From Roseomonas alba (GTDB lineage Bacteria; Pseudomonadota; Alphaproteobacteria; Acetobacterales; Acetobacteraceae), in assembly GCF_019430885.1 (NCBI RefSeq), contig NZ_JAHYBZ010000001.1, positions 868,001 through 932,000 of the forward strand: 64,000 nucleotides of DNA. The letters run 5' to 3'. The stretch's first letter is position 1. The number at the start of each line of letters is the position of its first letter. The position numbers and the translations under genes are program-made. The notes beneath the pieces were generated by a model that was not told the origin of the DNA, did not search any database, and saw only the letters and a list, made by a program, of their open reading frames with translations. Shown piece by piece: positions 1-64,000 of the stretch.

Positions 1-2366
1 TCCTTGGGATGCACGCCGAGTTCCCGCACCCGCGACCGCGCATCGGCCAGCAGGGCGAGCGCCCGGTTCATGCCCACGGTCAGGACGTCATCGTCCTTGT
101 CGAGCGACTTGAACACCGACCCGCAGCGGACATAGGGCCCGAAGCGCCCGAGCCCGGCCGTGATCTCCTCCCCCGTCTCCGGGTCATGCCCGACGATGCG
201 GGGCAGGGAGAGCAGCCCCAGGGCCTGATCCAGAGTTACAGTATCGGGCGATACACCGTTGGGAAGGCTGGTCCTTTTCGGCTTGGTCGGCTTGCCCTTG
301 GCATCCGTCCCCGGCTCGCCGAGCTGGATGTAGAAGCCATAGGGCCCACGCTTCATCGACACCGTCTCGCCCGTCACCGGGTCGGTGCCGAGTTCCTGCT
401 CGGCCGGCGCCGCGCCTTCGCCCTCGCCGGAATCGACGCCGAAGGGCCGCGTATACCGGCATTCCGGGTAGTTCGAGCAGCCGATGAAGGCTCCCGTCTT
501 GCCGAGCCGCAGCCCCAGCCGCCCATTGCCGCAATTGGGGCAGAGCCGCGGGTCCGACCCGTCCGCCCGGGCGGGAAAGATGTGCGGACCGAGATCCTCG
601 TCGAGCGCATCGATCACGTCGCGGATCTTGAGGTCGCGCGTCGCCTCGACCGCCGCCGAGAACTCGGTCCAGAAGGCGCGCATCACCGCCCGCCAATCGA
701 CCTGGCCAGCCGAGATCTCGTCGAGCCTCTCCTCCATCGCCGAGGTGAAGCCGGTATCCACATACTTCTCGAAGAAGCGGACGAGGAAGGTCGTCACCAT
801 CCGCCCGAGATCCTGCGCGATGAAGCGCCGCTTCTCGAGGGTCACGTATTTCAGGTCCTGCAGCCTTTGCAGGATGGACGCGTAGGTGGACGGCCGCCCA
901 ATGCCCAATTCCTCCAGCCGCTTGACCAGCGAGGCCTCCGAATACCGCGGAGGCGGCTGTGTGAAGTGCTGGTTGGCCGCGATTCCATTCAGCTTCAGCG
1001 GATCGCGCTCGGCCATGGGCGGCAGGATGCGGGAATCGTCATCCTCGCTCGGCGCGGCGGTGGCGATGCCGGCGCGCGCATCGGCGGCGCGATCGTCCTC
1101 GTCCTCGCGATACAGCTTCAGGAAGCCATCGAAGGCCACCACGGAACCTGTTGCCCGGAAACGGATCTTGCCGTCCGCGGACGCGATGTCCACCGCCGTC
1201 TGGTCCAGCTCCGCCGCGGCCATCTGCGACGCCACCGCACGCTTCCAGATCAGCTCGTAGAGCCGAAGCTGCGCCCCATCCAGCTCGCGGGCCATCGCCT
1301 CCGGCGTGCGGGTCACGTCGGTCGGGCGGATCGCCTCATGCGCTTCCTGGGCGTTCTTCGCCTTGGTCTGGTATTCGCGCGGCGTCACCGGCAGGTAGTC
1401 GGGGCCGAAGGCGTCCTTCACATGGTCGCGGATGGCGGCGACCGCCTCCCGCGCCATGGTGACGCCGTCGGTCCGCATATAGGTGATGTGCCCGGCCTCG
1501 TAGAGCTGCTGGGCCGTGCGCATCGCCTGCTGCGCGCCCATCCCCAGCTTGCGGCTGGCCTCCATCTGGAGCGTCGAGGTCATGAAGGGCGGCGGCGGAT
1601 TGCGCCGCGTGCGCTTCTTCTCGACCGAGGCGACCGTGTAGCTAGCCGCCTCCGCCAGCCCCTTGGCGCGGTTGGCCGACCCCGCCTCATGCAGGTCGAA
1701 CTGGTCGAGCTTCTTCCCGTCCAGATGCGTCATCCGCGCCGTGAAGGGCGCGCCGGCCGGGGTCTGGAACTTCGCCTCGATGGTCCAGTATTCGCGCGGC
1801 TTGAAGGCCTCGATCTCGGCCTCGCGCTCGCAGATCAGCCGCAGCGCGACCGACTGCACCCGCCCCGCCGAGCGCGACCCCGGCAGCTTGCGCCACAGCA
1901 GCGGCGACAGGGTGTAGCCCACCAGGTAGTCCAGCGCGCGCCGCGCCAGATACGCATCGATCAGCGGCACATCCAGGTCGCGCGGATGGTCGACCGCGTA
2001 CTGCACGGCCCGCTTGGTGATCTCGTTGAAGGTAATGCGCTGGACATCCTTGCCCTTCAGCGCGCCCCGCTGCCCCAGCATGTCCTTCACATGCCAGGAG
2101 ATCGCCTCGCCCTCGCGATCCGGGTCGGTGGCGAGGAACAGCCGCTTTGCCCCCTTCAGCGCCTGGGCGATCTTGCCGACCTGGGCCTCGCCGCGGCCGT
2201 CCTTGCCCCAGACCATCGCGAAATCCTGGTCGGGCAGGACGGCGCCGTCCTTCTCCTCCAGGTCGCGGACATGCCCGAAGGACGCCAGAACCGTGAAGTC
2301 ACGCCCGAGATACTTCTCGATCGTCTTGGCCTTGGCCGGCGATTCCACCACGACAACATCGGACAT
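1..2366 (-). CDS. topA: DNA topoisomerase I, C-terminus cut by window edge
   Basis: Type IA topoisomerase that relaxes negative supercoils by nicking one strand through a tyrosine. The protein starts MSDVVVVESPAKAKTIEKYL at the ATG at 2366, the usual TopA start. A Toprim motif (DPDREGEAI) lies near residue 75 and the active-site region ITYMRTDG near residue 300. A four-cysteine zinc ribbon (CPNC...CSNYPEC) and a further TopA C-terminal repeat follow. The last lysine-rich residues lie outside the window. The gene begins 10 bp after the dprA stop, so the two are probably cotranscribed, a common pairing in alphaproteobacteria. The identification is secure; only the C-terminus is unseen. Confidence 0.97.
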   Translation of the reverse strand, partial: MSDVVVVESPAKAKTIEKYLGRDFTVLASFGHVRDLEEKDGAVLPDQDFAMVWGKDGRGEAQVGKIAQALKGAKRLFLATDPDREGEAISWHVKDMLGQRGALKGKDVQRITFNEITKRAVQYAVDHPRDLDVPLIDAYLARRALDYLVGYTLSPLLWRKLPGSRSAGRVQSVALRLICEREAEIEAFKPREYWTIEAKFQTPAGAPFTARMTHLDGKKLDQFDLHEAGSANRAKGLAEAASYTVASVEKKRTRRNPPPPFMTSTLQMEASRKLGMGAQQAMRTAQQLYEAGHITYMRTDGVTMAREAVAAIRDHVKDAFGPDYLPVTPREYQTKAKNAQEAHEAIRPTDVTRTPEAMARELDGAQLRLYELIWKRAVASQMAAAELDQTAVDIASADGKIRFRATGSVVAFDGFLKLYREDEDDRAADARAGIATAAPSEDDDSRILPPMAERDPLKLNGIAANQHFTQPPPRYSEASLVKRLEELGIGRPSTYASILQRLQDLKYVTLEKRRFIAQDLGRMVTTFLVRFFEKYVDTGFTSAMEERLDEISAGQVDWRAVMRAFWTEFSAAVEATRDLKIRDVIDALDEDLGPHIFPARADGSDPRLCPNCGNGRLGLRLGKTGAFIGCSNYPECRYTRPFGVDSGEGEGAAPAEQELGTDPVTGETVSMKRGPYGFYIQLGEPGTDAKGKPTKPKRTSLPNGVSPDTVTLDQALGLLSLPRIVGHDPETGEEITAGLGRFGPYVRCGSVFKSLDKDDDVLTVGMNRALALLADARSRVRELGVHPK

Positions 2367-2376
2367 TCGGTCGGAT

Positions 2377-3471
2377 TCACCCAATTGCGCTACGCATGAC
2401 GCGACGGCCCGGCAGGAGTTCCACCCGGCCCTCGAGCTCCAGATCCGTCAGCACGGCCTGAAGTTCCGGGGCGGTCAGGTGGCAGCGCCGCAGCACCTCG
2501 TCAACCGATACCGGCGACAATCCAATCAACTCAAGGATTTGTTCCTGGCCCTCCGGGGGCGGCCCGAGCCCGTCGGACGGCGTTTCGGCTGTTTCGGTGG
2601 CGTCCCGGGCCATCCGCGCCGGGTCGAACAGCGGTCCGGCGCGCGGGGCTTCGGGCAGGTGGTCCAGCACGTCTTCGGCGGTCTCGGTCAGGTGCGCCCC
2701 CTGGCGGATCAGGTCGTTCGACCCCCGGCAGCGCGGGTCGAGTGGGCTGCCGGGCACGGCGAACACCTCCCGCCCGTGCTCCAGCCCCAGCCGCGCGGTG
2801 ATCAGCGTGCCGGACCGATGCGCCGCTTCCACCACCACCACGCCGAGCGACAGCCCCGCCACGATCCGGTTGCGCTTGGGGAAATGCCGGTTCTGCGGCG
2901 CGGTGCCGAGCGGCATCTCGCTGACCACCGCGCCCCGTTCCGCGATGCGCGCGACCAGCGGCACGTTCTCGGGCGGGTAGGGCACATCGACACCCCCCGG
3001 CAACACGGCGACGGTCGCCCCGGATCGCAGCGCGCCGTCATGCGCCGCGGTGTCGATCCCCCGCGCCAGGCCCGAGACCACCGTCAGCCCCTTGCCGGCG
3101 AGCGACTCCGCCAGCTCCTCCGCGACCCGCCGCCCGGCGGAGGAGGCATTGCGCGCACCGACGATCGCGACCGCCGGCGCGGCGAGCAGGCCCACATCCC
3201 CCAGCACGGCCAGGACCGGCGGGGCATCCGGCAGCAAGGCGAGCAGCGGCGGGTAGAACGGGTCGTCGAGGAAGACGAACCGGCCACCCAAACGCGCCAG
3301 GGCGGCTTCCTCGCGGCGGGTTTCGGCCTCCGGCGGCGGGTCGTAGCGGCCGCTCAACTCCGGCAGGGCGTCCAGCGCCGCCTCGGCCGAGCCGTGGCGC
3401 GCAAGAAGGCGGCGGAAGGTGAGGGGGCCGATGCCGTCGGTGCGGGCGAGGCGAAGGCGGGCGAGGGTCAC
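2377..3471 (-). CDS. dprA: DNA-processing protein DprA (Smf), housekeeping copy
   Basis: Single-stranded-DNA binding RecA loader of natural transformation and recombination. The 364-residue protein has an N-terminal SAM/helical segment (LARTDGIGPLTFRRLL), a central Rossmann (SLOG) domain with AIVGARNAS, a GLARGIDTAAHDGAL loop and a LPGGVDVPYP segment, and a C-terminal winged-helix-like domain from about residue 300. Length fits chromosomal DprA of this group. It lies directly upstream of topA on the same strand. A second, divergent DprA-like gene lies in the island at 26493, so this is the housekeeping copy. Confidence 0.95.
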   Translation of the reverse strand: MTLARLRLARTDGIGPLTFRRLLARHGSAEAALDALPELSGRYDPPPEAETRREEAALARLGGRFVFLDDPFYPPLLALLPDAPPVLAVLGDVGLLAAPAVAIVGARNASSAGRRVAEELAESLAGKGLTVVSGLARGIDTAAHDGALRSGATVAVLPGGVDVPYPPENVPLVARIAERGAVVSEMPLGTAPQNRHFPKRNRIVAGLSLGVVVVEAAHRSGTLITARLGLEHGREVFAVPGSPLDPRCRGSNDLIRQGAHLTETAEDVLDHLPEAPRAGPLFDPARMARDATETAETPSDGLGPPPEGQEQILELIGLSPVSVDEVLRRCHLTAPELQAVLTDLELEGRVELLPGRRVMRSAIG

Positions 3472-3480
3472 GAAAAAGGT

Positions 3481-3528
3481 CGGGGGCGCCGCCCCCGAAC
3501 CCCCGCCGGGGTAACCGTGTTACCCCGG
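3481..3528. repeat. double hairpin upstream of dprA
   Basis: Two adjacent inverted repeats: a 7-bp stem CGGGGGC/GCCCCCG (3481-3487 with 3491-3497) and a perfect 10-bp stem CCGGGGTAAC/GTTACCCCGG (3506-3515 with 3519-3528, loop CGT). The layout of two tandem short-loop hairpins resembles the repeat copies at 4801, 9206 and 15476, but the sequence differs. It lies between divergent genes, so a terminator role is unlikely. The rest of 3529-3703 shows no further gene. Confidence 0.6.
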
Positions 3529-3703
3529 ACCCCGCCGGGACTTTTGGGTAGCGTCGAAGGCGATGGGCGCATGGTCATCGCGTCAGGATATAGGCTGAAA
3601 ATCAACCAAGAGGCGATATGACGATGGGGGCGATTCCACCGGCGAGCTGCCATGGCCGGACTCCCCACGCCCGGATGCCTGTGGCGACCCGGCGGAGATC
3701 ACT

Positions 3704-4543
3704 GTGCCACTGACCCGCCGCGCCGTTTTTTTGCTGACCCTTGCCGTGCCGGCCCTGGCTCGGGCGGCCCTCCCACCGGGGCCGTCCCGGATCGAGATTC
3801 CCGAACGAAGCTCCGCCGCCGGCATCCTCCCGCTCTGGCTCTTCCGCGCCTCGGGCTGGGTGCCGGGCGGGCGGGTGCTGGCCGTGCTCCATGGCGCCGC
3901 CCGCGACGGGGACCGCTATCGTGACGTCTGGGCGCCGCTCGCCGAGGCCGCACGAGCCCTGCTGGTCTGCCCCGACTTCACCCGCGCCGGCTACCCGGGC
4001 GAGGCCTACAATGAAGGCCGCGTGCAGGGTCCTGATCCGGTCTTCCTCGCCTTGCCGCGCGCGGTCGCGGCGGCGCGCGAAGCGGCCGGCGACGTCGGTA
4101 GCCGGCCTTTCGAGGCCTACGGCCATTCCGCTGGCGCGCAGTTTCTGCACCGGTTCCTGCTGCTGTACGGCGCGCCCGGTGCTGGCCGCATGGTCGCCGC
4201 GAATGCCGGCTTCTACACCATGCCGACGCTCGACGCCGCCTGGCCCTACGGCCTTGGCGGGGTGGGGGATGTGGCGGTGATGCGATCCGCGCTGACCCGC
4301 CCGCTGACCGTGCTGCTGGGCGAGCGCGACACCGATCCGAACCACCGACTGCTGCGCCGCACGTCCGAGGCCATGGCCCAGGGCCCGCATCGCTTCGCCC
4401 GCGGCTTGGCCTTCTTCGCGGCCGGGCGACAGGCTGCGGATAGCCTCGGCGTGCGCTGTGCCTGGAACATGGCGATGGTCCCGGGGGTGGCGCATTCAAA
4501 TGCCGGCATGGCGCCGGCTGCCGCGAATGTCCTGTGGGGTTGA
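3704..4543 (+). CDS. secreted alpha/beta hydrolase
   Basis: Predicted serine hydrolase or esterase of 279 residues. It starts at a GTG with GGCGGAG 7 bp upstream and has a typical Sec signal peptide (TRRAVFLLTLAVPALARA), so it should be exported. An alpha/beta-hydrolase core follows: AVLHGAARDGDRY (oxyanion-loop region, near residue 63), the nucleophile elbow GHSAG near residue 145, an acid in LLGERDTDPN and a histidine in VPGVAHSNAG near the end. The substrate is unknown. It stands alone between dprA (divergent) and plsY (convergent). Confidence 0.8.
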   Translation: MPLTRRAVFLLTLAVPALARAALPPGPSRIEIPERSSAAGILPLWLFRASGWVPGGRVLAVLHGAARDGDRYRDVWAPLAEAARALLVCPDFTRAGYPGEAYNEGRVQGPDPVFLALPRAVAAAREAAGDVGSRPFEAYGHSAGAQFLHRFLLLYGAPGAGRMVAANAGFYTMPTLDAAWPYGLGGVGDVAVMRSALTRPLTVLLGERDTDPNHRLLRRTSEAMAQGPHRFARGLAFFAAGRQAADSLGVRCAWNMAMVPGVAHSNAGMAPAAANVLWG

Positions 4544-4800
4544 AGGGATACTCGAATGGTCCGGGGTCGGCTGCTGCGCCCGTCGTTCGGGGGCGCCGCG
4601 CCGGCGACCCTTACCCTGGATGAGGCGCGCCGTGCTGCGCCCGTCGTTCAGGGGTGCCGCGCTGGCATGTACCGCATTGCAGGTGTCCATCGTTCGTGAT
4701 GTGTTCTCTTTCTGGCGTTCTTTGACCCCCGCGAATCCGTCCGCTGCCCGTCGCACGAGAGACGTGCCCGGCGGCATGTCAGCCTGACTTCGCCGTCCGG

Positions 4801-4870
4801 CGCCAGGTCGAGGTTTCCAAAGGCCTTTCGGCCTTTGGCGGGGTGGCTTGGAGGGGCAGAGCCCCTCCAA
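4801..4870 (+). repeat. dispersed double-hairpin repeat, copy 1
   Basis: Starts with the shared flank CGCCAGGTCGAGGTTT, then hairpin A CCAAAGGCC-TTTC-GGCCTTTGG (4817-4838), a spacer, and hairpin B TTGGAGGGGC-AGA-GCCCCTCCAA (4848-4870, perfect 10-bp stem). The same arrangement recurs at 9206-9281 (inverted) and 15476-15548. It lies in the 392-bp gap between the convergent hydrolase and plsY genes, so it may act as a bidirectional terminator or be a REP-type element. I see no gene in the rest of 4544-4935. Confidence 0.85.
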
Positions 4871-4935
4871 TCGCGCGCCCCGGCCAATTGTCCAAAACCG
4901 ACGTTCTCGCGGGGTCCTTCAACAGAAGGTAGCAA

Positions 4936-5535
4936 TCACCCCTTCTGCCCGATCTTCGGTTCTGTCCCCGCGATCAGCCGCCGGATATTCCCCTCGTGCC
5001 GCCAGAAGATCAGCAGCGCCACCAGCAGGGCGAGCAGGGCGTGCTCGGTGTCCGACAGCACCAGGGCCACGAAAGGTGCCGCGCCGACGGCGGTCAGCGT
5101 TGCCGCCGAGGACATCCGCGTCAGCTTCGCCGTGCCCAGCCAAAGCACGGTGCAGACCAGGGCCACCGGCCACATGGCCGCGTAGCAGACGCCGAGGGCG
5201 GTCGCCCCGCCCTTGCCGCCCTTGAAGCCGAGCCAGACCGGCATCGTGTGCCCCAGCACGGCGGCGGTGCCGGAGACGAGGTCCTGGTCCCCCAGGAGCC
5301 AGCGCGCCAGCAGCACCGCGGCCACGCCCTTCAGCGCGTCCAGGAGCAGCGTCGCGATGGCCAGGCCCTTGCGCCCGGTCCGCAGCACGTTGGTCGCGCC
5401 GATATTGCCCGACCCGATGGCGCGGATGTCGCCCAGCCCCGCCGCGTGTGTCAGCAGCAGCCCGAAGGGGATCGACCCGATCAGGTAGCCGCCGGCCAGC
5501 GCCAGCACGAAGGCGAGGGAAGGGTCGGTGATCAT
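4936..5535 (-). CDS. plsY: acyl-phosphate:glycerol-3-phosphate acyltransferase PlsY
   Basis: Inner-membrane enzyme that acylates glycerol-3-phosphate with acyl-phosphate, the first step of phospholipid synthesis. The 199 residues match the family length and form about five membrane spans. Signature loops are visible: GSIPFG near residue 20, GSGNIGATNVLR near residue 42 and the phosphate-loop-like GFKGGKGGATALG near residue 103. Its ATG overlaps the upstream PyrC' stop codon (ATGA), so translation is probably coupled. The order pyrC-plsY-dprA-topA is typical of this lineage. Confidence 0.96.
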   Translation of the reverse strand: MITDPSLAFVLALAGGYLIGSIPFGLLLTHAAGLGDIRAIGSGNIGATNVLRTGRKGLAIATLLLDALKGVAAVLLARWLLGDQDLVSGTAAVLGHTMPVWLGFKGGKGGATALGVCYAAMWPVALVCTVLWLGTAKLTRMSSAATLTAVGAAPFVALVLSDTEHALLALLVALLIFWRHEGNIRRLIAGTEPKIGQKG

Positions 5536-6809
5536 GCCCCGAAGACCCGCTTGCCGGCCTTCCAGGTGCCCAGCACGCGGCCTTCCAGCGCCCGCCCGTC
5601 GAAGGGCGAGTTCTGCGCCTTGCCGGGCAGCTTCCCGGCCTCGACCTTCCAGCCGCGGTCGGGGTGGAACAGCACCAGGTCGGCGGGTGCGCCCTTGGCG
5701 AGCCTGCCGCAGTCGAGCCCCAGCAGCGCGGCGGGCTTGCAGGTCAGCAGGCCCAGCGCGATGCCCATGCTGAGGTCCCCGCCATGCACCCGCGCCAGCG
5801 TCACGCCGAGCAGCGTGGCGAGCCCCGTCCCGCCGGCTGCCGCCTGGGCGAAGGGCAGGCGCTTGTCGTCGGCGTCATGCGGCTGGTGGTCGGACGCGAT
5901 CGCATCGATCGTCCCGTCCGCCAGGGCCGCGACCACCGCCTGGCGGTCCGCTTCCGTCCGCAGGGGCGGGGACAGCTTCGCATAGGTCCGGTAGTCGCCG
6001 ATCGCCGTCTCGTTCAGGTCGAAATAGGGCGGCGCCGTGTCGGCCGTGACCTTCAGCCCCTCCGCCTTGGCCGCGCGGATCAGGTCCAGCGCGCCGATGG
6101 TGGAGACGTGGGCGAAATGCACATGCCCGCCGGTGATGCGGGCGAGGGCGATGTCGCGCGCGACCATCATCGCCTCGGCGGCCGGCGGGATGCCCGGCAG
6201 GCCGAGCCGCGTCGCCAGTTCGCCCTCCGTCGCGGCGCCGCCGGAGGCCAGCGCCGGTTCCTCCGGATGCTGCACGACGAAGGCGCCGAAGGCGCGCGCG
6301 TAGGACAAGGCGATCCGCATGGTGCGTGCATTGCCGATGGCCCGCGCGCCGTCGGTGAAGGCGATCGCGCCGGCTTCGCGCAGCAGGCCGAACTCGGCGA
6401 GTTCCTTGCCCGCGCAGCCTGCCGTCGCGGCGCCATACGGCAGCAGGGAGACCGACCCCGTCGCCTCGCCCCGCCGGATCATGAAGGACAGCAGCGCCGG
6501 GTCGTCCAGCGCCGGGTCGGTATCCGGCAGCACGCAGACCGTGGTGATCCCGCCCGCGGCCGCGGCCGCGGCAGCCGAGGCAATGGTCTCGCGATGCTCT
6601 GCCCCTGGCTCGCCGAGATTGGCCCGCAGGTCCACGAGGCCCGGCGCCAGGCAGGTGCCGGCGGCGTCGATGACCTCCGCACCCTCCGGCGCGGTCAGGC
6701 CGGGGCCGAGATCGGCGATGACGCCGCCCTGCACCAGCAGCGCGCCCGGGCCATCGAGGCCGGTCGCAGGATCGATCAGTCGGGCATTGGTGATCAGGAG
6801 GTCGCGCAT
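5532..6809 (-). CDS. dihydroorotase-like protein lacking the metal-binding HxH (PyrC'/PyrX type)
   Basis: A 425-residue amidohydrolase of the dihydroorotase family, starting MRDLLITNARLIDP. The family normally carries a D-x-H-x-H-x-R-E-P-G metal site; here the matching segment reads DLRANLGEPG, so both histidines and the arginine are replaced. Later landmarks persist (HPEEPAL, HVHFAHVST, IASDHQPHDADDK). This pattern is known from the non-catalytic PyrC' proteins that support aspartate carbamoyltransferase assembly in pseudomonads. I infer a structural partner of the PyrB encoded at 10433-11368, with an active dihydroorotase elsewhere. It is coupled to plsY by an ATGA overlap. Confidence 0.9.
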   Translation of the reverse strand: MRDLLITNARLIDPATGLDGPGALLVQGGVIADLGPGLTAPEGAEVIDAAGTCLAPGLVDLRANLGEPGAEHRETIASAAAAAAAGGITTVCVLPDTDPALDDPALLSFMIRRGEATGSVSLLPYGAATAGCAGKELAEFGLLREAGAIAFTDGARAIGNARTMRIALSYARAFGAFVVQHPEEPALASGGAATEGELATRLGLPGIPPAAEAMMVARDIALARITGGHVHFAHVSTIGALDLIRAAKAEGLKVTADTAPPYFDLNETAIGDYRTYAKLSPPLRTEADRQAVVAALADGTIDAIASDHQPHDADDKRLPFAQAAAGGTGLATLLGVTLARVHGGDLSMGIALGLLTCKPAALLGLDCGRLAKGAPADLVLFHPDRGWKVEAGKLPGKAQNSPFDGRALEGRVLGTWKAGKRVFGA

Positions 6810-6855
6810 GGCGGGCGAGTTATAGACCGCCCGGCGAGTCTCGCCATGGCCCCCC

Positions 6856-8085
6856 TCAGTGCGGGCCGAAGCCGAACACGTCACGGTCGGGATCGGCGAG
6901 GCCCAGCAGCCAGCGCCCGAAGATCTGCGCCGCGATGACCGAGAAGGTGATCCCGTTCCCCCCGAAGCCGAGCACCGCGAAGCATCGATCCTCCCCCGGC
7001 ATCGGGCCGATGGCGGGCAGGGAGGTCGCACTCGCCCCGAAGCAGCCGGCCCAGGCGAAGTCGGGCTCGGTGTCCACCCCGGGCAGCAGTGCCGCGAGCT
7101 TGCGCCGCAGCGTCGCGATCTTGCGCGGGATCAGGCGGTCGCGCGTCGCCTCGTCGGCGAAGTCGGCATCCTCGCCACCCACCAGAATGCGACCATCGGC
7201 CGTACTGCGGAGATAGAGATAGGGGTCCGCCGCCTCCCAGATCAGGCAGCGGGAGGGCCAGAGCCGGCTTGGCTGCGGCCGTGTCGCCATTGCCCAGGTC
7301 GAGATGATCCGGTAGCCGCGCGGGCGCAGCAGCGGCGCGAGTTCATAGCCCGTGGCGAGAGCCAGATGGCGGGCCTTCACGGTCGTGCCGCCACCGAGGC
7401 GCAGCGTCACGCCGCGGGCGGTCGTCTCGATGCCGGTGACCTCGGCCGGTGCGACCAGCCGGGCGCCGCGCGACAGCGCCGAACGCCACAGGCCCCGGGT
7501 GAGCGTCACGGGATCAGCCTCCGCCGCGCCGGCCGACCAGACGGCGCCGGGACGCGCGATGCCGGTCAGCGCGTGGAGTTCCTCGCGCCCGACATGGCGG
7601 GATCGCAGGCCGATCCGGGCGCGGGCCTCGGCTTCCGCCCGCAGGCCGGCATCGTCGAGGATGTTGCCTGGCAGATAGGCCGTGTGGCGTTCGCGGAAGC
7701 CGCAGCGCAGGCCGAGATCGGCGATGCGCCCGCGCAACGCATCGACCGCCGAGGCCGAACGCCACCAGGCCCGCGCCGCCCGTTCGCGCCCGATACGGCG
7801 GATGAGGTGGGTCAGCGGCAGGTCGAGCTCGAATTGCAGCAGCGCCGTGCTGGCGGCGGTGGACCCCAGCGCGAAGCCGCGCCGGTCGAGCACAAGGACG
7901 GACCGCCCGGCCGAGAGGGCGGCATCGGCCAGCAGCGCACCGGAGATGCCGCCGCCGATGATGGCGACCTCGGCCGAAAGGTCGTCATCCGGCGCGGTGC
8001 CGAGCCCGCCGCGCCTGCCCTGCTTCAGCCAGACGGGGGTGCCGCTGCGCAGGTCGCGCGGCTGCGTCGCCGAATTGCTCCACAC
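6856..8085 (-). CDS. FAD-dependent oxidoreductase, DAO (glycine oxidase/DadA-like) family
   Basis: Flavoenzyme with a dinucleotide-binding N-terminus (AEVAIIGGGISGALLADAAL, about residue 40) and a C-terminal FAD-binding signature (FAVLGFGGNGITFSVIAAQI). The length of about 409 residues fits D-amino-acid or sarcosine-type oxidoreductases; the substrate cannot be read from sequence. I favour the GTG start at 8085, preceded by a GGGGGATAA stretch; an ATG at 8190 would add 35 low-complexity residues encoded in a repeat. It is divergent from the Bug gene at 8227. Confidence 0.82.
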   Translation of the reverse strand: MWSNSATQPRDLRSGTPVWLKQGRRGGLGTAPDDDLSAEVAIIGGGISGALLADAALSAGRSVLVLDRRGFALGSTAASTALLQFELDLPLTHLIRRIGRERAARAWWRSASAVDALRGRIADLGLRCGFRERHTAYLPGNILDDAGLRAEAEARARIGLRSRHVGREELHALTGIARPGAVWSAGAAEADPVTLTRGLWRSALSRGARLVAPAEVTGIETTARGVTLRLGGGTTVKARHLALATGYELAPLLRPRGYRIISTWAMATRPQPSRLWPSRCLIWEAADPYLYLRSTADGRILVGGEDADFADEATRDRLIPRKIATLRRKLAALLPGVDTEPDFAWAGCFGASATSLPAIGPMPGEDRCFAVLGFGGNGITFSVIAAQIFGRWLLGLADPDRDVFGFGPH

Positions 8086-8146
8086 GATCGGTTTATCCCC
8101 CGCTTTCGGGGTGCCAACGTCGCAGGCTGCACGGATGTTGCATGGT

Positions 8147-8184
8147 GGCGGCATCGCCGCTCGTAAGGATGGCGGCATCGCCGC
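8147..8184. repeat. short direct repeat in a divergent intergenic region
   Basis: The 14-mer GGCGGCATCGCCGC occurs at 8147-8160 and again at 8171-8184 (24-bp period), with a third partial copy near 8195. It sits between the divergent FAD oxidoreductase and Bug genes and probably overlaps their control region. No function is assigned. Confidence 0.5.
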
Positions 8185-8226
8185 CCGCACGGTATGGCGG
8201 CGTCCACGCTCGCGAGGTTCCCGAAG

Positions 8227-9198
8227 ATGCGCCGCCGCACCCTGCCTGCCCTCGCCGCCGGCCTGTCCGCGGCGCCGGCGCTGGCCCAGCCACTCTGGCC
8301 GACCCGGCCCGTGCGGGTCGTCGTCCCCTTCGCGCCGGGGGGCAGCACGGATGTCTCGACCCGGCTGCTCGCGCCCCGGATGCAGCAGAACCTCGGCCAG
8401 CCGGTAGTGATCGAGAACCGCGCCGGCGCCGGCGGGACGATCGGGTCCGATGCGGTCGCCAAGGCCCCGGCCGATGGCTCGACCTTCCTAATGGGGACCA
8501 TTTCGACCCATGTCCTCGCGGTCGGGCTGTATGGACCGCGGCTGCCTTATGATCCGGAGCGCGACTTCGTCGCGGTCGCGCCGACCGTGCTGGTGCCGAT
8601 CTGCATCACGGTGCACCCCTCGCTCGGGGTAACGGACCTTGCCGGGCTGATCGCGCTGCTGAAGGCGCATCCGGGGAAATACGCCTATGGCACGGGCGGG
8701 GCCGGCGGGTCGGCGCATATCGGGGCGGTGGCTTTCCTCAATGCCATCGGGGCGGAGGCGACGCATGTGCCCTATCGCGGCAGCGGGCCGATGCTGACGG
8801 ACATGCTCGCCGGGCAGGTGGCGATGTGCTTCGACACGCCCGCGCTGATCGCGCCGCATCACGCGGCGGGGCGGCTGCGCTGCCTGGCGGTGGCCACCGC
8901 CACGCGCTCGCCGCTGATGCCGGACGTGCCGACCTCGGCCGAGGCAGGGCTGCCCGGATATCGCGCCTATTCCTGGTTCGGGCTCTTCGCGCCGGCCGGC
9001 ACGCCGGCATCCATCGTGACGCGCATGAACCAGGCGGTGCGGGAGGCGGTGCTGGACCCCGCCAACCGGCAGCGGCTGGAGGAGCAGGATCTGCCGCCGA
9101 TCATGGAAGGCAGTCCCGAACAGTTCGCCGCCTTCCTGCGCAGCGAACTGGCGACCTGGGTACCGGTGGTGCGGGCGAGTGGGGCGACGGCGGATTGA
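8227..9198 (+). CDS. Bug/TctC-family periplasmic solute-binding protein
   Basis: Extracytoplasmic binding protein of the tripartite-tricarboxylate-transporter (Bug) type, which usually binds carboxylates. The 323 residues from ATG 8227 begin with a signal peptide (RRRTLPALAAGLSAAPALAQP). Conserved blocks include WPTRPVRVVVPFAPGGSTD, VIENRAGAGGTIG, THVPYRGSGPMLTDMLAGQV and a C-terminal PPIMEGSPEQFAAFLRSEL. No TctA/TctB membrane subunits are adjacent, which is usual for the many orphan Bug genes. A start at 8194 would add 11 residues and is less likely. Confidence 0.93.
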   Translation: MRRRTLPALAAGLSAAPALAQPLWPTRPVRVVVPFAPGGSTDVSTRLLAPRMQQNLGQPVVIENRAGAGGTIGSDAVAKAPADGSTFLMGTISTHVLAVGLYGPRLPYDPERDFVAVAPTVLVPICITVHPSLGVTDLAGLIALLKAHPGKYAYGTGGAGGSAHIGAVAFLNAIGAEATHVPYRGSGPMLTDMLAGQVAMCFDTPALIAPHHAAGRLRCLAVATATRSPLMPDVPTSAEAGLPGYRAYSWFGLFAPAGTPASIVTRMNQAVREAVLDPANRQRLEEQDLPPIMEGSPEQFAAFLRSELATWVPVVRASGATAD

Positions 9199-9205
9199 GG
9201 GCGCG

Positions 9206-9281
9206 CGGGAGGGGCTCTGCCCCTCCCGGACCCTCCCCGCCAAAGGCCGCACGGCCTTTGGAAACCTCGACCTGGCGCCGG
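9206..9281 (-). repeat. dispersed double-hairpin repeat, copy 2 (inverted)
   Basis: Read on the minus strand this repeats copy 1: flank CCCGGCGCCAGGTCGAGGTTT, hairpin A CCAAAGGCCG with its complement (9240-9261), then hairpin B CGGGAGGGGC-loop-GCCCCTCCCG (9206-9228, perfect 10-bp stem). It starts 7 bp after the Bug stop codon. The remaining gap to 9444 shows no gene. Confidence 0.85.
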
Positions 9282-9444
9282 GCACCGCGGTCAGGATCGG
9301 ATGCCGAAAGCCGCTCCTGCGCACGACGCTTGTTCCGGGGGCGATTGCTGAAGGTTGTGCCCGGCGCCCCTCCGGTTCCGGCGAGCATGGGTGCCCTGCG
9401 CCGTCGCTGTTCCTCCGGCCTCATCCCTTCGCTAGAAGCCGGCC

Positions 9445-9969
9445 ATGGACAACAGCATGGCGACCAAGCCCTACAGCAAGCTGAAGGGCGATCCCTGGCG
9501 CGCGTATGAGGAACTGCCCGCCGAAGTGCGTCAGGCCCTGCAGGAGTCCCTGGTCGACTGGTGCCCTCTGCGTGCCCGCGAATGGCATATCCACCTGCTG
9601 CGCGAGCGGCGGTTGCGGCCGGCCCAGGCGACGCATTTCCTCATCCAGACCATCCGCCGGCACGATCACGCCGAGGTCGCCGCCTTCGCGCGGACATGGC
9701 CGAAAGGGCCGAAGGTCTATCCGCATCTCGCGGCCGGCGCGACGCTGCAGCGTTATGCCGGGCGGGAGGGCATCCCCGCCGCCGAACCGCTTCCCGTGCT
9801 GCCCGCCGCAAAGCGGTCCGAAGCACCGGCGAAGCAGGTCAAGGCGCCAGCAAAGCGCGCCGATGCCCCGGCGAAGCGCCCCAAGGCAGCAGCGAAGCGG
9901 TCCACGCCCGTGGCGAAGCGTTCCAAGCCGCCGACGAAGCGCAAGGCGGGCCGCCGCGCCCGGCGCTGA
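9445..9969 (+). CDS. small basic protein with histone-H1-like Lys/Ala/Pro tail
   Basis: 174 residues. The N-terminal 110 residues are compact (DPWRAYEELPAEVRQALQES, WCPLRAREWHIHLLRERRL) and not assigned to a family. From about residue 120 the chain becomes a run of AKR/APAK units (AKRADAPAKRPKAAAKRSTP) ending KRKAGRRARR. Such tails occur in bacterial H1-like proteins and bind nucleic acid non-specifically, so a DNA- or RNA-associated role is inferred. It could start at the internal ATG at 9457. It is convergent with the GNAT gene. Confidence 0.7.
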   Translation: MDNSMATKPYSKLKGDPWRAYEELPAEVRQALQESLVDWCPLRAREWHIHLLRERRLRPAQATHFLIQTIRRHDHAEVAAFARTWPKGPKVYPHLAAGATLQRYAGREGIPAAEPLPVLPAAKRSEAPAKQVKAPAKRADAPAKRPKAAAKRSTPVAKRSKPPTKRKAGRRARR

Positions 9970-9989
9970 CGCGGGTCGGAGTCCGCCCC

Positions 9990-10436
9990 TCAGACCGCTT
10001 TTTCGAAGAACACCCGCGCGAATCCCGCCTGTGGCGCGCGATGCGTCTCGACGAAGCCGAGACGCGGATAGAGGGCGAGGTTCTCCACCATCTTCTCGTT
10101 GGTGTAGAGCGTGACCTTCGCAAACCCGCGGCGCCGCGCCTCGTCTTCCGTGAAGGCGACCAGCGCGCGCCCCAGCCCGCGCCCCTGGGCTGCCGGCGCG
10201 ATGGCGATGTTGTCGAGTTGCAGCGAGTCCGGAAAATCCTCGAGCACCAGGACGGCGAGCAGGCTGCCGTCTTCCTCGACCACCCAGGCCTCGCCGGCGG
10301 CGATGCGCGCGGCATAGTCGTCGGTCATGGGCGCGGGTTCGCGGCCGATGCGCGGGACGTAGAGCGCGTAGGCGGCGCGGACCAGGTCGCGCAGCGCCGC
10401 GGCTTCCTCGGGCCGGGCGCGGCGCGGCGGGGTCAC
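9990..10436 (-). CDS. GNAT-family N-acetyltransferase
   Basis: 148-residue acetyl-CoA-dependent acyltransferase. The acetyl-CoA-binding motif is clear ([22 protein letters not shown], near residue 85), and the C-terminal [21 protein letters not shown] is typical of the RimI-like fold. Its GTG start overlaps the pyrB stop as GTGA, so it is probably translated with pyrB. The substrate is unknown. Confidence 0.88.
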
Positions 10437-11368
10437 CGGTTCCGCGGCAGCCGCCGCGCCAGCACGTCCAGCACCGCCATGCGGCAGGCGACGCCCATCT
10501 CGACCTGCTCACCGATCACTGAACGCACGGGGTCGTCGGCGATGGCGCTGTCGATCTCGACGCCGCGATTCATCGGCCCCGGATGCATGACGATGGAATC
10601 CGGCTTGGCATGGGCCAGCTTCTCGGCATCCAGGCCGTAGAAGCGGAAGAACTCCCGCGCGGAGGGCACCAGCCCACCCGCCATGCGTTCCTTCTGCAGG
10701 CGCAGCATCATCACCACGTCCGCGCCGGCGAGGCCCTTCTTCATGTCGTGGAAGACCTCGACGCCCAAGCGGTCGGCATCGGCCGGGATCAGCGTCGGCG
10801 GGCCGATCAGGCGCACCCGGCTGCCCATCGTCGTCAGCAGGTGGACGTTCGACCGCGCGACGCGGGAATGGGTGATGTCGCCGCAGATCGCGACAACCAA
10901 GCCTTCGAGCCTTCCCTTGTGGCGGCGGATGGTCAGGGCGTCGAGCAGCGCCTGGGTGGGGTGCTCATGCGTGCCGTCCCCGGCGTTGATCACCGCGGCG
11001 TCCACCTTCTGCGACAGCAGGGCCGGGGCGCCGGATTGCGCGTGCCGGATCACCAGCAGGTCGCAATGCATGGCGTTGAGGGTGGAGGCGGTGTCGAGCA
11101 GCGTCTCCCCCTTGTTCACCGAGGAGGTGCTGACCGACATGTTGATCACGTCGGCGCCGAGCCGCTTGCCAGCCAGCTCGAAGCTGGTGCGGGTGCGGGT
11201 CGAATCCTCGAAGAACAGGTTGATCAGCGTGCGGCCCTTGAGCAGGTCGCGCTGCGTCTTCCCGCTGCGGTTGAGCAGCGCATAGGATTCCGCGAGATCG
11301 AGCAGGTCGCCGATATGCGGCGGCTCGAGGCCCTCGATGGCGAGGAGATGTTTGGACGGGTGTGACAC
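10433..11368 (-). CDS. pyrB: aspartate carbamoyltransferase catalytic subunit
   Basis: Condenses carbamoyl phosphate with aspartate in pyrimidine synthesis. 311 residues, the usual length. Carbamoyl-phosphate contacts are visible: [20 protein letters not shown] near residue 55, [11 protein letters not shown] near residue 136, and the aspartate-side [11 protein letters not shown] near residue 265. No regulatory subunit gene is present; instead the PyrC'-like gene at 5532-6809 fits the class whose holoenzyme needs a dihydroorotase-like partner. In many relatives the two are adjacent, here they are separated by unrelated genes. Confidence 0.96.
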
Positions 11369-11377
11369 GGCCGGAGA

Positions 11378-11887
11378 TTAGGCCGGCGGCGCGGATTCGG
11401 CCAGGAGGCTCCCGGGCAGGCCGAGCGCCGCGCGGAGCTGCGCCGCCCGGGCCTGCTGATCCGCCTCGACGGGGCCTTCGCCGATCAGGCGTTCCCGCCC
11501 GTCGGCCGCGACGATCAGGGTGCGGAACAGGAGATCGCCGTCATCGTCCTTGCCGCGGCGGATGTCGATGGCCGCGATGGCGCCGGCGGGAAAGGCCTCG
11601 ACCTCACGCCCGAAGGCGCTGCGGCGGACCATGCTGGCGCTGCCATCCGCAGCGACCACCAGCCGCGTGCAGGGTTGGGACAGCAGATGCCCGGCAACCG
11701 GAATGCCGATCAGCCAGAACAGGGCGATGGCGCCGTATTGCAGGTCCGCGGGCTGGGAGGGGTGCGGCCCGTCCCGCGCGATGACCCCGGTCATCAGCAA
11801 CAGGAAACCCAGCCAGAGGCCGATGAAGGCCCAACCCGCGATGGCGGTCCGGTTCCGGGCCTCGAAGCGTGGTGGGCCGGCGGTCAC
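11378..11887 (-). CDS. inner-membrane protein, unknown function
   Basis: 169 residues with two predicted membrane spans (AIAGWAFIGLWLGFLLLMTGV and YGAIALFWLIGIPVAGHLL) followed by a soluble domain of about 100 residues (TRLVVAADGSASMVRRSAFG...). I place the start at GTG 11887, which overlaps the stop of the FkbM methyltransferase as GTGA; an ATG at 11905 is the alternative. It is probably cotranscribed with that methyltransferase, but no functional link is evident. Confidence 0.75.
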   Translation of the reverse strand: MTAGPPRFEARNRTAIAGWAFIGLWLGFLLLMTGVIARDGPHPSQPADLQYGAIALFWLIGIPVAGHLLSQPCTRLVVAADGSASMVRRSAFGREVEAFPAGAIAAIDIRRGKDDDGDLLFRTLIVAADGRERLIGEGPVEADQQARAAQLRAALGLPGSLLAESAPPA

Positions 11888-12672
11888 GCCGGCAGGAAGA
11901 TCCAATTGAAGACGTAGTCCTCCCGCTTCGTCCGGGGTCCATGCAGGCGCGGCAGATCGGCGCGGTCGAGCTTCACTGGCCCCTCCGGACCGGCGACATG
12001 GGCGACGTAGCCCAGCGCCTCGACCTCGGCGATCGCCTCGGCGATGGGGCGATGGAGGTGCTTCTCCTCCATCTCGATCACCAGCACCGGGCGGCAGCGC
12101 GCGATCAGCCCGGCGGCGCCGCGCAATACGGCGGCTTCGTAGCCCTCCACGTCGATCTTGATCAGGCCGACATCGCCGGTCTCGATCTCGTCCAGCCGGC
12201 GGGTGGGCACGCTCACCGCGCCATAGGCGCAGTCCCCCAGGCTGTCATGGGCGAGGGTGGCACCCTGGTTGGAATAGCCCTTGCGGCGCCGCGGCACCCG
12301 CAACTCCGCCGAGCCCGACGCGTCCGACAGAGCGATGGGCAGGGCCGTGGCCCCGGAGCCAAGCCGGCGGGATAATTCGCGGAACAGCTTCGGATTGGGC
12401 TCGAACGCCAGGACGGCGCCAGAATGGCGGCGCAGCATCTCGGTCCAGATGCCGCGGTTGGCGCCGACATCGATCGAGACGCGCCGCGGGTCGGCGAGTA
12501 GCGGAACAAGGCGCAACTCCCGCTCGCCACGCCGCAGGGCGCGGGCAAGGTCCCAGCGCAGGGCGAGGCGGGCCGGGACGCAGGCGTGGCGCAGCCGTTC
12601 CTCGATGGATACTGGCGGGGCCCACGCCGTCGCGGCGGCAAGTTCTGCCAGCATGGTCGCGTGGCGGGTCAT
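11884..12672 (-). CDS. FkbM-family S-adenosylmethionine methyltransferase
   Basis: 262 residues with the FkbM layout: SAM motif I IDVGANRGIWTEMLRRH near residue 68, FEPNPKLFREL, and the family-typical IKIDVEGYEAAVLRGA near residue 172. Such enzymes O-methylate sugars, lipids or metabolites; the target is unknown. The start at 12672 has a strong AGGAGAC ribosome site. About 225 bp separate it from the divergent lipoprotein gene; the gap holds no further gene. Confidence 0.85.
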   Translation of the reverse strand: MTRHATMLAELAAATAWAPPVSIEERLRHACVPARLALRWDLARALRRGERELRLVPLLADPRRVSIDVGANRGIWTEMLRRHSGAVLAFEPNPKLFRELSRRLGSGATALPIALSDASGSAELRVPRRRKGYSNQGATLAHDSLGDCAYGAVSVPTRRLDEIETGDVGLIKIDVEGYEAAVLRGAAGLIARCRPVLVIEMEEKHLHRPIAEAIAEVEALGYVAHVAGPEGPVKLDRADLPRLHGPRTKREDYVFNWIFLPA

Positions 12673-12899
12673 AAAGTGTCTCCTGCGCCGATCGCGGTCA
12701 GGGCGTCCGGCGCGCTGCGCAGCATAGTCAGAGCCGTCCCGCGGTCCATGGTCGCGCGGCATCGTGTCGCGACACACGCGACATGTATCGCCAGTCGGAT
12801 GTTTTCCCGGATCAATTGAAACTTCTTTCCATCCTTCCACTTCATGTCGTATTTAATGCGGAACGTTCTGGTGCGCGTTCGGCTGGAAGGATGGCCGGA

Positions 12900-13982
12900 A
12901 TGGCGAAGCCTCCCGTCGGGTTATTGCGACCGGTTGCGCTGCTGCTGACCGGAGTGCTGGCCGCAGGGTGCGGTGGGCTGAGTTCGACCCCCGCGCATCC
13001 CATGAATTTCGGCGACGTCTCGCGGGGTCTGGAGGCCGAGGTCTCCGGGACCACGATCAGCGGCTGCATCGCGACGCCGCTCGACGCCCAGGATCTCTGC
13101 CGCGACCGGATCGTGCAGTCGATGATGGTCCTCATCGACATGAACTACACGGTCTTCGAACGCGAACTGAACGACACCAACCGCTACAGCGGCTTCGCGA
13201 CGAGCGTCGCGGTCATGGGCCTGGCCGGCGCGGCGAGCATCAGCAGCGTCCCCGTCTCCACGGCGCGCATCCTGTCCGCGCTTGCCGCCGGCCTGACCGG
13301 CGCGCGGGAGGCCTTCGACCGGGACGTGCTCGCGGAGCGCACGACGACCTCGCTGCTCGTCTCCATGCGGGCGAACCGCAACACCATCGCCCGGCGCATC
13401 CGCAATGGGCTGAAGGCCCGCGCGCGCGACTATCCGGTGGGGACCGCCCTGCAGGACCTGCTGGCGTATTTCCGGGCGGGCACCATCCAGGGCGCGATCG
13501 TCAACGTGGCCGAGGCGGTGGGCCTGAGCGCCTTCGAGGCGAGGCTGGCGCTGGACGGCCGCAGGCTCACGGAACAGCCGCTGCCGCCGGACCGGCCGTT
13601 GTCGCCGCAGCCGCAACCGCCGGCGTCGCAGCCGGCGCGTGCGCCGCTGACCATTCCGCCGCCGCTGCCGCCCGAGGAACTGCGCTTGCAGCAATGCCTG
13701 CTGCAGATGCTGCGCGACCCCGACCCGCTGCGGCGCGAGCAGAACGAGGCCAATATGCGTCGCGTCGTGCAGGAGCTGCTGCCCGGCCAGAACGTGCCAC
13801 CGCGCCGCGTCATCCAGAGCGCCTCCCTGCGCCCCGAACTCCTTGAACTGGGCCGGCGCCTCTGCCCGCCGCCGCCGCCCGCGCCAGGGGCCGCGGTCAG
13901 CTCCCCGCCGGTCGTGATCACGCCGGCGCCGGCCGGGCCGCGCCCGCTCAATCCGCCGGAAGGCGCGGCGCCAGGGAGGTAA
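12900..13982 (+). CDS. lipoprotein paired with the downstream peptidoglycan hydrolase
   Basis: 360-residue lipoprotein: the N-terminus MAKPPVGLLRPVALLLTGVL runs into the lipobox LAAGC, so it should be anchored by its cysteine. The mature part has an alpha-helical region (residues 40-220) with a short hydrophobic stretch, then a proline-rich linker (PLPPDRPLSPQPQPP), another helical block with LRLQQCLLQMLRD, and a proline-rich end. I chose ATG 12900 because GGAAGG lies 9 bp upstream. Only 2 nt separate its stop from the next start, so the two are an operon. No family is recognised. Confidence 0.82.
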   Translation: MAKPPVGLLRPVALLLTGVLAAGCGGLSSTPAHPMNFGDVSRGLEAEVSGTTISGCIATPLDAQDLCRDRIVQSMMVLIDMNYTVFERELNDTNRYSGFATSVAVMGLAGAASISSVPVSTARILSALAAGLTGAREAFDRDVLAERTTTSLLVSMRANRNTIARRIRNGLKARARDYPVGTALQDLLAYFRAGTIQGAIVNVAEAVGLSAFEARLALDGRRLTEQPLPPDRPLSPQPQPPASQPARAPLTIPPPLPPEELRLQQCLLQMLRDPDPLRREQNEANMRRVVQELLPGQNVPPRRVIQSASLRPELLELGRRLCPPPPPAPGAAVSSPPVVITPAPAGPRPLNPPEGAAPGR

Positions 13983-13984
13983 GG

Positions 13985-15289
13985 ATGGCCGGCGACGATG
14001 TCATTCCGATGGACTTCATCACCAACCGCCTCGACATACCGGGATCGGACCCGGATGAGGAAATCGCGCTGCTGCTGAGGGACGAAGTGGCGGCGGCCGC
14101 GGGGCGCTACCGGGTCGAGGCCAAGCGGCGGGACGAGCCCGAAGGTGTTTTCGCGGAATTCCGCTTCTTTCCCCTCGACGGCGCCGAGACGCTCGGCGAG
14201 CTGTCGCGCCGGTTCGAGGTCGGGAAAGGCGGGCCGGGGACGATCTCGGGCGGGGTCGGTGATCCGGGCGGCAAGTCCTATGGCAACTGGCAGATGACGA
14301 GCCAGCCCAAGGGCGGCACGGTGCGGCGCTTCGTCGATGATCCGTCCTTCGCCTTCGCGGACCGTTTCGCCGGGCTCGATCCGGGGTCCGAGGCCTTCGA
14401 CACGGCCTGGAAGGGGCTTGCCCAGGCCGATGCCGAGGGGTTCCGGCATGCCCAGCACGCCTTCATCATGCGGGATTACTACGAGCCGGCCGCCGCCAGG
14501 CTGCGCCAGGCGGGTCTCGATGTGCGGACGCGGTCGCATACGCTGCGCGACGTGCTGTGGTCGACCGCGGTCCAGCATGGGCCGGGCAATGGCGTGGCGA
14601 TCTTCGGCATTGCGTTGGCGGCGGCGGGGGCAGGGCCCGATGACGAACCCCTGATCCGGGCGGTCTATGCCGAACGCGGCCGGGTCGGCCCGGATGGCAA
14701 GCTGATCCGCTTCAAGAGCAGTTCGCCTGCGGTGCAGAAGGGGGTGGCCGAGCGTTTCGTGAATGAGCTGCGGGACGCGCTCGCCATGCTCGCCAAGGAA
14801 AAGCAGGCGGTGCCCGTGCCGCCGCCCCCGGCGGCCACGGCCGCGGCCCTCGCGGCCGCCGGCGAGCCGGCCTGGTTCACCGTGGCCCGTGGCGAGATCG
14901 GCCAGAAGGAGAAGCAGGGCGCGAGCGACAATCCGCGCATCCGCGAATACTTCACCTGGACGAGCCTCGGCGAACAGCCGGACAGCGTGCCCTGGTGCGG
15001 CGCCTTCATATCCTTCTGTTTCGGGAAGGGGGGCGCCCTGCGCAAGGGCGAGGGGTCGGCCCGCGCGGCCGATTGGCTGCTCTGGGGACGGGCCCTGGAC
15101 CAGCCGGTGCGCGGCTGCCTCGTCGTGCTCGAGGCGCAGGCCAAGGGCGCATCGGGCCATGTCGGGTTTCTCGACAGCCTCTCGGACTCCGAGGTCCGCC
15201 TGCTGGGGGGCAACCAGGCGGATGCTGTGAATGTCACCACCTTCCGGCGCGGCGAGGTGCGGAAATTCGGGTTCCGATGGCCGAACTGA
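13985..15289 (+). CDS. two-domain peptidoglycan hydrolase (lysozyme-like plus TIGR02594-type peptidase)
   Basis: 434 residues, no signal peptide. The N-terminal half holds a glycosidase-like region found in phage and VgrG-linked lysins (SRRFEVGKGGPGTISGGVGD, SYGNWQM, LRDVLWSTAVQHGPGNG). After a proline/alanine linker near residue 275 comes a peptidase of the TIGR02594/CHAP-like class: WFTVARGEIGQKE, the cysteine in VPWCGAFISFCF, and the histidine in GASGHVGFLDS. A very strong AGGGAGGTAAGG ribosome site precedes the start. Without a leader it would need a dedicated exporter (type VI, holin) or act inside an assembly; the lipoprotein before it is a candidate partner or immunity factor (inference). 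Confidence 0.82.
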   Translation: MAGDDVIPMDFITNRLDIPGSDPDEEIALLLRDEVAAAAGRYRVEAKRRDEPEGVFAEFRFFPLDGAETLGELSRRFEVGKGGPGTISGGVGDPGGKSYGNWQMTSQPKGGTVRRFVDDPSFAFADRFAGLDPGSEAFDTAWKGLAQADAEGFRHAQHAFIMRDYYEPAAARLRQAGLDVRTRSHTLRDVLWSTAVQHGPGNGVAIFGIALAAAGAGPDDEPLIRAVYAERGRVGPDGKLIRFKSSSPAVQKGVAERFVNELRDALAMLAKEKQAVPVPPPPAATAAALAAAGEPAWFTVARGEIGQKEKQGASDNPRIREYFTWTSLGEQPDSVPWCGAFISFCFGKGGALRKGEGSARAADWLLWGRALDQPVRGCLVVLEAQAKGASGHVGFLDSLSDSEVRLLGGNQADAVNVTTFRRGEVRKFGFRWPN

Positions 15290-15356
15290 TGGCGGCGGGG
15301 TGGCGGAGTTTTCGGGCGGTCTCTCATGCCAACGGCCATCGGGAATGAGCGATGCA

Positions 15357-15391
15357 GGTGGTCTGGAGGGGCGCCGCCCTTCCAGACCACC
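15357..15391. terminator. imperfect long hairpin after the peptidoglycan hydrolase gene
   Basis: GGTGGTCTGGA (15357-15367) pairs with TCCAGACCACC (15381-15391) around a GC-rich loop that can extend the stem. It lies 68 bp after the hydrolase stop and before repeat copy 3. No T-run follows, so a terminator role is only likely, not shown. Confidence 0.5.
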
Positions 15392-15475
15392 CCGCCACCG
15401 GGTTCATGCTGCCCCCGCCAGGCGCCTTGCGTGCGCAAGAGCGGGTCTTGTCGCTGTTCTGCCCGTCGCGCCCGG

Positions 15476-15548
15476 CACCAGATCGAGGTTTCCAAAGGCC
15501 CTGTGGCCTTTGGTGGGGTGAGCCCGAGAGGGGCAAGGCGCCTCTCGG
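15476..15548 (+). repeat. dispersed double-hairpin repeat, copy 3
   Basis: Flank CACCAGATCGAGGTTT, hairpin A CCAAAGGCC-CTGT-GGCCTTTGG (15492-15513), then hairpin B CCGAGAGG...CCTCTCGG (15524-15548), whose sequence differs from the other copies but keeps its pairing. It lies between convergent genes. Apart from this and the hairpin at 15357, the 410-bp gap 15290-15699 holds nothing I can call. Confidence 0.85.
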
Positions 15549-15699
15549 TTCCACGGCGCAGGACGAGGGCCTCATACCGCCGAGCCTTGCTGGTGACCTC
15601 GTCATCGGCGAGGCGAACGGCATGGCGCGCCGGGTTGGTGGAGCGGCCGCGCGCAAGACCAGGACTCTGACGCCGGGTCAGCCGAAAGGCTGGCTGGTA

Positions 15700-16182
15700 T
15701 CAGTCCGGCGAGGATGGCGCCGGGCGGCTTGCATCCAGCGCGCCCTGGAGCATGTAGGCTGCGGCTGCGCGGTCGACCGCCTCGGCACGTTTCGCGCGGG
15801 TCAGGTCGGCCTCGGCGATCAGCATGCGGTTCACGGCCGCCGAGCTGAGCCGTTCATCGAACAGGGCGCAGGGCAGGCCGGTGGCGTCCGAGACGGCGCG
15901 GGCCCAATCCTTCGCCGCCTGGGCGGCCGGGCCCATGGTCCCGTCCATGGACAAGGGCAGGCCGATGACCAGGCCGCCGGCATCCTCCTTCTTCGCGATG
16001 GCGGCGATCTCGGCGGCGTTGGCGGCGAGTTTCCCGCGCTTGATCGCGGCATAGGGGCTCGCCAGCATCAGCGTCACGTCGGACAGGGCGACGCCGATGG
16101 TCTTGCTGCCCGGGTCGAGGCCGATCAGGCGCTGGTAGCGTCGCAGGCCGGCCCGGAGGTCGTTCAGGTTGATGATGGCCAT
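15700..16182 (-). CDS. ruvX: putative pre-16S rRNA nuclease / Holliday-junction resolvase-like RuvX (YqgF)
   Basis: RNase H-fold nuclease of the YqgF family, which trims the 16S rRNA 5' end. 160 residues from ATG 16182. The three acidic positions are visible: [18 protein letters not shown] near residue 22, [13 protein letters not shown] near residue 75, and [14 protein letters not shown] near residue 110. It is divergent from gatC with only 44 bp between the start codons, so promoters overlap. An upstream in-frame start at 16233 would run into gatC and is rejected. Confidence 0.93.
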
Positions 16183-16226
16183 GCCGGGGCTTATGGTCCG
16201 CGCCCCGTTCCCCTGGAAGAGCATTG

Positions 16227-16523
16227 ATGTCACTCGATACCGCCACCGTGCGGCGCGTCGCCGCCCTTGCCCGCATCCGCCTCGAGGAAGAGGAGGTCGC
16301 CCGCGTCCAGGGCGAGCTCAACGGCATCCTCGGCTGGATCGAGCAATTGCAGGCGGTGGATACCGAAGGGGTGGAGCCCATGGCGGGCGGTAATCCGGAA
16401 GGGATCGCCGCGATGCCGATGCGGGACGACGTGGTGACCGATGGCGGCCAGGCCGCGAAGGTCCTGGCCAATGCCCCTGATCGCGAGGGCGAATATTTCG
16501 GCGTGCCGAAGGTGGTTGAGTGA
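16227..16523 (+). CDS. gatC: Asp/Glu-tRNA amidotransferase subunit C
   Basis: Small subunit that stabilises GatA-GatB in the enzyme making Gln-tRNA and Asn-tRNA by transamidation. 98 residues, starting [20 protein letters not shown] with GGAAGAG 6 bp upstream. The C-terminal [10 protein letters not shown]...[17 protein letters not shown] is diagnostic. It overlaps gatA (TGATG). Confidence 0.96.
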
Positions 16524-18016
16524 TGCATCCGACGGATTTCACCATCGCGGGCGCTGTCGCCGCGTTGGAAGAGGGCGTGATCTCGGCCGAGGAGCTGACC
16601 CGCGCCCATGTCGAGGCGGTCGAGGCGCTGAACCCGAAGATCAACGCCCTGATCACGGTCACGGCCGAGCAGGCGATGGAGGCCGCGCGTGCGTCTGATG
16701 CGAAGCGGGCGCGGGGCGAGGCGGGGCCGCTGGAGGGCATCCCCCTCGCGATCAAGGACCTGTTCTGCACGGAGGGGGTGCAGACCACGGCCGGGTCGAA
16801 GATTCTGGAAGGCTTCGTGCCGCCCTATGAGAGCACCGTGACGGCGCAGTTGAAGCGCGACGGGGCGGTGTTCCTGGGCAAGGCGAACCTCGATGAGTTC
16901 GCCATGGGGTCGTCGAACCTGACCAGCGCCTATGGGTCCGTGCTGAACCCGTGGTCGCGGCGCAACGATCCGGATGCGCGGCTCGTGCCCGGCGGATCGT
17001 CGGGCGGGTCGGCGGCGGCGGTGGCTGCGCGCATGGTTCTGGGGGCGACCGGGACGGATACCGGCGGGTCGATCCGTCAGCCGGCGGCCTTCTGCGGCAT
17101 CACGGGCATCAAGCCGACCTATGGGCGCTGCTCGCGCTTCGGGATCGTGGCCTATGCGTCCTCGCTCGATCAGGCGGGGCCGTTCGGGCGGACGGTCGAG
17201 GATTGCGCGATCCTGCTGCGATCCATGGCCGGGCATGACCCGAAGGATTCGACCAGCGCGAACCGGCCCGTGCCGGATTTCGCCGCCGCCTGCGAGCGGT
17301 CGGTGAAGGGCCTGCGCATCGGCGTGCCGAAGGAATACCACATCGACGGCATGCCGGCCGAAATCGAGAAGCTGTGGCGGCAGGGGCTGGACTGGCTGAA
17401 GGAAGCGGGGGCGGAGATCGTCGAGATCTCCCTGCCGCATGCCGAATACGCGCTGCCGACCTACTACATCGTCGCTCCCGCCGAGGCGTCCTCGAACCTC
17501 GCGCGCTATGACGGCGTGCGCTTCGGGCTGCGGGAGGCGGAGAAGAACTCCGACCTGCGCGACCTCTATGAGCGCACCCGCGCGGCCGGCTTCGGGCCGG
17601 AGGTGCGGCGGCGCATCATGATCGGGACCTACGTTCTGTCGGCCGGCTACTACGACGCCTACTACCTGAAGGCGCAGAAGGTCCGCGCGCTGATCGCGCG
17701 CGACTTCCGCGAGGCCTGGTCGAAGGTGGATGCGATCCTTGCACCCGCGACGCCGTCCGCGGCCTTTGCGGAAGGTGAGGGGTCCGACGACCCCGTGCAG
17801 ATGTACCTGAACGACGTGTTCACGGTGACGGCGAACCTCGCCGGGCTGCCGGGACTGTCGGTGCCGGCGGGGCTCGATCCGCAGGGGCTGCCGCTGGGGC
17901 TGCAGGTGCTGGGCCGGCCCTTCGACGAGGAGACCGTCTTCGCGGTGGGTGCTGCCATCGAACGCGCGGCGGGGTTCAAGGCGCTGCCGGCGATCCGCGC
18001 CGGCGTGGCACCGTGA
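16523..18016 (+). CDS. gatA: Asp/Glu-tRNA amidotransferase subunit A
   Basis: Amidase subunit that releases ammonia from glutamine for tRNA-dependent amidation. 497 residues, the usual length. The Ser-cisSer-Lys triad of amidase-signature enzymes is visible: lysine in [12 protein letters not shown] near residue 76, [14 protein letters not shown] near residue 157, and the nucleophile segment [12 protein letters not shown] near residue 178. Start ATG 16523 overlaps the gatC stop; GTG 16520 is an alternative. Confidence 0.97.
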
Positions 18017-18396
18017 GCGAAGCCGGGCTCGATCCCACGCGCTCGGTCGCGGCCATTCGGACGGCGGCTGGAAAGCGCCGCTTCCTCAGCTACGGCGACG
18101 TGGCCGAGGCGAATGGCGTGCCGTGGAACGCGGCGCGGCGGCGCATGGACCCACATCTGTTCGGCATCTGCCGGGATGCGACCGCACGCGGCTGGCCGCT
18201 GCTCTCGGCGGTCGTAGTGGATCGGAAGAGTGTCACACATGGTGCGATGCGCGGCAGGCCGCTGATCGGCTTCGCGCGCTGCGCCGAGCGCTGCGGGCGC
18301 ATCGTAGGCGGGGACGCAGCGGCGTTCCTCGCCGAGGAACAGGAACGCGTCTTCGCCTGGGCGCGCGAGGAGGTTGGCGATGTCGTACACCATTGA
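18013..18396 (+). CDS. uncharacterised small protein inside the gatCAB operon
   Basis: 127 residues, no family recognised. It starts at a GTG overlapping the gatA stop (GTGA) and runs 17 bp into gatB, so it is tightly coupled on both sides. Visible features are a basic N-terminal helix-turn segment ([20 protein letters not shown]), a mid part ([19 protein letters not shown]) and a helical acidic end ([17 protein letters not shown]). The first segment resembles a small winged-helix or nucleic-acid binding start, but that is a guess. Confidence 0.75.
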
Positions 18397-19831
18397 AGGC
18401 GAGACCGGGCCCTGGGAACTGGTCATCGGCCTCGAAGTCCATGCCCAGGTCGTGTCCAATGCCAAGCTGTTCTCCGGCGCCGCGACCGCCTTCGGGGCGG
18501 AGCCGAACAGCCAGGTCTCCTTCGTCGATGCGGGCTTCCCCGGCATGCTGCCGGTGATCAACCGCGAATGCGTGGCGCAGGCCGTGCGCACGGGCCTCGG
18601 GCTCAACGCGCAGGTCAATCTGTGGTCGCGCTTCGACCGCAAGAACTACTTCTACGCCGACCTGCCGCAGGGCTATCAGATCAGCCAGTTCGCGCATCCG
18701 ATCATCGGCGAAGGCCAGATCGAGATCGCGCTGCAGGACGGTTCCACCAAGACGATCGGCATCACGCGCCTGCATCTCGAACAGGATGCGGGCAAGTCGA
18801 TCCACGACCAGCATCCATCGAAGTCCTTCATCGACCTGAACCGGTCGGGTGTCGCGCTGATGGAGATCGTCTCCGAGCCCGACATGCGCTCGCCCGAGGA
18901 AGCCGGCGCGTATCTCACGAAGCTGCGGCAGATCCTGCGCTACCTTGGCACCTGCGACGGCAACATGGAGGAAGGGTCCATGCGTGCCGACGTGAACGTC
19001 TCGGTGCGCAAGGCGGGGGAGGGGTTCCGCACGCGCTGCGAGGTGAAGAACGTCAACTCCATCCGCTTCGTCATGCAGGCGGTGGAAGCCGAGGCACGGC
19101 GCCAGATCGAGGTGTGGGAATCGGGCGGCACGGTCGACCAGGAAACGCGCCTGTTCGATACCGGGCGCGGCGTGACGCGGTCCATGCGGTCGAAGGAGGA
19201 TGCGCATGACTACCGCTACTTCCCCGACCCCGACCTGCCGCCGCTGGTGATCGAGCAGTCCTGGGTTGACCAGCTCAAGGCCGCGCTGCCGGAACTGCCG
19301 GACCAGCGCCGGGCGCGCTACGTCGCGGATTACGGCGTCACGCCCTATGACGCGCATGTGCTGACGCTCGAGAAGGAGACGGCCGCCTATTACGAAGCCG
19401 TCGCCAAGGGGCGTGACGCGAAGCAGGCGGCGAACTGGGTGATGGGCGACCTGTTCGCAGCGATCAACCGGACCAAGACCTCGATCTCCGAGCCGCCGGT
19501 CTCGGCGGCCGATCTCGGCGCGCTGCTCGACCTGATGGCGGACAACACGCTGTCGGGGAAGCTCGCCAAGGAAGTCTTCGAGGTGATGGTCGAGACCGGC
19601 CGCGCCCCGGGGCTGATCGTCGAGGAACGAGGCCTGAAGCAGGTCACCGACACCGGCGCGATCGAGGCGGTGATCGATGAAGTTCTCGCCAAGAACGCCG
19701 ACAAGGTCGCGGAGTTCAAGTCGGGCAAGGACAAGCTGTTCGGCTTCTTCGTCGGTCAGACGATGAGGGCCATGCAGGGCAAGGGGAACCCGGCCCTGGT
19801 GAACGAGGTCCTGAAGAAGAAGCTGTCGTGA
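18380..19831 (+). CDS. gatB: Asp/Glu-tRNA amidotransferase subunit B
   Basis: tRNA-binding and kinase subunit: phosphorylates Glu or Asp on mis-charged tRNA before amidation. 483 residues from ATG 18380 with GAGGAGG 6 bp upstream. Signatures: [20 protein letters not shown] at the N-terminus, [17 protein letters not shown] near residue 92, [11 protein letters not shown] near residue 198, and the C-terminal YqeY-like helical domain. With gatC and gatA it completes the enzyme, implying that Gln-tRNA and/or Asn-tRNA is made indirectly here. Confidence 0.97.
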
Positions 19832-19836
19832 TTGAT

Positions 19837-19861
19837 GCGGCCGGCGCTGGGCGCCGGCCGC
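19837..19861 (+). terminator. GC-rich hairpin after gatB
   Basis: Perfect 10-bp stem GCGGCCGGCG/CGCCGGCCGC with loop CTGGG, beginning 5 bp after the gatB stop. Position fits an operon terminator; no T-run follows. The remainder of the gap to 20087 shows no supported gene. Confidence 0.65.
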
Positions 19862-20087
19862 GGCCTGGTGACGTGCGCCTGCCGGCCATGTGCGCATCCC
19901 CCGTGCCAACGCGTCGTACGGCCGCCTGAGGGCGGTTCGGGGCGCGCTGCTCGGCACCGCATCGGCTGAGGCCATCCGGCAACGCGGGCCGATGCGCAGC
20001 GCATGGCCTGCCGGCGAAGCTCGTGGGTTCTTCCCCTGTCGTGTCCCCGCATGCTTGGCTCCGCGCGCGGAAGGACCGGGGGATGTC

Positions 20088-21194
20088 ATGACGACCGAGT
20101 CGCAGGAGCTGCCATCCGAGCGGCATGCGCAGACGGTGCTGCTCGTCGAGCGCGTGGCGGTGCTGCTGCTGCTCGCATTGCTGCTCTATGGCGTGGTGCA
20201 GGTGTTGCAGCCCTTCGCGCTCGCTATCGCCTTCGGCGGCTTCATCGCCATCGGGACCTGGCCGGCGCGCGATGCGCTGGTCCGGCGCGGCGTGCGTCCG
20301 GGGATCGCGGCGGGGGCGCTGCTCGTGGTGCTGATCCTGGCGGTGGCGCTGCCGGCGACGCTGATCGTGCCCGATCTCGGCGACCAGGTGGTTGCGGTGG
20401 TGGCGATGGCGCGGCAGTGGCTCGAGGAACTGTCGCCCGATCCGCCGGGCTGGGTCGCCGGGCTCCCGTTCATCGGCGAGCGTGCCGGCGCCCTGTGGAG
20501 CCAGGCGACCGGGATGCGAGGCAATCTGGCGGAGGTGGTGAAGCCCTATAGCGGGGCCATCGCCAGCATGCTCGTCAGCATGGGCCAGGCGGCGGCGGCG
20601 AGCCTGCTGCAGATCCTGCTCTCGCTGCTGGTCGCGGCGATGGCCTGGACCAACGGGGACCGCATCGTGGCGCAACTGCGCGAGATCGCGGGACGACTCG
20701 GTGGGCATCCGGCGATGGAGGCCGTGGATGCGGCGGGTGGCGCGGTGCGCGGCGTGGCCTGGGGCGTGGTGGGAACCGGCTTGCTGCAGGCGGTGCTGAT
20801 GGGCGTGGGGCTCGCCATCGCGGGTGTCCCGGGGGCGGTCGCGCTGGGCTTCCTCACCATGATCTTCTCGATCAGCCAGGTGCTCGGGCCGCTCGTGGTG
20901 GTGACCTGGATCGGGGCAGCGGCCTGGCTGTATTCGCAGGGCGAGACCGGCTGGGCGATCTTCATGCTGGTCTGGGGTGCGCTGCCGATTTCAGGCAGCG
21001 ACAACATCGTCCGCCCGCTGCTGATCCAGCGCGGCAGCACCATGTCGATAGGCGTCATCATCCTCGGTGTCTTCGGCGGGCTGATCGCCTTCGGCTTTCT
21101 CGGCCTCTTCATCGGGCCGGCGCTGTTGGCGGTGGCGCAAGGCCTGCTGCAGGCCTGGCGCAAGGCCGGGGCGGTGTCGCACCCGCCGGCCTGA
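20088..21194 (+). CDS. AI-2E family (PerM/YhhT-like) membrane permease
   Basis: 368-residue polytopic inner-membrane protein of the AI-2E transporter/PerM superfamily. About eight membrane spans can be read, including VAVLLLLALLLYGVVQVLQP near residue 24, a long amphipathic middle part, and the family-typical C-terminal half (GLLQAVLMGVGLAIAGVPGA, then FIGPALLAVAQGLLQAW). ATG 20088 follows a GGGGGATGTC ribosome site. Substrates vary in the family and cannot be told from sequence. Confidence 0.88.
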   Translation: MTTESQELPSERHAQTVLLVERVAVLLLLALLLYGVVQVLQPFALAIAFGGFIAIGTWPARDALVRRGVRPGIAAGALLVVLILAVALPATLIVPDLGDQVVAVVAMARQWLEELSPDPPGWVAGLPFIGERAGALWSQATGMRGNLAEVVKPYSGAIASMLVSMGQAAAASLLQILLSLLVAAMAWTNGDRIVAQLREIAGRLGGHPAMEAVDAAGGAVRGVAWGVVGTGLLQAVLMGVGLAIAGVPGAVALGFLTMIFSISQVLGPLVVVTWIGAAAWLYSQGETGWAIFMLVWGALPISGSDNIVRPLLIQRGSTMSIGVIILGVFGGLIAFGFLGLFIGPALLAVAQGLLQAWRKAGAVSHPPA

Positions 21195-21262
21195 GCCGGC
21201 ATGGACGCCTCCGGCGCGGCATGCGATTCCTCGTGCCCTGGAACGGACGAGGATGACGGCGC

Positions 21263-21907
21263 ATGGCCATCGAGCTGTGGACCTGGAACACGCCCAATGG
21301 GCGCAAGATCAGCGCGGCGCTGGAGGAGATGGGGCTGCCTTATACGGTCGTGCCCGTGAACATCTCGAAGGACGAGCAGTTCAAGCCGGAATTCCTGGCT
21401 TTCAGCCCGAACAACCGTATCCCGGCGATCAAGGATCCGGACGGGCCGGACGGCAGGCCGATCACGGTGTTCGAGAGCGGGGCGATCCTGCTCTACCTGG
21501 CCGAGAAGACGGGCAAGTTCCTGCCGAAGGATCTGCGCGCGCGGGTGCCGGTCTATGAATGGCTGATGTGGCAGATGGGCGGCTTCGGGCCGATGCCCGG
21601 CCAGGTGCATCACTTCATGATGCGTCCGGACGGGCCGGCGAAGGAGTATGGCCTGGAGCGGTACGGGAAGGAGACGCTGCGGCTGTACCGCGTGCTCGAC
21701 AAGCAGCTGGAGGGGCGGGACTTCGTGGCGACGGCGGGCGAGCCGTCGATCGCCGATTTCGCGATCCTCGGCTGGGCCTGGCGGGCGGAGCGGCATCTGC
21801 CGACCCAGGGCAAGGCCATCACCGACTATCCGAACGTCGCGCGCTGGTACGATGGGATGATGGCCCGTCCGGCGACGAAGCGCGGATTCGAGGTCGCGCT
21901 GTCCTAG
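21263..21907 (+). CDS. glutathione S-transferase
   Basis: 214 residues, thioredoxin-fold N-domain plus helical C-domain. The start ELWTWNTPNGRKISAALEEM and the loop FLAFSPNNRIPAIKDPDG, with ESGAILLYLAEKTGKFLP, match the YfcG/Nu-type group (disulfide-bond oxidoreductase-like). C-domain signature PSIADFAILGWAW. Monocistronic, just upstream of the tRNA gene. Confidence 0.92.
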   Translation: MAIELWTWNTPNGRKISAALEEMGLPYTVVPVNISKDEQFKPEFLAFSPNNRIPAIKDPDGPDGRPITVFESGAILLYLAEKTGKFLPKDLRARVPVYEWLMWQMGGFGPMPGQVHHFMMRPDGPAKEYGLERYGKETLRLYRVLDKQLEGRDFVATAGEPSIADFAILGWAWRAERHLPTQGKAITDYPNVARWYDGMMARPATKRGFEVALS

Positions 21908-22000
21908 GGGCACCGCGGCGCTTCACGGGACAGTTTGACGGGGCGGGGCGCGCTGGGTAGAAGCAGCGCCCTGCAACGCCGTGTGACTTTCCACTCCTGC

Positions 22001-22093
22001 GGAGGGGTGGCCGAGTGGCCGAAGGCGGCGGTTTGCTAAACCGTTATAGGATGTCAAGTCCTATCGTGGGTTCGAATCCCATCCCCTCCGCCA
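22001..22093 (+). tRNA. tRNA-Ser (anticodon GCT)
   Basis: Acceptor stem GGAGGGG (22001-22007) pairs with CCCCTCC (22083-22089), discriminator G, encoded CCA at 22091-22093. The anticodon loop TTGCTAA lies between GGCGGT and ACCGTT, and a long variable arm (TAGGATGTCAAGTCCTA) marks a class II serine tRNA reading AGC/AGU. The T-arm is GTGGGTTCGAATCCCAT. Its 3' end is the attachment site of the island that follows; the tRNA itself stays intact. Confidence 0.97.
22080..22093 (+). other. attachment site, left (attL core)
   Basis: CATCCCCTCCGCCA, forming the last 14 bases of tRNA-Ser including CCA. Identical to 58501-58514. tRNA 3' ends are the usual target of P4-type integrases. Confidence 0.85.
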
Positions 22094-22137
22094 GTTCTCT
22101 CGATTTTCTGCGGCTTTCAGTGGGATTTTAGGCGGTA

Positions 22138-22158
22138 GTCCCACAAAGGTTCCCACAA
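22138..22158 (+). promoter_or_regulatory. putative integrase arm-type site, left end
   Basis: GTCCCACA-AAG-GTTCCCACAA. The same pair of half-sites with identical 3-nt spacing is found inside the right end at 58350-58370 (18 of 21 bases match). An inverted GTGGGA lies a little upstream at about 22121. Paired motifs at both ends are expected for integrase N-terminal domain binding sites. Confidence 0.6.
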
Positions 22159-22251
22159 GAGAGCCCCGACCAGTGGCGGCTGTGGGCAACCACCGGCGAA
22201 CAGTGGTCGAAGGGTTTCCCGCGTCCGACCGGGGCTCCGCATGGAGCCGAC

Positions 22252-22497
22252 ATGCCCGCGTCGCGGCCGAGATGGCGCCGAGCTCCGGGCTGGCATACGG
22301 TGAACGAGCTGCGCGTGCCGACGAACATCACCCTCGTCCACCTGCCGCCGTATTCGCCCGAGCTGAGCGCGATCGAGAAGGTCTGGCAGTACCTGCGGGA
22401 CCGCTACCTCTCGGGCCGACTGTTCAGCGGCACGCGCGCCATCGTCGACGCCTGCTGCGCCGCCTGGAACAGCCTCGTCGCCGAAACGCTGGTATGA
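22252..22497 (+). pseudogene. IS630-family transposase, C-terminal fragment
   Basis: The translated 81 residues contain the end of an IS630 DDE transposase: APGWHTVNELRVPTNITLVH, then LPPYSPELSAIEKVWQYLRD with the last catalytic glutamate region, and AWNSLVAETLV before a stop. The N-terminal two thirds with the first two acidic residues are missing and no terminal inverted repeats are seen, so this is a remnant. It marks past insertion at the island's left edge. Confidence 0.8.
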
Positions 22498-23246
22498 GAA
22501 CTCCGGGCCGCGGTGCCCCGCCGTGGCTACAGGAGGCCGACCTGCGCGCCATGGCTGGGAGCTTTGTCGCCAGGTAGCCTTAGCACGGGTCGCTCTTGCC
22601 GCCCGGGATGCGGTGCGGGACGTGCTCCTGGCCCTGCGGTCAGGCCTGCCCTTCACGATGCTCGTCGAGGCGTGGCGAGGGTGGGGCCTGCACTTGGCCG
22701 AGATCAGTGAGATGGCCAGCCCCGGCGAGCATGCCGCGCTGCTGCTCCATTAGCCCAGCCCACACATCGCCGGCGACGTCGCGGTGCCAGACAAAATCGC
22801 CTCGCTGCCCCTCCCGACCCACCTGCCAAGGACCGAAAGGTTCCTCGGAACCCATGAGTTGGCGTGGTGGCAAGGTGTTCGAGGCGACGGCGCAAGCCTA
22901 TGGGCGTGAGCGGGCATTCGTGCCGGTGCGTCCTCCGCGTCAAAGGCGGCGGTCTTGCGGCGGCCGATTTGGCTGCACGGGCTTCCTGGACGTGCCGATC
23001 TCACCCCGAGCTTCGGACGGGCCTGTGCGCCGCCTCACAGCGGGACCGTGAAAGGACGAACTGTCGTGGACGGTCGCGCCAGGGATGTGCTGGCATTGAC
23101 AGGAAACGCTCAGCGCCGCGAAAGCGGGGCAAGGGAAATGCGTGGTGACGAGAGGCGCGATCATCCCGTCCCTCGCGCCGGCGACCTTGTCCCGGGCAAG
23201 GGACGCCATGGCGACGCGGTGGCTTGCTGAAGGAGGAGATCGGCAC
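22498..23246. other. 749-bp stretch without a supported gene
   Basis: Only short open frames occur on both strands and none has both a plausible start signal and a family-like sequence. An open frame at 22523-22753 (+) gives an amphipathic helix-rich peptide but lacks a ribosome site. The stretch probably consists of decayed insertion-sequence flanks between the IS630 remnant and the caspase operon. Confidence 0.5.
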
Positions 23247-23774
23247 ATGGACGCTGTCGGGACGTCGGGAGAGGGTGCGCGAGCGGGAGCGCCAGCTGAC
23301 CAACCGGTGCTCGGGTGGCCGGACGCCATCGCGCGCCTCGCCGCCGAGCGCACGCGCGCCATCACCTGCGCCGCACAAGCGAAGACGCTGCCCGACCCCA
23401 CAACCCTCGCCGCCGCCTATGGCACGGCGAAGGCGGAGATGGACGGAATCATCGCCGGCCTCTCCATCGCCCTCGCCGAGGGCAGCAAGCCGAAGTCGCT
23501 GGACGATCTGCCGCAGCGCCTGGAGGCGGCGGTGACGAAGCGCGATGCCTTCTGCCGCGCCGTCGCGGAGCGGCTGCCGGCGGCGCCAGCAGGGCAGAGG
23601 AGTGTGCTGAGCGACCTGCTCGGTCTCGGTCCACTGGTGAAGGAACTCGTTGCCGCAGGGCTGGCGATCTGGAATCGCGCCAGCGAGCCCGACAAGCTCC
23701 GCCGCGACACCATCCGGGCGCAACTGGAGGCGACGCGCTGGCCGGACTTCGCCGACGTGACGCCGCCGGGCTGA
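23247..23774 (+). CDS. small partner protein of the WD40-caspase operon, unknown fold
   Basis: 175 residues, start ATG 23247 with AAGGAGGAG 8 bp upstream. Mostly helical: PDAIARLAAERTRAITCAAQ, then a region ending LDDLPQRLEAAVTKRDAFCR, a short hydrophobic stretch LGPLVKELVAAGLAIW, and a basic end. No signal peptide or catalytic motif. It ends 9 bp before the caspase gene on the same strand, so the two form an operon; I infer a regulator, chaperone or effector of the protease. No homologous family is recognised. Confidence 0.75.
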   Translation: MDAVGTSGEGARAGAPADQPVLGWPDAIARLAAERTRAITCAAQAKTLPDPTTLAAAYGTAKAEMDGIIAGLSIALAEGSKPKSLDDLPQRLEAAVTKRDAFCRAVAERLPAAPAGQRSVLSDLLGLGPLVKELVAAGLAIWNRASEPDKLRRDTIRAQLEATRWPDFADVTPPG

Positions 23775-23783
23775 AGCGCACGG

Positions 23784-26297
23784 ATGTGCGAGGCCGAGGA
23801 ATCGTTGCCGCCGGGCTTTTACGACCAGCCGGTACTGGTGGTCGACCTCGGCGCGCACACCGCGATTATCAAGCGAGCCGACGTGGACGCCGCGGGGCGC
23901 TTCGCCGTTACCGGCTCCGACGACAAGACGGTGCGGGTCTGGTCGCTGGCGGATGGCGCGTTGCTGCGGACCATCCGCCTGCCCGCCGGGCCGGGCCATG
24001 TCGGCAAGGCCTTTTCGGTCGCCATCGACCCGGCGGGGGAGATCATCGCCGTCGGCGGGTGGACGGAGGCGTCGCCGACGGAAGGCATCTACCTCTACGA
24101 CCTCGCGACCGGCGCGCTGCGGCAGCGGATCGGCGGGCTGCCGGAAGTGGTCCTCCACCTCGCCTTCGGGCCGGGCGGGCGGCATCTGGCCGCGACCCTT
24201 GGCAGGTCGAACGGCCTGCGCGTCTTCGATTGCGACCAGGGTTGGGCGGAGGTCGCGCGCGACTCGGACTATGGAGAAAGCAGCTACGGCGCCGCCTTCG
24301 CGCCCGATGGGCGCCTCGCCACCGTGAGCCATGACGGGCAGGTGCGGCTCTACGGGGCGGATTTCCGCCGCCTGCACGCCACCCAACTGCCGGATGGCAG
24401 CCGCCCCTTCGGCATCGCTTTCTCCTCCTCGGGGCAGCGCCTCGCCATAGGCTTCACCGACAGCACAGCAGTCGCGCTGCTGGACGGGCGCAGCCTAGCG
24501 CCGCTGTACGAGGCGGCGAGCGCTGGGATCGACAATGGCGAGCTATGCACTGTCGCCTGGGCGGCGGGGGTCCGGCTGCTCGCCGCCGGGCGCTACCAGC
24601 ACCGCGGAGGTGGTCCGGTGGTGACCTGGGCTGACGGGGGGCGCGGCGCCCCCCAACTGATCGCCGAAGCGCAGAACACGGTGATGAGTCTGCTCCCGCT
24701 ACCGGGCGGTGACATTCTGGTCGCGGCCCAGGACCCCTTCCTCGGCCGCTTCGGCCCGGCCGGGGAGGTGCGCTGGACGGTGCCGTCGCCGGTGGCCGAT
24801 CTGCGCGAGCAGCAGGCGAGCCTCGCCGTCGCCGTGGATGGCACGACGGTCGATTTCGGCTTCGAGGGCGGGGGTGAGGCGCCGATGCGCTTCGACATAG
24901 GCCGACTGGCGCTGACTCTGGCGCCGTCGGCGGATGGCTGGGCCGCCAGGCCCCGCCAGCAGGGGCTGCCGGTCGCCGACTGGGAGAACAGCACCTGCCC
25001 CACCCTCGCCGGCGCGCCCCTGCGGCTCGAGCCCTACGAGAAATCGCGCAGCCTCGCAATCCATCCCGACGGGCGCCGCTTTGTCCTCGGCAACGAGTGG
25101 TCGCTGCGTGCCTTCGACGCCTGCGGCACGCCGCTCTGGCGCCAGCGCGCGCCCAGCGTCGCCTGGACGGTGAACGTCACCGGCGACGGGCGCCTCGTGG
25201 TCGCGGCCTACGGCGACGGCACCATCCGCTGGCACCGCATGGATGACGGGCGGGAAATCCTCGCCTTCATGCCACTGCTCAACCGCCGCGACTGGGTCGC
25301 CTGGACGCCGGAGGGCTTCTTCGCCGCCAGTCCCGGCGCTCATGGCGTGCTGCGCTGGCATGTGAACCAACCCGGCTGGCAGCCGGCGCGGGAGTTCGCC
25401 GTCGCCGACATCCCCGGCTTCCACCGGCCGGAGGCGATCCGGCTGGTGTTGCAGGAGATGGAGACGCCGCGCGCCATCGGCCTCGCCATCGTAGCCGAGC
25501 AGCGGGAGAAAGTGCGGCTACTGACCAACAGCCGCCTGCCGCCGGGGGCGCGGCTGCATGTTGTCGCCGTAGGCATCAGCGAATACGACCCCGAGACCGC
25601 CGCGCATCTGCGGCTCCGCTTCGCCGACCACGACGCGCATGACGTCATGTCCGCCCTCGCCGGCACCCAGGGCGCGCTCTACGCACCCGGCTATCGCGAG
25701 ACGCCGCGCAACGAAGACGCCACCGGCGAGATCATCCTGCGCGCGCTGGCAAACATGCAGGCCGCGACGCAGTCGGGCGACCTCGCCGTCTTCCACTTCT
25801 CCGGCCATGGCGCGCGCATCGGCGAGAAGCTCTATCTGCTGCCGCGCGACGTCCGGCCCGGCGATGCCGTTGCGTTGCAGCGCAGTGCCTTGCCGATCGG
25901 CGATCTGCGCGACGCGCTAATGAGGATCGCCGAGCGGGGCCGCGTGCTGGTGCTGCTCGATGCGTGTTATTCCGGCGGCGCCTCGCTCGATGGCGGCGCG
26001 CAGCCAGCTGCCTCCCGCGTCCTCAGCACCGCGCTGGCGGCGGCCAATATTTGCGTGCTGACGTCCTCCTCCGGCTCTCAGGCTTCGCGCGAGGACCCGG
26101 CGTGGCAGAATGGGGCCTTCACCGAGGCGGTGCTGGAAGCGCTGGGTGCGGCCGACACCGACCATGACGGCCTGATCAGCGCGACCGAACTCGCCCGCTA
26201 TGTCGATCGGCGCGTGCGGAACCTGACGAACGGCGCCCAGGAGCCCGGGATCGAACTCCGCTTCGACGGCACGCTCTTCGCCGTCCCGCTGCGCTGA
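23784..26297 (+). CDS. caspase-family (C14) protease with N-terminal WD40-type beta-propeller
   Basis: 837 residues. The first 560 or so form a beta-propeller with repeated WD-like blades (AVTGSDDKTVRVWSLADGAL, ATVSHDGQVRLYGADFRRLH, VVAAYGDGTIRWHRMDDGRE). After a helical linker comes a caspase/p20-like domain: RLHVVAVGISEYD near residue 590, catalytic histidine H675 in HFSGHGA and cysteine C728 in LLDACYSGG. Near the end D791-E802 (DTDHDGLISATE) fits the EF-hand calcium-loop pattern DxDxDGxIxxxE. Cytoplasmic, no signal peptide. Such proteins are known or suspected in bacterial signalling and abortive defence; the target is unknown. Cotranscribed with the small gene upstream. Confidence 0.9.
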   Translation: MCEAEESLPPGFYDQPVLVVDLGAHTAIIKRADVDAAGRFAVTGSDDKTVRVWSLADGALLRTIRLPAGPGHVGKAFSVAIDPAGEIIAVGGWTEASPTEGIYLYDLATGALRQRIGGLPEVVLHLAFGPGGRHLAATLGRSNGLRVFDCDQGWAEVARDSDYGESSYGAAFAPDGRLATVSHDGQVRLYGADFRRLHATQLPDGSRPFGIAFSSSGQRLAIGFTDSTAVALLDGRSLAPLYEAASAGIDNGELCTVAWAAGVRLLAAGRYQHRGGGPVVTWADGGRGAPQLIAEAQNTVMSLLPLPGGDILVAAQDPFLGRFGPAGEVRWTVPSPVADLREQQASLAVAVDGTTVDFGFEGGGEAPMRFDIGRLALTLAPSADGWAARPRQQGLPVADWENSTCPTLAGAPLRLEPYEKSRSLAIHPDGRRFVLGNEWSLRAFDACGTPLWRQRAPSVAWTVNVTGDGRLVVAAYGDGTIRWHRMDDGREILAFMPLLNRRDWVAWTPEGFFAASPGAHGVLRWHVNQPGWQPAREFAVADIPGFHRPEAIRLVLQEMETPRAIGLAIVAEQREKVRLLTNSRLPPGARLHVVAVGISEYDPETAAHLRLRFADHDAHDVMSALAGTQGALYAPGYRETPRNEDATGEIILRALANMQAATQSGDLAVFHFSGHGARIGEKLYLLPRDVRPGDAVALQRSALPIGDLRDALMRIAERGRVLVLLDACYSGGASLDGGAQPAASRVLSTALAAANICVLTSSSGSQASREDPAWQNGAFTEAVLEALGAADTDHDGLISATELARYVDRRVRNLTNGAQEPGIELRFDGTLFAVPLR

Positions 26298-26492
26298 ACT
26301 TCCGCGCGTGGCGGAATTCCAGCCGGGACATAACAGGTCGGACACCGCATGCTTCCAGGGAGGTGCGGCTCTCCAACCTGTCAGCCAGCTGCCTTGAGGA
26401 ACTTTCGCATGATTGTTGCCAATTTGTTCTAGGAGCCGTAGCTAAGAGGGGCGACATGGGCCGGCATTGCTGCATAGAGTTCGAGGTAAGAG

Positions 26493-27398
26493 ATGGACGG
26501 GGGATGCATGCGACTCGCACTTGCGCATGACGATGAGGTGGCAAAGCGCCCGATCTTTCCGCGGATGGAGATTGGCGCTTACGAAGAGATGTGGTTGGAG
26601 CATAACGCCACCTTCAAGAGCATCGCAGAGCGTTTCGCATCTGATCTCGAAGCCATGCCGAGTGACTTTGTTCCTTCGGCCGTTGCGCGACAGCGGGCGG
26701 ATGAGGTGTTCGCCAAGCTCAAGGCGGACGGGGTACATCGTTTTGGCGTGCGGATTCACCATGCGGGCGATTACCCAATGAAGCTAAGGGATGCGAAGCA
26801 TCCCATCGAGTTGTTGTATTACAGGGGCGTCTGGGAACTCGCCGAAACCCGATGCGTGGCCGTTGTTGGAAGCCGCGAAGCTTCCGTCGACGGGTTAGCG
26901 CGTGCGCGCCGGTTAGCGCGCGAGTTGGTGACGAAGGGTTTCACGGTGGTATCCGGCTTGGCTGCTGGAATCGACCAAGCCGCGCATCGCGGAGCGCTCG
27001 AAGCTGAAGGCAAGACGATTGCTGTTGTGGGAACTCCACTCGGGCGGGTCTATCCAAAGGAACACTATGACCTGCAGGAGCGCATTGCCGAGCATCACTT
27101 GGTAATCTCCCAAGTGCCAGTGCTCCGTTACGCTCGACAGAACTTTCGTATGAATAGGCTGTTCTTTCCAGAGCGCAATGTGACGATGAGTGCTCTTACC
27201 GAAGCCACGATTATTGTGGAGGCGGGCGACACGTCCGGAACGTTGACCCAGGCCCGGGCGGCGCTTCACCAGGGCAGGAAGCTGTTTATCCTCGACTCAT
27301 GTTTCAGGCGACACGACCTGACCTGGCCCGCGCGATTCGCAGAACAGGGAGCCATTCGGGTTCAGGGTCCTGAGGACATTTGGCACCACCTTGGCTGA
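26493..27398 (+). CDS. island DprA-like (SLOG-fold) protein
   Basis: 301 residues with the DprA Rossmann core: CVAVVGSREASVDGLARARR near residue 124, FTVVSGLAAGIDQAAHRGAL near residue 150, AVVGTPLGRVYPKEHYDLQE, and SGTLTQARAALHQGRKLFIL. The N-terminal 110 residues differ from housekeeping DprA and the C-terminal winged helix is absent. The final codons overlap the following phosphoribosyltransferase gene. Codon use and base composition are more AT-rich than the neighbours, which suggests recent transfer. SLOG proteins can sense or process nucleotides; a role in nucleotide-linked immunity is inferred, not shown. Confidence 0.88.
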   Translation: MDGGCMRLALAHDDEVAKRPIFPRMEIGAYEEMWLEHNATFKSIAERFASDLEAMPSDFVPSAVARQRADEVFAKLKADGVHRFGVRIHHAGDYPMKLRDAKHPIELLYYRGVWELAETRCVAVVGSREASVDGLARARRLARELVTKGFTVVSGLAAGIDQAAHRGALEAEGKTIAVVGTPLGRVYPKEHYDLQERIAEHHLVISQVPVLRYARQNFRMNRLFFPERNVTMSALTEATIIVEAGDTSGTLTQARAALHQGRKLFILDSCFRRHDLTWPARFAEQGAIRVQGPEDIWHHLG

Positions 27399-28011
27399 CA
27401 TTAGGCTCCGCTCTATTGACGATTCGAACCGCGGCGATCACTCGCTTCTGCGAGAAACTGATCGCTGTTGGTTTCTCTACGAATACACGTCGGGAATGAC
27501 TTTCTCGTTCGGGGAGGCGAACAGCTTAATTTCGAACTTGAAGAAGCCTATGGACCGACGTGGACGGCCGGAGTTTGTCCACAAGGCACGAGCGATCCGA
27601 CAAGCAAGCGAAACGCTTCGGCAGACGCTGAATCCGGTCTTCTTGAGGCAGGGGACGTTGGTGCCGATTCCGCCTTCCAAGTGTCGGGCTGATCCTCTCT
27701 ACGATGATCGGGTCCTTCAGATTTGCCGGGGCATCGGGCAGCAATGCGATGTACGAGAACTTGTTGAGCAGAAATTAAGCATTCGAGCGGCGCATGAAAG
27801 TGAAGGAAATCGACCTTCCCCACGGGAGCTGGCAGACAATTATGTAATCAATGAAAATCTCTGCGCTCCTGCTCCTGTGTTAATTGCTATAGCGGACGAT
27901 GTTTTAACTGCGGGTTCTCACTTTCGAGCGATGTGTATGGTTCTTGGTGCGCGCTTTCCTGGTGTTCCAATCCATGGTCTGTTCGTCGCTCGCCGCGTCT
28001 TTGCCTCGTAG
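27391..28011 (+). CDS. phosphoribosyltransferase-like protein paired with the DprA-like gene
   Basis: 206 residues; start TTG 27391 inside the end of the DprA-like gene (8-bp overlap), so the two are translationally coupled. A PRPP-binding loop is visible as VLIAIADDVLTAGSHFRAMC near residue 164, and GTLVPIPPSKCRADPLYDDR near residue 90 resembles the ComFC/PRTase N-terminal segment. The substrate pocket is not identifiable. Pairing of a SLOG/DprA-like protein with a PRTase suggests a nucleotide-salvage or nucleotide-signal module; this is inference. Low GC like its partner. Convergent with hxsA. Confidence 0.8.
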   Translation: MADIRLRSIDDSNRGDHSLLRETDRCWFLYEYTSGMTFSFGEANSLISNLKKPMDRRGRPEFVHKARAIRQASETLRQTLNPVFLRQGTLVPIPPSKCRADPLYDDRVLQICRGIGQQCDVRELVEQKLSIRAAHESEGNRPSPRELADNYVINENLCAPAPVLIAIADDVLTAGSHFRAMCMVLGARFPGVPIHGLFVARRVFAS

Positions 28012-28016
28012 CTACC

Positions 28017-28640
28017 TTAGCAACCTACGCCGAGCCCTGCCAGCGTCCCATTGTCCAGAACACCGCTCTGGGGTAGTCGCCGAGATTGTTGGAACCGGCG
28101 CAGCGCTGTGCCCATGGCCGGCGACATGATCCCATCCACCGGTCCGTTGTAGAAGCCGCGGGCGCGGAGTTCGACCTGCGCCCGCATGGCGACGATGAGG
28201 CCCTCGGTACTTGCGCAACCTGGCACGGCGCCCGGGGTGCCGCGTGACCCCGTCGAGCCGGATGATCCGCTACGCGGGGCCGGTGAAGCGGGTGCCTGTT
28301 GGGGCGTGCTCGGTGATGGGGCCACGTAGGAAGGCGGCGGGGTGTAGGTTCGCGGGGCAGAGTAGCCACCGCCGCTGCCCGAGTAGTGACTGGAGTGGCT
28401 GCGGTGGCTGGAATGGCTCCGATGGCTGCTATGGGCGGCGAATTGGTCCGGGCCGTCGATGCGGTTCGGGAGTTCCATCACGAAGCCATCGGGGCGCTCT
28501 GGATCGCCGGAGCGCATGCCTGCGGGCGCGCCGGCCATGGCGGCCTCATGACCTCCGAGAGGGGCTGCGGCGACGCCGGGTAGCAGCCGGTAGAGCAGCC
28601 GTGCCAAGCGGCTCAGGGCGCCTGTCTCGTCATCGTGCAT
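28017..28640 (-). CDS. hxsA: His-Xaa-Ser repeat protein HxsA
   Basis: 207 residues, the presumed substrate of the HXS system. Residues 70-87 contain six consecutive His-Xaa-Ser units (H70, H73, H76, H79, H82, H85: HSSHRSHSSHRSHSSHYS). A Gly/Ser/Pro-rich linker follows (residues 88-140), and residues 143-205 look like a peptidoglycan-binding-1 domain (VELRARGFYNGPVDGIMSPA, LRRFQQSRRLPQSG). No signal peptide is seen. Its start overlaps the hxsC end by 11 bp. Known of the family: HxsA occurs with two radical-SAM proteins thought to modify the repeats. The modification is unknown. Confidence 0.92.
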   Translation of the reverse strand: MHDDETGALSRLARLLYRLLPGVAAAPLGGHEAAMAGAPAGMRSGDPERPDGFVMELPNRIDGPDQFAAHSSHRSHSSHRSHSSHYSGSGGGYSAPRTYTPPPSYVAPSPSTPQQAPASPAPRSGSSGSTGSRGTPGAVPGCASTEGLIVAMRAQVELRARGFYNGPVDGIMSPAMGTALRRFQQSRRLPQSGVLDNGTLAGLGVGC

Positions 28641-29835
28641 GTGCTGGTTCCGGCGTCTCGTTCGTCACCGGCCTGATGTCCGTGCCGCGCCATGAGGCGT
28701 CGGCCGACAGGAAGAAGCCGGCGCAGGCATCGCGCACGCTGCAGCCTTCGCATTCGGGCGCGTGGACCTGCTTCCAATCGCTGATGCTCCGCCGGGCGAG
28801 CGGCCACATGTCTCGAGGCAGCAGGCAGAGCGGCGTGTTGTAGATCGACACGGCCATGCCGCGTGTTGCGAGGTGGCGTGCAGCATCGGCGATCGCACGC
28901 GCAGCTTCCGCCGGCTCGATCCAGAGGACATCGCGGTTTCGCCGCGCCAGGCCCATCGGCTCCAGGCCCATGAGCGCGACGTGCTCCGCGAAGGGCAGGT
29001 TCCGCCAGACGAACTCAGCGAAGCCCATGATGCGCGGCACGGTAAGGGCATGGGCAACGAACCGGACCTCGATGCGATGACCGGCCTCGGCGAGATTGTG
29101 GATGCCCTCCAGCGCCTCCTCGAAGCTGCCTGGCGCCTGCACCACCTGATCATGCCGCGCCGCCGTGTCGGCGTAGATCGGCACCGCCCACGTCGTGCGG
29201 CCGCGGCCCGCCGTCACGGCCGTCACCATCCGTCGATCAGCGAAGCGTCGGCCATTGGTGAGGATGTGCAGGTGCGTGTCGGGCAAATGCTCGGCCGTGC
29301 CGACGAGGATGCGGGTCAGGCCTTCGCCCAGCAGCGTCGGCTCGCCGCCCGTGATGCCGAGCACGGGCAGGTTGCGGTCGATAAGCGGCAGCAGTTCCAG
29401 CGCCTCGGCGACGCGCCAGGAATCATCCTCATTACGCGGCGGCTGGCTGCACATCAGGCACAGGCTGTTGCAGCGCTCGGTGACGAAGAGCGAATTGCTG
29501 TCGGCGCCGCGGCGATAGAGCACACCGATCCTGCCGGTGCGGGCGGTCACACCGATCACGTCGCCCGCGGCCACAACGTCATTGCGGCGAAGGCCGGCGA
29601 AGATCGGCAGGGCAGCACCTGGACCCCGTGAGTCGGCTGTTAGGGCAGCTGCGAAGCCAAGCGCGTGGAGAGCACCCAGGTCCACGCCGCCGACGGGATC
29701 ACTGCGGAGGTCGATGGCCACCCGATCGAAAGGCAGCTCGGTGGTGAGCGCGTCAGCGAGGGGCAGCACCTTCAGCGGGTGCGGTGCGGCGAAGTCGCCG
29801 GATAGCGTGCCGAATGTATGCAGGGGCAGGCTCAT
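28630..29835 (-). CDS. hxsC: HXS-system radical SAM protein HxsC
   Basis: 401 residues. The CxxxCxxC cluster for a 4Fe-4S/SAM centre is C122, C126, C129 (ERCNSLCLMCSQPPRNEDD), followed by LGITGGEPTLLGEGLTR. A C-terminal cysteine group CEGCSVRDAC suggests a further iron-sulfur site. I take ATG 29835, which overlaps the hxsB stop as ATGA; a start at 29871 would add 12 residues inside hxsB. Acts in the cytoplasm, presumably on HxsA. Middle gene of hxsB-hxsC-hxsA. Confidence 0.9.
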   Translation of the reverse strand: MSLPLHTFGTLSGDFAAPHPLKVLPLADALTTELPFDRVAIDLRSDPVGGVDLGALHALGFAAALTADSRGPGAALPIFAGLRRNDVVAAGDVIGVTARTGRIGVLYRRGADSNSLFVTERCNSLCLMCSQPPRNEDDSWRVAEALELLPLIDRNLPVLGITGGEPTLLGEGLTRILVGTAEHLPDTHLHILTNGRRFADRRMVTAVTAGRGRTTWAVPIYADTAARHDQVVQAPGSFEEALEGIHNLAEAGHRIEVRFVAHALTVPRIMGFAEFVWRNLPFAEHVALMGLEPMGLARRNRDVLWIEPAEAARAIADAARHLATRGMAVSIYNTPLCLLPRDMWPLARRSISDWKQVHAPECEGCSVRDACAGFFLSADASWRGTDIRPVTNETPEPAHAR

Positions 29836-31397
29836 GCTGCCGCCTCGGGCCGGAGCCGCTGCGTTCCCCATCGCGTCAACAGGGCCTGTTTCTCGAGCGG
29901 GCCGTCGAGCAGCAGCCCGAACAGCAGATGGAAGAGGCCGGTGTGCCGCCGGCAGAAGTCGCTCGGCTGGCGATCGGCGCGCACGTGGCCCTGCGTTGCG
30001 TAGTGGTGGACAGGGTCACTCCCGCAATAAGGGAGGAATGCGCAGTCCCGGCAGCCTGGCAGGTCTTCCGCCACGCCGCCGGTGGCGATGAGCCGCATGG
30101 CGTCGGACGCCATCAGGACGGGCAGGGGATCGCGCACGGTGCCCATGCGGAAGGCGGGATCGCCGGCCGCCGCCAGCATGCGGCCCTCGTCGCTCGCATA
30201 GACCCCGCCGTCATAGTCATAGGCCAGGACACCGAGCCCGGCGCCGGCGGGGCTCCGCAGATCGACATAGCCGGAGTGGAACGGCGTCAGGATGTGGGTC
30301 AGCAGGATCGCGGCATAGGCCTCTTCGGCCTCAACGCCCTGCCGGTTCCACCAGAGAATTCGATCAAGGGCCCGACGATAGAAGGCCTGGAAGGCATCCA
30401 TGTCGTAGCCGGTGCGGCGTGCGGATCGCAGCGCGAAACCATAGGGGCTCAGCGGCCGGAGGAAGACGGACGGGAAGCCAGCGCCGATCAGCGCGTCAAC
30501 GATGCCTTCGGGATGGTGGAGACCGCGCCGCGTGACGGTGGTGATCGCAGCCACGTTTGCTGCGCCGATGACGCGGCGGGCAAGGGCCACGCCTTCCATG
30601 GTGCGGCGATGCGCATCGGCTCCCGGTAGGGGCCGATTGGCGTTGTGGATGTCCTCGGGCCCGTCGATCGAGGCCGAGACCTGGAAGCTATGCTCGGCAA
30701 GGAACGCCGCGATGTCATCGGTGAGGTGATGAAGCGTGGACGTGATGCTGAAGGTCACGCGACGGTCGGGTGCGCGTCGGCGGATCGTCTCGACCACCAG
30801 CTTGATGATGTCGAAGCCGAGCAGCGGCTCGCCGCCCTGGAACTCCACGGTGAGCGCCGCGGCGTCGCTCTCCAGGATGCGCTCCACGGCATGGAGCGCC
30901 GTCTCGGGGCTCATGTCGAAGCTGTCGGCACCGATTGGACGGCGCGAGACCTGACAGTAGAGGCAGCTCTGGTGGCATCGGAGCGTCGGCACCAGGATGT
31001 GGAGCGCCGGGCCCTGTTGAACGAAGGCCTTCTTCGTGCGGACTTTGGTCGCCAACAGGCGCAGCGCTACCTCGGGCCGGCCAGCGAGCAGCAGGTGACG
31101 GGCCACCAGGTCGTCATAGGCTGGGCTGTCGGGAGTGAGGCGCCCGGCGGCGAAGGTGGCGAAATCAGCGCGGTCGAGCGCCATGAACTCGCCGGCGTCG
31201 TTGGTGACCAGCACCTGGGCACCATCGCCAAGCGCGACGACGCGGTGGGGTAGCGGCGCGCCCTTCTCGACGCGCGGAATGTTGGGCGCGGTGCGACCGA
31301 ATGCCGCTTCCATGACCGCAGCTCGGAACAAATGCTCGGCGGCACTTCCCGAGACATCCAACTCGGCAACGGCATGGTCTCGGGCCACGACATTCAT
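29832..31397 (-). CDS. hxsB: HXS-system radical SAM maturase HxsB
   Basis: 521 residues. An N-terminal part (residues 1-125) carries VLVTNDAGEFMALDRADFAT, typical of peptide maturases that recognise a substrate. The radical-SAM cluster is C141, C145, C148 (LRCHQSCLYCQVSRR) followed by VEFQGGEPLLGFDIIK. The C-terminal SPASM-like region has cysteines in GCRDCAFLPYCGSDP and a later DFCRRH, which may ligate auxiliary clusters. First gene of the operon; an 8-codon GTG frame (31420-31394) with a GGGAGGGG site overlaps its ATG (ATGA). No hxsD-like gene is seen before it. Confidence 0.92.
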   Translation of the reverse strand: MNVVARDHAVAELDVSGSAAEHLFRAAVMEAAFGRTAPNIPRVEKGAPLPHRVVALGDGAQVLVTNDAGEFMALDRADFATFAAGRLTPDSPAYDDLVARHLLLAGRPEVALRLLATKVRTKKAFVQQGPALHILVPTLRCHQSCLYCQVSRRPIGADSFDMSPETALHAVERILESDAAALTVEFQGGEPLLGFDIIKLVVETIRRRAPDRRVTFSITSTLHHLTDDIAAFLAEHSFQVSASIDGPEDIHNANRPLPGADAHRRTMEGVALARRVIGAANVAAITTVTRRGLHHPEGIVDALIGAGFPSVFLRPLSPYGFALRSARRTGYDMDAFQAFYRRALDRILWWNRQGVEAEEAYAAILLTHILTPFHSGYVDLRSPAGAGLGVLAYDYDGGVYASDEGRMLAAAGDPAFRMGTVRDPLPVLMASDAMRLIATGGVAEDLPGCRDCAFLPYCGSDPVHHYATQGHVRADRQPSDFCRRHTGLFHLLFGLLLDGPLEKQALLTRWGTQRLRPEAAA

Positions 31398-31449
31398 TCC
31401 GCGGCAGAGCCGAGTTTCACGTCAACCCCTCCCTGCCTGAATGCGCGCG

Positions 31450-31478
31450 ATGATTGTATTAGATCGCTAAGTAATCAT
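31450..31478. promoter_or_regulatory. nested dyad upstream of hxsB, possible operator
   Basis: ATGATT (31450-31455) with AATCAT (31473-31478), and inside it TTAG-ATCG-CTAA (31459-31470). It is AT-rich against a GC-rich background and lies about 55-80 bp before the hxsB start, in the 155-bp gap after dnaE2. It could instead be part of a terminator for dnaE2. Confidence 0.4.
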
Positions 31479-31552
31479 CCTGCCAGAGCGACATGAGACG
31501 ACGCAAGAAGACATTGGCCGTTCTCTGGCCGCGCGGCCGCTTTCTCCAGCCA

Positions 31553-34500
31553 TCATCGGAAATCCCGTGTCGGCGGCATTCGAATGGGCCGCGACTTGTC
31601 CGACGGTGCCACCTCGTCGCCGATCCCCATCGAAGACAACGTATCCAATAGGTCCGACCGGTCGATCAGGCGCCCTGCGATCAGGTGCACAATCGGCACC
31701 TCGGCGTGCTGATCCTCTCGCTCCACGCGGCCTTCCACGATCACAAGGCGCGAGGTCAGCAGTGGGACGCGGTACCGTTCCGACACGCGGGCATAGACCA
31801 CCACGTTGGCCTGGCCATGCTCGTCCTCGATGGTCACGAAGATCACGCCCTTCGCCGTCATCGGCTGCTGGCGCATCAGCACCAGCCCGGGCACGCGAAC
31901 CCGGCGGCCCGATAGCGCCCGCGCCAGGGCGCGGCTGTCGTCGCAGCGCAGGCGTGCCAGGACAGGCCGCAGCAGTGCCAGCGGATGCCGGCGAAGGGTC
32001 AGGCCGGCGCTGACATAGTCCAGCGCGATCGCTTCGCCTTCCTTCATCGCCGGCAGGGCGGGGTCGGCCTCGGGGATCAAGGGGCGGACCTCCGGGTGGT
32101 CGGCCTGCACCGCCTCGCGGAACAGCGGCAACCCAGCAGCAAGCCCGGGGTCCACGGCATGAGAAGCCCAGGCGGCCTCGCGCCGGCCCAGGTCGAGCCC
32201 GGCGAAAGCGTCAGCACCGGCCAGCGCCTCGATGGCCCGCCGGGGCAGGCCGGCACGTAGCGCCAGTTCCCCCACTGATCCGAACGGCGCGCCGTTGCGG
32301 GCTGCGCGCGCCTTCACCAGTGCCCGGCCGGCCTCCTCCTGCATGCCGGAGACCATGCGCAGGCCCAGCCGCAGCGCGTGGCGGTCGGCGCTGGCCGCGT
32401 CTGGCTCGAGGGAGCAATCCCAATCGCTGTCGTTCACGCTGATCGGGCGCACCGCGACCCCGTGCTCCCGCGCATCCCGGACGATCTGGGCCGGCGCGTA
32501 GAAGCCCATGGGCTGGCTGTTGAGCAGCGCGCAGGCGAAGACCGCGGGGTGGTGGCATTTCAGCCAGGACGACGCATAGACGAGATGCGCGAAGCTGGCG
32601 GCGTGGCTCTCCGGGAAGCCATAGCTGCCGAAGCCCTCGATCTGCTTGAAGACCCGCTCCGCCATCTCCAGCGAGTAGCCCCGCCGGACCATCCCGCTGA
32701 CCAGGCGGTCGCGATAGGCGCCGACGCCCTGGGTGTATTTGAAGGTCGCCATGGCGCGCCGCAGCGCATCGGCCTCTTCAGGCGTGAAGCGCGCGGCGAC
32801 GATGGCCAGCCGCATCGCCTGTTCCTGGAACAGCGGCACGCCGAGCGTGCGCCCCAACACCTGGCGTAGTTCGTCCGGTGGGCCGTGCTCGGGGGAGGGA
32901 CCCGGATACTCCGGTTCCTCGAGGCCCCACCGCCGGCGGATGTAGGGATGGACCATGTCGCCCTGAATCGGCCCCGGCCGCACGATCGCCACCTGCACCA
33001 CCAGGTCGTAGAACTCGCGGGGCCGCAGCCGCGGCAGCATCGCCATCTGCGCCCGGCTCTCGACCTGGAACACGCCGAGGGAATCCGCGCGCCGGAGCAT
33101 GGCGTAGGTCTCAGGGTCATCCCGTGGCACGCTGGCGAGATCGAGCGCCACATGCCGGTGCTGGCGCAGCAGGTCGAAGCCGCGCCGCAGGCAGGACAGC
33201 ATGCCGAGGCCGAGCACATCGACCTTCAGGATGCCCAGCGCTTCCACATCATCCTTGTCCCATTCCAGCACGGTGCGGCCCGGCATCGCGGCATTCGAGA
33301 CCACGGCAAGCTCCACCAGCGGCCCGCGCGTGATGACGAAGCCGCCCACATGGGTGGCGAGGTGACGGGGGAAGTTCTGAATCTCGTCCGCGAGGTCCAC
33401 CGTCATGGCGAGCCGGGAGTCGGTGGTGTCGAGGCCGCTGGCCTGCGCGATGTCACCGAAGCTGCGATCCGAGCCGGGGCCCCAGGCTGCCTTCGCGAGC
33501 TTGCCGGTCACGTCCTCTGACAGGCCCATTGCCTTGCCCACTTCCCGGATCGCGCTCCGGGCGCGATAGCGGATGACGGTGGCGACGATGGCGGCGCGGT
33601 CGCGGCCATAGCGGTCGTAGATGTGCTGGATCACCTCCTCCCGCCGCTCGTGCTCGAAGTCCACGTCGATGTCGGGCGGTTCGTCGCGAGAGGCGGAGAC
33701 GAAACGCTCGAAGAGCAGGTCATGCTTCGCCGGGTCGACGGCGGTGATACCGAGCACATAGCAGACGGCGGAATTGGCGGCGCTGCCGCGCCCCTGACAG
33801 AGGATGCCCTTCGACCGCGCGAAGCGGACGATCTCATGCACGGTGAGGAAGTAGGGCGCGTATCCAAGCTGCTCGACCAGCGCGAGCTCGTGGTCCAGGC
33901 GGGCGCTGATGTCCCCCGCCACCCCCTGCGGCCAGCGTTCCGCCACCGCCTCCGCGACCCGGGCAACCAACGTCTCCTGCGCGGTGCGGCCCGGCTCCAG
34001 CACCTCCTCCGGGTATTCGTAGCGAAGCTGGTCCAAGCTGAAGCCGCGCGTGGCATCGAGGATCTTCAGGGAGGCCGTCAGGGCGTCAGGATGGCGTTCG
34101 AACAGGGCCGCCACCTCGGCGGGCGACTTCAGCCGGCGTTCGGCGTTGGGGGCTGCCGCGAAGCCGATCTGATCGACCGATGTGCGCAGGCGGATCGCGG
34201 TCAGCACGTCCGCCAGGCGACGCCGCTCGGCGGCATGGTATCGCGGTGCGGTGGTGGCCAGCAGGGGCACGCCGGCCGCTGCGGCTCGATCGAGGCGCCG
34301 CCGGTCGCCGCCATCCATGACGCACGGCACCGCGCAATGCAGCGGCAGAGGAAGACGATGGTCCAGCGCCTCCGCGTCCGCGCGGAGACGAGCCCCGAAG
34401 TCTGCCGAGACGACAGAAGGCGCGACCAGCGCGACCGCTGACCCTTCGGCGGCGCCCAGCAGGTCGGCCCGGCTGATCCGGCACTCACCCTTTGGTGCCA

Positions 34501-34804
34501 GGGTGCGGCCCCGGGACAGCAGGGCGGTCAGCCGGCCGTAGGAGGCACGGTCGGTGGGCCAGACCAGGTATTCGCCCCCATCGTCTACCAGGACCCGCGC
34601 ACCGACCGCGAAGGACAGGCCGAGCTCCTTGGCGGAGACGTGGGCCTGCACCACGCCGGCAAGCGTGTTGGTGTCGCAGATGCCGAGGCCGGCCTGGCCG
34701 AGCGCGGCTGCCTGCGCTGCCATCTCCGAAGGGTGGGAGGCACCGTCCAGCAGGCTGAAGTTGCTCTTGGCGCACAGCTCGGCGAAGGCGGGGCCGGCCG
34801 TCAC
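31553..34804 (-). CDS. dnaE2: error-prone DNA polymerase DnaE2 (ImuC)
   Basis: C-family polymerase used in SOS-induced translesion synthesis. 1083 residues from GTG 34804, the expected length. PHP-type N-terminus (SNFSLLDGASHPSEMAAQAA, ICDTNTLAGVVQ), then the catalytic palm with GRGSAANSAVCYVLGIT and IDVDFEHERREEV near residue 400, and a C-terminal OB domain (RVPGLVLMRQQPMTAKGVIF). The usual partners imuA and imuB are not next to it; only a small unknown gene precedes it, with an SOS box upstream of both. It probably functions with chromosomal ImuB, or is SOS cargo of the island. Confidence 0.95.
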   Translation of the reverse strand: MTAGPAFAELCAKSNFSLLDGASHPSEMAAQAAALGQAGLGICDTNTLAGVVQAHVSAKELGLSFAVGARVLVDDGGEYLVWPTDRASYGRLTALLSRGRTLAPKGECRISRADLLGAAEGSAVALVAPSVVSADFGARLRADAEALDHRLPLPLHCAVPCVMDGGDRRRLDRAAAAGVPLLATTAPRYHAAERRRLADVLTAIRLRTSVDQIGFAAAPNAERRLKSPAEVAALFERHPDALTASLKILDATRGFSLDQLRYEYPEEVLEPGRTAQETLVARVAEAVAERWPQGVAGDISARLDHELALVEQLGYAPYFLTVHEIVRFARSKGILCQGRGSAANSAVCYVLGITAVDPAKHDLLFERFVSASRDEPPDIDVDFEHERREEVIQHIYDRYGRDRAAIVATVIRYRARSAIREVGKAMGLSEDVTGKLAKAAWGPGSDRSFGDIAQASGLDTTDSRLAMTVDLADEIQNFPRHLATHVGGFVITRGPLVELAVVSNAAMPGRTVLEWDKDDVEALGILKVDVLGLGMLSCLRRGFDLLRQHRHVALDLASVPRDDPETYAMLRRADSLGVFQVESRAQMAMLPRLRPREFYDLVVQVAIVRPGPIQGDMVHPYIRRRWGLEEPEYPGPSPEHGPPDELRQVLGRTLGVPLFQEQAMRLAIVAARFTPEEADALRRAMATFKYTQGVGAYRDRLVSGMVRRGYSLEMAERVFKQIEGFGSYGFPESHAASFAHLVYASSWLKCHHPAVFACALLNSQPMGFYAPAQIVRDAREHGVAVRPISVNDSDWDCSLEPDAASADRHALRLGLRMVSGMQEEAGRALVKARAARNGAPFGSVGELALRAGLPRRAIEALAGADAFAGLDLGRREAAWASHAVDPGLAAGLPLFREAVQADHPEVRPLIPEADPALPAMKEGEAIALDYVSAGLTLRRHPLALLRPVLARLRCDDSRALARALSGRRVRVPGLVLMRQQPMTAKGVIFVTIEDEHGQANVVVYARVSERYRVPLLTSRLVIVEGRVEREDQHAEVPIVHLIAGRLIDRSDLLDTLSSMGIGDEVAPSDKSRPIRMPPTRDFR

Positions 34805-34812
34805 GGAAGGGG

Positions 34813-35058
34813 CTATCCGGCGCTGTGCGGGGCGCCGGTGCGGCGCTTGAGAACGACGAAACCGGCCCGTTCTAGGTGCTCTACGAGCCGCTCGGCGGCG
34901 ATGGCCGCCGCGAATTCCCAACCGCCCGATCGTGGCCGGCCGCGCTCATCAAAGCGCAGGGCATAGGCCAGGGATTCCGCGACCTCACCGGGGCTGGCCG
35001 GGGCGAGGGAAGCGGTCGCTGCGGGGATCGGTGGGATGGCGAGGGGATCGGCGGACAT
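34813..35058 (-). CDS. small protein upstream of dnaE2, SOS-linked
   Basis: 81 residues from ATG 35058 (MSADPLAIPPIPAATASLAP). The N-terminus is Ala/Pro-rich; the rest ESLAYALRFDERGRPRSGGW-EFAAAIAAERLVEHLERAGF ends VVLKRRTGAPHSAG. Its stop is 8 bp before dnaE2, so they share a transcript. It is not ImuA or ImuB. Function unknown. Confidence 0.75.
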   Translation of the reverse strand: MSADPLAIPPIPAATASLAPASPGEVAESLAYALRFDERGRPRSGGWEFAAAIAAERLVEHLERAGFVVLKRRTGAPHSAG

Positions 35059-35082
35059 GGCCGGACGATGCCGCACGCTTGA

Positions 35083-35097
35083 GAACGAATCAAGAAC
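35083..35097 (-). promoter_or_regulatory. LexA (SOS) box, GTTC-N7-GTTC
   Basis: On the minus strand GTTC-TTGATTC-GTTC (on the plus strand GAAC-GAATCAA-GAAC), exactly the direct-repeat LexA site known from alphaproteobacteria. It lies 25 bp upstream of the small gene/dnaE2 start. It could also affect the divergent gene at 35149, whose start is 52 bp on the other side. Confidence 0.88.
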
Positions 35098-35148
35098 ACG
35101 ATAAGGTCGGTCCGCGACCGAACCTCTTCCCCCCCAAAGGAGGAACGA

Positions 35149-35577
35149 ATGCTCGAGGCACAGGCCGATCGCAGGAGGCACTACGAGGCCTATCGGCGCA
35201 TCCACGCGGAGTCACGGGTGAGGGTGCTGATCGACGGTGCGTCACCGGACCAGGTCGCGTGCGCCGAGCAGGCGTTGCGGGACCTCTTTGCGAGGCGCGG
35301 CGTGAGCGCCCTTCAGGCAGCGGAGGGCGCCTTTGCGATCGAGGGTTGGGACATCAGCGACTTTGCCGAGGAGGCGGAGCCGAGCGCTGGAGAGACGGAC
35401 GCCGCCATGGCTTGGTTAGATGCGCCAGGCGTAGCCTATGAGGCGGCCACGGGTGCGCCGTATCCCGGCCACGGCGTGCAGCTCGAACTTCAGTTCGCCG
35501 AGGCCGAATACCAAGCCGTTTGTGATGCGCTGGTGCCGGACGCCGAGGCGGGCGTCGAAGACGAATCGCGGGGCTGA
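35149..35577 (+). CDS. uncharacterised acidic protein
   Basis: 142 residues, strong AAAGGAGG ribosome site 7 bp before the ATG. Basic N-terminal helix (QADRRRHYEAYRRIHAESRV), then an alpha/beta region (VLIDGASPDQVACAEQALRD) and an acidic end. No motif recognised. Divergent from the dnaE2 operon across the SOS box, so it may be DNA-damage induced (inference). Confidence 0.75.
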   Translation: MLEAQADRRRHYEAYRRIHAESRVRVLIDGASPDQVACAEQALRDLFARRGVSALQAAEGAFAIEGWDISDFAEEAEPSAGETDAAMAWLDAPGVAYEAATGAPYPGHGVQLELQFAEAEYQAVCDALVPDAEAGVEDESRG

Positions 35578-35589
35578 CACCCGTCAGGA

Positions 35590-36309
35590 TCACTCGGCCG
35601 GGTCGCGCTTCGCGCCGCGCGCCACGATCTTCAGCGACCCGTCAGGCAGCGGGCGCTGCAGGGCGTTCGCGACCTCCCAAGGCTCGGTCATCCAGGTTTC
35701 GAGTTGCTCCGGTCCGGTCAGGATGACCGGCATAGCCTTCGGGTGGATCGCGGCGACTTCGGCATTCGGCTCGGTGGTCAGGAAGCCGAACAGGTCGATG
35801 GTCTCCAGCCCGGTCCGGACCTTCCGCACGCTGGTCCACTGCGGCACCCAGATGCCGGCGAAGAAGGTGAGGGGCCGGCTTTCGTCCCGCGCGAACCAGA
35901 CATCGCCGCCGGCGTCGCGGTTGAATTCGCTGAAGGACGTGAACGGAACGACGCAACGGTTCTCGACGCCGAGCCAGCGCTTCCAGTGTGAGGAGACCGT
36001 GTTGCGGATGTTGGTGGTGCCGCTGTCGGGCTCCATGCGGAGAAGCTCGTCGAAGTCCACCTCCTTGCCCTTGGCGCGGAGCTTGTCGGCACGTTTGGTC
36101 GCGGCGTCGAGCAGCGCCTTCTTCGAGCTCGGCATGCCCCACCGAACGAGTGCAAGTTCCCGCCCCTCGGCCGTGTTGCGGACGATCGGCGCTGCGTAGT
36201 CGGGGAAGACCCCGGGCAAGGGCTGGAGATTGCCGGTGGTGTCCCGGAACGTCATGGCAAGCTGGCGGATCGCCTGCTGGTTCGAGACGATGCTGTAGAG
36301 GTTGCACAT
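35590..36309 (-). CDS. SRAP-family abasic-site processing protein (YedK/HMCES-like)
   Basis: 239 residues. Catalytic cysteine is residue 2 (MCNLYSIVSNQQ), which forms a thiazolidine link to abasic sites in single-stranded DNA. Other conserved parts: RWGMPSSK near residue 77, the asparagine in TNIRNTVSSHWKRWLG, RCVVPFTSFSEF, and the histidine segment IHPKAMPVILTGPEQ near residue 190. Convergent with the unknown gene at 35149. Fits with dnaE2 as damage-tolerance cargo. Confidence 0.95.
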   Translation of the reverse strand: MCNLYSIVSNQQAIRQLAMTFRDTTGNLQPLPGVFPDYAAPIVRNTAEGRELALVRWGMPSSKKALLDAATKRADKLRAKGKEVDFDELLRMEPDSGTTNIRNTVSSHWKRWLGVENRCVVPFTSFSEFNRDAGGDVWFARDESRPLTFFAGIWVPQWTSVRKVRTGLETIDLFGFLTTEPNAEVAAIHPKAMPVILTGPEQLETWMTEPWEVANALQRPLPDGSLKIVARGAKRDPAE

Positions 36310-36447
36310 ACAGGGATCGTATCGGGCCGGGGACCGCGCCGCGACCGCTTCTTCACCCCTGGGCGAACAGCCCCAAGGGCGATCCTAGACAGGTCAACGA
36401 AACCATAAGTAGAATTTCTGGGAGATTAAAGGCACCAGGGGTTAGGC

Positions 36448-37335
36448 ATGGTGTGGAGCCTATGGCGCGATCTGCTGCGCGGCGGTGGGAAATTGAAAGC
36501 TCGTTCCGCCCGGGCGTCGCGCGCGCCTGCCGGCTTCGCCGAGGATGGCGCCGTTGCTCCCCGGCCATACCGCGGCGAAACCTCCGGGCGGAGCAACGGC
36601 ACCTATGTGCCGAGACGATACACGCCGCCGGCCGAGCGCCGGGACGAGGGCCTTCCATTCCCCTCGACGGGCCCACATGGCCACCGGTCCCGGATGCGCG
36701 ACAAGTTGCTGACCCGCGGTCCGGAGGCGCTTGCCGACTATGAGCTGCTGGAGATGCTGCTGTTCCTCGCCATGCCGAGGGGCGACACCAAGCCCCTGGC
36801 TAAGGACCTGATCAATCGCTTCGGCAGCTTCGCCAACGTCCTGGCGGCGCCGCAGGCGGCGCTATTCGATGTGCCTGGTATCGGCGAGCACAGCGTGTCC
36901 GCGATGACACTGGTGCGGGCCTCTGCGCTCCGCATGGCGCGTGCAGAGGTTATGGATCGGCCGGTCCTCAATAACTGGGACACGCTCATCTCCTACCTGA
37001 CCGCGGTGCTGGCACGGGAGAAGGTCGAGCAGTTCAGGGTGCTGTTCCTCGACACCCGCAACCGCTTGCTGGCCGACGAAGCCCAGGCGCGCGGCACGGT
37101 GAACCACACGCCCGTCTATCCGCGCGAAGTGGTGAAGCGGGCGTTGGAGTTGCAGGCGACCGCGCTGATCCTGGTCCACAACCACCCCTCCGGTGATCCG
37201 ACACCATCGGAAGCCGATGTCGAGATGACCGAGGACGTGAAGTCGGCGGCCGAGACGCTCGGCATCAAGCTGCACGATCACCTCATCATCGGGAACGGCA
37301 GGCACCTCTCGCTGCGGCGAGAGGGGCTGATCTAG
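36448..37335 (+). CDS. radC: RadC/MPN+ (JAB) domain protein
   Basis: 295 residues. A disordered basic N-terminus (residues 1-75) precedes a HhH segment (LPLAK region, [20 protein letters not shown] near residue 140) and a C-terminal JAB metalloprotease-like domain with the HxHx10D motif as [16 protein letters not shown] near residue 245. RadC occurs often in mobile elements; its activity is unsettled. It starts at ATG 36448 with AGGGGTTAGG upstream; the first 80 residues may be non-native. Its stop codon overlaps that of the convergent nuclease. Confidence 0.93.
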
Positions 37336-37847
37336 GGGACGAGCTGCAGGGACGCAGGATGCCGGCGCGCCGCGGCACGCCATTCCCATGGCGGGATGCG
37401 TTCGGCCTCGGGCAGGGCCCATAGACCGCGACGTGCCGCGCGCGCCTCCGCTTCATAGCGGAGCAAGGCAGGGTCGTTGCTGTAGCGGCGGAACACCCAG
37501 GCCGCGCCGCGCTTCACCAGCTCGGCCGATACGTCCAGTGCGCCGACGAAGATGCGCCCTACCGTCCGCCCGTAACGGTCGATGTCGCGCACCTCGATCC
37601 GGACCTGTTTTCCGAAGGCCAGGTCGGAAAGCGCTTGGCGCGCGCGGTTGCCATAGGGCTGTCCTCGCTCCGGCGTGTCGATGTCGGAAAGCCGGATGCG
37701 GACCTGCTCGCGGCCGGCCGTCAGCAGCGTGAGGGTGTCGCCATCGCTGATCCCGACCACGCGGCCGCGCAGCTCGTCGGCGATCGCGGCGGGGAGGGTG
37801 AGCGCCAGGAAGGCGAGGAGCACAAGGACAGCGGACACGCGGCGCAT
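37332..37847 (-). CDS. secreted thermonuclease (SNase-like)
   Basis: 171 residues from ATG 37847: signal peptide [21 protein letters not shown] then an OB-fold micrococcal-nuclease domain, [14 protein letters not shown] near residue 30, [18 protein letters not shown] with the catalytic arginine and acids, and [12 protein letters not shown]. Extracytoplasmic calcium-dependent nuclease by family. The last base pairs overlap the radC stop (convergent). Confidence 0.92.
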
Positions 37848-37931
37848 GAGCGGGAGCTTGGCATGAGCGAGTTGTTTCGGCGACCCTCCCTTAAAGGCCA
37901 AGTCGGCGTCGATGCTCGATGTGAGGTGACG

Positions 37932-38231
37932 ATGATGCGCAACGCGATGGCAGGGATGATGTTTGCGACGCTGGCTATGTCTGCCGGCGAGGCTGCGGCA
38001 CAGACAGTGGTCGATGGGAGCGGCCTGCTCCGGCTCGTGCAGACCGCCAACGAGCTCTGTCGCGGCGGCACCGGCGACAGCATCGAAACGGAAATCGCCT
38101 GCGAGGTGCGCGACGATCTCGTGCGCAGGCTGAGGGAGGTTGGTTGGTGCTATGGCGAGGTGGGGCAGGCCGGCTACCAGATGCGCTGGCATCGCTGCAA
38201 TCGGCGCTCGAATCAGTATCAGTTGCCTTGA
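37932..38231 (+). CDS. small exported protein, unknown
   Basis: 99 residues from ATG 37932 with GAGGTGA upstream. Signal peptide MRNAMAGMMFATLAMSAGEAAAQ, then a mature part with four cysteines (NELCRGGTG, IACEVRDDL, GWCYGEVGQ, RWHRCNRRS), so two disulfide bonds are possible. Divergent from the nuclease gene and overlapping the next minus-strand gene by 13 bp at the 3' end. Confidence 0.7.
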   Translation: MMRNAMAGMMFATLAMSAGEAAAQTVVDGSGLLRLVQTANELCRGGTGDSIETEIACEVRDDLVRRLREVGWCYGEVGQAGYQMRWHRCNRRSNQYQLP

Positions 38232-38512
38232 TCGAAGGCTGAGAGTCGCGTCCGCCTGAATGCCGCGACCGCCGCAGCGAAGGTCGAGGCCGGGCTGGCA
38301 AGCGGCCTCACCTCCATCAGCTCCGGCCGGGCAAAGGTCCAGGGGCTGCCCGACATGACGGCGACCCACCCGGCCACGCCCTGCGCGCGCATCGCGGCCT
38401 CGGCCGCGTTAATGTCTTCATCGGTCGGGGCGACGGCACGGCCAAGCGTGACGAAGCGACCATCCTCCCCGAGAATGATCCATCGCCGCTCGCGCTGCCA
38501 ATCCTGATCCAT
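38219..38512 (-). CDS. uncharacterised small protein
   Basis: 97 residues beginning MDQDWQRERRWIILGEDGRF. It reads as a compact alpha/beta protein (VTLGRAVAPTDEDINAAEAA, GVAGWVAVMSGSPWTFARPE). Phrases such as 'APTDEDI' and 'GWVAVMSG' suggest a small conserved accessory protein, but no family can be named. It is convergent with the exported protein gene. Confidence 0.65.
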   Translation of the reverse strand: MDQDWQRERRWIILGEDGRFVTLGRAVAPTDEDINAAEAAMRAQGVAGWVAVMSGSPWTFARPELMEVRPLASPASTFAAAVAAFRRTRLSAFDQGN

Positions 38513-38563
38513 GTCGGCACCTTGGCATGGCGCCGGACGGCTGCCAGGTGTCGGGATGAGGAT

Positions 38564-38670
38564 GCCCCTCGCCTTTCAGCGAGGGGCAACGGGACTTCCG
38601 GTTGCCGTGCCTACTGGTCACACCCCCAAGGGGGCCGGTTGCCATCCCTCCGGGGAGGGTTACCCGTTCG
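38564..38670. other. hairpin-rich intergenic segment
   Basis: Contains GCCCCTCGC-loop-GCGAGGGGC (38564-38587, perfect 9-bp stem), GGCAAC/GTTGCC (38585-38605), CCCCC-AA-GGGGG and CCCTCC-GG-GGAGGG. Lies in the 254-bp gap upstream of the DUF2493 gene and downstream (head side) of the 38219 gene. Possible structured RNA or terminator array; no gene. Confidence 0.4.
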
Positions 38671-38766
38671 CGGCAAGTCTATTGTCCCTGCCACTATTCT
38701 CGGAGGCAAGCCATTCGTGACGACGTGCGCTGATCTATGTCAGCGGCCACGCCAAGGGGAAGGAAC

Positions 38767-39156
38767 ATGCTGCGTCTCCTCGTCTGCGGCGGCCGGACAT
38801 TCACTGACCGGGATGCTGCCTTTGCCGCCATCGACCGTATCCACGCCCAATGCGGTGTCGCGGTTTTGATCCACGGCGCTGCTCGCGGTGCGGATACGTT
38901 CGGCGGAGAATGGGCTGCCGCCCACGGCGTGCCGATGCTCGCCTTCCATGCTGACTGGGAAAGCCTGGGCAGGAAGGCAGGTCCGATCCGCAACCAGCGC
39001 ATGCTGGACGAAGGGCGACCCGACCTAGTCCTGGCACTCCCTGGTGGGCGCGGTACGGCGGACATGGTCAGGCGTGCGACGGAGGCGGCGGTCAAGGTGA
39101 TCCGGCTGGAGGAAGTGGCGGCAGGAGCGACGTTGTGGACGGGCGTGGCCGATTGA
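38767..39156 (+). CDS. DUF2493 SLOG-family nucleotide-binding protein
   Basis: 129 residues from ATG 38767 (GGGGAAGG upstream). The whole protein matches the DUF2493 layout: LRLLVCGGRTFTDRDAAFAA, VAVLIHGAARGADTFGGEWA, FHADWESLGRKAGPIRNQRM, and DLVLALPGGRGTADMVRRA. This family is a SLOG member common on phages and islands; it is thought to bind nucleotides. It is the third SLOG-type gene of the window. Confidence 0.9.
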   Translation: MLRLLVCGGRTFTDRDAAFAAIDRIHAQCGVAVLIHGAARGADTFGGEWAAAHGVPMLAFHADWESLGRKAGPIRNQRMLDEGRPDLVLALPGGRGTADMVRRATEAAVKVIRLEEVAAGATLWTGVAD

Positions 39157-39369
39157 CACGCGAGACACTACCGCTGTCGCTTCATCATCGAAGATGAGGA
39201 AGGTGGGCCCGCTTCATCATGTTGCGCGGCCTCTGGGCGGAGGGAGGAGAACGCCGGAAGGGAAGGAGGGGCGGGGCGTGGCGCTCGATATCCACGGATA
39301 TACCGACGAAAAGAAGCGGAGGTTGGCGGCGAGCAAGCGACGGTTTTCTGGCTGTGGGCTGGGTTGAGG

Positions 39370-39594
39370 ATGGAGATGCAGATGAGCCAGCCGGCGGAAG
39401 GGGGGGCGCCCGCATGCGAGCGGTCTACGATGACGATGGTGCCCCCAGAGAAGACCGAGAAGATGGATGGTATGGACGCGCGGGTGCCGATGGCGAACAA
39501 CCCGGTGCGGGTTCCGGAGCGGATCGCCGCCCTGATTGCCAGGCGGAAGGACGCCAAGGAGAGCACCTCGGCAAAGCCCTCCGGGCGACGGTGA
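39370..39594 (+). CDS. possible small protein
   Basis: 74 residues (MEMQMSQPAEGGAPACERST...), with a basic helical end NPVRVPERIAALIARRKDAK. Several methionine codons follow GGTTGAGG/GGAG sequences, so a ribosome site is plausible. No family. Competing frames on both strands cover the same 460 bp, so this is uncertain. The rest of 39157-39622 holds no better candidate. Confidence 0.4.
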   Translation: MEMQMSQPAEGGAPACERSTMTMVPPEKTEKMDGMDARVPMANNPVRVPERIAALIARRKDAKESTSAKPSGRR

Positions 39595-39622
39595 CCGAGT
39601 TCCGGGTCCGCTCGGCATCGGC

Positions 39623-40195
39623 TTAGTCCTTGTCCGGTGTGCTTGCGGCCGAGTCTATCGGCAGGGCCCAGGTGCGTCCCGGGCGCCCGAATGTGACACC
39701 AGCCTTGGCAGTGCGTGCCGCACAAACCATGACCTCAACAGGTCCGGTGACGCGGTGCGCTGTGATCAGTTCAACCGCGCCGCCGGCGGCAACGGCGACG
39801 GCGCAGGTGCCGAGATGATCGGTCAGGTGCGGACGGCCTCCCTTCGCGTTCTTCCCGATCCGCGCTTCGCGGTCCCTGTTGTAGCAGGATATGCAGTGCT
39901 TCCCGCGGATCAGCCGCTCTGAGGGGCGAAGGCAGCGGCAGCATACCAACCGCCAGGCGTCAGCAGCAGCCTCGACAGCGTTGAACTCGATACCGGCGTG
40001 CCTCGCGCCGATCGGGCAGTTTCGGCAACGTGACAGGCTATCCCATGGCTCGGGCAGGCGGTCGGCCGCCTTGCACCAGCGCGCCGCGCAACTCGACACG
40101 GTCAGGCGAGCGCGGAGCGCGACGCAATCGAATAGCGCCGGAATCGGCATCGCACCGCTACTGGACGCGGACGAGGGCACCGCGGCGATCAGCAC
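39623..40195 (-). CDS. phage cysteine-rich protein, zinc-binding type
   Basis: 190 residues from GTG 40195 (or ATG 40150). Cysteine pairs are arranged as zinc ligands: SLSRCRNCPIGARHAG near residue 55 and LVCCRCLRPSERLIRGKHCI-SCYNRDREARIGKNAKGG near residue 85. The latter resembles zinc-ribbon proteins found beside phage regulatory genes. Last gene of the minus-strand phage block. DNA-binding is inferred. Confidence 0.65.
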   Translation of the reverse strand: MLIAAVPSSASSSGAMPIPALFDCVALRARLTVSSCAARWCKAADRLPEPWDSLSRCRNCPIGARHAGIEFNAVEAAADAWRLVCCRCLRPSERLIRGKHCISCYNRDREARIGKNAKGGRPHLTDHLGTCAVAVAAGGAVELITAHRVTGPVEVMVCAARTAKAGVTFGRPGRTWALPIDSAASTPDKD

Positions 40196-40749
40196 GGCAC
40201 TTCCGGCTCGGAGGCGAGCAGCGAGGCACGGATGCGCCTCGCCGCAGCCTCAAGTTGCTCCGCCGTTACCAGCGCGGAGCGCCGGCGACCCTCGGGCGTC
40301 GTGCCGCCGCGCTGGACATGGTGTTCCAGGTGACGGCCCGGGGTGCCGGACTTCACGGCCGCGTCCACCCATCGGTAGAGAGTTGCCGGCGAAGCGCCGC
40401 GGCCGAGGAATCGGTTTGCCAGCGCCAATTTGTTCGGGACAGTGCCGCCGATGCGCTGCGTCTCGCTCAGCGTGGCGGCCTCAACCTCGTCGCGCAGCGC
40501 GGCGCGTTCGGGCGTGGCAGACACGCCACCACCGCGCCGGACCGGCTGGCCCGAGGCTGGCGTGACGCGGGGGAGATCGGGACACGCTGCCTCGGCTGTG
40601 GCGCCGAGGCGGATCAGGGCCTCGGCCGCCGCGACGTCCCCACCTTCGGCGCGCGCCAGGAGATCGGCGAGCAGCCGCCGGCGCGTCGCCGCGGAGAGCG
40701 GACCGCGCGCCTTCCGCCCCGGCGGCGGGCTGCTCGCCCCCGACATCAC
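40189..40749 (-). CDS. phage protein with helix-turn-helix-like segment
   Basis: 186 residues. N-terminal Pro/Arg-rich start, helical DLLARAEGGDVAAAEALIRL, then NKLALANRFLGRGASPATLY-RWVDAAVKSG, which reads as a helix-turn-helix. The 3' end overlaps the zinc protein and the start overlaps the upstream coiled-coil gene (ATGA). No family named. A similar GRGAS...TLYRW segment occurs in the broken gene at 50161. Confidence 0.65.
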   Translation of the reverse strand: MMSGASSPPPGRKARGPLSAATRRRLLADLLARAEGGDVAAAEALIRLGATAEAACPDLPRVTPASGQPVRRGGGVSATPERAALRDEVEAATLSETQRIGGTVPNKLALANRFLGRGASPATLYRWVDAAVKSGTPGRHLEHHVQRGGTTPEGRRRSALVTAEQLEAAARRIRASLLASEPEVPC

Positions 40750-41393
40750 AGGGGGCGGCCCGCGATCGTGGCGCGCCGGAGAACTTCCATCAGGCTTCCG
40801 GCGGGCTCCCAGTTGAAGTTGTGGCTGCCGATGCGCCGGCCCGTGGCCGCCATCAGATCCACGGTGTGCTGCAGAACCTCACCGGCACGATCAGCGGCGG
40901 GCTTGATCACCGCGAGCGCGGCGTGCCCGTCGATGCGCCCCGCCACCTCGGCCATTTGCGCCAGCGTCTCTTTGGCACGGCCGTTCAGCGCATCCAGATG
41001 TTCCTTCAGCGCGGCCAGCGCCGCTTGGTCCTCGGCATACTGAAGACCGGCATGGGCGTCCCGCACCGCCGCCGCGGCGGCCGCTTCCTCTTTCTCTTTC
41101 GCGGCGAGCAGCGCGTTGGCTTCGCGCCCGAGCTCGGCGAGGCCTTCGCGATCAAGCACGATCAGGTCCAGTTCGCCGGCGTCGCCGTCGCGCACATCGC
41201 CGTTCTGGCGCCGCGCGCCGATCGCGGCGCGCTTCGCGTCCAGGTCGGCGATGCGGGCGCGGATGCCATTGGCCGCTTCGCGGGCCTTCGCGGTCACGGC
41301 GCGATGCTCGGAGAGTTTGCCCTCGGCTCGCACAAGCTTTTCGGCGGCGCTGACGATGGACGGGTCGATGGTGATCATGTCGATGGCATTCAC
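40746..41393 (-). CDS. phage coiled-coil protein
   Basis: 215 residues, almost entirely alpha-helical (VSAAEKLVRAEGKLSEHRAV, LAAKEKEEAAAAAAVRDAHA, ALAALKEHLDALNGRAKETL). No enzymatic motif. Position between tail genes and small regulatory proteins suggests a minor structural or assembly factor. Confidence 0.65.
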   Translation of the reverse strand: MNAIDMITIDPSIVSAAEKLVRAEGKLSEHRAVTAKAREAANGIRARIADLDAKRAAIGARRQNGDVRDGDAGELDLIVLDREGLAELGREANALLAAKEKEEAAAAAAVRDAHAGLQYAEDQAALAALKEHLDALNGRAKETLAQMAEVAGRIDGHAALAVIKPAADRAGEVLQHTVDLMAATGRRIGSHNFNWEPAGSLMEVLRRATIAGRPL

Positions 41394-41467
41394 AATTGGG
41401 AACTCCGGTTAACGACGGTGGGATTGGCCGTCATGCGGAATGCAGACGGCCTGAGGGGAGGGGTGGG

Positions 41468-42949
41468 TCATTGCGAGTACGGACCTCGCGTTGTTTCTGC
41501 GAAGTAGGCGGTCTGCCGGCGCTTGGTGCGCTCGATGAAGCCCGTGCCGCGCTCAAGCGAGACCTGGGTGGTCCAGGCCTGCATGGGGCTGATGTTGTGG
41601 CTGACCCGGGTCATGTAGGCCTCGCTGGTCAAATCGCCGCGCGTCAGGCGCAGGTAGCGGCCCACCTTCAGCTCCTCCGACCCGCGTAGCGTCGCGGACC
41701 CGCCCTCGAACACGGCGTTGTCGCGGTTCATCGCCTTGAGCTCGGCGGCGCGCTTCTCGTGCCAGAGCACCACCGTCCGACCGCCTTGTCGCCGTCCGGC
41801 CTCGGTGGGCGCGCGCGAGGGGAGGCCGGAGAGGCCATCGGGCAGCAGCCGGGTCTGCACCTGCATTCGGCGCACGCCATAAAGCTCGGGGCGATTGTTG
41901 CCGTGCTGTTGGTCTAGCGGGGCGCCCCGCTGCAAGGTTGCAGTGTTCACCAGCGCGGAGGTGTCCAACATGGAGCCGCCCGGTGGCACCCAGAAGAAGT
42001 TGGCGACCTGAGCGTCGCTCCGCTTGAGGCCCAGCGCGACTACCGCATCGGCGTCGATGTCCACCCGCCCGGGGTCCGTCGCGCCGGGCATGATGAAGTC
42101 GCCGGCGAGGCTCCGGCAGGGTGTCGGCCGGAACCGTACCAACGGCCCTTCCTCCTCGTCCTCGATGAACAGCTCGTTCCAGGGGCGGTCGGCGAAGATC
42201 TCGGCGATCTGCCAGATGGGCCCCTGGACACTGGCGACGGTCGTCGCCGAAGCAATTCCTTCCGTGACGGTGGCGGAGACGCGGAACGGCTTCACCTGCT
42301 GCGAAGAGAAGGCCGAGAGCTTCCTGACCTTGTCGTTGACGATCCGCTCGGTGAGCTGGGTGATGAACTGCGACACGGGCATGAACGACACGTCCACCCC
42401 CGTTGCGGCCTGCATGCGAAACAGGTCCAGGAACGGCACGTCCTGCAGGTAGGCGATCTCGTAGATGACCTGGTGGATCAGCCAGAACTTCCCGGCGTCC
42501 TGCCCCTGGATCGTCACGGTGCGCTGAGGCGTGCCGTCCTGGCCGATGGCCTCGGCACGCTCCACATCGGATACCCAGCCCCGCATGATCAGCGGGAGCT
42601 TCTGGCCGGCGTATCGGTGCGGCTCGCGGGCCCCGCGGATTTCGATGGCGTCCATCGGCTCGACCATGGCCGCGACCGTGTCGAGCGTCTTCGGGTGGCG
42701 CTGGTCGCTGAAGCTGATCGAGAACCCGCCGGCCGCCTCATACAGGTTCTTGGTGGTCCGGATGCCTCCGACATCGCCGAGGAACGGGGTCAGGTCGATC
42801 TCGCGCTCGGCCGCCGAATACCGCTCTGCTTGGCCTTCGCGCCGCTGCACCATCTTGAGCAGCTTCACCTCGACCTTCGGACGATAGACCTTCACCCGAC
42901 CCTCGCCGCCGCTCGGGCCGCCAAGGATGGTGTTGACCAGGCCGCTCAT
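41468..42949 (-). CDS. phage tail baseplate hub-like protein
   Basis: 493 residues from ATG 42949. Long beta-rich protein with VKVYRPKVEVKLLKMVQRRE, FSISFSDQRHPKTLDTVAAM, and a late region RLTRGDLTSEAYMTRVSHNI-SPMQAWTTQVSLERGTGF typical of tail-hub (gp27/late-control-D-like) proteins. The start overlaps the stop of the tape-measure gene (ATGA). Hub proteins connect the tube to the baseplate. The call rests on that C-terminal motif and position. Confidence 0.7.
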   Translation of the reverse strand: MSGLVNTILGGPSGGEGRVKVYRPKVEVKLLKMVQRREGQAERYSAAEREIDLTPFLGDVGGIRTTKNLYEAAGGFSISFSDQRHPKTLDTVAAMVEPMDAIEIRGAREPHRYAGQKLPLIMRGWVSDVERAEAIGQDGTPQRTVTIQGQDAGKFWLIHQVIYEIAYLQDVPFLDLFRMQAATGVDVSFMPVSQFITQLTERIVNDKVRKLSAFSSQQVKPFRVSATVTEGIASATTVASVQGPIWQIAEIFADRPWNELFIEDEEEGPLVRFRPTPCRSLAGDFIMPGATDPGRVDIDADAVVALGLKRSDAQVANFFWVPPGGSMLDTSALVNTATLQRGAPLDQQHGNNRPELYGVRRMQVQTRLLPDGLSGLPSRAPTEAGRRQGGRTVVLWHEKRAAELKAMNRDNAVFEGGSATLRGSEELKVGRYLRLTRGDLTSEAYMTRVSHNISPMQAWTTQVSLERGTGFIERTKRRQTAYFAETTRGPYSQ

Positions 42950-45516
42950 GCGATCCCCCACGGGCGCGCATCGCCCCCGATGCGTGTCACGGGAAGGCTC
43001 TCCTCCCGCATGACCGCTCCGCTCGAATCCCGGATGAACACGTCCAGCGGAGCGATGTTGAATGCCTGCTGCTGGCCGTCAGGGCGGGCCGGCGCCGGCG
43101 CCGGCGTGTTGCCGGGGGGGTCGGGCCGGGCCGGCGTGACCGCGTTCGGGGCATCGGGCATGGCGCCGCCGTTGCGGAAGTGCTCGCTGAAGTTCTCCGA
43201 CAGGCCTCCGCGGCGGCGCGCCTCGCCGAGGCGGTCGCCGGGCCGTTCCCATTGGTTGGACAGGAGCGCACCCGCTTCCCGAGCGGTCTGGGTTCGACGC
43301 AGCGCGGCGCCGACGTTGTCTCTGCCGCTGCTTTCCAGCATCTCCCAATACGACATGCGGACCTGGCCCTCGAAGGAGGAGGTCGAGTAGGCGCCGGGCT
43401 GCAACCCGAACTGACGCTCCATCGCGGCCCGGCGCGCGGCGTCGTGCTGGAACACGCCGTGGGAGCGTCCGCTGTCGCCCCGCGCGCCGGCGCGGAAATT
43501 CGATTCCACCCGGGCCTGAGCAACCACGGCAGAGGCCTGCTCATGGGTCAGGCCCCGCCTGATGCCCTCCTCGTAGATGAAGCGAGCCCGCTGCGCCTCC
43601 TCGGCGCCCGTGATGGCCTCGCCACGGAAGTTGCCGCCGGCGGCCCCGCCGTTGCGGCGCCGCTCGAGGCTCTGACGCGCGTCGGGGTTGCCTCTGACGT
43701 ATCCCTCGTAAACGTCGCCCAGCGTCTCGCTTAGAGTCCCGATGTTCTGGCCGAGGTCGGACAGCACCTCCCGCATGTCATTGAGGACCGGCACCAGGCC
43801 CGTTCCCGCTGCGGTCAGGGCGTTGGCCATCTGCGCCATGGTGTCGCGCACCTGATCGCCGTCAGTCCGCGTCCCGCCGTGCTGGGCGAGGAGGCGGATC
43901 ATCTCGCGGCGCTGGTCCTCGCCCAGCATCCCGCCGACACGGTCACGATCGGCCTGGGGGATCGCGCGGTTCTGACGAAAGCGCGTGACTGCCTCGGCAC
44001 TGACCATGGAGTGCCCGGAGAGCTCTGCGATCTCAGCAAGGGAGGTTGGATTGATGTCCTGGATGTTGATGCCGAGCGCGGCGAGGTCGCGCCCCATGCC
44101 GCCCAGATTGCCGCCGCTACGCATCGCGCGTTCCAAGGCCTGCGCCTGGCGCGGGTTGATCCCGAAGTGGCGGCCCATCGCGTGCCAGCGCTGGTAGTCC
44201 GGCATGCCGGCGTAGAGGCGGTTGATCTCCTGCGAGGTGGCCTCGAACACGGTGGGGCCATTCTCTCCGATCCGCTCGAACATCCCGCCCGCGAGAAGAT
44301 GCTCGATCCGGTATGGGTCAGTGATGCCGTTGCGAGCCATCGCCCGATAGGTGAGGTGCATCGAAGCATCGCCAGCCGCGCCGCCCTGCGACAGGGATGC
44401 ATTGACGCGGTCCATAAGGCTCGCGCCCATCTCCCCGCGCAGGCCCGGGATTCCGGAGCTGGACAGCGTTGCATACATACCGGCGGCGCGATCCAGCGCG
44501 CCGGCGCCGGACATGTTGCGGGCGAAGCCCTCCTGCCACCTGAGGAGCTGACCCATGACCGCCTCGCCCTGCCCGGTCATGCGGGAGTCACGCATGGTCT
44601 CCGCCAGCAGCACCGCGAAGCGGCGCGGGTCCTCTCCCAGGAAGGCGGCACGGCCCGCACCGCCGACCATGGAGCCCGATTCCAGCCCCAGGCTACGGGC
44701 CGCTCCCACTGCGAAGCGCATGTTGCGCGTCGCGGCATCGCCGCTCGTCTCGTTGGTGGCGCGGACCCATGCCAGGGAGAGGCGCTGGGCCTCCTGGTAG
44801 GTCAGCCCCAGGCCGGCCGTCGCGTCGCGGACCGACCTCCGGAGCCCACCGAAGTCGGTATCGAGGTCGCGCAGACTGCGGAGAAGGGTGTCATTGGCGA
44901 CGGCCTCTTGCTGCGCCTGCGAGACGGCTTGGCTTGCCATACCCGCCAACCCCGCCGCCGCGCCGACCCCGGCCATTCCGAGCATCCATGCGCCGCCAGA
45001 CATGGCGGAGCGCCCCAAGCCGCTCGCGACGCCGCCGGCGCTCGGCATCTGGAATCCGGGCAGGCTGATGCCTCCGCCCCCAGAAGGCTGGGCACCGCCA
45101 GCGCTCATCGGGACCATTGCCTGCGGCGCATGAGCGCCCGAGGCAAAGGAGGTGCCCTGCAGGACATAGCGGACCGCGTTGGAATGCAGCCGGTCGCCGC
45201 GGGTTCCATCCGGATGGAGGTGGCGCCAGCGCGCCGCGTCGAACATGCCGCCTGGGCCGAACGGGCTGCCGAAGGAGGCGCCATGGAGCCGCCGCGCCGT
45301 CGCTGCTGTGGCGCCGCTCGCCGTGTTCACCAAGGCGTCAAGGTTCTCCTCGATCTGCTTGATGTCGTTGGCGAAGGTCTTCAGCTCGGGATGCGACAGG
45401 TCGATCTGGGCCAGCGCCTTCCCGGACTGCCCGGCGCGGTCAAGTGCGCGCTGGATATCCTGGACGGCCTTGACCGCTGCCGAGGCATCGGCCTCGATCG
45501 GAATACGCACGCTCAT
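42946..45516 (-). CDS. phage tail tape-measure-like protein with C-terminal tail-lysozyme domain
   Basis: 856 residues. Helical N-terminus (VKAVQDIQRALDRAGQSGKA), hydrophobic Gly/Ala segments near residues 180-205 (WMLGMAGVGAAAGLAGMASQ), long helical middle part, then residues 630-760 resembling phage tail lysozymes: EEGIRRGLTHEQASAVVAQA-RVESNFRAGARGDSGRSHGV followed by FQHDAARR. Pro-rich end. Fits a tape measure that carries a cell-wall-cutting domain. Its stop overlaps the hub gene start. Confidence 0.8.
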   Translation of the reverse strand: MSVRIPIEADASAAVKAVQDIQRALDRAGQSGKALAQIDLSHPELKTFANDIKQIEENLDALVNTASGATAATARRLHGASFGSPFGPGGMFDAARWRHLHPDGTRGDRLHSNAVRYVLQGTSFASGAHAPQAMVPMSAGGAQPSGGGGISLPGFQMPSAGGVASGLGRSAMSGGAWMLGMAGVGAAAGLAGMASQAVSQAQQEAVANDTLLRSLRDLDTDFGGLRRSVRDATAGLGLTYQEAQRLSLAWVRATNETSGDAATRNMRFAVGAARSLGLESGSMVGGAGRAAFLGEDPRRFAVLLAETMRDSRMTGQGEAVMGQLLRWQEGFARNMSGAGALDRAAGMYATLSSSGIPGLRGEMGASLMDRVNASLSQGGAAGDASMHLTYRAMARNGITDPYRIEHLLAGGMFERIGENGPTVFEATSQEINRLYAGMPDYQRWHAMGRHFGINPRQAQALERAMRSGGNLGGMGRDLAALGINIQDINPTSLAEIAELSGHSMVSAEAVTRFRQNRAIPQADRDRVGGMLGEDQRREMIRLLAQHGGTRTDGDQVRDTMAQMANALTAAGTGLVPVLNDMREVLSDLGQNIGTLSETLGDVYEGYVRGNPDARQSLERRRNGGAAGGNFRGEAITGAEEAQRARFIYEEGIRRGLTHEQASAVVAQARVESNFRAGARGDSGRSHGVFQHDAARRAAMERQFGLQPGAYSTSSFEGQVRMSYWEMLESSGRDNVGAALRRTQTAREAGALLSNQWERPGDRLGEARRRGGLSENFSEHFRNGGAMPDAPNAVTPARPDPPGNTPAPAPARPDGQQQAFNIAPLDVFIRDSSGAVMREESLPVTRIGGDARPWGIA

Positions 45517-45791
45517 AGGGTGAGACCGTCGTCACGCACCGGTCCGATGCCCCGCGGGATTGGATCATTGCCGAAGGACATGGACACCCCGAGCGAGGGG
45601 CGCTCGGAGTCGATCTCCGCACCCCGGAGGGCGGTGAGGAGCGCGCACCGGGCGCGGTCAACATCGCCTCCTGCCCGCGCGACTGCGCGAAGATCAACAA
45701 GAGCCCGCGCGACGGCGGCGCGCACGCCGATGAGCGAGCTCTCGAAGGCCATCTCGGCCCACGCGACGGCCTCGGGGGCTGTGCTGCTCAT
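45513..45791 (-). CDS. small phage protein, unknown
   Basis: 92 residues (SSTAPEAVAWAEMAFESSLI, ALVDLRAVARAGGDVDRARC). Overlaps the next gene by 4 bp and lies before the tape measure; in many phages this spot holds a tail assembly chaperone, but no slippery frame or homology supports that. Function unknown. Confidence 0.65.
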   Translation of the reverse strand: MSSTAPEAVAWAEMAFESSLIGVRAAVARALVDLRAVARAGGDVDRARCALLTALRGAEIDSERPSLGVSMSFGNDPIPRGIGPVRDDGLTL

Positions 45792-46123
45792 CTGGAACGC
45801 CCCCGCACGAGATGCGGCGCGCGCGGCGGCGCCAATGTGGCGAGGCGGAACTTCAGGCGCTCTGCACTGGCCCGCGCCGTCTCCGATGCCTTCTCGGCGA
45901 CCCGGGCCTTTTGGTCACCTTCGGCTGCGGCGCGGAAGTGCGCGATCCGATCGGCCTGCTCGCGCATCGCATCCTCGATGCCGCGGAGGCGGTGGCGCAG
46001 CTCGGCTGTGCCGCCGCCGGCTGCGAGCGCGGCGCGGATCGCGGCTCGGACCTCAGCGGCCTGAGCCTCGAGTTCGGCGCCGGCAGTCGTATCGTCGTCG
46101 GGCGTTGTCATCGTCGGGATCAC
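45788..46123 (-). CDS. small helical phage protein
   Basis: 111 residues, largely coiled coil (GAELEAQAAEVRAAIRAALA, LRHRLRGIEDAMREQADRIA, KASETARASAERLKFRLATL). Overlaps both neighbours by 4 bp, so the genes are coupled. No family. Confidence 0.65.
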   Translation of the reverse strand: MIPTMTTPDDDTTAGAELEAQAAEVRAAIRAALAAGGGTAELRHRLRGIEDAMREQADRIAHFRAAAEGDQKARVAEKASETARASAERLKFRLATLAPPRAPHLVRGRSR

Positions 46124-46656
46124 CGGCCGCGGTCCGCGCGGGCGATGGCATCGTCGAGACGGTGAACGCGCGCCTCGATGGCGATGACCTGCTGGCCAGT
46201 GATCTGGCCTGCGTGGAGCAACGCCAGCGCTTTGGCCAACACGGCGTGGCCATTCTCGCGGATGCGCTGACGGTGTTCCCTCTGGGCTGCGGTCCGCATC
46301 TCCGCGGACGCGATCTTCGCCTCCGCGGCCAGCCCGGTCAGGCGCGCGCTGCGACGAGCGGCGGATTCGGGCGGGCTGAAGAAGACATCCAACCCGGTTG
46401 CCTTCCTCATCGGCTGGCCGTCGCGGGCGGCGGCGTCTGCATCCGACTGGCGGCGCCCCGCGCGGGCCGACTCCGCGATCTCGGCGTCATCGGCGACGCC
46501 GTCGCCGTCAGCATCGTCGGAGTAGGTGCGGCCGCCGGATGCCGGCGCTGAGCCGCTCAAGAGCTCGTCCACCTGGCGCCGCCGCTCGGGCGGGAGGCGC
46601 TCGATCTGTTGGCCGGCCCGCAAGGCCTGCTTCAGCATATCGAAATAGTTGGCCAT
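46120..46656 (-). CDS. phage structural/assembly protein, helical with acidic Asp-rich loop
   Basis: 178 residues. Starts ANYFDMLKQALRAGQQIERL; contains SDDADGDGVADDAEIA, a thrombospondin-like calcium-loop pattern; ends with helical AKALALLHAGQITGQQVIAI. No named family. Coupled with the following genes. Confidence 0.6.
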   Translation of the reverse strand: MANYFDMLKQALRAGQQIERLPPERRRQVDELLSGSAPASGGRTYSDDADGDGVADDAEIAESARAGRRQSDADAAARDGQPMRKATGLDVFFSPPESAARRSARLTGLAAEAKIASAEMRTAAQREHRQRIRENGHAVLAKALALLHAGQITGQQVIAIEARVHRLDDAIARADRGR

Positions 46657-47534
46657 CAGTTCTTCCTCTTCGTGATTTCGCCGCGCTTCAGGTCGGCCAG
46701 GAATCGTTCACACCATTCCGAGGCCTCGGCCGGCCCGATGCCGTGCTCGTGCGTGGCATGCGCGACCACGTCGCGCGGATGCAGATGGACGCGGCCGCGC
46801 CACACCGCCTCGGCGACGCGGTCGCGGAAGTCCCAATAGGAATGGACGCGGCGATCGAGGCTCTGCTTCGCGAGGGCGGCGCCGCCCGTCAGCGCGGCGG
46901 CATCGGTGCCCCCACCGCTCACCTCCAGAGCCTTGGTCAGGTCCAACCCGCCGGGGCCCCAGCTCTTGGCCAGCGCGCCGATCGGCACGGTGGAAACTGA
47001 GGGGACGGAGAGGTTCACCGGGGTCTTCGAGAACCCGATGTTGGTCCAGCGCACCTGGCGGATGACGGTGCGGCGCCCCTTCGTCTTGGGGTCCAGCTCC
47101 GTATCCTTGGCGACCACAGCGCCGCCCACGCTCGGATACCAGCGCTGCGGCGGGCTGATCTTGGTCAGGCTGTCCCAGAAGTCGTTGGCCTTCGCGGCCA
47201 CCGGCCCCTCGCCGCGATAGACCTGCCCCTTGACGAAGGTCCGGCCGCCCGTGATCCGCACCTCGGCCGGGCGGCCGATCTCGAACGTCGGATAGTTGGG
47301 GATGCCGGCCTTCGGGCCGAGCTGCGTGATGTGGTCGAGGTCAAGGTTGCCGTAGCGGAGGTAGTAGTCCGCGCTGTCCTTGAGCGCCTTGGCCAGCACC
47401 ACCTCGCCCTGGTGGTCACGCGCCTCGTTGCTGGCCTCGAGATAGACGAATCGCTCGCCGCCCTCCTCGGCCGGGGTGGCCTTCAGGCAGTCGCGGAGGC
47501 TGAGGAAGCTGGTCTGTTCGGCACGGTCGATCAT
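46656..47534 (-). CDS. phage protein, possible head maturation/protease-like
   Basis: 292 residues. Blocks such as VYLEASNEARDHQGEVVLAK, YYLRYGNLDLDHITQLGPKA with a histidine, and KISPPQRWYPSVGGAVVAKD recall prohead proteases (HK97-type, His and Ser residues), but the match is weak. It is the first of a run of six coupled genes. No capsid or portal gene follows. It could equally be a tail structural protein. Confidence 0.5.
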   Translation of the reverse strand: MIDRAEQTSFLSLRDCLKATPAEEGGERFVYLEASNEARDHQGEVVLAKALKDSADYYLRYGNLDLDHITQLGPKAGIPNYPTFEIGRPAEVRITGGRTFVKGQVYRGEGPVAAKANDFWDSLTKISPPQRWYPSVGGAVVAKDTELDPKTKGRRTVIRQVRWTNIGFSKTPVNLSVPSVSTVPIGALAKSWGPGGLDLTKALEVSGGGTDAAALTGGAALAKQSLDRRVHSYWDFRDRVAEAVWRGRVHLHPRDVVAHATHEHGIGPAEASEWCERFLADLKRGEITKRKN

Positions 47535-47678
47535 CTCCTCATGATTCCGTCACGACCTGGGCGGCGGACCCGACCAATCTTCGCGAGGGTGCGGAATTCT
47601 GGTCGCTTCGCGTTCCTCGCCGGATTCAGCGCGCGGGCATTCCGGCGAGGAGGTGACGATGAGGTCTATGCGGCGGCG

Positions 47679-47918
47679 TCAGCGGCTCGTGCTGTGGCCT
47701 CCCCGACGTGCGTTGCCGGACGCTGCCCGCGATATCCGCCGTGGGCCTACGAGGCGCCGCAATCGGGCGGGCATCGCCGGCACGACGCGATAGGCTCTGG
47801 CGTGGTGCTCCGCGCAGTACGAGCTGCCGCGTTGCCGTGGCGCATCGCACGTTCGGTAGTCGGGTGAGCGCGGCTCGCCGATCGGCCAGCAGCAGGCACC
47901 CCGCTGCGGAAGCGTCAT
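47679..47918 (-). CDS. GcrA-like C-terminal zinc motif protein
   Basis: 79 residues, start ATG 47918 overlapping the previous stop (ATGA). The core GACCWPIGEPRSPDYRTCDA-PRQRGSSYCAEHHARAYR repeats the CxWPIGDP...C...YCxxH pattern seen at the end of GcrA, the cell-cycle transcription regulator of alphaproteobacteria. The DNA-binding N-terminal domain is missing. Small GcrA-like genes are common in phages and islands; a host cell-cycle-linked regulator role is inferred. The basic tail may contact nucleic acid. Confidence 0.72.
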   Translation of the reverse strand: MTLPQRGACCWPIGEPRSPDYRTCDAPRQRGSSYCAEHHARAYRVVPAMPARLRRLVGPRRISRAASGNARRGGHSTSR

Positions 47919-48220
47919 GCCGAGACAATCGAGCCGGCATGGCAAGCGCCGCTCAGCGCATCCAGCGCCGCCGCGATCTCGTCCAGCCACCGATCCGCGC
48001 CATCGTCGCCGAAGGCGACGCGCATGACCCGCACGGCGATACGCGCGCGGAGGACCTGCAAGGGCAGGGAGGGGTTCGGCACAGACAGCGCGACCGCTTC
48101 GGCCGCATGCCTCGCGTCGCAGGCGAGGTCGAACGTGCTGCCATCCTCGCCGAGCATTAGGTCTTCGGCAGCTCCGCCGAGCGGGCCGAGGTAGCGCCAA
48201 AGAATGTTCTCGGGCTGCAT
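47915..48220 (-). CDS. small acidic phage protein
   Basis: 101 residues from ATG 48220, with GAAGGAG 9 bp upstream. Sequence MQPENILWRYLGPLGGAAED... then LQVLRARIAVRVMRVAFGDD; no family. First gene after the AT-rich promoter region to its right; coupled to the GcrA-like gene. Confidence 0.68.
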   Translation of the reverse strand: MQPENILWRYLGPLGGAAEDLMLGEDGSTFDLACDARHAAEAVALSVPNPSLPLQVLRARIAVRVMRVAFGDDGADRWLDEIAAALDALSGACHAGSIVSA

Positions 48221-48563
48221 TTGGAGAGGCTCCTTCAATTGGGTCGGTATTGAGGCTGACATGAGCAATTCGAGCAGTAAATGTACTTAGAAATTGGCAG
48301 AAATTGAATAATCCATGCGCCGATATTGAGTATTGTGATTTCCGGTTCGGACATTTCCGAAAGAATGCGGTTCGATCGTTGGGGCAACTACGGCTACCTG
48401 CCGACCACAGGGCATCGCCCCTGTGGAATTGTCCGAGCGGCCATGTCCGAGACGCTCGGACGAATCCGCATGCCGTCGGCACGGTGTAGCGCGTGAAGTA
48501 ATATCACGTTTGCGTGATGTCCTTCCCGTCCGTCGCCGATGGCCTCGGCGACGGGCAATTGCG
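48221..48563. promoter_or_regulatory. AT-rich promoter region with four hairpins
   Basis: No gene. Its left half (48240-48345) is unusually AT-rich and precedes the minus-strand phage block. Dyads: TTCGG-ACATTT-CCGAA (48347-48362, possible operator); CCACAGGG/CCCTGTGG (48405-48426); GTCCGAGCG/CGCTCGGAC (48431-48461); ATCACG/CGTGAT (48503-48518); CCGTCGCCGA/TCGGCGACGG (48530-48554, perfect 10-bp stem). The last one sits just after the stop of the 48564 gene and is a likely terminator for it. Confidence 0.55.
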
Positions 48564-49013
48564 TCACTGCATCGGGTGGAGATACGCGGACGGGACCAGG
48601 CGCGCGTGCCTATCGGCACCGCATTCGCGGAGCGATTCCATTGCTTCCTCCAGCGTCATGCCGAGGGCGCTGGCGATGGAGGCGAGGTCCACCATCATTT
48701 CGCCGGTCCGCTCATCCACCATCGGCGTGACGCCGATTTCCCGGAGGAACCGGAGGAGACCGGTGCGGATGGTCGCCTGCGCATCCGGCGGGAGGGAGCC
48801 GATGTCCTCCACCGCGGCCGCGACGAAGTCACCGTTGGCCGGCGGAGCCAGTTCAATCAGCTCCGGCAGCTCCGGGTGGGCCGCGCAGTAGGCGAGGAGG
48901 GAGGCTTCGATCTCCTCCAACATTTCCGGCGTCGGGTCGTCGATGCCAGCTTCCATCGCGATGTCGCGGGCGCTGAGGTAGATGCCGGGCAGCGTGCGCT
49001 TGACGTTCGGCAT
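48564..49013 (-). CDS. uncharacterised phage regulatory-region protein
   Basis: 149 residues from ATG 49013, overlapping the antirepressor stop (TGATG). Sequence begins PNVKRTLPGIYLSARDIAME and has acidic helical parts (TPEMLEEIEASLLAYCAAHP, LASIASALGMTLEEAMESLR). No family recognised. Coupled with the antirepressor, so a repressor-partner role is possible. Confidence 0.65.
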   Translation of the reverse strand: MPNVKRTLPGIYLSARDIAMEAGIDDPTPEMLEEIEASLLAYCAAHPELPELIELAPPANGDFVAAAVEDIGSLPPDAQATIRTGLLRFLREIGVTPMVDERTGEMMVDLASIASALGMTLEEAMESLRECGADRHARLVPSAYLHPMQ

Positions 49014-49786
49014 CACGCGACTCCCTTGCGGCTGGCGCCCATGATCTCGGCGAGGCGGGCGAGGCCCTTCGCCGTGACCTTCACCTGCTCCACGATCTTC
49101 TCGCTGCCGTCGCTGCGGGTGATCTCCGTGACCTTGCATTCGAGCAGCCCGGACTTGAGGCGGTCCTGGTAGGCCACCCAGCCCTTGCCGCCCGCCCGGC
49201 GGTAGATCCACCGATTCGCCTGGAGGTACGAAAACAGCGCCTTCGGCTTCTCCTGGAGGGCCTTTGCCGCGTCGATGATGCACATGCTCCCGTCCGCCGC
49301 GGTCGCGATGCGGTCGAGGGCGGCTGCCTTCGGCGCTGCGACGGCCAACTCCGCCTTGTGCCGTTCGATGGCCGCCTGGAGCACGGTCAGTGCCCGGGCG
49401 GCCAGTTCCTCCGGCGTCTCCTGGGGCTGGGACAGCATGTAACCTCCGTCCCGCCGGATCGCCGGCAGCACCTCGCCGGCCACCCACTTCTGCATCGGCA
49501 GGGCCGCCGGCTTGTCAGACCGGCCGAGGAAGAAATACAGGCCGGGCTCGGACAGCACCGCCATGTCTTGCTTCCCGGAGGGGGTCAGAACGGAATTGAC
49601 CCCCTTCCATTCCTCCGGGACGTGCTTGATCGTCGCCGAACCGGCCCAAACGTAACCCAGCGCCTCCGCCACATCCTTCGCGACGAAGGCGGGCGTTCCG
49701 TTCCAGGTGACGGCGCGGACCTCAGCGCGGCGCCCACCATGGTCGAAGATGAAGGGGACTGCGGAACTGGTGCTGATCGCGTTCAC
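49013..49786 (-). CDS. phage antirepressor, BRO-N plus KilAC domains
   Basis: 257 residues from GTG 49786, GGGAGGG 10 bp upstream. N-terminal BRO-N (VPFIFDHGGRRAEVRAVTWN, FVAKDVAEALGYVWAGSATI, LPMQKWVAGEVLPAIRRDGG), a linker PQETPEELAARALTVLQAAI, and a KilAC C-terminus (CIIDAAKALQEKPKALFSYL, WIYRRAGGKGWVAYQDRLKS). Antirepressors of this type bind or replace lysogeny repressors. It is the only complete one of this class in the island. Confidence 0.9.
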   Translation of the reverse strand: MNAISTSSAVPFIFDHGGRRAEVRAVTWNGTPAFVAKDVAEALGYVWAGSATIKHVPEEWKGVNSVLTPSGKQDMAVLSEPGLYFFLGRSDKPAALPMQKWVAGEVLPAIRRDGGYMLSQPQETPEELAARALTVLQAAIERHKAELAVAAPKAAALDRIATAADGSMCIIDAAKALQEKPKALFSYLQANRWIYRRAGGKGWVAYQDRLKSGLLECKVTEITRSDGSEKIVEQVKVTAKGLARLAEIMGASRKGVA

Positions 49787-49790
49787 GGCT

Positions 49791-49979
49791 TCAGCCCTCC
49801 CGCTGCGCGTTGCGCCAGGCCCGGACATCGGCGGGCATGTAGCGGACGAGGCGGCCGATGCGGATGCAGCGCGGGCCACTCCCTTCACGGCGGAAGCGCG
49901 CGAGGGTGGGATATGCGATGCCCGCGAGCTTCGCCGCGTCGGCCTCGTTGATCGGGATATCGTCGGTGTCGGTCGCCAT
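49791..49979 (-). CDS. AlpA-like helix-turn-helix regulator
   Basis: 62 residues: INEADAAKLAGIAYPTLARF-RREGSGPRCIRIGRLVRYMP, a typical HTH_17/AlpA excisionase-type domain. Four bases before the antirepressor start, so one operon. Regulates excision or phage genes in related elements. A second AlpA-like gene is at 56057. Confidence 0.82.
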   Translation of the reverse strand: MATDTDDIPINEADAAKLAGIAYPTLARFRREGSGPRCIRIGRLVRYMPADVRAWRNAQREG

Positions 49980-50160
49980 GACTGTCTCCGCTGGCTGGCG
50001 TTGCTGACCAGCTCAGTTCAGCGTCACGACATCGCGGGAGACATCAGGTTGTTCCGCGTGATCTCCAGACAGAATGACGTAAGCCATCCGCGATAGTGCG
50101 CCGCGCTGCTGGGCTGGCGCTGGCGTCTCCGCCGTCCATTAGGGCGGCGTGTTGCAGCCC

Positions 50161-50624
50161 ATGCCATGGCCCAAGATGCACGCGAGCCATCGCGCCCTGT
50201 TCCATGAGGTGGCGACGCATACCCGCACGATGGTCGAGCGCGAGGGCGCCGAGGCGATCTGCCGGGCCGAGGTGGTCGAGCGCTTCGTTGGGCGTGGCGC
50301 ATCGGCTGGACGCTCTACCGCTGGCTGTCCTTCCTGATCGGGCCAGCCCCGAAGCAGAAGGCGCGGCGCAAGACGCCGTTGCTGTGGAACCTGCCGGAGC
50401 ATGCGCGGGCGCGCGACCTGGTCCCGGCCGATGTTGCGGCGAAGGGCCCGAACGCGGTCCAGGGATGCATCCGCCAGCGCCGATACGAGCTGCGCGCGCT
50501 GATGAACGGCCGCGACGTTGAGGTGCCGCTTCTCACGTCGCGCGAGCACCGCCTGAACCCGGCCCCCGGGGCCGGCTTCGCCCTGATTCCCTACGATCCC
50601 AGCACCGCCCCGAAGGAGGGGAGC
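50161..50624 (+). pseudogene. frameshifted helix-turn-helix protein fused to the antirepressor
   Basis: Reading from ATG 50161 (MPWPKMHASHRALFHEVATH...VERFVGRGAS) the frame is lost near 50295; a different frame then continues WTLYRWLSFLIGPAPKQKAR-RKTPLLWNLPEHARARDLVP and runs without a stop into the next gene. The GRGAS...TLYRW motif recalls the 40189 gene. So a small DNA-binding protein gene with a one-base change (or assembly error) followed by in-frame readthrough. Confidence 0.6.
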
Positions 50625-52514
50625 ATGGACGACAACGAGAACGCGATCGCGCGCCTGTTGCCGGTGCAGCCGCACCGCATCGGCGAGGGCCCGGTCGAGA
50701 CCATCGCGGCGACAAAGCTGCACGCCTTCCTGGGGGCGGGGCGCGACTGCCCCACCTGGATCAAGGGGCGCATCGCGAAATACTCCTTCACGGAAGGCGT
50801 TGATTTCGTGAAGGAATCTCGCTCCCCCAAAACGGGGAGCGAGTGGGGCGGCCAGAACGCGCTCGAATGGCACCTCACCCTCGACATGGCGAAAGAACTC
50901 GCCATGGTCCAGAACAACGAGAAGGGGCGCGATGCGCGGCGCTACTTCATCGACTGCGAGCGGCGGTTGAAGGCGGCGGCGGAGGGCGACCTGTCCGCGC
51001 TGCCGCCGGCGAAGGGCAAGGACCCCGGGCGCCAGGTCGCGGCCATCGTGGAGAAGAAGATCGCGCCGATGATGAAGCTCCTCGAGGCCACGTCGCGCGG
51101 CCTCGCGGCGATCGAGGCGTCGATGCCCGGCCTGCACCGCAGCGCCGAGACGGAGGTGACGCTGACCCACAAGCCGGCGATCTGGTTCGCCGAGCGGGAA
51201 GGGATCACCAAGCGGGGGAAGGGGGCGACGCTGCTGATCGGCAACCAGCTCTCGAGCTTCGCGCGGCGCCACCCGATGCAGGGCGCGGAGGCCAGCTCGG
51301 ACCCGATCCCCCATGATCCCAGCACCGCCCCGAAGGAAGGCACGATGAGCAAGCCTGAGAACGCCCTGGCCGAAATCTCGTTCCATGGCGCCACGCTGGT
51401 CGCGCGCCGCGGCGACACCCCCGAAACCACCATGGTCGCGATGAAGCCGATCGTGGAGGGGATGGGCTTGGATTGGAGCGCGCAGCTCAAGAAACTCAAG
51501 GAGAATCCTGTGCTGGCGAAGGGTATGGCAGTTATTGCCATCCCTTCGGCCGGGGGCGATCAGGATGGGGTCGCACTCCAGCTCACGCGCCTGAACTTCT
51601 GGCTCGCCACCGTCTCGACCAAGCGCATCGCCGACCTCGCCACGCGCGAGGCGATCATCGTCTATCAGGAGGAGTGTGCCGACACGCTGTTCGCCCACTT
51701 CTTCGGCCAGGCGACCGGCGAGCCGCAGCGGCGCGTCACCGAGGCCGACCTTGGGCGCCAGACGGCGGCGATCATCGACGTGAAGATCGCGCCGATGATG
51801 AAGCTCCTCGAGGCCACGTCGCGCGGCCTCGCGGCGATCGAGGCGGCGCGCGGCTTGGCCTGGGCGGAGGGCCTGGCCGCCGGGCTGGTGCCGCTGGTGA
51901 CGGGCGCAGTGCCGCCGAGCGTCGAGCCTTCGTCCGAAATCCGGGCGAAGGAGCCGCCGATCGCCGAGGTGGTCCATCCCGTCGCGGTGGCGGCGCCGGC
52001 GGCGATGCCCTTCGTCTTCGAGGGCGCCGAGGTCCGCGTCGTCAGCCGGGGTGGCGATGCGTGGTTCATCCTCGCCGACATCTGCCGGGTGCTCGGTCTG
52101 TCCAACCCGAGCATGGCGGCGAAGGGCCTTCATGAGGATGAGAAGGGCACCCTAAGCCAGACTGAGGGTGCCAATTTCAAAGGCTTAGGCGGTGGCGGCG
52201 CCATGCCGACCGTCATCAACGAGGCCGGCATGTATCGGCTGGTGATGCGCTCGGATAAGCCGGCGGCCGAGCGGTTCCAGCGGTGGGTCGCCGGCGAGGT
52301 GCTGCCGTCCGTCCGCAAGAACGGGGGCTACATCGCCGGCCAGGAGAAGGTGGCGACGGGCGAGATGACGCGCGAGGAGCTGATGGCCCGCGCGGTGCTG
52401 GCGGCGGAGGGCGCGATCCGCGATGCCGAGGAGGCGCGCCGCATGGCCGTGGCGCGCGTGGACCAGCTCCATGCAGGGTTTGCGCGAGGTGCATGTCGTG
52501 GTGGTTCAACTTGA
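50625..52514 (+). CDS. three-module antirepressor fusion (AntA - P22_AR_N - BRO-N)
   Basis: 629 residues from ATG 50625, ribosome site GGAGGGGAGC. Module 1 (about 20-110) is AntA/AntB-like: TIAATKLHAFLGAGRDCPTW, LTLDMAKELAMVQNNEKGRD. Module 2 (from M241, own start and ribosome site) is P22_AR_N: ISFHGATLVARRGDTPETTM, LNFWLATVSTKRIADLATRE. Module 3 (from M461) is BRO-N: MPFVFEGAEVRVVSRGGDAW, and ends abruptly at about residue 613. Modules 1 and 2 end in the same IAPMMKLLEATSRGLAAIEA block. Antirepressor N-domains are normally single. Internal starts may yield several proteins from one frame. Confidence 0.8.
   Translation: MDDNENAIARLLPVQPHRIGEGPVETIAATKLHAFLGAGRDCPTWIKGRIAKYSFTEGVDFVKESRSPKTGSEWGGQNALEWHLTLDMAKELAMVQNNEKGRDARRYFIDCERRLKAAAEGDLSALPPAKGKDPGRQVAAIVEKKIAPMMKLLEATSRGLAAIEASMPGLHRSAETEVTLTHKPAIWFAEREGITKRGKGATLLIGNQLSSFARRHPMQGAEASSDPIPHDPSTAPKEGTMSKPENALAEISFHGATLVARRGDTPETTMVAMKPIVEGMGLDWSAQLKKLKENPVLAKGMAVIAIPSAGGDQDGVALQLTRLNFWLATVSTKRIADLATREAIIVYQEECADTLFAHFFGQATGEPQRRVTEADLGRQTAAIIDVKIAPMMKLLEATSRGLAAIEAARGLAWAEGLAAGLVPLVTGAVPPSVEPSSEIRAKEPPIAEVVHPVAVAAPAAMPFVFEGAEVRVVSRGGDAWFILADICRVLGLSNPSMAAKGLHEDEKGTLSQTEGANFKGLGGGGAMPTVINEAGMYRLVMRSDKPAAERFQRWVAGEVLPSVRKNGGYIAGQEKVATGEMTREELMARAVLAAEGAIRDAEEARRMAVARVDQLHAGFARGACRGGST
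51056..51119 (+). repeat. 64-bp perfect direct repeat, copy 1 (copy 2 at 51782-51845)
   Basis: Encodes KIAPMMKLLEATSRGLAAIEA at the end of modules 1 and 2. Identity over 64 bases at the DNA level shows recent duplication. A second repeat, GATCCCAGCACCGCCCCGAA-GGA, lies before each ribosome site at 50595-50617 and 51315-51337. Confidence 0.85.
51782..51845 (+). repeat. 64-bp perfect direct repeat, copy 2
   Basis: Identical to 51056-51119. Together they bound the P22_AR_N module and could recombine, removing or duplicating it. Confidence 0.85.
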
Positions 52515-52854
52515 GTGCGACCACAGGTTCAACTTAGGTCGCACCGCGGGTGAGGTGCCCCCCCACACCCCGCGGTGGGCGAAGTGGGGGCTACGGAACT
52601 TCCGATTGCTGCGCCATCTGGTCACGGCCGGCCGAAGCCTGCCCGGTTGCCATCGCCCGAAGGCGGTATCCGCTCGCGGCGGGCACCTGATAGCCGATCG
52701 ACCGATGCGCGCTCAACCTGCATGTGGCGCTGCTCAAGCAATGCTTATGCATCTGCTCAAGCATTGCTTACGCACATCGGTAAGCAGCAGGTCTTCGCGG
52801 AAGCCTTGTAGAAGGCCGGTTTCAGCGCGGCGTCTTCCGGCCTGCGGTGATGTC
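52515..52854 (+). other. 340-bp gap with short repeats, no gene
   Basis: Begins with GGTTCAACTT repeated within 22 bp (around 52504 and 52526, spacer TGAGTGCGACCACA). No open frame with a family-like sequence; probably the junction of a deleted antirepressor tail and a new module. Confidence 0.45.
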
Positions 52855-53136
52855 CGCGCGATCGCGCGCCTCCTGCCGGTGCAACCGCACCGCATCGGCG
52901 AGGGCCCGGTCGAGACCATCGCGGCGACCAAGCTGCATACCTACCTGGAGGTGGGGAAGCGTTTCACCACATGGGTCGAGGAGCGGATCGAGACATACGG
53001 GTTCGCCGATGGCGTGGACTACATCATCACTGAGGATTTGCGCCTCCCAAACTCGGGAAGCTCAAAAGCGCGCCCCCAGAAGGCCAAGGAATACTATCTG
53101 ACCCTCGACATGGCGAAGGAGCTGGCCATGGTCTAG
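52855..53136 (+). pseudogene. AntA-type antirepressor fragment with premature stop
   Basis: Encodes IARLLPVQPHRIGEGPVETI-AATKLHTYLEVGKRFTTWVE and LTLDMAKELAMV, then TAG where the 50625 gene has CAG in AMVQNNEKG. DNA near its start (52855-52935) is almost identical to 50645-50725. No ribosome site of its own is obvious. A duplicate of module 1 broken by a nonsense change. Confidence 0.8.
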
Positions 53137-53172
53137 AATAACGAGAAGGGCTGAGAGGCGCGGCGCTGTCCG

Positions 53173-53781
53173 CTACAGCTTCCCGACAGCTTCGCGCTCT
53201 TTACGCCGAGCCTCGATCACTTTCTCATGCATTTTTTGAAGCGTCTCCACGAAATCATAGCCAATGTCCGCCGTATCGAGCGGTGGAAGCCCGTATTTCT
53301 CGCGTAGTCCTGCCGCGAGCGTCCAGGCGCGGTATCCGAGCCTGCCAGTCTGTTCGCAGCATTCTTGTGCCACATCGTCAGCGTCCAAAAACTCCCAACT
53401 GCCCGATACGGTCCTCGAGGCCACCAGAAGCTCATTTCGCAACGTCAAGGCGCGATGGGCTAAAGCGCCGCTAACCGCCTTCCAGTCCGCGTCCGTGGGA
53501 TAGTCTCCGAGCTCAGGGAGGCGGAGAGGAAGAGTCCCAGCTGCGCCGCTGGATGCTTCATGCATATCCAGCGCGTAAAGAGAGTCCGCGCAGTCGATCG
53601 CGAAGCGCTCTAGGACTATCGCGACTCTAAGCGCAAGGTATCGGGCATCCCGTTCGCTCATCGCGCGATCGCGCCGAACCTCGCGCACCCAAGCTAGGAT
53701 TTGCGTAATGGTCGCCGCGATCAGCCCGGACCCGACGAGCTTTGCAATCTCCAAAATCGGAAAGGCGTTCTCTTCCGGCAT
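53173..53781 (-). CDS. uncharacterised membrane-anchored protein, possible moron
   Basis: 202 residues: an N-terminal membrane span (ILEIAKLVGSGLIAATITQI), then a basic helical stretch (LAWVREVRRDRAMSERDARY) and a helical soluble domain (VAIVLERFAIDCADSLYALD). Base composition is less GC-rich than its surroundings. It is inserted opposite in direction between two broken antirepressor pieces, which suggests cargo. Function unknown; a defence or superinfection role is possible. Confidence 0.7.
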   Translation of the reverse strand: MPEENAFPILEIAKLVGSGLIAATITQILAWVREVRRDRAMSERDARYLALRVAIVLERFAIDCADSLYALDMHEASSGAAGTLPLRLPELGDYPTDADWKAVSGALAHRALTLRNELLVASRTVSGSWEFLDADDVAQECCEQTGRLGYRAWTLAAGLREKYGLPPLDTADIGYDFVETLQKMHEKVIEARRKEREAVGKL

Positions 53782-53880
53782 AGTTGCGTACCAGTCTCCG
53801 TGTGCGCGCGATGCGATGGTGGCCTGAGACTATCTACCAGTCCACGCTGCCGGACCGCGCCGAGAGGTCCCTTTGCGGTG

Positions 53881-54350
53881 ATGCCCTTCGTCTTCGAGGG
53901 CGCCGAGGTGCGCGTCGTCATGCGTGACGGCGCGCCGTGGTTCGTTGCGGCGGATGTGTGCCGGTCGCTCGGCATCAAGGACGTGAGCGACGCCGTCGAG
54001 AAGCTGGACGCGGACGAGAAGGGGCGGGGTTCAATCCCGACCCCTGGTGGACCGCAGGACTTGCTCCAGGTTTCGGAGGGCGGCCTCTACACGATCGTCC
54101 TCCGCTCGCGCGACGCGACGAAGGCCGGATCGACCCCGCACCGCTTCCGCAAGTGGGTGACGGGCGAGGTGCTGCCGTCGATCCGCAAGGATGGCGGCTA
54201 CATGCTGGCGCGGCCGCAGGAGACGCCGGAGGAACTGGCGGCGCGTTCCCTGACCGTCCTGCAGGCGACGGTCGCGCGGCAGAAGGCGCAGCTCGCGGCC
54301 CAGGCTCCGGCCGTCGCAGCTATCGCGCTTGGGACTCAGGCGGCCCGTCG
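53881..54350 (+). pseudogene. BRO-N antirepressor, truncated at the replicase junction
   Basis: Residues MPFVFEGAEVRVVMRDGAPW, FVAADVCRSLGIKDVSDAVE, RKWVTGEVLPSIRKDGGYML and RPQETPEELAARSLTVLQAT are a clear BRO-N with the same linker as the 49013 gene. From about 54336 the reading frame continues into sequence belonging to the replicase gene on the other strand, so the KilAC part is lost. No ribosome site before the ATG. Confidence 0.75.
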
Positions 54351-55943
54351 AGGCCGGAATAGCGACCCCTCACGCCGTGGTTGCTGCACGGGAGGCCCTT
54401 GGGCCTGCCGTCCGATTCCGGCCGGCAGGCCGCTTGTCGAGTCCTTGCCCGGCAACGGCAGGAGTAGGGTGCGCTGCCGCCCGTCGTCTGCCTTTCGGTG
54501 CCTTGTCGATTTCGGCGGGGGTGCCTTCTGCGTGAGACCACCGTCCTTCAGGGTCCGCGCAGTCTCGATGCCATCGAGCGCCGCCGGTACTTCTTTCCCA
54601 ATCAGATGAGCTGCGGAGGCGGTGCCACTATCTGACACAACAGCGTTTGGCACCTTCCCTGACGGGGTGCTGATCGCCGCCCACCGCCGCTTAACGGTTC
54701 GCAACGAAACGCACGCGGCCGCCGCGACTGCGGCCTGCGTGACGCGCTCGCCGGCGAGGCGGATGCCTTCCACAGCGGCGGCGATCTTCGTGTTCGTCTC
54801 GGCGGCTCGGGCGGCGGCCGTGGTTCGGCCGGCGACAGCTTGCCGCTCCTCCTCCAACGCCAGGCCGGCGCATGCCGCCCGATCCCGCCCGCGTGGACTG
54901 CTGATGCCGCTGCGTGGGCGATACCTGGAGTGCATGAACTTCGCGATCGACCGCGCCGTTGCGGCTACCTCGGACGCCGGCAGGGGCTCGGCGAAGGTGC
55001 TGTTGACGCGCATCGCTTCGGCTAGGATGGCGCCGCCGTCGCGCTCCTGGTGGTCATAGGCAAACCACCGGACTTGGTCGAACAGGCTGCAATTTCGGCC
55101 CGTGGCGGAAGGCTCTCCCCGGCGCCTGCGGACGCGGTTGCGCATCGGCGCCTCGGCCACGGCCTCGCCGTAGTCATCCGCCAGGGCGGCGATGATGGCG
55201 CCGAGCTCGACCGGGCTGGCGCCCGGGACGGTGTGCCACACCAGCCCGGTCCCAGCGGCCCGCCAAGCATCCCACATCGCCGGCATGGTCGGCTGGGGCG
55301 CGCGGCGGAGCTGTTGGCCGAGGAGCGCGTCCACCTTTCCCAGCGGATTTTTCAGCAGAGCCCGATGCCGGAGAGGCGTGGCGCGGAGGGCGGCGGTCAT
55401 GATGGCTTGCGCCACCTCAGCTAGGCGGCACGCCTTGAAGCTGATCCGTGGCTCATCGCTGCCCTTCCGTGAGACAAGCACGGGCGTGGCGAGGAAGATG
55501 AAGGCGTGTGCGCGGCCGCTGTACGGGTCGATCGCCAGCCAAGGCCGAACGTGCGCCGGCAGTTCCTCGACCAGCTCCAGCGCCTCGGTGTGGTCGATGT
55601 CGAAGGCGAGGACGTTCCGGTGCGTCTCAGAGTCGAGCGACACCCACGGGCAGATCGCGGCCTCGTCCAGCGGCAGAACGGAGGAGAAGGGGGCGGTGGT
55701 GGCTGTTCGCAGGTTCTGCGACGCCAACACGCGACGCGGCACGCGCGGCAGAATCGCCTCGGCGATGTCAGAGGCGACCGGAGTGGTGCGGCGGACCTGA
55801 TCTAGAGCCGCAGCAAGGAGGTCGGGCCGGCGGCGATGCCAGCGGCCGACGCTGCACTTCGCCGGGAAGCTGGCGCACGCCGCAGCAGGCTCGAAGGAGG
55901 AGGGGAGGGCTGACAACACCGATAGCCGGCATCGCCACAACAC
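54336..55943 (-). CDS. replicase/primase-like replication protein (RepA family, PriCT-like)
   Basis: 535 residues. The N-terminal part resembles a replicase-family domain (NVLAFDIDHTEALELVEELP, WLAIDPYSGRAHAFIFLATP), followed by a PriCT-like region (CSLFDQVRWFAYDHQERDGG and SEVAATARSIAKFMHSRY), then a helix-turn-helix-like stretch (TQAAVAAAACVSLRTVKRRW) and a disordered basic tail. Such proteins replicate integrated plasmids or phage satellites. GTG 55943 is taken as start; downstream starts are possible. The last residues overlap the antirepressor truncation and may be altered. Confidence 0.75.
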   Translation of the reverse strand: MLWRCRLSVLSALPSSFEPAAACASFPAKCSVGRWHRRRPDLLAAALDQVRRTTPVASDIAEAILPRVPRRVLASQNLRTATTAPFSSVLPLDEAAICPWVSLDSETHRNVLAFDIDHTEALELVEELPAHVRPWLAIDPYSGRAHAFIFLATPVLVSRKGSDEPRISFKACRLAEVAQAIMTAALRATPLRHRALLKNPLGKVDALLGQQLRRAPQPTMPAMWDAWRAAGTGLVWHTVPGASPVELGAIIAALADDYGEAVAEAPMRNRVRRRRGEPSATGRNCSLFDQVRWFAYDHQERDGGAILAEAMRVNSTFAEPLPASEVAATARSIAKFMHSRYRPRSGISSPRGRDRAACAGLALEEERQAVAGRTTAAARAAETNTKIAAAVEGIRLAGERVTQAAVAAAACVSLRTVKRRWAAISTPSGKVPNAVVSDSGTASAAHLIGKEVPAALDGIETARTLKDGGLTQKAPPPKSTRHRKADDGRQRTLLLPLPGKDSTSGLPAGIGRQAQGPPVQQPRREGSLFRPRRAA

Positions 55944-56056
55944 CTAGGGGGGGATTGCGAAGGTTATCCACTCGGTATAGTATCAGCGGTGTTGAGTCGC
56001 TGTTGGGTTCCCTTCGCTCGGCGCCCCCCAAAGGCGCCGGGCGTTCCTTTTTTTGG

Positions 56057-56275
56057 CTAGGCCGCGTTCGCCGTGCCGGTCTTCATCAGGGAGCGCAGGC
56101 TGTCGCCCTCGATCAGGGTGCGGCCCGCGACTTTCACCTTCCGCAGCGCGCCGGTCTTCAGCAGGGCGTAGCAGGTGGTCCGGCCGAAGCCGCCGAGCCG
56201 GCATGCGTCGTTGACGCGGAAGCCGAGGGCGCTGGCCGGCTGGAACTTGTCTGGGGTCTCGAAGCTCATCTGCAT
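56057..56275 (-). CDS. AlpA/Xis-like DNA-binding protein
   Basis: 72 residues (70 if the ATG at 56269 is used; GAGG lies at a better distance for that one). LGFRVNDACRLGGFGRTTCY-ALLKTGALRKVKVAGRTLIE is a winged helix-turn-helix of the excisionase/AlpA type, with DSLRSLMKTG. Lies between replicase and integrase genes, as in P4-type satellites. Likely excision or transcription control. Confidence 0.85.
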   Translation of the reverse strand: MQMSFETPDKFQPASALGFRVNDACRLGGFGRTTCYALLKTGALRKVKVAGRTLIEGDSLRSLMKTGTANAA

Positions 56276-56336
56276 CCTCGCAATCCGCCGCTGTTCGGCG
56301 ATGTGCGAGGCATACGAGTTCGGCTGATGGTCAGTC

Positions 56337-57038
56337 TTAGTCGGAGTGGTCAGAGTGACGATTAGTCTGACCACTCTGACCGGCGTCGCGTTCAATGTCG
56401 GCGAGGCATTTGCGGATAAGCGGAGCCAGTCGCTTGGCTCTCGTCGTGCCTTCTTTCTTGCCGGCCAAGCGATCCGACAGAGCCAGCGCCGCGTCCATCG
56501 GGCCTGTCGCCTTGCCCTCCAGAACCATACGGGCGCCCAGCTCGGCGAACGGTGCGTCGAGTGCCCTGAAGCTTCGCCCCCGCGGGCGGCGCGATGGGGA
56601 CGTGTCGGGCTTCACCGGCGCGGCCACACGCGCATCCCCCGATGCGCCGACCAAGATGCCGCGTACCTCTGTGCCGTGAATGTCGATCGCGCTGTTCCAC
56701 CAGTCGACTATGGCGTCCGCCCATGCCTCGGTTGGAAGCGCGACGGTCTCGATGCTGCCGGCCGGAATGCCGCGGGCGACCAGCCTGCCGTTGCGCAACC
56801 GGGTGAGGAGGAAGGTGCGAAGTGCCTGTTCGCCAGCTTCGAGTTCTTCGTGCTCCTTCGTCGAGAGCGGAACCAGGGGGCCGTCCGTACCGGCGTGGCG
56901 ATCCCGGACGCCGAGATGCACGACACGTTCGGCCAGGGCCGCGTCCTCGGCAAACTCGATGCGGGCGATCCATAGGGGCACCGGGCCGGTGCCGGGTGCG
57001 GCGATGTGGAACTCACGCGTCGGCGCCGGAATCTTCAC
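56337..57038 (-). CDS. unknown protein coupled to the integrase
   Basis: 233 residues from GTG 57038, which overlaps the integrase stop as GTGA. Beta-rich N-terminus (KIPAPTREFHIAAPGTGPVP-LWIARIEFAEDAALAERVVH) and TEVRGILVGASGDARVAAPV, then a basic linker and a C-terminal helical part (EGTTRAKRLAPLIRKCLADI). No family. Conserved coupling to an integrase suggests a role in integration or excision. Confidence 0.7.
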   Translation of the reverse strand: MKIPAPTREFHIAAPGTGPVPLWIARIEFAEDAALAERVVHLGVRDRHAGTDGPLVPLSTKEHEELEAGEQALRTFLLTRLRNGRLVARGIPAGSIETVALPTEAWADAIVDWWNSAIDIHGTEVRGILVGASGDARVAAPVKPDTSPSRRPRGRSFRALDAPFAELGARMVLEGKATGPMDAALALSDRLAGKKEGTTRAKRLAPLIRKCLADIERDAGQSGQTNRHSDHSD

Positions 57039-58315
57039 GCCTGCCGCTCCTCGACCGACGAAAGAGGTAGCGGGAAAAGAGATGCCGGAGCCTTGTCGCA
57101 GAAGCTGGCCCAATCCTCCATCAGACGCCGCCGCTTCACGAACAGGTCGCCGCGCTGATATGCCGCCTCCGCCTTGTCCTTGAGCTGGTGCGCCAACGCA
57201 TGCTCGATCACCTCGCGAGGGTGGGCCGTCGCCTCGCCGGCCCAATCCCGGAACGACGAGCGGAAGCCGTGCACGGTAGCGTCGATCTTCATCCTGCGAA
57301 GGACCATTTCAAGGGCCATCACGCTCAAGCGGGAGCCCTGTTTTGCGCCGGGAAACACCAGAGAATCAGCGGCATCGCTGGAACGAAGGTTGGCCATGTC
57401 GCGAAGGATGGCGGCCGCAGCTTCGGTGAGCGGAACCCTGTGTTCCTTCGACGCCTTCATGCGCGAAGCTGGAATGGTCCAGACGCCAGCGTTCCGGTCC
57501 ATCTCGCCCCAGGTCGCGCCCATGACCTCGCCGGAGCGGGCGGCGGTCAGGATTGCGAATTCCAGGGCCCGAGCCGAAACCCCTTCACGCGATCTCAGCC
57601 GCTTCATGAAGGCGCCCAACTCCTGCCACGGCAAGGCGGCGTGGTGCTTCACGGCCCGCACCTTCGAGCGGCGCGGGAACACCTTGTCCAGGTGTCCGCG
57701 CCACCGCGCCGGATTGGCGGACGAGCCGTCGCGCCAACCGCGCACGGCGGCAAAGTCCAGCACCGCCTCGATGCGCCCGCGAAGACGCGACGCGGTTTCC
57801 GGCTTCGAGCTCCACAAGGGGGTGAGCGCTGCGGTGACGTGTTCGGTTCCGACGTCGCCGACCGTCACATCGCCCATATGCGGGCCGGCATATTCGGTCA
57901 GCGTCATTTTCCATTGGGCCCGATGCTTTGCGTTGCGCCAGCCGGCTTCCTGGGCTGCCAGGTAAAGGTCCACCACTTCCTTGAAGGTCCGGTTCCGGGC
58001 GGCCTGTACCTGCGCCTCTGCCTCGGCGGCTGCGGCATCCGCTTCGCGCTTCAGGAGGGGGTCGATCCCCTGAGTGATCAGGCCGCGGAGGGCTCCGGCC
58101 CGCGTGCGGGCGTCGGCCAGCGATAGGGCGCCGGCACCGCGCGCGGGACCTAGACCCATGTCGCGCCGAACCCCGCTGACGCTGTAGCGCATGATCCAAA
58201 GGGCCGCGCCGGAGGGCTTCACGTAGAGCTGCAGCCCTCCGCCGTCACTATAGCGACCAGGCCGCTTCTCCTTCGCCACCTGGGCCGCTGAAAGCCCCGC
58301 TGCCCGCTTCGGCAC
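57035..58315 (-). CDS. int: P4-type tyrosine recombinase (integrase)
   Basis: 426 residues. N-terminal arm-binding DUF4102-like domain (GRYSDGGGLQLYVKPSGAAL, residues 19-38), SAM-like core domain (residues 110-200), catalytic domain with R260 (TAARSGEV), H349 and R352 (HGFRSSFRDWAG), H376 and nucleophile Y386 (AYQRGD). Matches the P4/phage island integrase class that uses tRNA 3' ends. Lies next to attR, transcribed into the island. Confidence 0.95.
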   Translation of the reverse strand: MPKRAAGLSAAQVAKEKRPGRYSDGGGLQLYVKPSGAALWIMRYSVSGVRRDMGLGPARGAGALSLADARTRAGALRGLITQGIDPLLKREADAAAAEAEAQVQAARNRTFKEVVDLYLAAQEAGWRNAKHRAQWKMTLTEYAGPHMGDVTVGDVGTEHVTAALTPLWSSKPETASRLRGRIEAVLDFAAVRGWRDGSSANPARWRGHLDKVFPRRSKVRAVKHHAALPWQELGAFMKRLRSREGVSARALEFAILTAARSGEVMGATWGEMDRNAGVWTIPASRMKASKEHRVPLTEAAAAILRDMANLRSSDAADSLVFPGAKQGSRLSVMALEMVLRRMKIDATVHGFRSSFRDWAGEATAHPREVIEHALAHQLKDKAEAAYQRGDLFVKRRRLMEDWASFCDKAPASLFPLPLSSVEERQA

Positions 58316-58349
58316 CCGACATCTCCGCCATGGTGGGGCCTGGAATCCA

Positions 58350-58370
58350 GTCCCACATCCGTTCCCACAA
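58350..58370 (+). promoter_or_regulatory. putative integrase arm-type site, right end
   Basis: GTCCCACA-TCC-GTTCCCACAA, the same motif and spacing as at 22138-22158. It lies between the integrase start and the right repeat, so it may also control int. Confidence 0.6.
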
Positions 58371-58500
58371 CGTAGGCCCGAACGGCGGCGAACGGAAGCG
58401 AGCGAGAGTGGACGAAGGCTCCTTGGAACGTGGCCTTTTCCGAGGCATTCTTGCGCCGCAAGCGCTCTGACCGATCATTGGCGAATGATGGTATGGCGGA

Positions 58501-58514
58501 CATCCCCTCCGCCA
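58501..58514 (+). other. attachment site, right (attR core)
   Basis: CATCCCCTCCGCCA, identical to the end of tRNA-Ser. After it the sequence returns to chromosomal genes. The 186 bp between the integrase start and this repeat hold no gene. Confidence 0.85.
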
Positions 58515-58685
58515 TCTTGCCCGCGCATTGTGATGTCCTCGCGCAGCAAGCCGCGCGACGCCGTATCGGCCCGGCGGACTGATCCCCCGCATCCTTCGGC
58601 CCGACTTTTTTTCGAGTGCATCGGGAATAGCTGCGCTGTCCGGGCCTCCATTCTCCGGCACGAGGGTCGGGCGAAGGCAGGCGAC

Positions 58686-59213
58686 ATGGGGCAGGCGGAG
58701 GCGATGGGCCGCATCGGAGATGACGCGATACGCGCCCTGCTGCCGCATCTGCGCCGCTTCGCGCTCAGCCTCACGCGAGATTCCGCCGCCGCCGACGACC
58801 TGGTGCAGGCGGCCCTGGAGCGCGTCCTGTCGCATTGGGCCTCCTGGCGCGGCGAAGGCAGCCTGCGCGCCTGGGTCTTCGCCATCCTCTACCGGCAGTT
58901 CACTGCCGAACAGCGCCGCGCCCGCCGCTTCTCCCGCCTGGTAGAGCTCTTCACCGGCATGGAGCGGCATGCGCCTTCGGTGGAGGAAGGCGCGCTCGCC
59001 CGCGTGGGCCTTGCTGCCATCGACACCCTGCCGACCGAACAGCGCGCCCTGCTGCTGCTCGTCAGTGTCGAGGGCCTCAGTTACAAAGAAGCGGCCGAGG
59101 CGCTGGACCTGCCCATCGGCACCGTCATGTCGCGCCTGTCGCGGGCCCGCGCCGCCCTGCACCGCGCCATCGACGGCGAGGAGACGCCGAAGACCCTGAG
59201 GGCCGTGCCATGA
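58686..59213 (+). CDS. ECF sigma factor
   Basis: 175 residues from ATG 58686 (an alternative start is 58704). Sigma-2 region ALSLTRDSAAADDLVQAALE with AWVFAILYRQF, sigma-4 region LPTEQRALLLLVSVEGLSYK-EAAEALDLPIGTVMSRLSRA. Belongs to the RpoE-like ECF class. Its stop overlaps the anti-sigma start (ATGA). First chromosomal gene after the island. Confidence 0.93.
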   Translation: MGQAEAMGRIGDDAIRALLPHLRRFALSLTRDSAAADDLVQAALERVLSHWASWRGEGSLRAWVFAILYRQFTAEQRRARRFSRLVELFTGMERHAPSVEEGALARVGLAAIDTLPTEQRALLLLVSVEGLSYKEAAEALDLPIGTVMSRLSRARAALHRAIDGEETPKTLRAVP

Positions 59214-59968
59214 GCGCGCTGATCCCCGATGAGGAGACGCTGCACGCCTATGTCGACGGGCGGCTGGATGCCGAGGCGCAGGCGCGCGTCGAGGCCTTCC
59301 TCGCGCGCGATGGCGGCTGGGCGGCGACGGTCGCCGACTGGAAGCGCGATGCCGAGCGGCTGCGCGCCGCCGCGGCCGGGCCGTTGCTGCTGCCGCTCAA
59401 TCCGCGGCTTGATCCGGCGGCGTTGCGCCAGGGCATGCGGGTGCGGCGGCAGCGCCGCCTGGCCACTGCCGCGGCGCTGCTGCTGGTCGCGGGCCTCGGC
59501 GGCGGTCTCGGCTGGACGGCGCGCGAGCGGATGTTCGCCGCGGCGAACCCGCCCATGGCCGATGCGGTCAGCGCCTATCGCGTCTTCGCCACCGCCGGCA
59601 GCCAGGCCGTCGAGGTGCGCGCCACCGGCACGGATGCGATGCAGACCTGGCTCGCCCGGCATCTCGACCGCGGCGGCGCGCGCGTGCCGGACCTCACCGC
59701 CTATGGCGTGCGCCTGCTCGGCGGGCGACTGCTGGCGACCGAGGACGGCCCGGCCGCCATGGTGCTCTTCGAGGATGAGGACGGCCGGCGCATTGCCTTC
59801 TACATGCGGCCGGGCCCGCCCTTCGCGACCGAGACCATCGAGGAACGGCGCGATGGCGGGCTGCTCGCCCGCTACTGGTCGCGCCACGGCTATCGCTTCG
59901 CCGTCGTCGCGCCAGCGGACGACGACCGCGCCGCCGAGATCGCTCGGGTGCTGCGCGTCGGGAGCTGA
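59210..59968 (+). CDS. membrane anti-sigma factor
   Basis: 252 residues, start ATG 59210. Cytoplasmic N-terminal part with DEETLHAYVDGRLDAEAQAR and a short helical anti-sigma domain, one membrane span (LATAAALLLVAGLGGGLGWT, near residue 90) and a periplasmic domain ending in RYWSRHGYRFAVVAPADDDR. It holds the sigma factor inactive until a signal is sensed. The signal is unknown; neighbours suggest metal or oxidative stress (inference). Confidence 0.88.
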   Translation: MSALIPDEETLHAYVDGRLDAEAQARVEAFLARDGGWAATVADWKRDAERLRAAAAGPLLLPLNPRLDPAALRQGMRVRRQRRLATAAALLLVAGLGGGLGWTARERMFAAANPPMADAVSAYRVFATAGSQAVEVRATGTDAMQTWLARHLDRGGARVPDLTAYGVRLLGGRLLATEDGPAAMVLFEDEDGRRIAFYMRPGPPFATETIEERRDGGLLARYWSRHGYRFAVVAPADDDRAAEIARVLRVGS

Positions 59969-60055
59969 TCCGACAATTCTTCCGCTCGGCCGGGAATAGG
60001 CACCGGCCGCCGAGCCTCCGTCATCGGTTCCCGACCTTTCACTCGCGGAGATCCG

Positions 60056-60481
60056 ATGCAACCCTTGCCTGTTTCGCGCCGATCCTCGGCCCTGCTTCTC
60101 GCCGCCGCCTTGCTCGGCACCCGCGCCGCGCGGGCCGCTGACGCGCCCGTCGCCCCCGAAGCCGCCTTCCTCGCCGAGAACGAGGAGGCCATGGACCGCA
60201 TGATGGCGGCGATGGCGGTGCACCCTACCGGCGACATCGATCGCGACTTCGTCGAGATGATGATCCCGCACCACCAGGGCGCGATCGACATGGCGCAGGC
60301 CGTGCTGCGCTACGGCAGGAACCAGCAGATCCGCCGCATCGCGCAGGAGATCATCGTCGAGCAGCAGCAGGAGATCGTCGCGATGCGCCTCGCGCTCGGC
60401 GATCCGCTGCCCGCCGCCGCGCCGGCGCCCGACCAGACTGCCGCACCTGCCTCTGCCCATCATCACCATGGAAGTCGCTGA
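60056..60481 (+). CDS. DUF305 (CopM-like) exported metal-associated protein
   Basis: 141 residues with a signal peptide (RSSALLLAAALLGTRAARAA). DUF305 motif FVEMMIPHHQGAIDMAQAVL near residue 60 and a helical part ending in a histidine-rich tail (SAHHHHGSR). Related proteins bind copper or other metals in the periplasm. Preceded by GCGGAG; 1 nt before the next gene, so one operon. Confidence 0.88.
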   Translation: MQPLPVSRRSSALLLAAALLGTRAARAADAPVAPEAAFLAENEEAMDRMMAAMAVHPTGDIDRDFVEMMIPHHQGAIDMAQAVLRYGRNQQIRRIAQEIIVEQQQEIVAMRLALGDPLPAAAPAPDQTAAPASAHHHHGSR

Positions 60482-60482
60482 C

Positions 60483-61931
60483 ATGACCCGCACGCTTCGC
60501 CTCGCGCTGCTGCTTGCCTCCACCGCCATGCCGGCCTTCGCCGGCCAGGCGCCGGTCGCCGCCGACGCACCGGACATCGTGATCAGCCATCGCGACCGGG
60601 TCTATGCCGCCGAGCAATTCTCCAACACCGTCTCGGTCATCGACCCGGCCGACAACCGGTTGCTCGGCGTGATCCGCCTGGGCGATCCGGCGCCGGGCAA
60701 TCTCAGCCCGCTCTATCGCGGCCAGCTCCTGGTGCATGGCATGGGCTTCTCGCCCGATCACCGTACCCTCGCCGTGGTGTCGATCGGGTCGAATTCCGTG
60801 ACCTTCCTCGACACGGCGACGAATGCGGTGCGGCACGTGACCTATGTCGGTCGCTCCCCGCACGAGGCCTTCTACACGCCGGACGGCAAGGAGGTCTGGG
60901 TGACGGTGCGCGGCGAGAACTACATTTCGGTGATCGACGCCACGACCTTCGAGGAGACGCGCCGCATCACCGTGCCGGCGGGGCCGGGCATGACGATCTT
61001 CTCGCCCGACGGCCAGTACGGCTATGTCTGCTCCAGCTTCAATCCCGAGACCGTGGTCATCGGCGTCGCCAGCCACGAGATCGTCGGCCGGGTGCCGCAG
61101 GACAGCCCCTTCTGCCCGAACATCGCGGCGAACCCGGACGGCACGCAGGTCTGGCTGACGCTGAAGGATATCGGCCGCGTCATGGTGTTCAACGCACGGC
61201 CGCCCTTCAACGTGCTGCACCGGATGGACACCGGCCCGATCACCAACCACGTCAACATCGTGCGCAACGCCCATGGCAGCTTTGCCTACATCACGATCGG
61301 CGGCCGCAATGAGGTGCAGGTCTATCGCACCGACAATTTCTCCCGCGTTGCCACCATCCCGGTCGGCGCCCTGCCGCACGGGCTGTGGCCGTCCGGCGAT
61401 GGCACGCGCGTCTATGTCGGGCTCGAGAATGCCGCCGGCATGGCGGTGATCGACACGCTGACCAACCGCGTCCTCGCGACCGTGCCAATCGGCCAGGCGC
61501 CGCAGGCCGTCGCCTACGTGCCGGATGCGGTGCCGGAGGGCGACGGCACGCAAAGGCTCCAGCCGCTTGGCGTCGCGGGGCAGGCGGCCCATCTCAGCCT
61601 CGCGCCACATGGTGCGCAGGCCGGCGGCACCGGGCCGACCAGCGTCACGCTGTTCGACCAGGGGCTGATCCAGGTGTTGCAGGCCTCGGTCACCGGGCTC
61701 GAGCCGCGCAAGCCCTACGTGTTGGCCCTTGCCCCACGCGCTGATGGCAGCGGCGCGCTGGAGCCTATCTCGGCCTTCATGACCAATCCGGCGGGTTCGG
61801 CCATCGTCAATGCGCTGGGGCCGATCCGGCAGATCGTGCAGGCGGGGCAGGGGGATCAGCGCCGCTATCTGGTCATCGTCCCCGGCACGGCTGCCCAACA
61901 CGGCGCACCGCTGCAGGTGCAGCGGCCCTGA
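60483..61931 (+). CDS. exported YVTN-type beta-propeller protein
   Basis: 482 residues, start ATG 60483, 1 nt after the DUF305 stop. Signal peptide RTLRLALLLASTAMPAFAG, then seven or so YVTN/lactonase-like repeats (QFSNTVSVIDPADNRLLGVI, IGSNSVTFLDTATNAVRHVT, GENYISVIDATTFEETRRIT, VALENAAGMAVIDTLTNRVL-type). The C-terminal 120 residues are a separate beta domain. Such propellers are often paired with metal or cytochrome proteins. The substrate is not known. Confidence 0.86.
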   Translation: MTRTLRLALLLASTAMPAFAGQAPVAADAPDIVISHRDRVYAAEQFSNTVSVIDPADNRLLGVIRLGDPAPGNLSPLYRGQLLVHGMGFSPDHRTLAVVSIGSNSVTFLDTATNAVRHVTYVGRSPHEAFYTPDGKEVWVTVRGENYISVIDATTFEETRRITVPAGPGMTIFSPDGQYGYVCSSFNPETVVIGVASHEIVGRVPQDSPFCPNIAANPDGTQVWLTLKDIGRVMVFNARPPFNVLHRMDTGPITNHVNIVRNAHGSFAYITIGGRNEVQVYRTDNFSRVATIPVGALPHGLWPSGDGTRVYVGLENAAGMAVIDTLTNRVLATVPIGQAPQAVAYVPDAVPEGDGTQRLQPLGVAGQAAHLSLAPHGAQAGGTGPTSVTLFDQGLIQVLQASVTGLEPRKPYVLALAPRADGSGALEPISAFMTNPAGSAIVNALGPIRQIVQAGQGDQRRYLVIVPGTAAQHGAPLQVQRP

Positions 61932-62328
61932 GCCATCCGACGCACCGCCGCCGCGGGGGGGGGGATGCGGCGGCGATGCCTGCGCGGGGCGCCATCCCGC
62001 CGGATGGCGCGCCGGTGCAGGCGGAAGGCGGAGACGCCGCGGAGCGATATGCCTCCCCGCATCCGTGCCCACGCCGAGCGGGCGCGAGATGTGCCGGTCC
62101 AGGGGCCTCGCCATTGGCCGGGCTCCGGCGGTGAGGCGGATTTCGGATGCCGGCATGCCAGACGCATCCATGGTATTTCCCTGCCGTGGAGACGCCCCGA
62201 GTCCAGTCGGCCGGATGCGCCCCGCGGTGTCTGTGGTCACGACGCTGACACAAGGCGCTCCGGCACGAGTATCCCGAAAGTCGGACGCAAAGGTTGCGGG
62301 CACGGGATACGACCCGTATCAATCGGTC
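61932..62328. other. 397-bp gap, no gene
   Basis: Begins with a GC hairpin (CCATCCCGCCGGATGG, around 61992) and a run of ten G. No open frame on either strand has a plausible start and composition. Likely a terminator region followed by the promoter of the next gene. Confidence 0.5.
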
Positions 62329-62832
62329 ATGCAGCGCGTTCTTCTGATCTCCGCTCTCGCCGCCCTCTTCGTCGTTCCCGCGGTGGCGCAGAACTCGCCG
62401 AGACGCCTTGGCGAATTTGGCCAATGGACTGCGGCCGTGCATCAGGAACAGGGGCAGAAGCTCTGCTACGCCTTCACGCGCGCGTCCCGCATGAGCCATG
62501 CGCGGACCGATGTCATGCTGATGGTCACGCACCGTGGGCGCACCCGCAACGAAGTCGCGCTGGCGGCCGGCTACATCTATCCGCGCAATGCGCGGGTGAC
62601 CGTCTCGGTGGGCCGGGAGGCATTGCCGTTCCAGGCGGACGGGACCGCCGCTTTTGCGCGCGACAGTCAGGCCGCCGTGGCGGCATTCCGCCGTGGCAGC
62701 GAGGCGATCGCGCGGGGCCCCCGTCGTGCGGGCCGCAGCGGTACCGTGACCGATACCTTCAGCCTGCGGGGCTTCACCGCGGCTTACAACGCCATCACCC
62801 GCGAATGCCCGCCCCGGCGGGGGCGGCGCTGA
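62329..62832 (+). CDS. IalB-like (invasion-associated locus B) exported protein
   Basis: 167 residues with a signal peptide (VLLISALAALFVVPAVAQ). FGQWTAAVHQEQGQKLCYAF near residue 32 and TDVMLMVTHRGRTRNEVALA-AGYIYP resemble the IalB family; two cysteines (LCYAF, RECPP) could form a disulfide. Length fits. The match is by motif and layout only. Confidence 0.65.
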   Translation: MQRVLLISALAALFVVPAVAQNSPRRLGEFGQWTAAVHQEQGQKLCYAFTRASRMSHARTDVMLMVTHRGRTRNEVALAAGYIYPRNARVTVSVGREALPFQADGTAAFARDSQAAVAAFRRGSEAIARGPRRAGRSGTVTDTFSLRGFTAAYNAITRECPPRRGRR

Positions 62833-63105
62833 GTCTCCGCCCCGGGACGTGACCGCGATGCCGGAGGCGGTGTGGTCCCGCTTCCCCGCCCCGGCAGCCT
62901 CGCATGCGATGACAGGCGTGGCTTGAAGGCAGCGCGATTCATCACCGCGCACCCCGAACGATTGTGCTGGCCCCGGATAGCCGCGGGTCGCGACATGCGA
63001 CCCGGGTGACCGCATCGCGGCTGGTCGGAGCGGCTTAGCGGATCGGCAACCTGAATACCGGCACGATCCGGCATCACCGGGCGACCAACCGAGGATGAGG
63101 GTCCC

Positions 63106-63816
63106 ATGTGTCAGGCATGCTCGATGGGCGCCATGCGTCGGCGCGGCCTCTTCGCCATGGGGGGTGTCGCGCTGTCCATAGTTGCGCTGCCCCGATCCGG
63201 GATCACCGCGCAACCGTTCGCCGGCCAAGCGGGCTCGCCCGATGACGCGATTCGGCGCCTGATCGAGGGTAATGCACGCTATGTCGCCAATACTCTGCGC
63301 CCTGCGGACCACGCCGCTGGCCGCGCGGTCCGGGCGGCCGGCCAGCGACCCTTCGCGGCCATCGTCGCCTGTTCCGATTCCCGGGTGGTGCCGGAGTTGA
63401 TCTTCGATCAGGGGCCCGGCGATCTCTTCGTCATCCGGGTCGCCGGCAACTTCATCAACGACGACGCGCTCGCAACGCTGGAATACGGCGCGGCCGTGCT
63501 CGGCATCAGCGCGATCATGGTGCTCGGGCACGCTTCCTGCGGCGCGGTCGGCGCCACCATCGACTCCATTCGCGACAATGCGCTGCCGCCCGGACACCTG
63601 CCGAATCTGGTGAACGCGATCCGCCCGGCCGTCTATGACGTCATGCCCGGCCGGCCGAACGATCTGCTGGCCGCGGCGATCGCCGAGAACGCGCGGCGCA
63701 ATGCGGGCAAGGCAGCAACGGCGGCGCCGATCCTCTCGGGCTTCCATGCTTCCGGGCGGATCCGGTCGGTCGCCGCGGTCTATGAGATCGCGAGCGGCAA
63801 GGTGGAGCTTCTGTGA
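63106..63816 (+). CDS. exported beta-carbonic anhydrase
   Basis: 236 residues. The N-terminus MCQACSMGAMRRRGLFAMGG-VALSIVALP has a twin-arginine-like stretch, suggesting Tat export. Zinc site motifs: AIVACSDSRVVPELIF (Cys, Asp/Arg pair) near residue 85 and VLGHASCGAVGATI (His, Cys) near residue 140. Catalyses CO2/HCO3- conversion, here in the periplasm. An internal start at 63136 (MRRRG) is possible. Confidence 0.9.
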   Translation: MCQACSMGAMRRRGLFAMGGVALSIVALPRSGITAQPFAGQAGSPDDAIRRLIEGNARYVANTLRPADHAAGRAVRAAGQRPFAAIVACSDSRVVPELIFDQGPGDLFVIRVAGNFINDDALATLEYGAAVLGISAIMVLGHASCGAVGATIDSIRDNALPPGHLPNLVNAIRPAVYDVMPGRPNDLLAAAIAENARRNAGKAATAAPILSGFHASGRIRSVAAVYEIASGKVELL

Positions 63817-63870
63817 CATCCGCCCGGCACGCGCGCGGATGTCGCGTTACGTGACGGGCGCGGCCGCCGC

Positions 63871-64000
63871 CTATCGCCGAAGGTCCGCCTCGACCGGCCG
63901 CCGGCCCATGGCGAGCGCGGGCAGGGCGGCCGCCACCAGCCCCACCGCCAGCGCCGCCACCGGCGCCAGGGCATCCTCCCAATCCGGCTGCGCGGCTACC
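63871..64000 (-). CDS. partial membrane protein, possible FtsX-like ABC permease C-terminus
   Basis: Only 42 residues are inside the window (WEDALAPVAALAVGLVAAAL-PALAMGRRPVEADLRR), ending at a stop at 63871. A membrane span followed by a short polar tail with GRRPVEADLR resembles the end of FtsX/MacB-type permeases. Too short to be sure. Confidence 0.45.
   Translation of the reverse strand, partial: VAAQPDWEDALAPVAALAVGLVAAALPALAMGRRPVEADLRR

Follow-up and report, generated by a model that had tools for sequence, protein, structure and literature searches.

An hxsB-hxsC-hxsA operon of Roseomonas alba from which hxsD appears to have been lost

The window (the whole 64,000-nucleotide stretch of Roseomonas alba DNA analyzed here) carries on its reverse strand three overlapping genes for two radical SAM proteins and a repeat-containing protein, together with the following features:

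29832..31397, minus strand: hxsB, encoding a 521-residue radical SAM/SPASM-type maturase (TIGR03978, 522.3 bits; cut-off 370).
28630..29835, minus strand: hxsC, encoding a 401-residue radical SAM maturase (TIGR03977, 358.7 bits; cut-off 267.9).
28017..28640, minus strand: hxsA, encoding a 207-residue putative substrate (TIGR03979, 129.1 bits; cut-off 121.65).
28380..28433, minus strand: six in-phase His-Xaa-Ser units (HSSHRSHSSHRSHSSHYS), residues 70-87 of HxsA.
31398..31552, minus strand: the 155-bp gap between dnaE2 and hxsB, the expected place of hxsD, where none of the frames showed an HxsD.
31394..31420, minus strand: an ORF of 8 codons starting at GTG (VKLGSAAE, then stop) behind GGGAGGGG; its stop overlaps the ATG of hxsB.

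The start of hxsC lies within an ATGA overlap with hxsB, and hxsA overlaps hxsC by 11 bp. On re-reading the sequence we found the coordinates, frames and overlaps given in the preliminary description of this DNA to be correct, and the CxxxCxxC motifs by which it recognized two radical SAM proteins are present from C141 of HxsB and C122 of HxsC. The ORF list gives hxsC a longer start at 29871. The 8-codon ORF ahead of hxsB is a possible coupling leader. HxsA, HxsB and HxsC all exceed the curated NCBIfam cut-offs, in agreement with the HXS identity first proposed for the three genes; they are intact family members with overlapping frames and, by the curated models, constitute a genuine HXS operon. 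No hxsD (TIGR03976) was found beside hxsB. As the TIGRFAM text counts HxsD as a member, which we take to be the fourth of the HXS system, we class the locus as an HxsD-less variant and not as a typical HXS locus.

Both maturases retain their CxxxCxxC and auxiliary-cluster cysteines in full. In HxsB, C141-C145-C148 together with C449, C452, C458 and C482 fall in invariant columns of an alignment of 35 HxsB sequences, and in HxsC the same is true of C122-C126-C129, C337, C362, C365 and C371 (34 sequences aligned).

The six tandem His-Xaa-Ser units previously described in HxsA are in phase, and a run of at least three units occurred in none of 20,000 shuffles of HxsA, so the tract is not a product of chance. 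A tract is present at 40 of the 43 hxs loci compared, with none within 6 kb at L001, L153 or L159. The 34 non-redundant tracts (near copies L162, L139, L142, L149 and L160 and the divergent L031 omitted), searched for as at least three H.S units, are 5-8 in-phase units long and have ten residue types at the middle position, while their fixed His and Ser ends are partly a matter of definition, because the tracts were found with the H.S pattern. We consider the tract very probably to be the site that is modified. The peptidoglycan-binding-like domain also noted earlier corresponds to PG_binding_1 (PF01471; residues 154-201, E = 9.3e-12) and is bracketed by C142 and C207. The claim of a missing signal peptide in HxsA is doubtful, as its N-terminus matches the position of signal-like N-termini in its relatives and residues about 11-32 are possibly such an N-terminus, although among 17 HxsA compared from hand-chosen starts it has the weakest hydrophobic core (12-residue mean of 1.42 vs. 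1.53-2.09). This alignment weakens the earlier doubt about export, and we judge export of HxsA to be somewhat likelier than its retention. A single-sequence structure model of HxsA was too poor for use (mean pLDDT 48.3).

As initially reported, the operon shows no hxsD, and none was found in any frame of the 155 bp before hxsB. The whole-genome search with hxsD models, named at that time as a check, found none either: TIGR03976 had no match at E ≤ 0.001 or at E ≤ 1, and our profile A1 (28 of 30 HxsD; L001 and L139 omitted) had none at E ≤ 1. In the 16 kb around the operon, two profiles run against six-frame ORFs of at least 20 aa had no match at E ≤ 5. Both TIGR03976 and A1 did match in other genomes, and as a control A1 recovered the HxsD of G1139, which lies outside its training set, at 8.7e-25. 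The remote rhizobial-type HxsD of G675 was missed by both TIGR03976 and A1. We rejected TIGR03976 alone as proof of absence because in five HxsB-bearing genomes where this model found nothing beside the HxsB match (G675, G624, G352, G324, and G774) a remote HxsD lies upstream of hxsB; with these five found, our first picture, in which 8 of 23 HxsB-matching genomes lacked an adjacent HxsD, was wrong, and 3 of 23 remain (G000, G231, and G770). The operon appears to lack hxsD and so, within the reach of the profiles, does the rest of the genome.

Across the 43 hxs loci, HxsD is encoded upstream of hxsB at 30 and an unannotated remote relative, of the rhizobial-type group, at seven more; 37 of 43 thus have HxsD or a relative upstream and on the strand of hxsB. 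(L031 was searched with the first HxsD profile alone. A scan of genome contigs had returned 53 loci, nearly all of distant radical SAM proteins, from which only L001 and L031 were taken; viral contigs gave only two distant radical SAM loci.) Six loci yielded neither HxsD nor a relative, namely the one described here, those on two Roseomonas plasmids, that of G231 and a further two that are divergent. The statement that HXS loci often include hxsD was therefore correct but understated, and the absence of the gene here appears more unusual than was first held. Annotation proved a poor guide, as the gene found by profile is listed as a "hypothetical protein" in L056, L154, L155, and L163; for L058 and L061 the plasmid gene table, which is incomplete, has no entry at its position. 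HxsD had no significant relative among solved structures, and no Pfam family that might indicate its fold or an RRE identity matched more than one of 28 HxsD sequences.

A diverged HxsD encoded elsewhere in the genome might act in trans. HxsD does diverge fast: the rhizobial-type proteins escape TIGR03976, as well as NCBIfam in the three tested, and are tied to HxsD by profile-profile comparison alone (P = 1.1e-4). However, in all 30 loci with a profile-detected HxsD the gene precedes hxsB, shares its strand and starts at most 0.8 kb from the HxsB match, and the nearest HxsD-bearing relatives match A1 clearly (e.g., G922, 1.6e-22), whereas G000 and G231 have no match at E ≤ 1. We regard action in trans as very unlikely.

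A tree built without L152 (whose HxsB is divided between two frames), L031 (partial) and L162 (a near copy of L054) groups the window with Roseomonas and G231 in a single clade (support 100/99) nested among HxsD-bearing systems. Its sister is the HxsD-bearing pair L149/L150 (96/94), and both belong to a clade of 11 rows (95/91). Because the window, G231 and the two rows of the sister pair carry flags for atypical amino-acid composition, the precise sister group may be artifactual; Roseomonas, however, which belongs to the three-row clade as well, carries no such flag. As the HxsD-less clade is nested among systems with HxsD, hxsD was probably lost once, and that its absence is secondary we hold with little doubt. 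The comparison of gene order in relatives that had been suggested shows hxsB-hxsC-hxsA without hxsD also in Roseomonas mucosa plasmid p2-HV1 (NZ_CP034926.1), a second Roseomonas plasmid and G231. A common replacement gene in the three HxsD-less loci was sought by all-against-all comparison of ORFs of at least 40 aa and none was found; what matched were the hxs genes themselves, ORFs shadowing them and, only weakly, a few ORFs elsewhere.

We also considered whether the C-terminal helix of HxsD survives in this clade, fused to a longer HxsB N-terminus. The three HxsB N-termini carry a motif, R-x-x-[IV]-x-x-x-A-[FL], that by eye matches the last HxsD helix in register, hhalign selects exactly this segment, and RefSeq begins the HxsB of Roseomonas HV1 50 residues ahead of the first position aligned; on the second Roseomonas plasmid, however, RefSeq annotates a shorter start. 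Convincing by eye, the fusion failed both statistics applied to it: the best window for an HxsD helix matrix was not significant on shuffling (p = 0.39 for the window, 0.10 for Roseomonas, and 0.02 for G231) and profile-profile comparison of the HxsB N-terminus with HxsD gave P = 0.22 (probability 0.3%). We give it very little credence. Hardly credible is a degenerate passenger operon, dead without hxsD. It would account for the absence of a widely kept gene and for the own genome being the only one with HxsB among 35 of its genus, but a dead operon would not have preserved what the three clade lineages preserve: HxsB and HxsC have open frames and are 60-64% identical as proteins, the invariant cysteines are all present, and both tract and gene order are in place.

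On balance, and with modest confidence, we favor a functional HXS maturation operon in which hxsD was lost once in the clade and HxsB and HxsC modify the tract of HxsA without HxsD. HxsB and HxsC would act on the HxsA precursor in the cytosol, binding it and modifying its six H-x-S triads; HxsA would then be exported and held at peptidoglycan by its C-terminal domain. HxsD would be a non-catalytic helper, serving for example in precursor binding, that is dispensable in the HxsD-less clade.

The chemistry that we prefer, a C-C bond joining the imidazole of each His to the beta carbon of the Ser at i+2, made six times in succession (a three-residue cyclophane), is a tentative proposal and sooner to be doubted than assumed. 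We count in its favor the matches of HxsB, all below cut-off, to the cyclophane formers AmcB (62.1 bits, cut-off 425), YhhB (51/445), GrrM/OscB (40.7/310), and FxsB (38.2/370); HxsB exceeded the cut-off of none of the cyclophane-forming family models tested. In PMC11002830, i/i+2 cross-links have precedent in the Phe-Ser link made by MscB and the His C2 to beta carbon links made by HaaB and YhhB. Counted against a cross-link are the sulfatase-maturating relatives of HxsB and its higher, though also below cut-off, scores for nif11-type maturase (84.2 bits) and the thioether-forming PapB (78.3), the cyclophane formers reaching at most 62.1. Sulfatase-maturating enzymes oxidize Ser or Cys and are not known to form cross-links. 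If HxsB were of this kind, each Ser of the tract would become an aldehyde (formylglycine), perhaps reacting later with His or binding metal. The step from Ser to formylglycine, like each cross-link, would remove 2.016 Da. The anaerobic sulfatase-maturating enzyme is the second-best solved match of the HxsB profile (1.3e-24, after 5wgg at 7.3e-28) and the tract has Ser at every third residue, but formylglycine chemistry leaves the His at i-2 and the strict period of three unexplained, and other peptide maturases match HxsB about as strongly, making this alternative unlikely.

Some hxs loci adjoin defense systems, ShosTA in the case of this locus. PADLOC defense models matched HxsB and HxsC only weakly, to viperin models (E of 1.7e-5 or weaker), and HxsA not at all. 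Our defense comparison covered 106 of 168 called ORFs around hxs loci and 103 of 130 in 15 of 16 control regions (L219 left out), hand-picked before any scan of those sets and mostly at least 400 bp; 20 of the 106 hxs-side ORFs had individual PADLOC scans. A broader reading has HXS loci as mobile envelope modules in defense islands, acting in phage or bacterial conflict, with HxsA an exported, wall-tethered rod made rigid by cross-linking and HxsD a dispensable adaptor that is otherwise near-universal once the remote, unannotated rhizobial-type HxsD is recognized. Taken jointly, these elements seem quite unlikely.

Annotation of the HXS system goes back years, yet no measured product or function was found in the literature searched. 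This compact gene set probably rewires a repeated His-X-Ser stretch of its own protein, and the small branch holding it appears to have lost a helper gene that most related clusters keep. The HxsD-free three-gene operon is the simplest version for expression, and setting it beside a four-gene relative is a direct way to ask about the role of HxsD. Cross-linking of all six H-x-S triads one after another would give a wall-binding protein a long and stiff rod of ribosomal origin. The defense neighbors at some loci offer a first testable hint of function.

The system hxsD-hxsB-hxsC-hxsA is traced, through PMC9062424, to Haft and Basu (2011). Typical members (TIGR03976/77/78/79) have HxsA, HxsB, HxsC, the B-C-A order and the HxS tract in common with this locus and differ in hxsD, which was not found here. 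The loci of p2-HV1 and G231 have the same gene order, no hxsD found, HxsB 62-64% identical to that of the window over the aligned part, and the same Cys pair around the peptidoglycan-binding domain of HxsA; they share no other genes with the window in the compared stretches, and both the length and the sequence of the N-terminal extension of HxsB vary. The HxsA2 variants (hxsA2-hxsD-hxsB-hxsC) have the same maturases and tract, but their short HxsA2 is encoded upstream, carries the tract C-terminally and, unlike HxsA here, is without a peptidoglycan-binding domain. Compared with the triceptide systems of the three-residue cyclophane formers MscB, HaaB, and YhhB (PMC11002830), the HXS locus has two radical SAM enzymes, has its repeat inside a larger protein, and has an HxsB that scores far below those family cut-offs. 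A SPASM-type maturase is common to both, and the H-x-S units, within the limits of the H.S pattern that found them, resemble the i/i+2 spacing with an aromatic-type residue in first position.

The window operon hxsB-hxsC-hxsA, named in a preliminary description as a His-Xaa-Ser (HXS) locus comprising two radical SAM genes and a gene for a repeat-bearing protein, scores above the curated NCBIfam cut-off at all three genes and is a real variant, without the usual fourth gene hxsD, of a known system that is itself uncharacterised. The features concerned are the following.

31397-28017, minus strand: hxsB-hxsC-hxsA operon
Minus strand: hxsB, 521 aa, 522.3 bits (cut-off 370)
From 29835 (ATGA start), minus strand: hxsC, 401 aa, 358.7 bits (cut-off 267.9)
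Minus strand: hxsA, 207 aa, 129.1 bits (cut-off 121.65)
HxsA residues 70-87: tract of six H-x-S units
HxsA residues 154-201: PG_binding_1 domain
31394-31420, minus strand: short ORF (eight codons) preceded by Shine-Dalgarno-like GGGAGGGG, with a stop that overlaps the hxsB start
31553-34921, minus strand: dnaE2, error-prone polymerase, upstream of hxsB
26493-28011, plus strand: ShosA/ShosT anti-phage pair (PADLOC 1.1e-94 for ShosA, 2.8e-43 for ShosT)
23784-26297, plus strand: WD40-repeat protein of 837 aa ending in a caspase domain (PF00656 8.2e-16; PADLOC caspase 7.2e-8)

The translational chaining noted earlier was borne out, the hxsB stop overlapping the hxsC start within ATGA and hxsC overlapping hxsA by 11 bp, and the six tandem units are in phase; a run of three or more such units occurred in 0 of 20,000 shuffled sequences. 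All cysteines invariant in the alignments are present in the window proteins, at C141, C145, C148, C449, C452, C458, and C482 of HxsB (35 sequences) and at C122, C126, C129, C337, C362, C365, and C371 of HxsC (34 sequences). The eight-codon ORF may act as a coupling leader, or it may be what is left of hxsD. In the retrieved portions of published papers, hxs genes are mentioned as annotation or as a putative system (PMC8446631, PMC6537148) and HxsB and HxsC are treated as putative maturases (PMC9062424); among the matches listed for hxs gene names, from a literature source covering few subscription journals, titles and abstracts gave neither a product that has been characterised nor a form without HxsD.

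The claim that hxsD is missing stood when HxsD models were searched against the whole genome. The NCBIfam model TIGR03976 had no match there at E ≤ 0.001, nor at E ≤ 1, although it placed HxsD beside hxsB in 11 of 17 HxsB-matching genomes (own genome included; 16 above the HxsB cut-off and G324 slightly under), with a weak match on a different contig in one more, and in four of six further HxsB-matching genomes (four of these six above cut-off). Gene order was compared across 43 loci, near copies among them (the window, 18 plasmid loci, 22 whole-genome loci, L001, and L031). A profile built from 14 seeds identified HxsD on the same strand upstream of hxsB in 30 of them (E < 1e-8), starting at most 0.8 kb from the HxsB match. 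The six loci with neither HxsD nor a remote relative were the window, the Roseomonas plasmid loci L054 and L162 (identical in hxsC protein accession), L133 of genome G231, and the divergent L153 and L031, whose membership of HXS is doubtful. A second profile of 28 sequences, searched over 10 whole genomes, gave nothing in the window's genome or G231 at E ≤ 1, while the G1139 HxsD, absent from the profile, was recovered adjoining its hxsB at 8.7e-25. It is possible that a very divergent HxsD acts in trans, since the same profile missed the remote HxsD of G675.

Such remote forms are represented by unannotated short ORFs upstream of hxsB in seven rhizobial-type loci (L060, L144, L145, L146, L147, L151, and L159). 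A profile of six of these found the seventh, that of L060, at 2.6e-19 without having been trained on it. Profile-profile comparison with HxsD gave P 1.1e-4 and a probability of 57%, and the pattern R-x-x-I-x-x-E-T-x-x-x-R of the last HxsD helices lies in register with these ORFs. NCBIfam recognized none of the three members tested.

A maximum-likelihood tree was built from 40 HxsB and rooted for drawing only; in it, the window, Roseomonas, and G231 proteins form one clade (support 100/99) whose sister is two HxsD-bearing rows (96/94), within an enclosing clade of 11 rows that otherwise bear HxsD (95/91). Seven rows carried a flag for unusual amino-acid make-up, among them the two sister rows and, within the clade, the window and G231 but not Roseomonas. 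The simplest reading of the tree is a single, secondary loss of hxsD in this clade. Its HxsB N-termini are longer, and tests for a leftover of HxsD's last helix in them gave no support (shuffling p 0.39, 0.10, and 0.02; hhalign P 0.22). No further gene was common to the three lineages' loci when ORFs of at least 40 aa were compared.

HxsB over cut-off, counting the own genome each time, was found in 1 of 35 genomes of the genus, 3 of 299 of the family (4 of 397 in a second, overlapping draw), 6 of 385 of the class, and 14 of 398 of the phylum; in its own genus G231 was likewise alone (1/15). A second dnaE2, 65% identical, lies on another contig of the window's genome, and the window copy has an 84-85% match in two other genomes of the genus, G1042 and G104 (35 genomes, own included), in which similarity on the hxs side stops inside the dnaE2 3' end and HxsB is not found. 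Because of these scattered counts and this breakpoint, we conclude that the operon was acquired or is patchily kept.

The ShosA/ShosT pair and hxsA have their ends 5 bp apart, and the G+C content at 27-28 kb (54.6%, vs. 62-73% in the kilobases around) is a sign of separate origin. Fifteen further whole-genome hxs loci, with their ORFs out to 6.5 kb, were set against 15 regions taken from those genomes: matches at E ≤ 1e-15 involved 118 PADLOC families around hxs and 5 in the controls, the 118 being inflated by redundant models (two proteins match 36 each). Since accessory genes are often found among defence genes, random regions make a lenient control. Counted by locus at this threshold, the contrast was weak (at least 7/15 vs. 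at most 6/15). At E ≤ 1e-50, a threshold picked after the data were seen, it was at least 5/15 vs. 0/15 (Fisher p 0.042; 0.10 without the methyltransferase, possibly that of a prophage). These five were L137 (PDC-S65), L138 (Thoeris), L145 (retron-type RT), L148 (methyltransferase), and L151 (Gabija GajA). Defence-type genes also flank hxs at L167 and L135, the further types across all seven loci being PtuB with PDC-S65, an AriA-like ATPase with Thoeris, Old/AriA-like, and HNH; a strong ThsB match (4.2e-179) in the flank set was not traced to its locus. We regard defence genes beside hxs as a lead, not a function. That HXS loci are mobile envelope modules of defence islands with a role in conflict, HxsA being exported and cross-linked and HxsD a dispensable adaptor, is improbable in our estimation, which the count by locus lowered slightly.

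Other neighbors recur. A DUF4236 protein lies near hxs at three separate loci, L060 (where it is annotated), L133, and L167 (the last two with similar N-termini), with two Pfam matches in the ORF set. An AAA/ATP-binding protein adjoins an S8 peptidase at L154 and L159, on separate plasmids. In G231, three same-strand genes downstream of hxsA (L133 2578-6541, minus strand) resemble by eye a von Willebrand-type domain protein, a PP2C phosphatase, and a kinase-like protein; PP2C_2 matches two members of the neighbor ORF set.

The description of HxsA as lacking a signal peptide is doubtful. By eye, many relatives have a short basic and then hydrophobic N-terminus, some with A-x-A-like sites, and the G231 segment RLLYRALPGLAIAPFGFGAAHA resembles a signal peptide; the corresponding window segment exists, yet is the weakest in its hydrophobic core (mean 1.42 vs. 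1.53-2.09 in 16 others). Two cysteines (C142 and C207 in the window) bracket the PG-binding domain in the clade's three lineages, a pair not seen by eye in the remaining HxsA, and a disulfide between them would be in keeping with export.

Across 34 non-redundant tracts the number of units ranges over 5-8 and the middle position takes ten residue types, the His and Ser being fixed partly by definition as tracts were found by an H.S pattern of at least three units. The nearest solved structures to HxsB are 5wgg, which we take to be CteB, and anaerobic sulfatase-maturating enzymes, and that to HxsC is SkfB. Among radical SAM enzymes joining residues i and i+2, the available text of one paper describes MscB as joining Phe to Ser, and HaaB and YhhB as joining His C2 to a beta carbon (PMC11002830). 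Since H-x-S combines the MscB-type Ser with the HaaB/YhhB-type His, the chemistry we tentatively prefer, by analogy, would be a bond from His C2 to the Ser beta-carbon in each unit; its main rival is oxidation of Ser to an aldehyde. HxsB scores far under cut-off against the family models of such enzymes, and lower than it does against some maturases of the thioether type, and for this reason we describe HXS as a system that may work like the i/i+2 cross-linkers rather than as one of their members.
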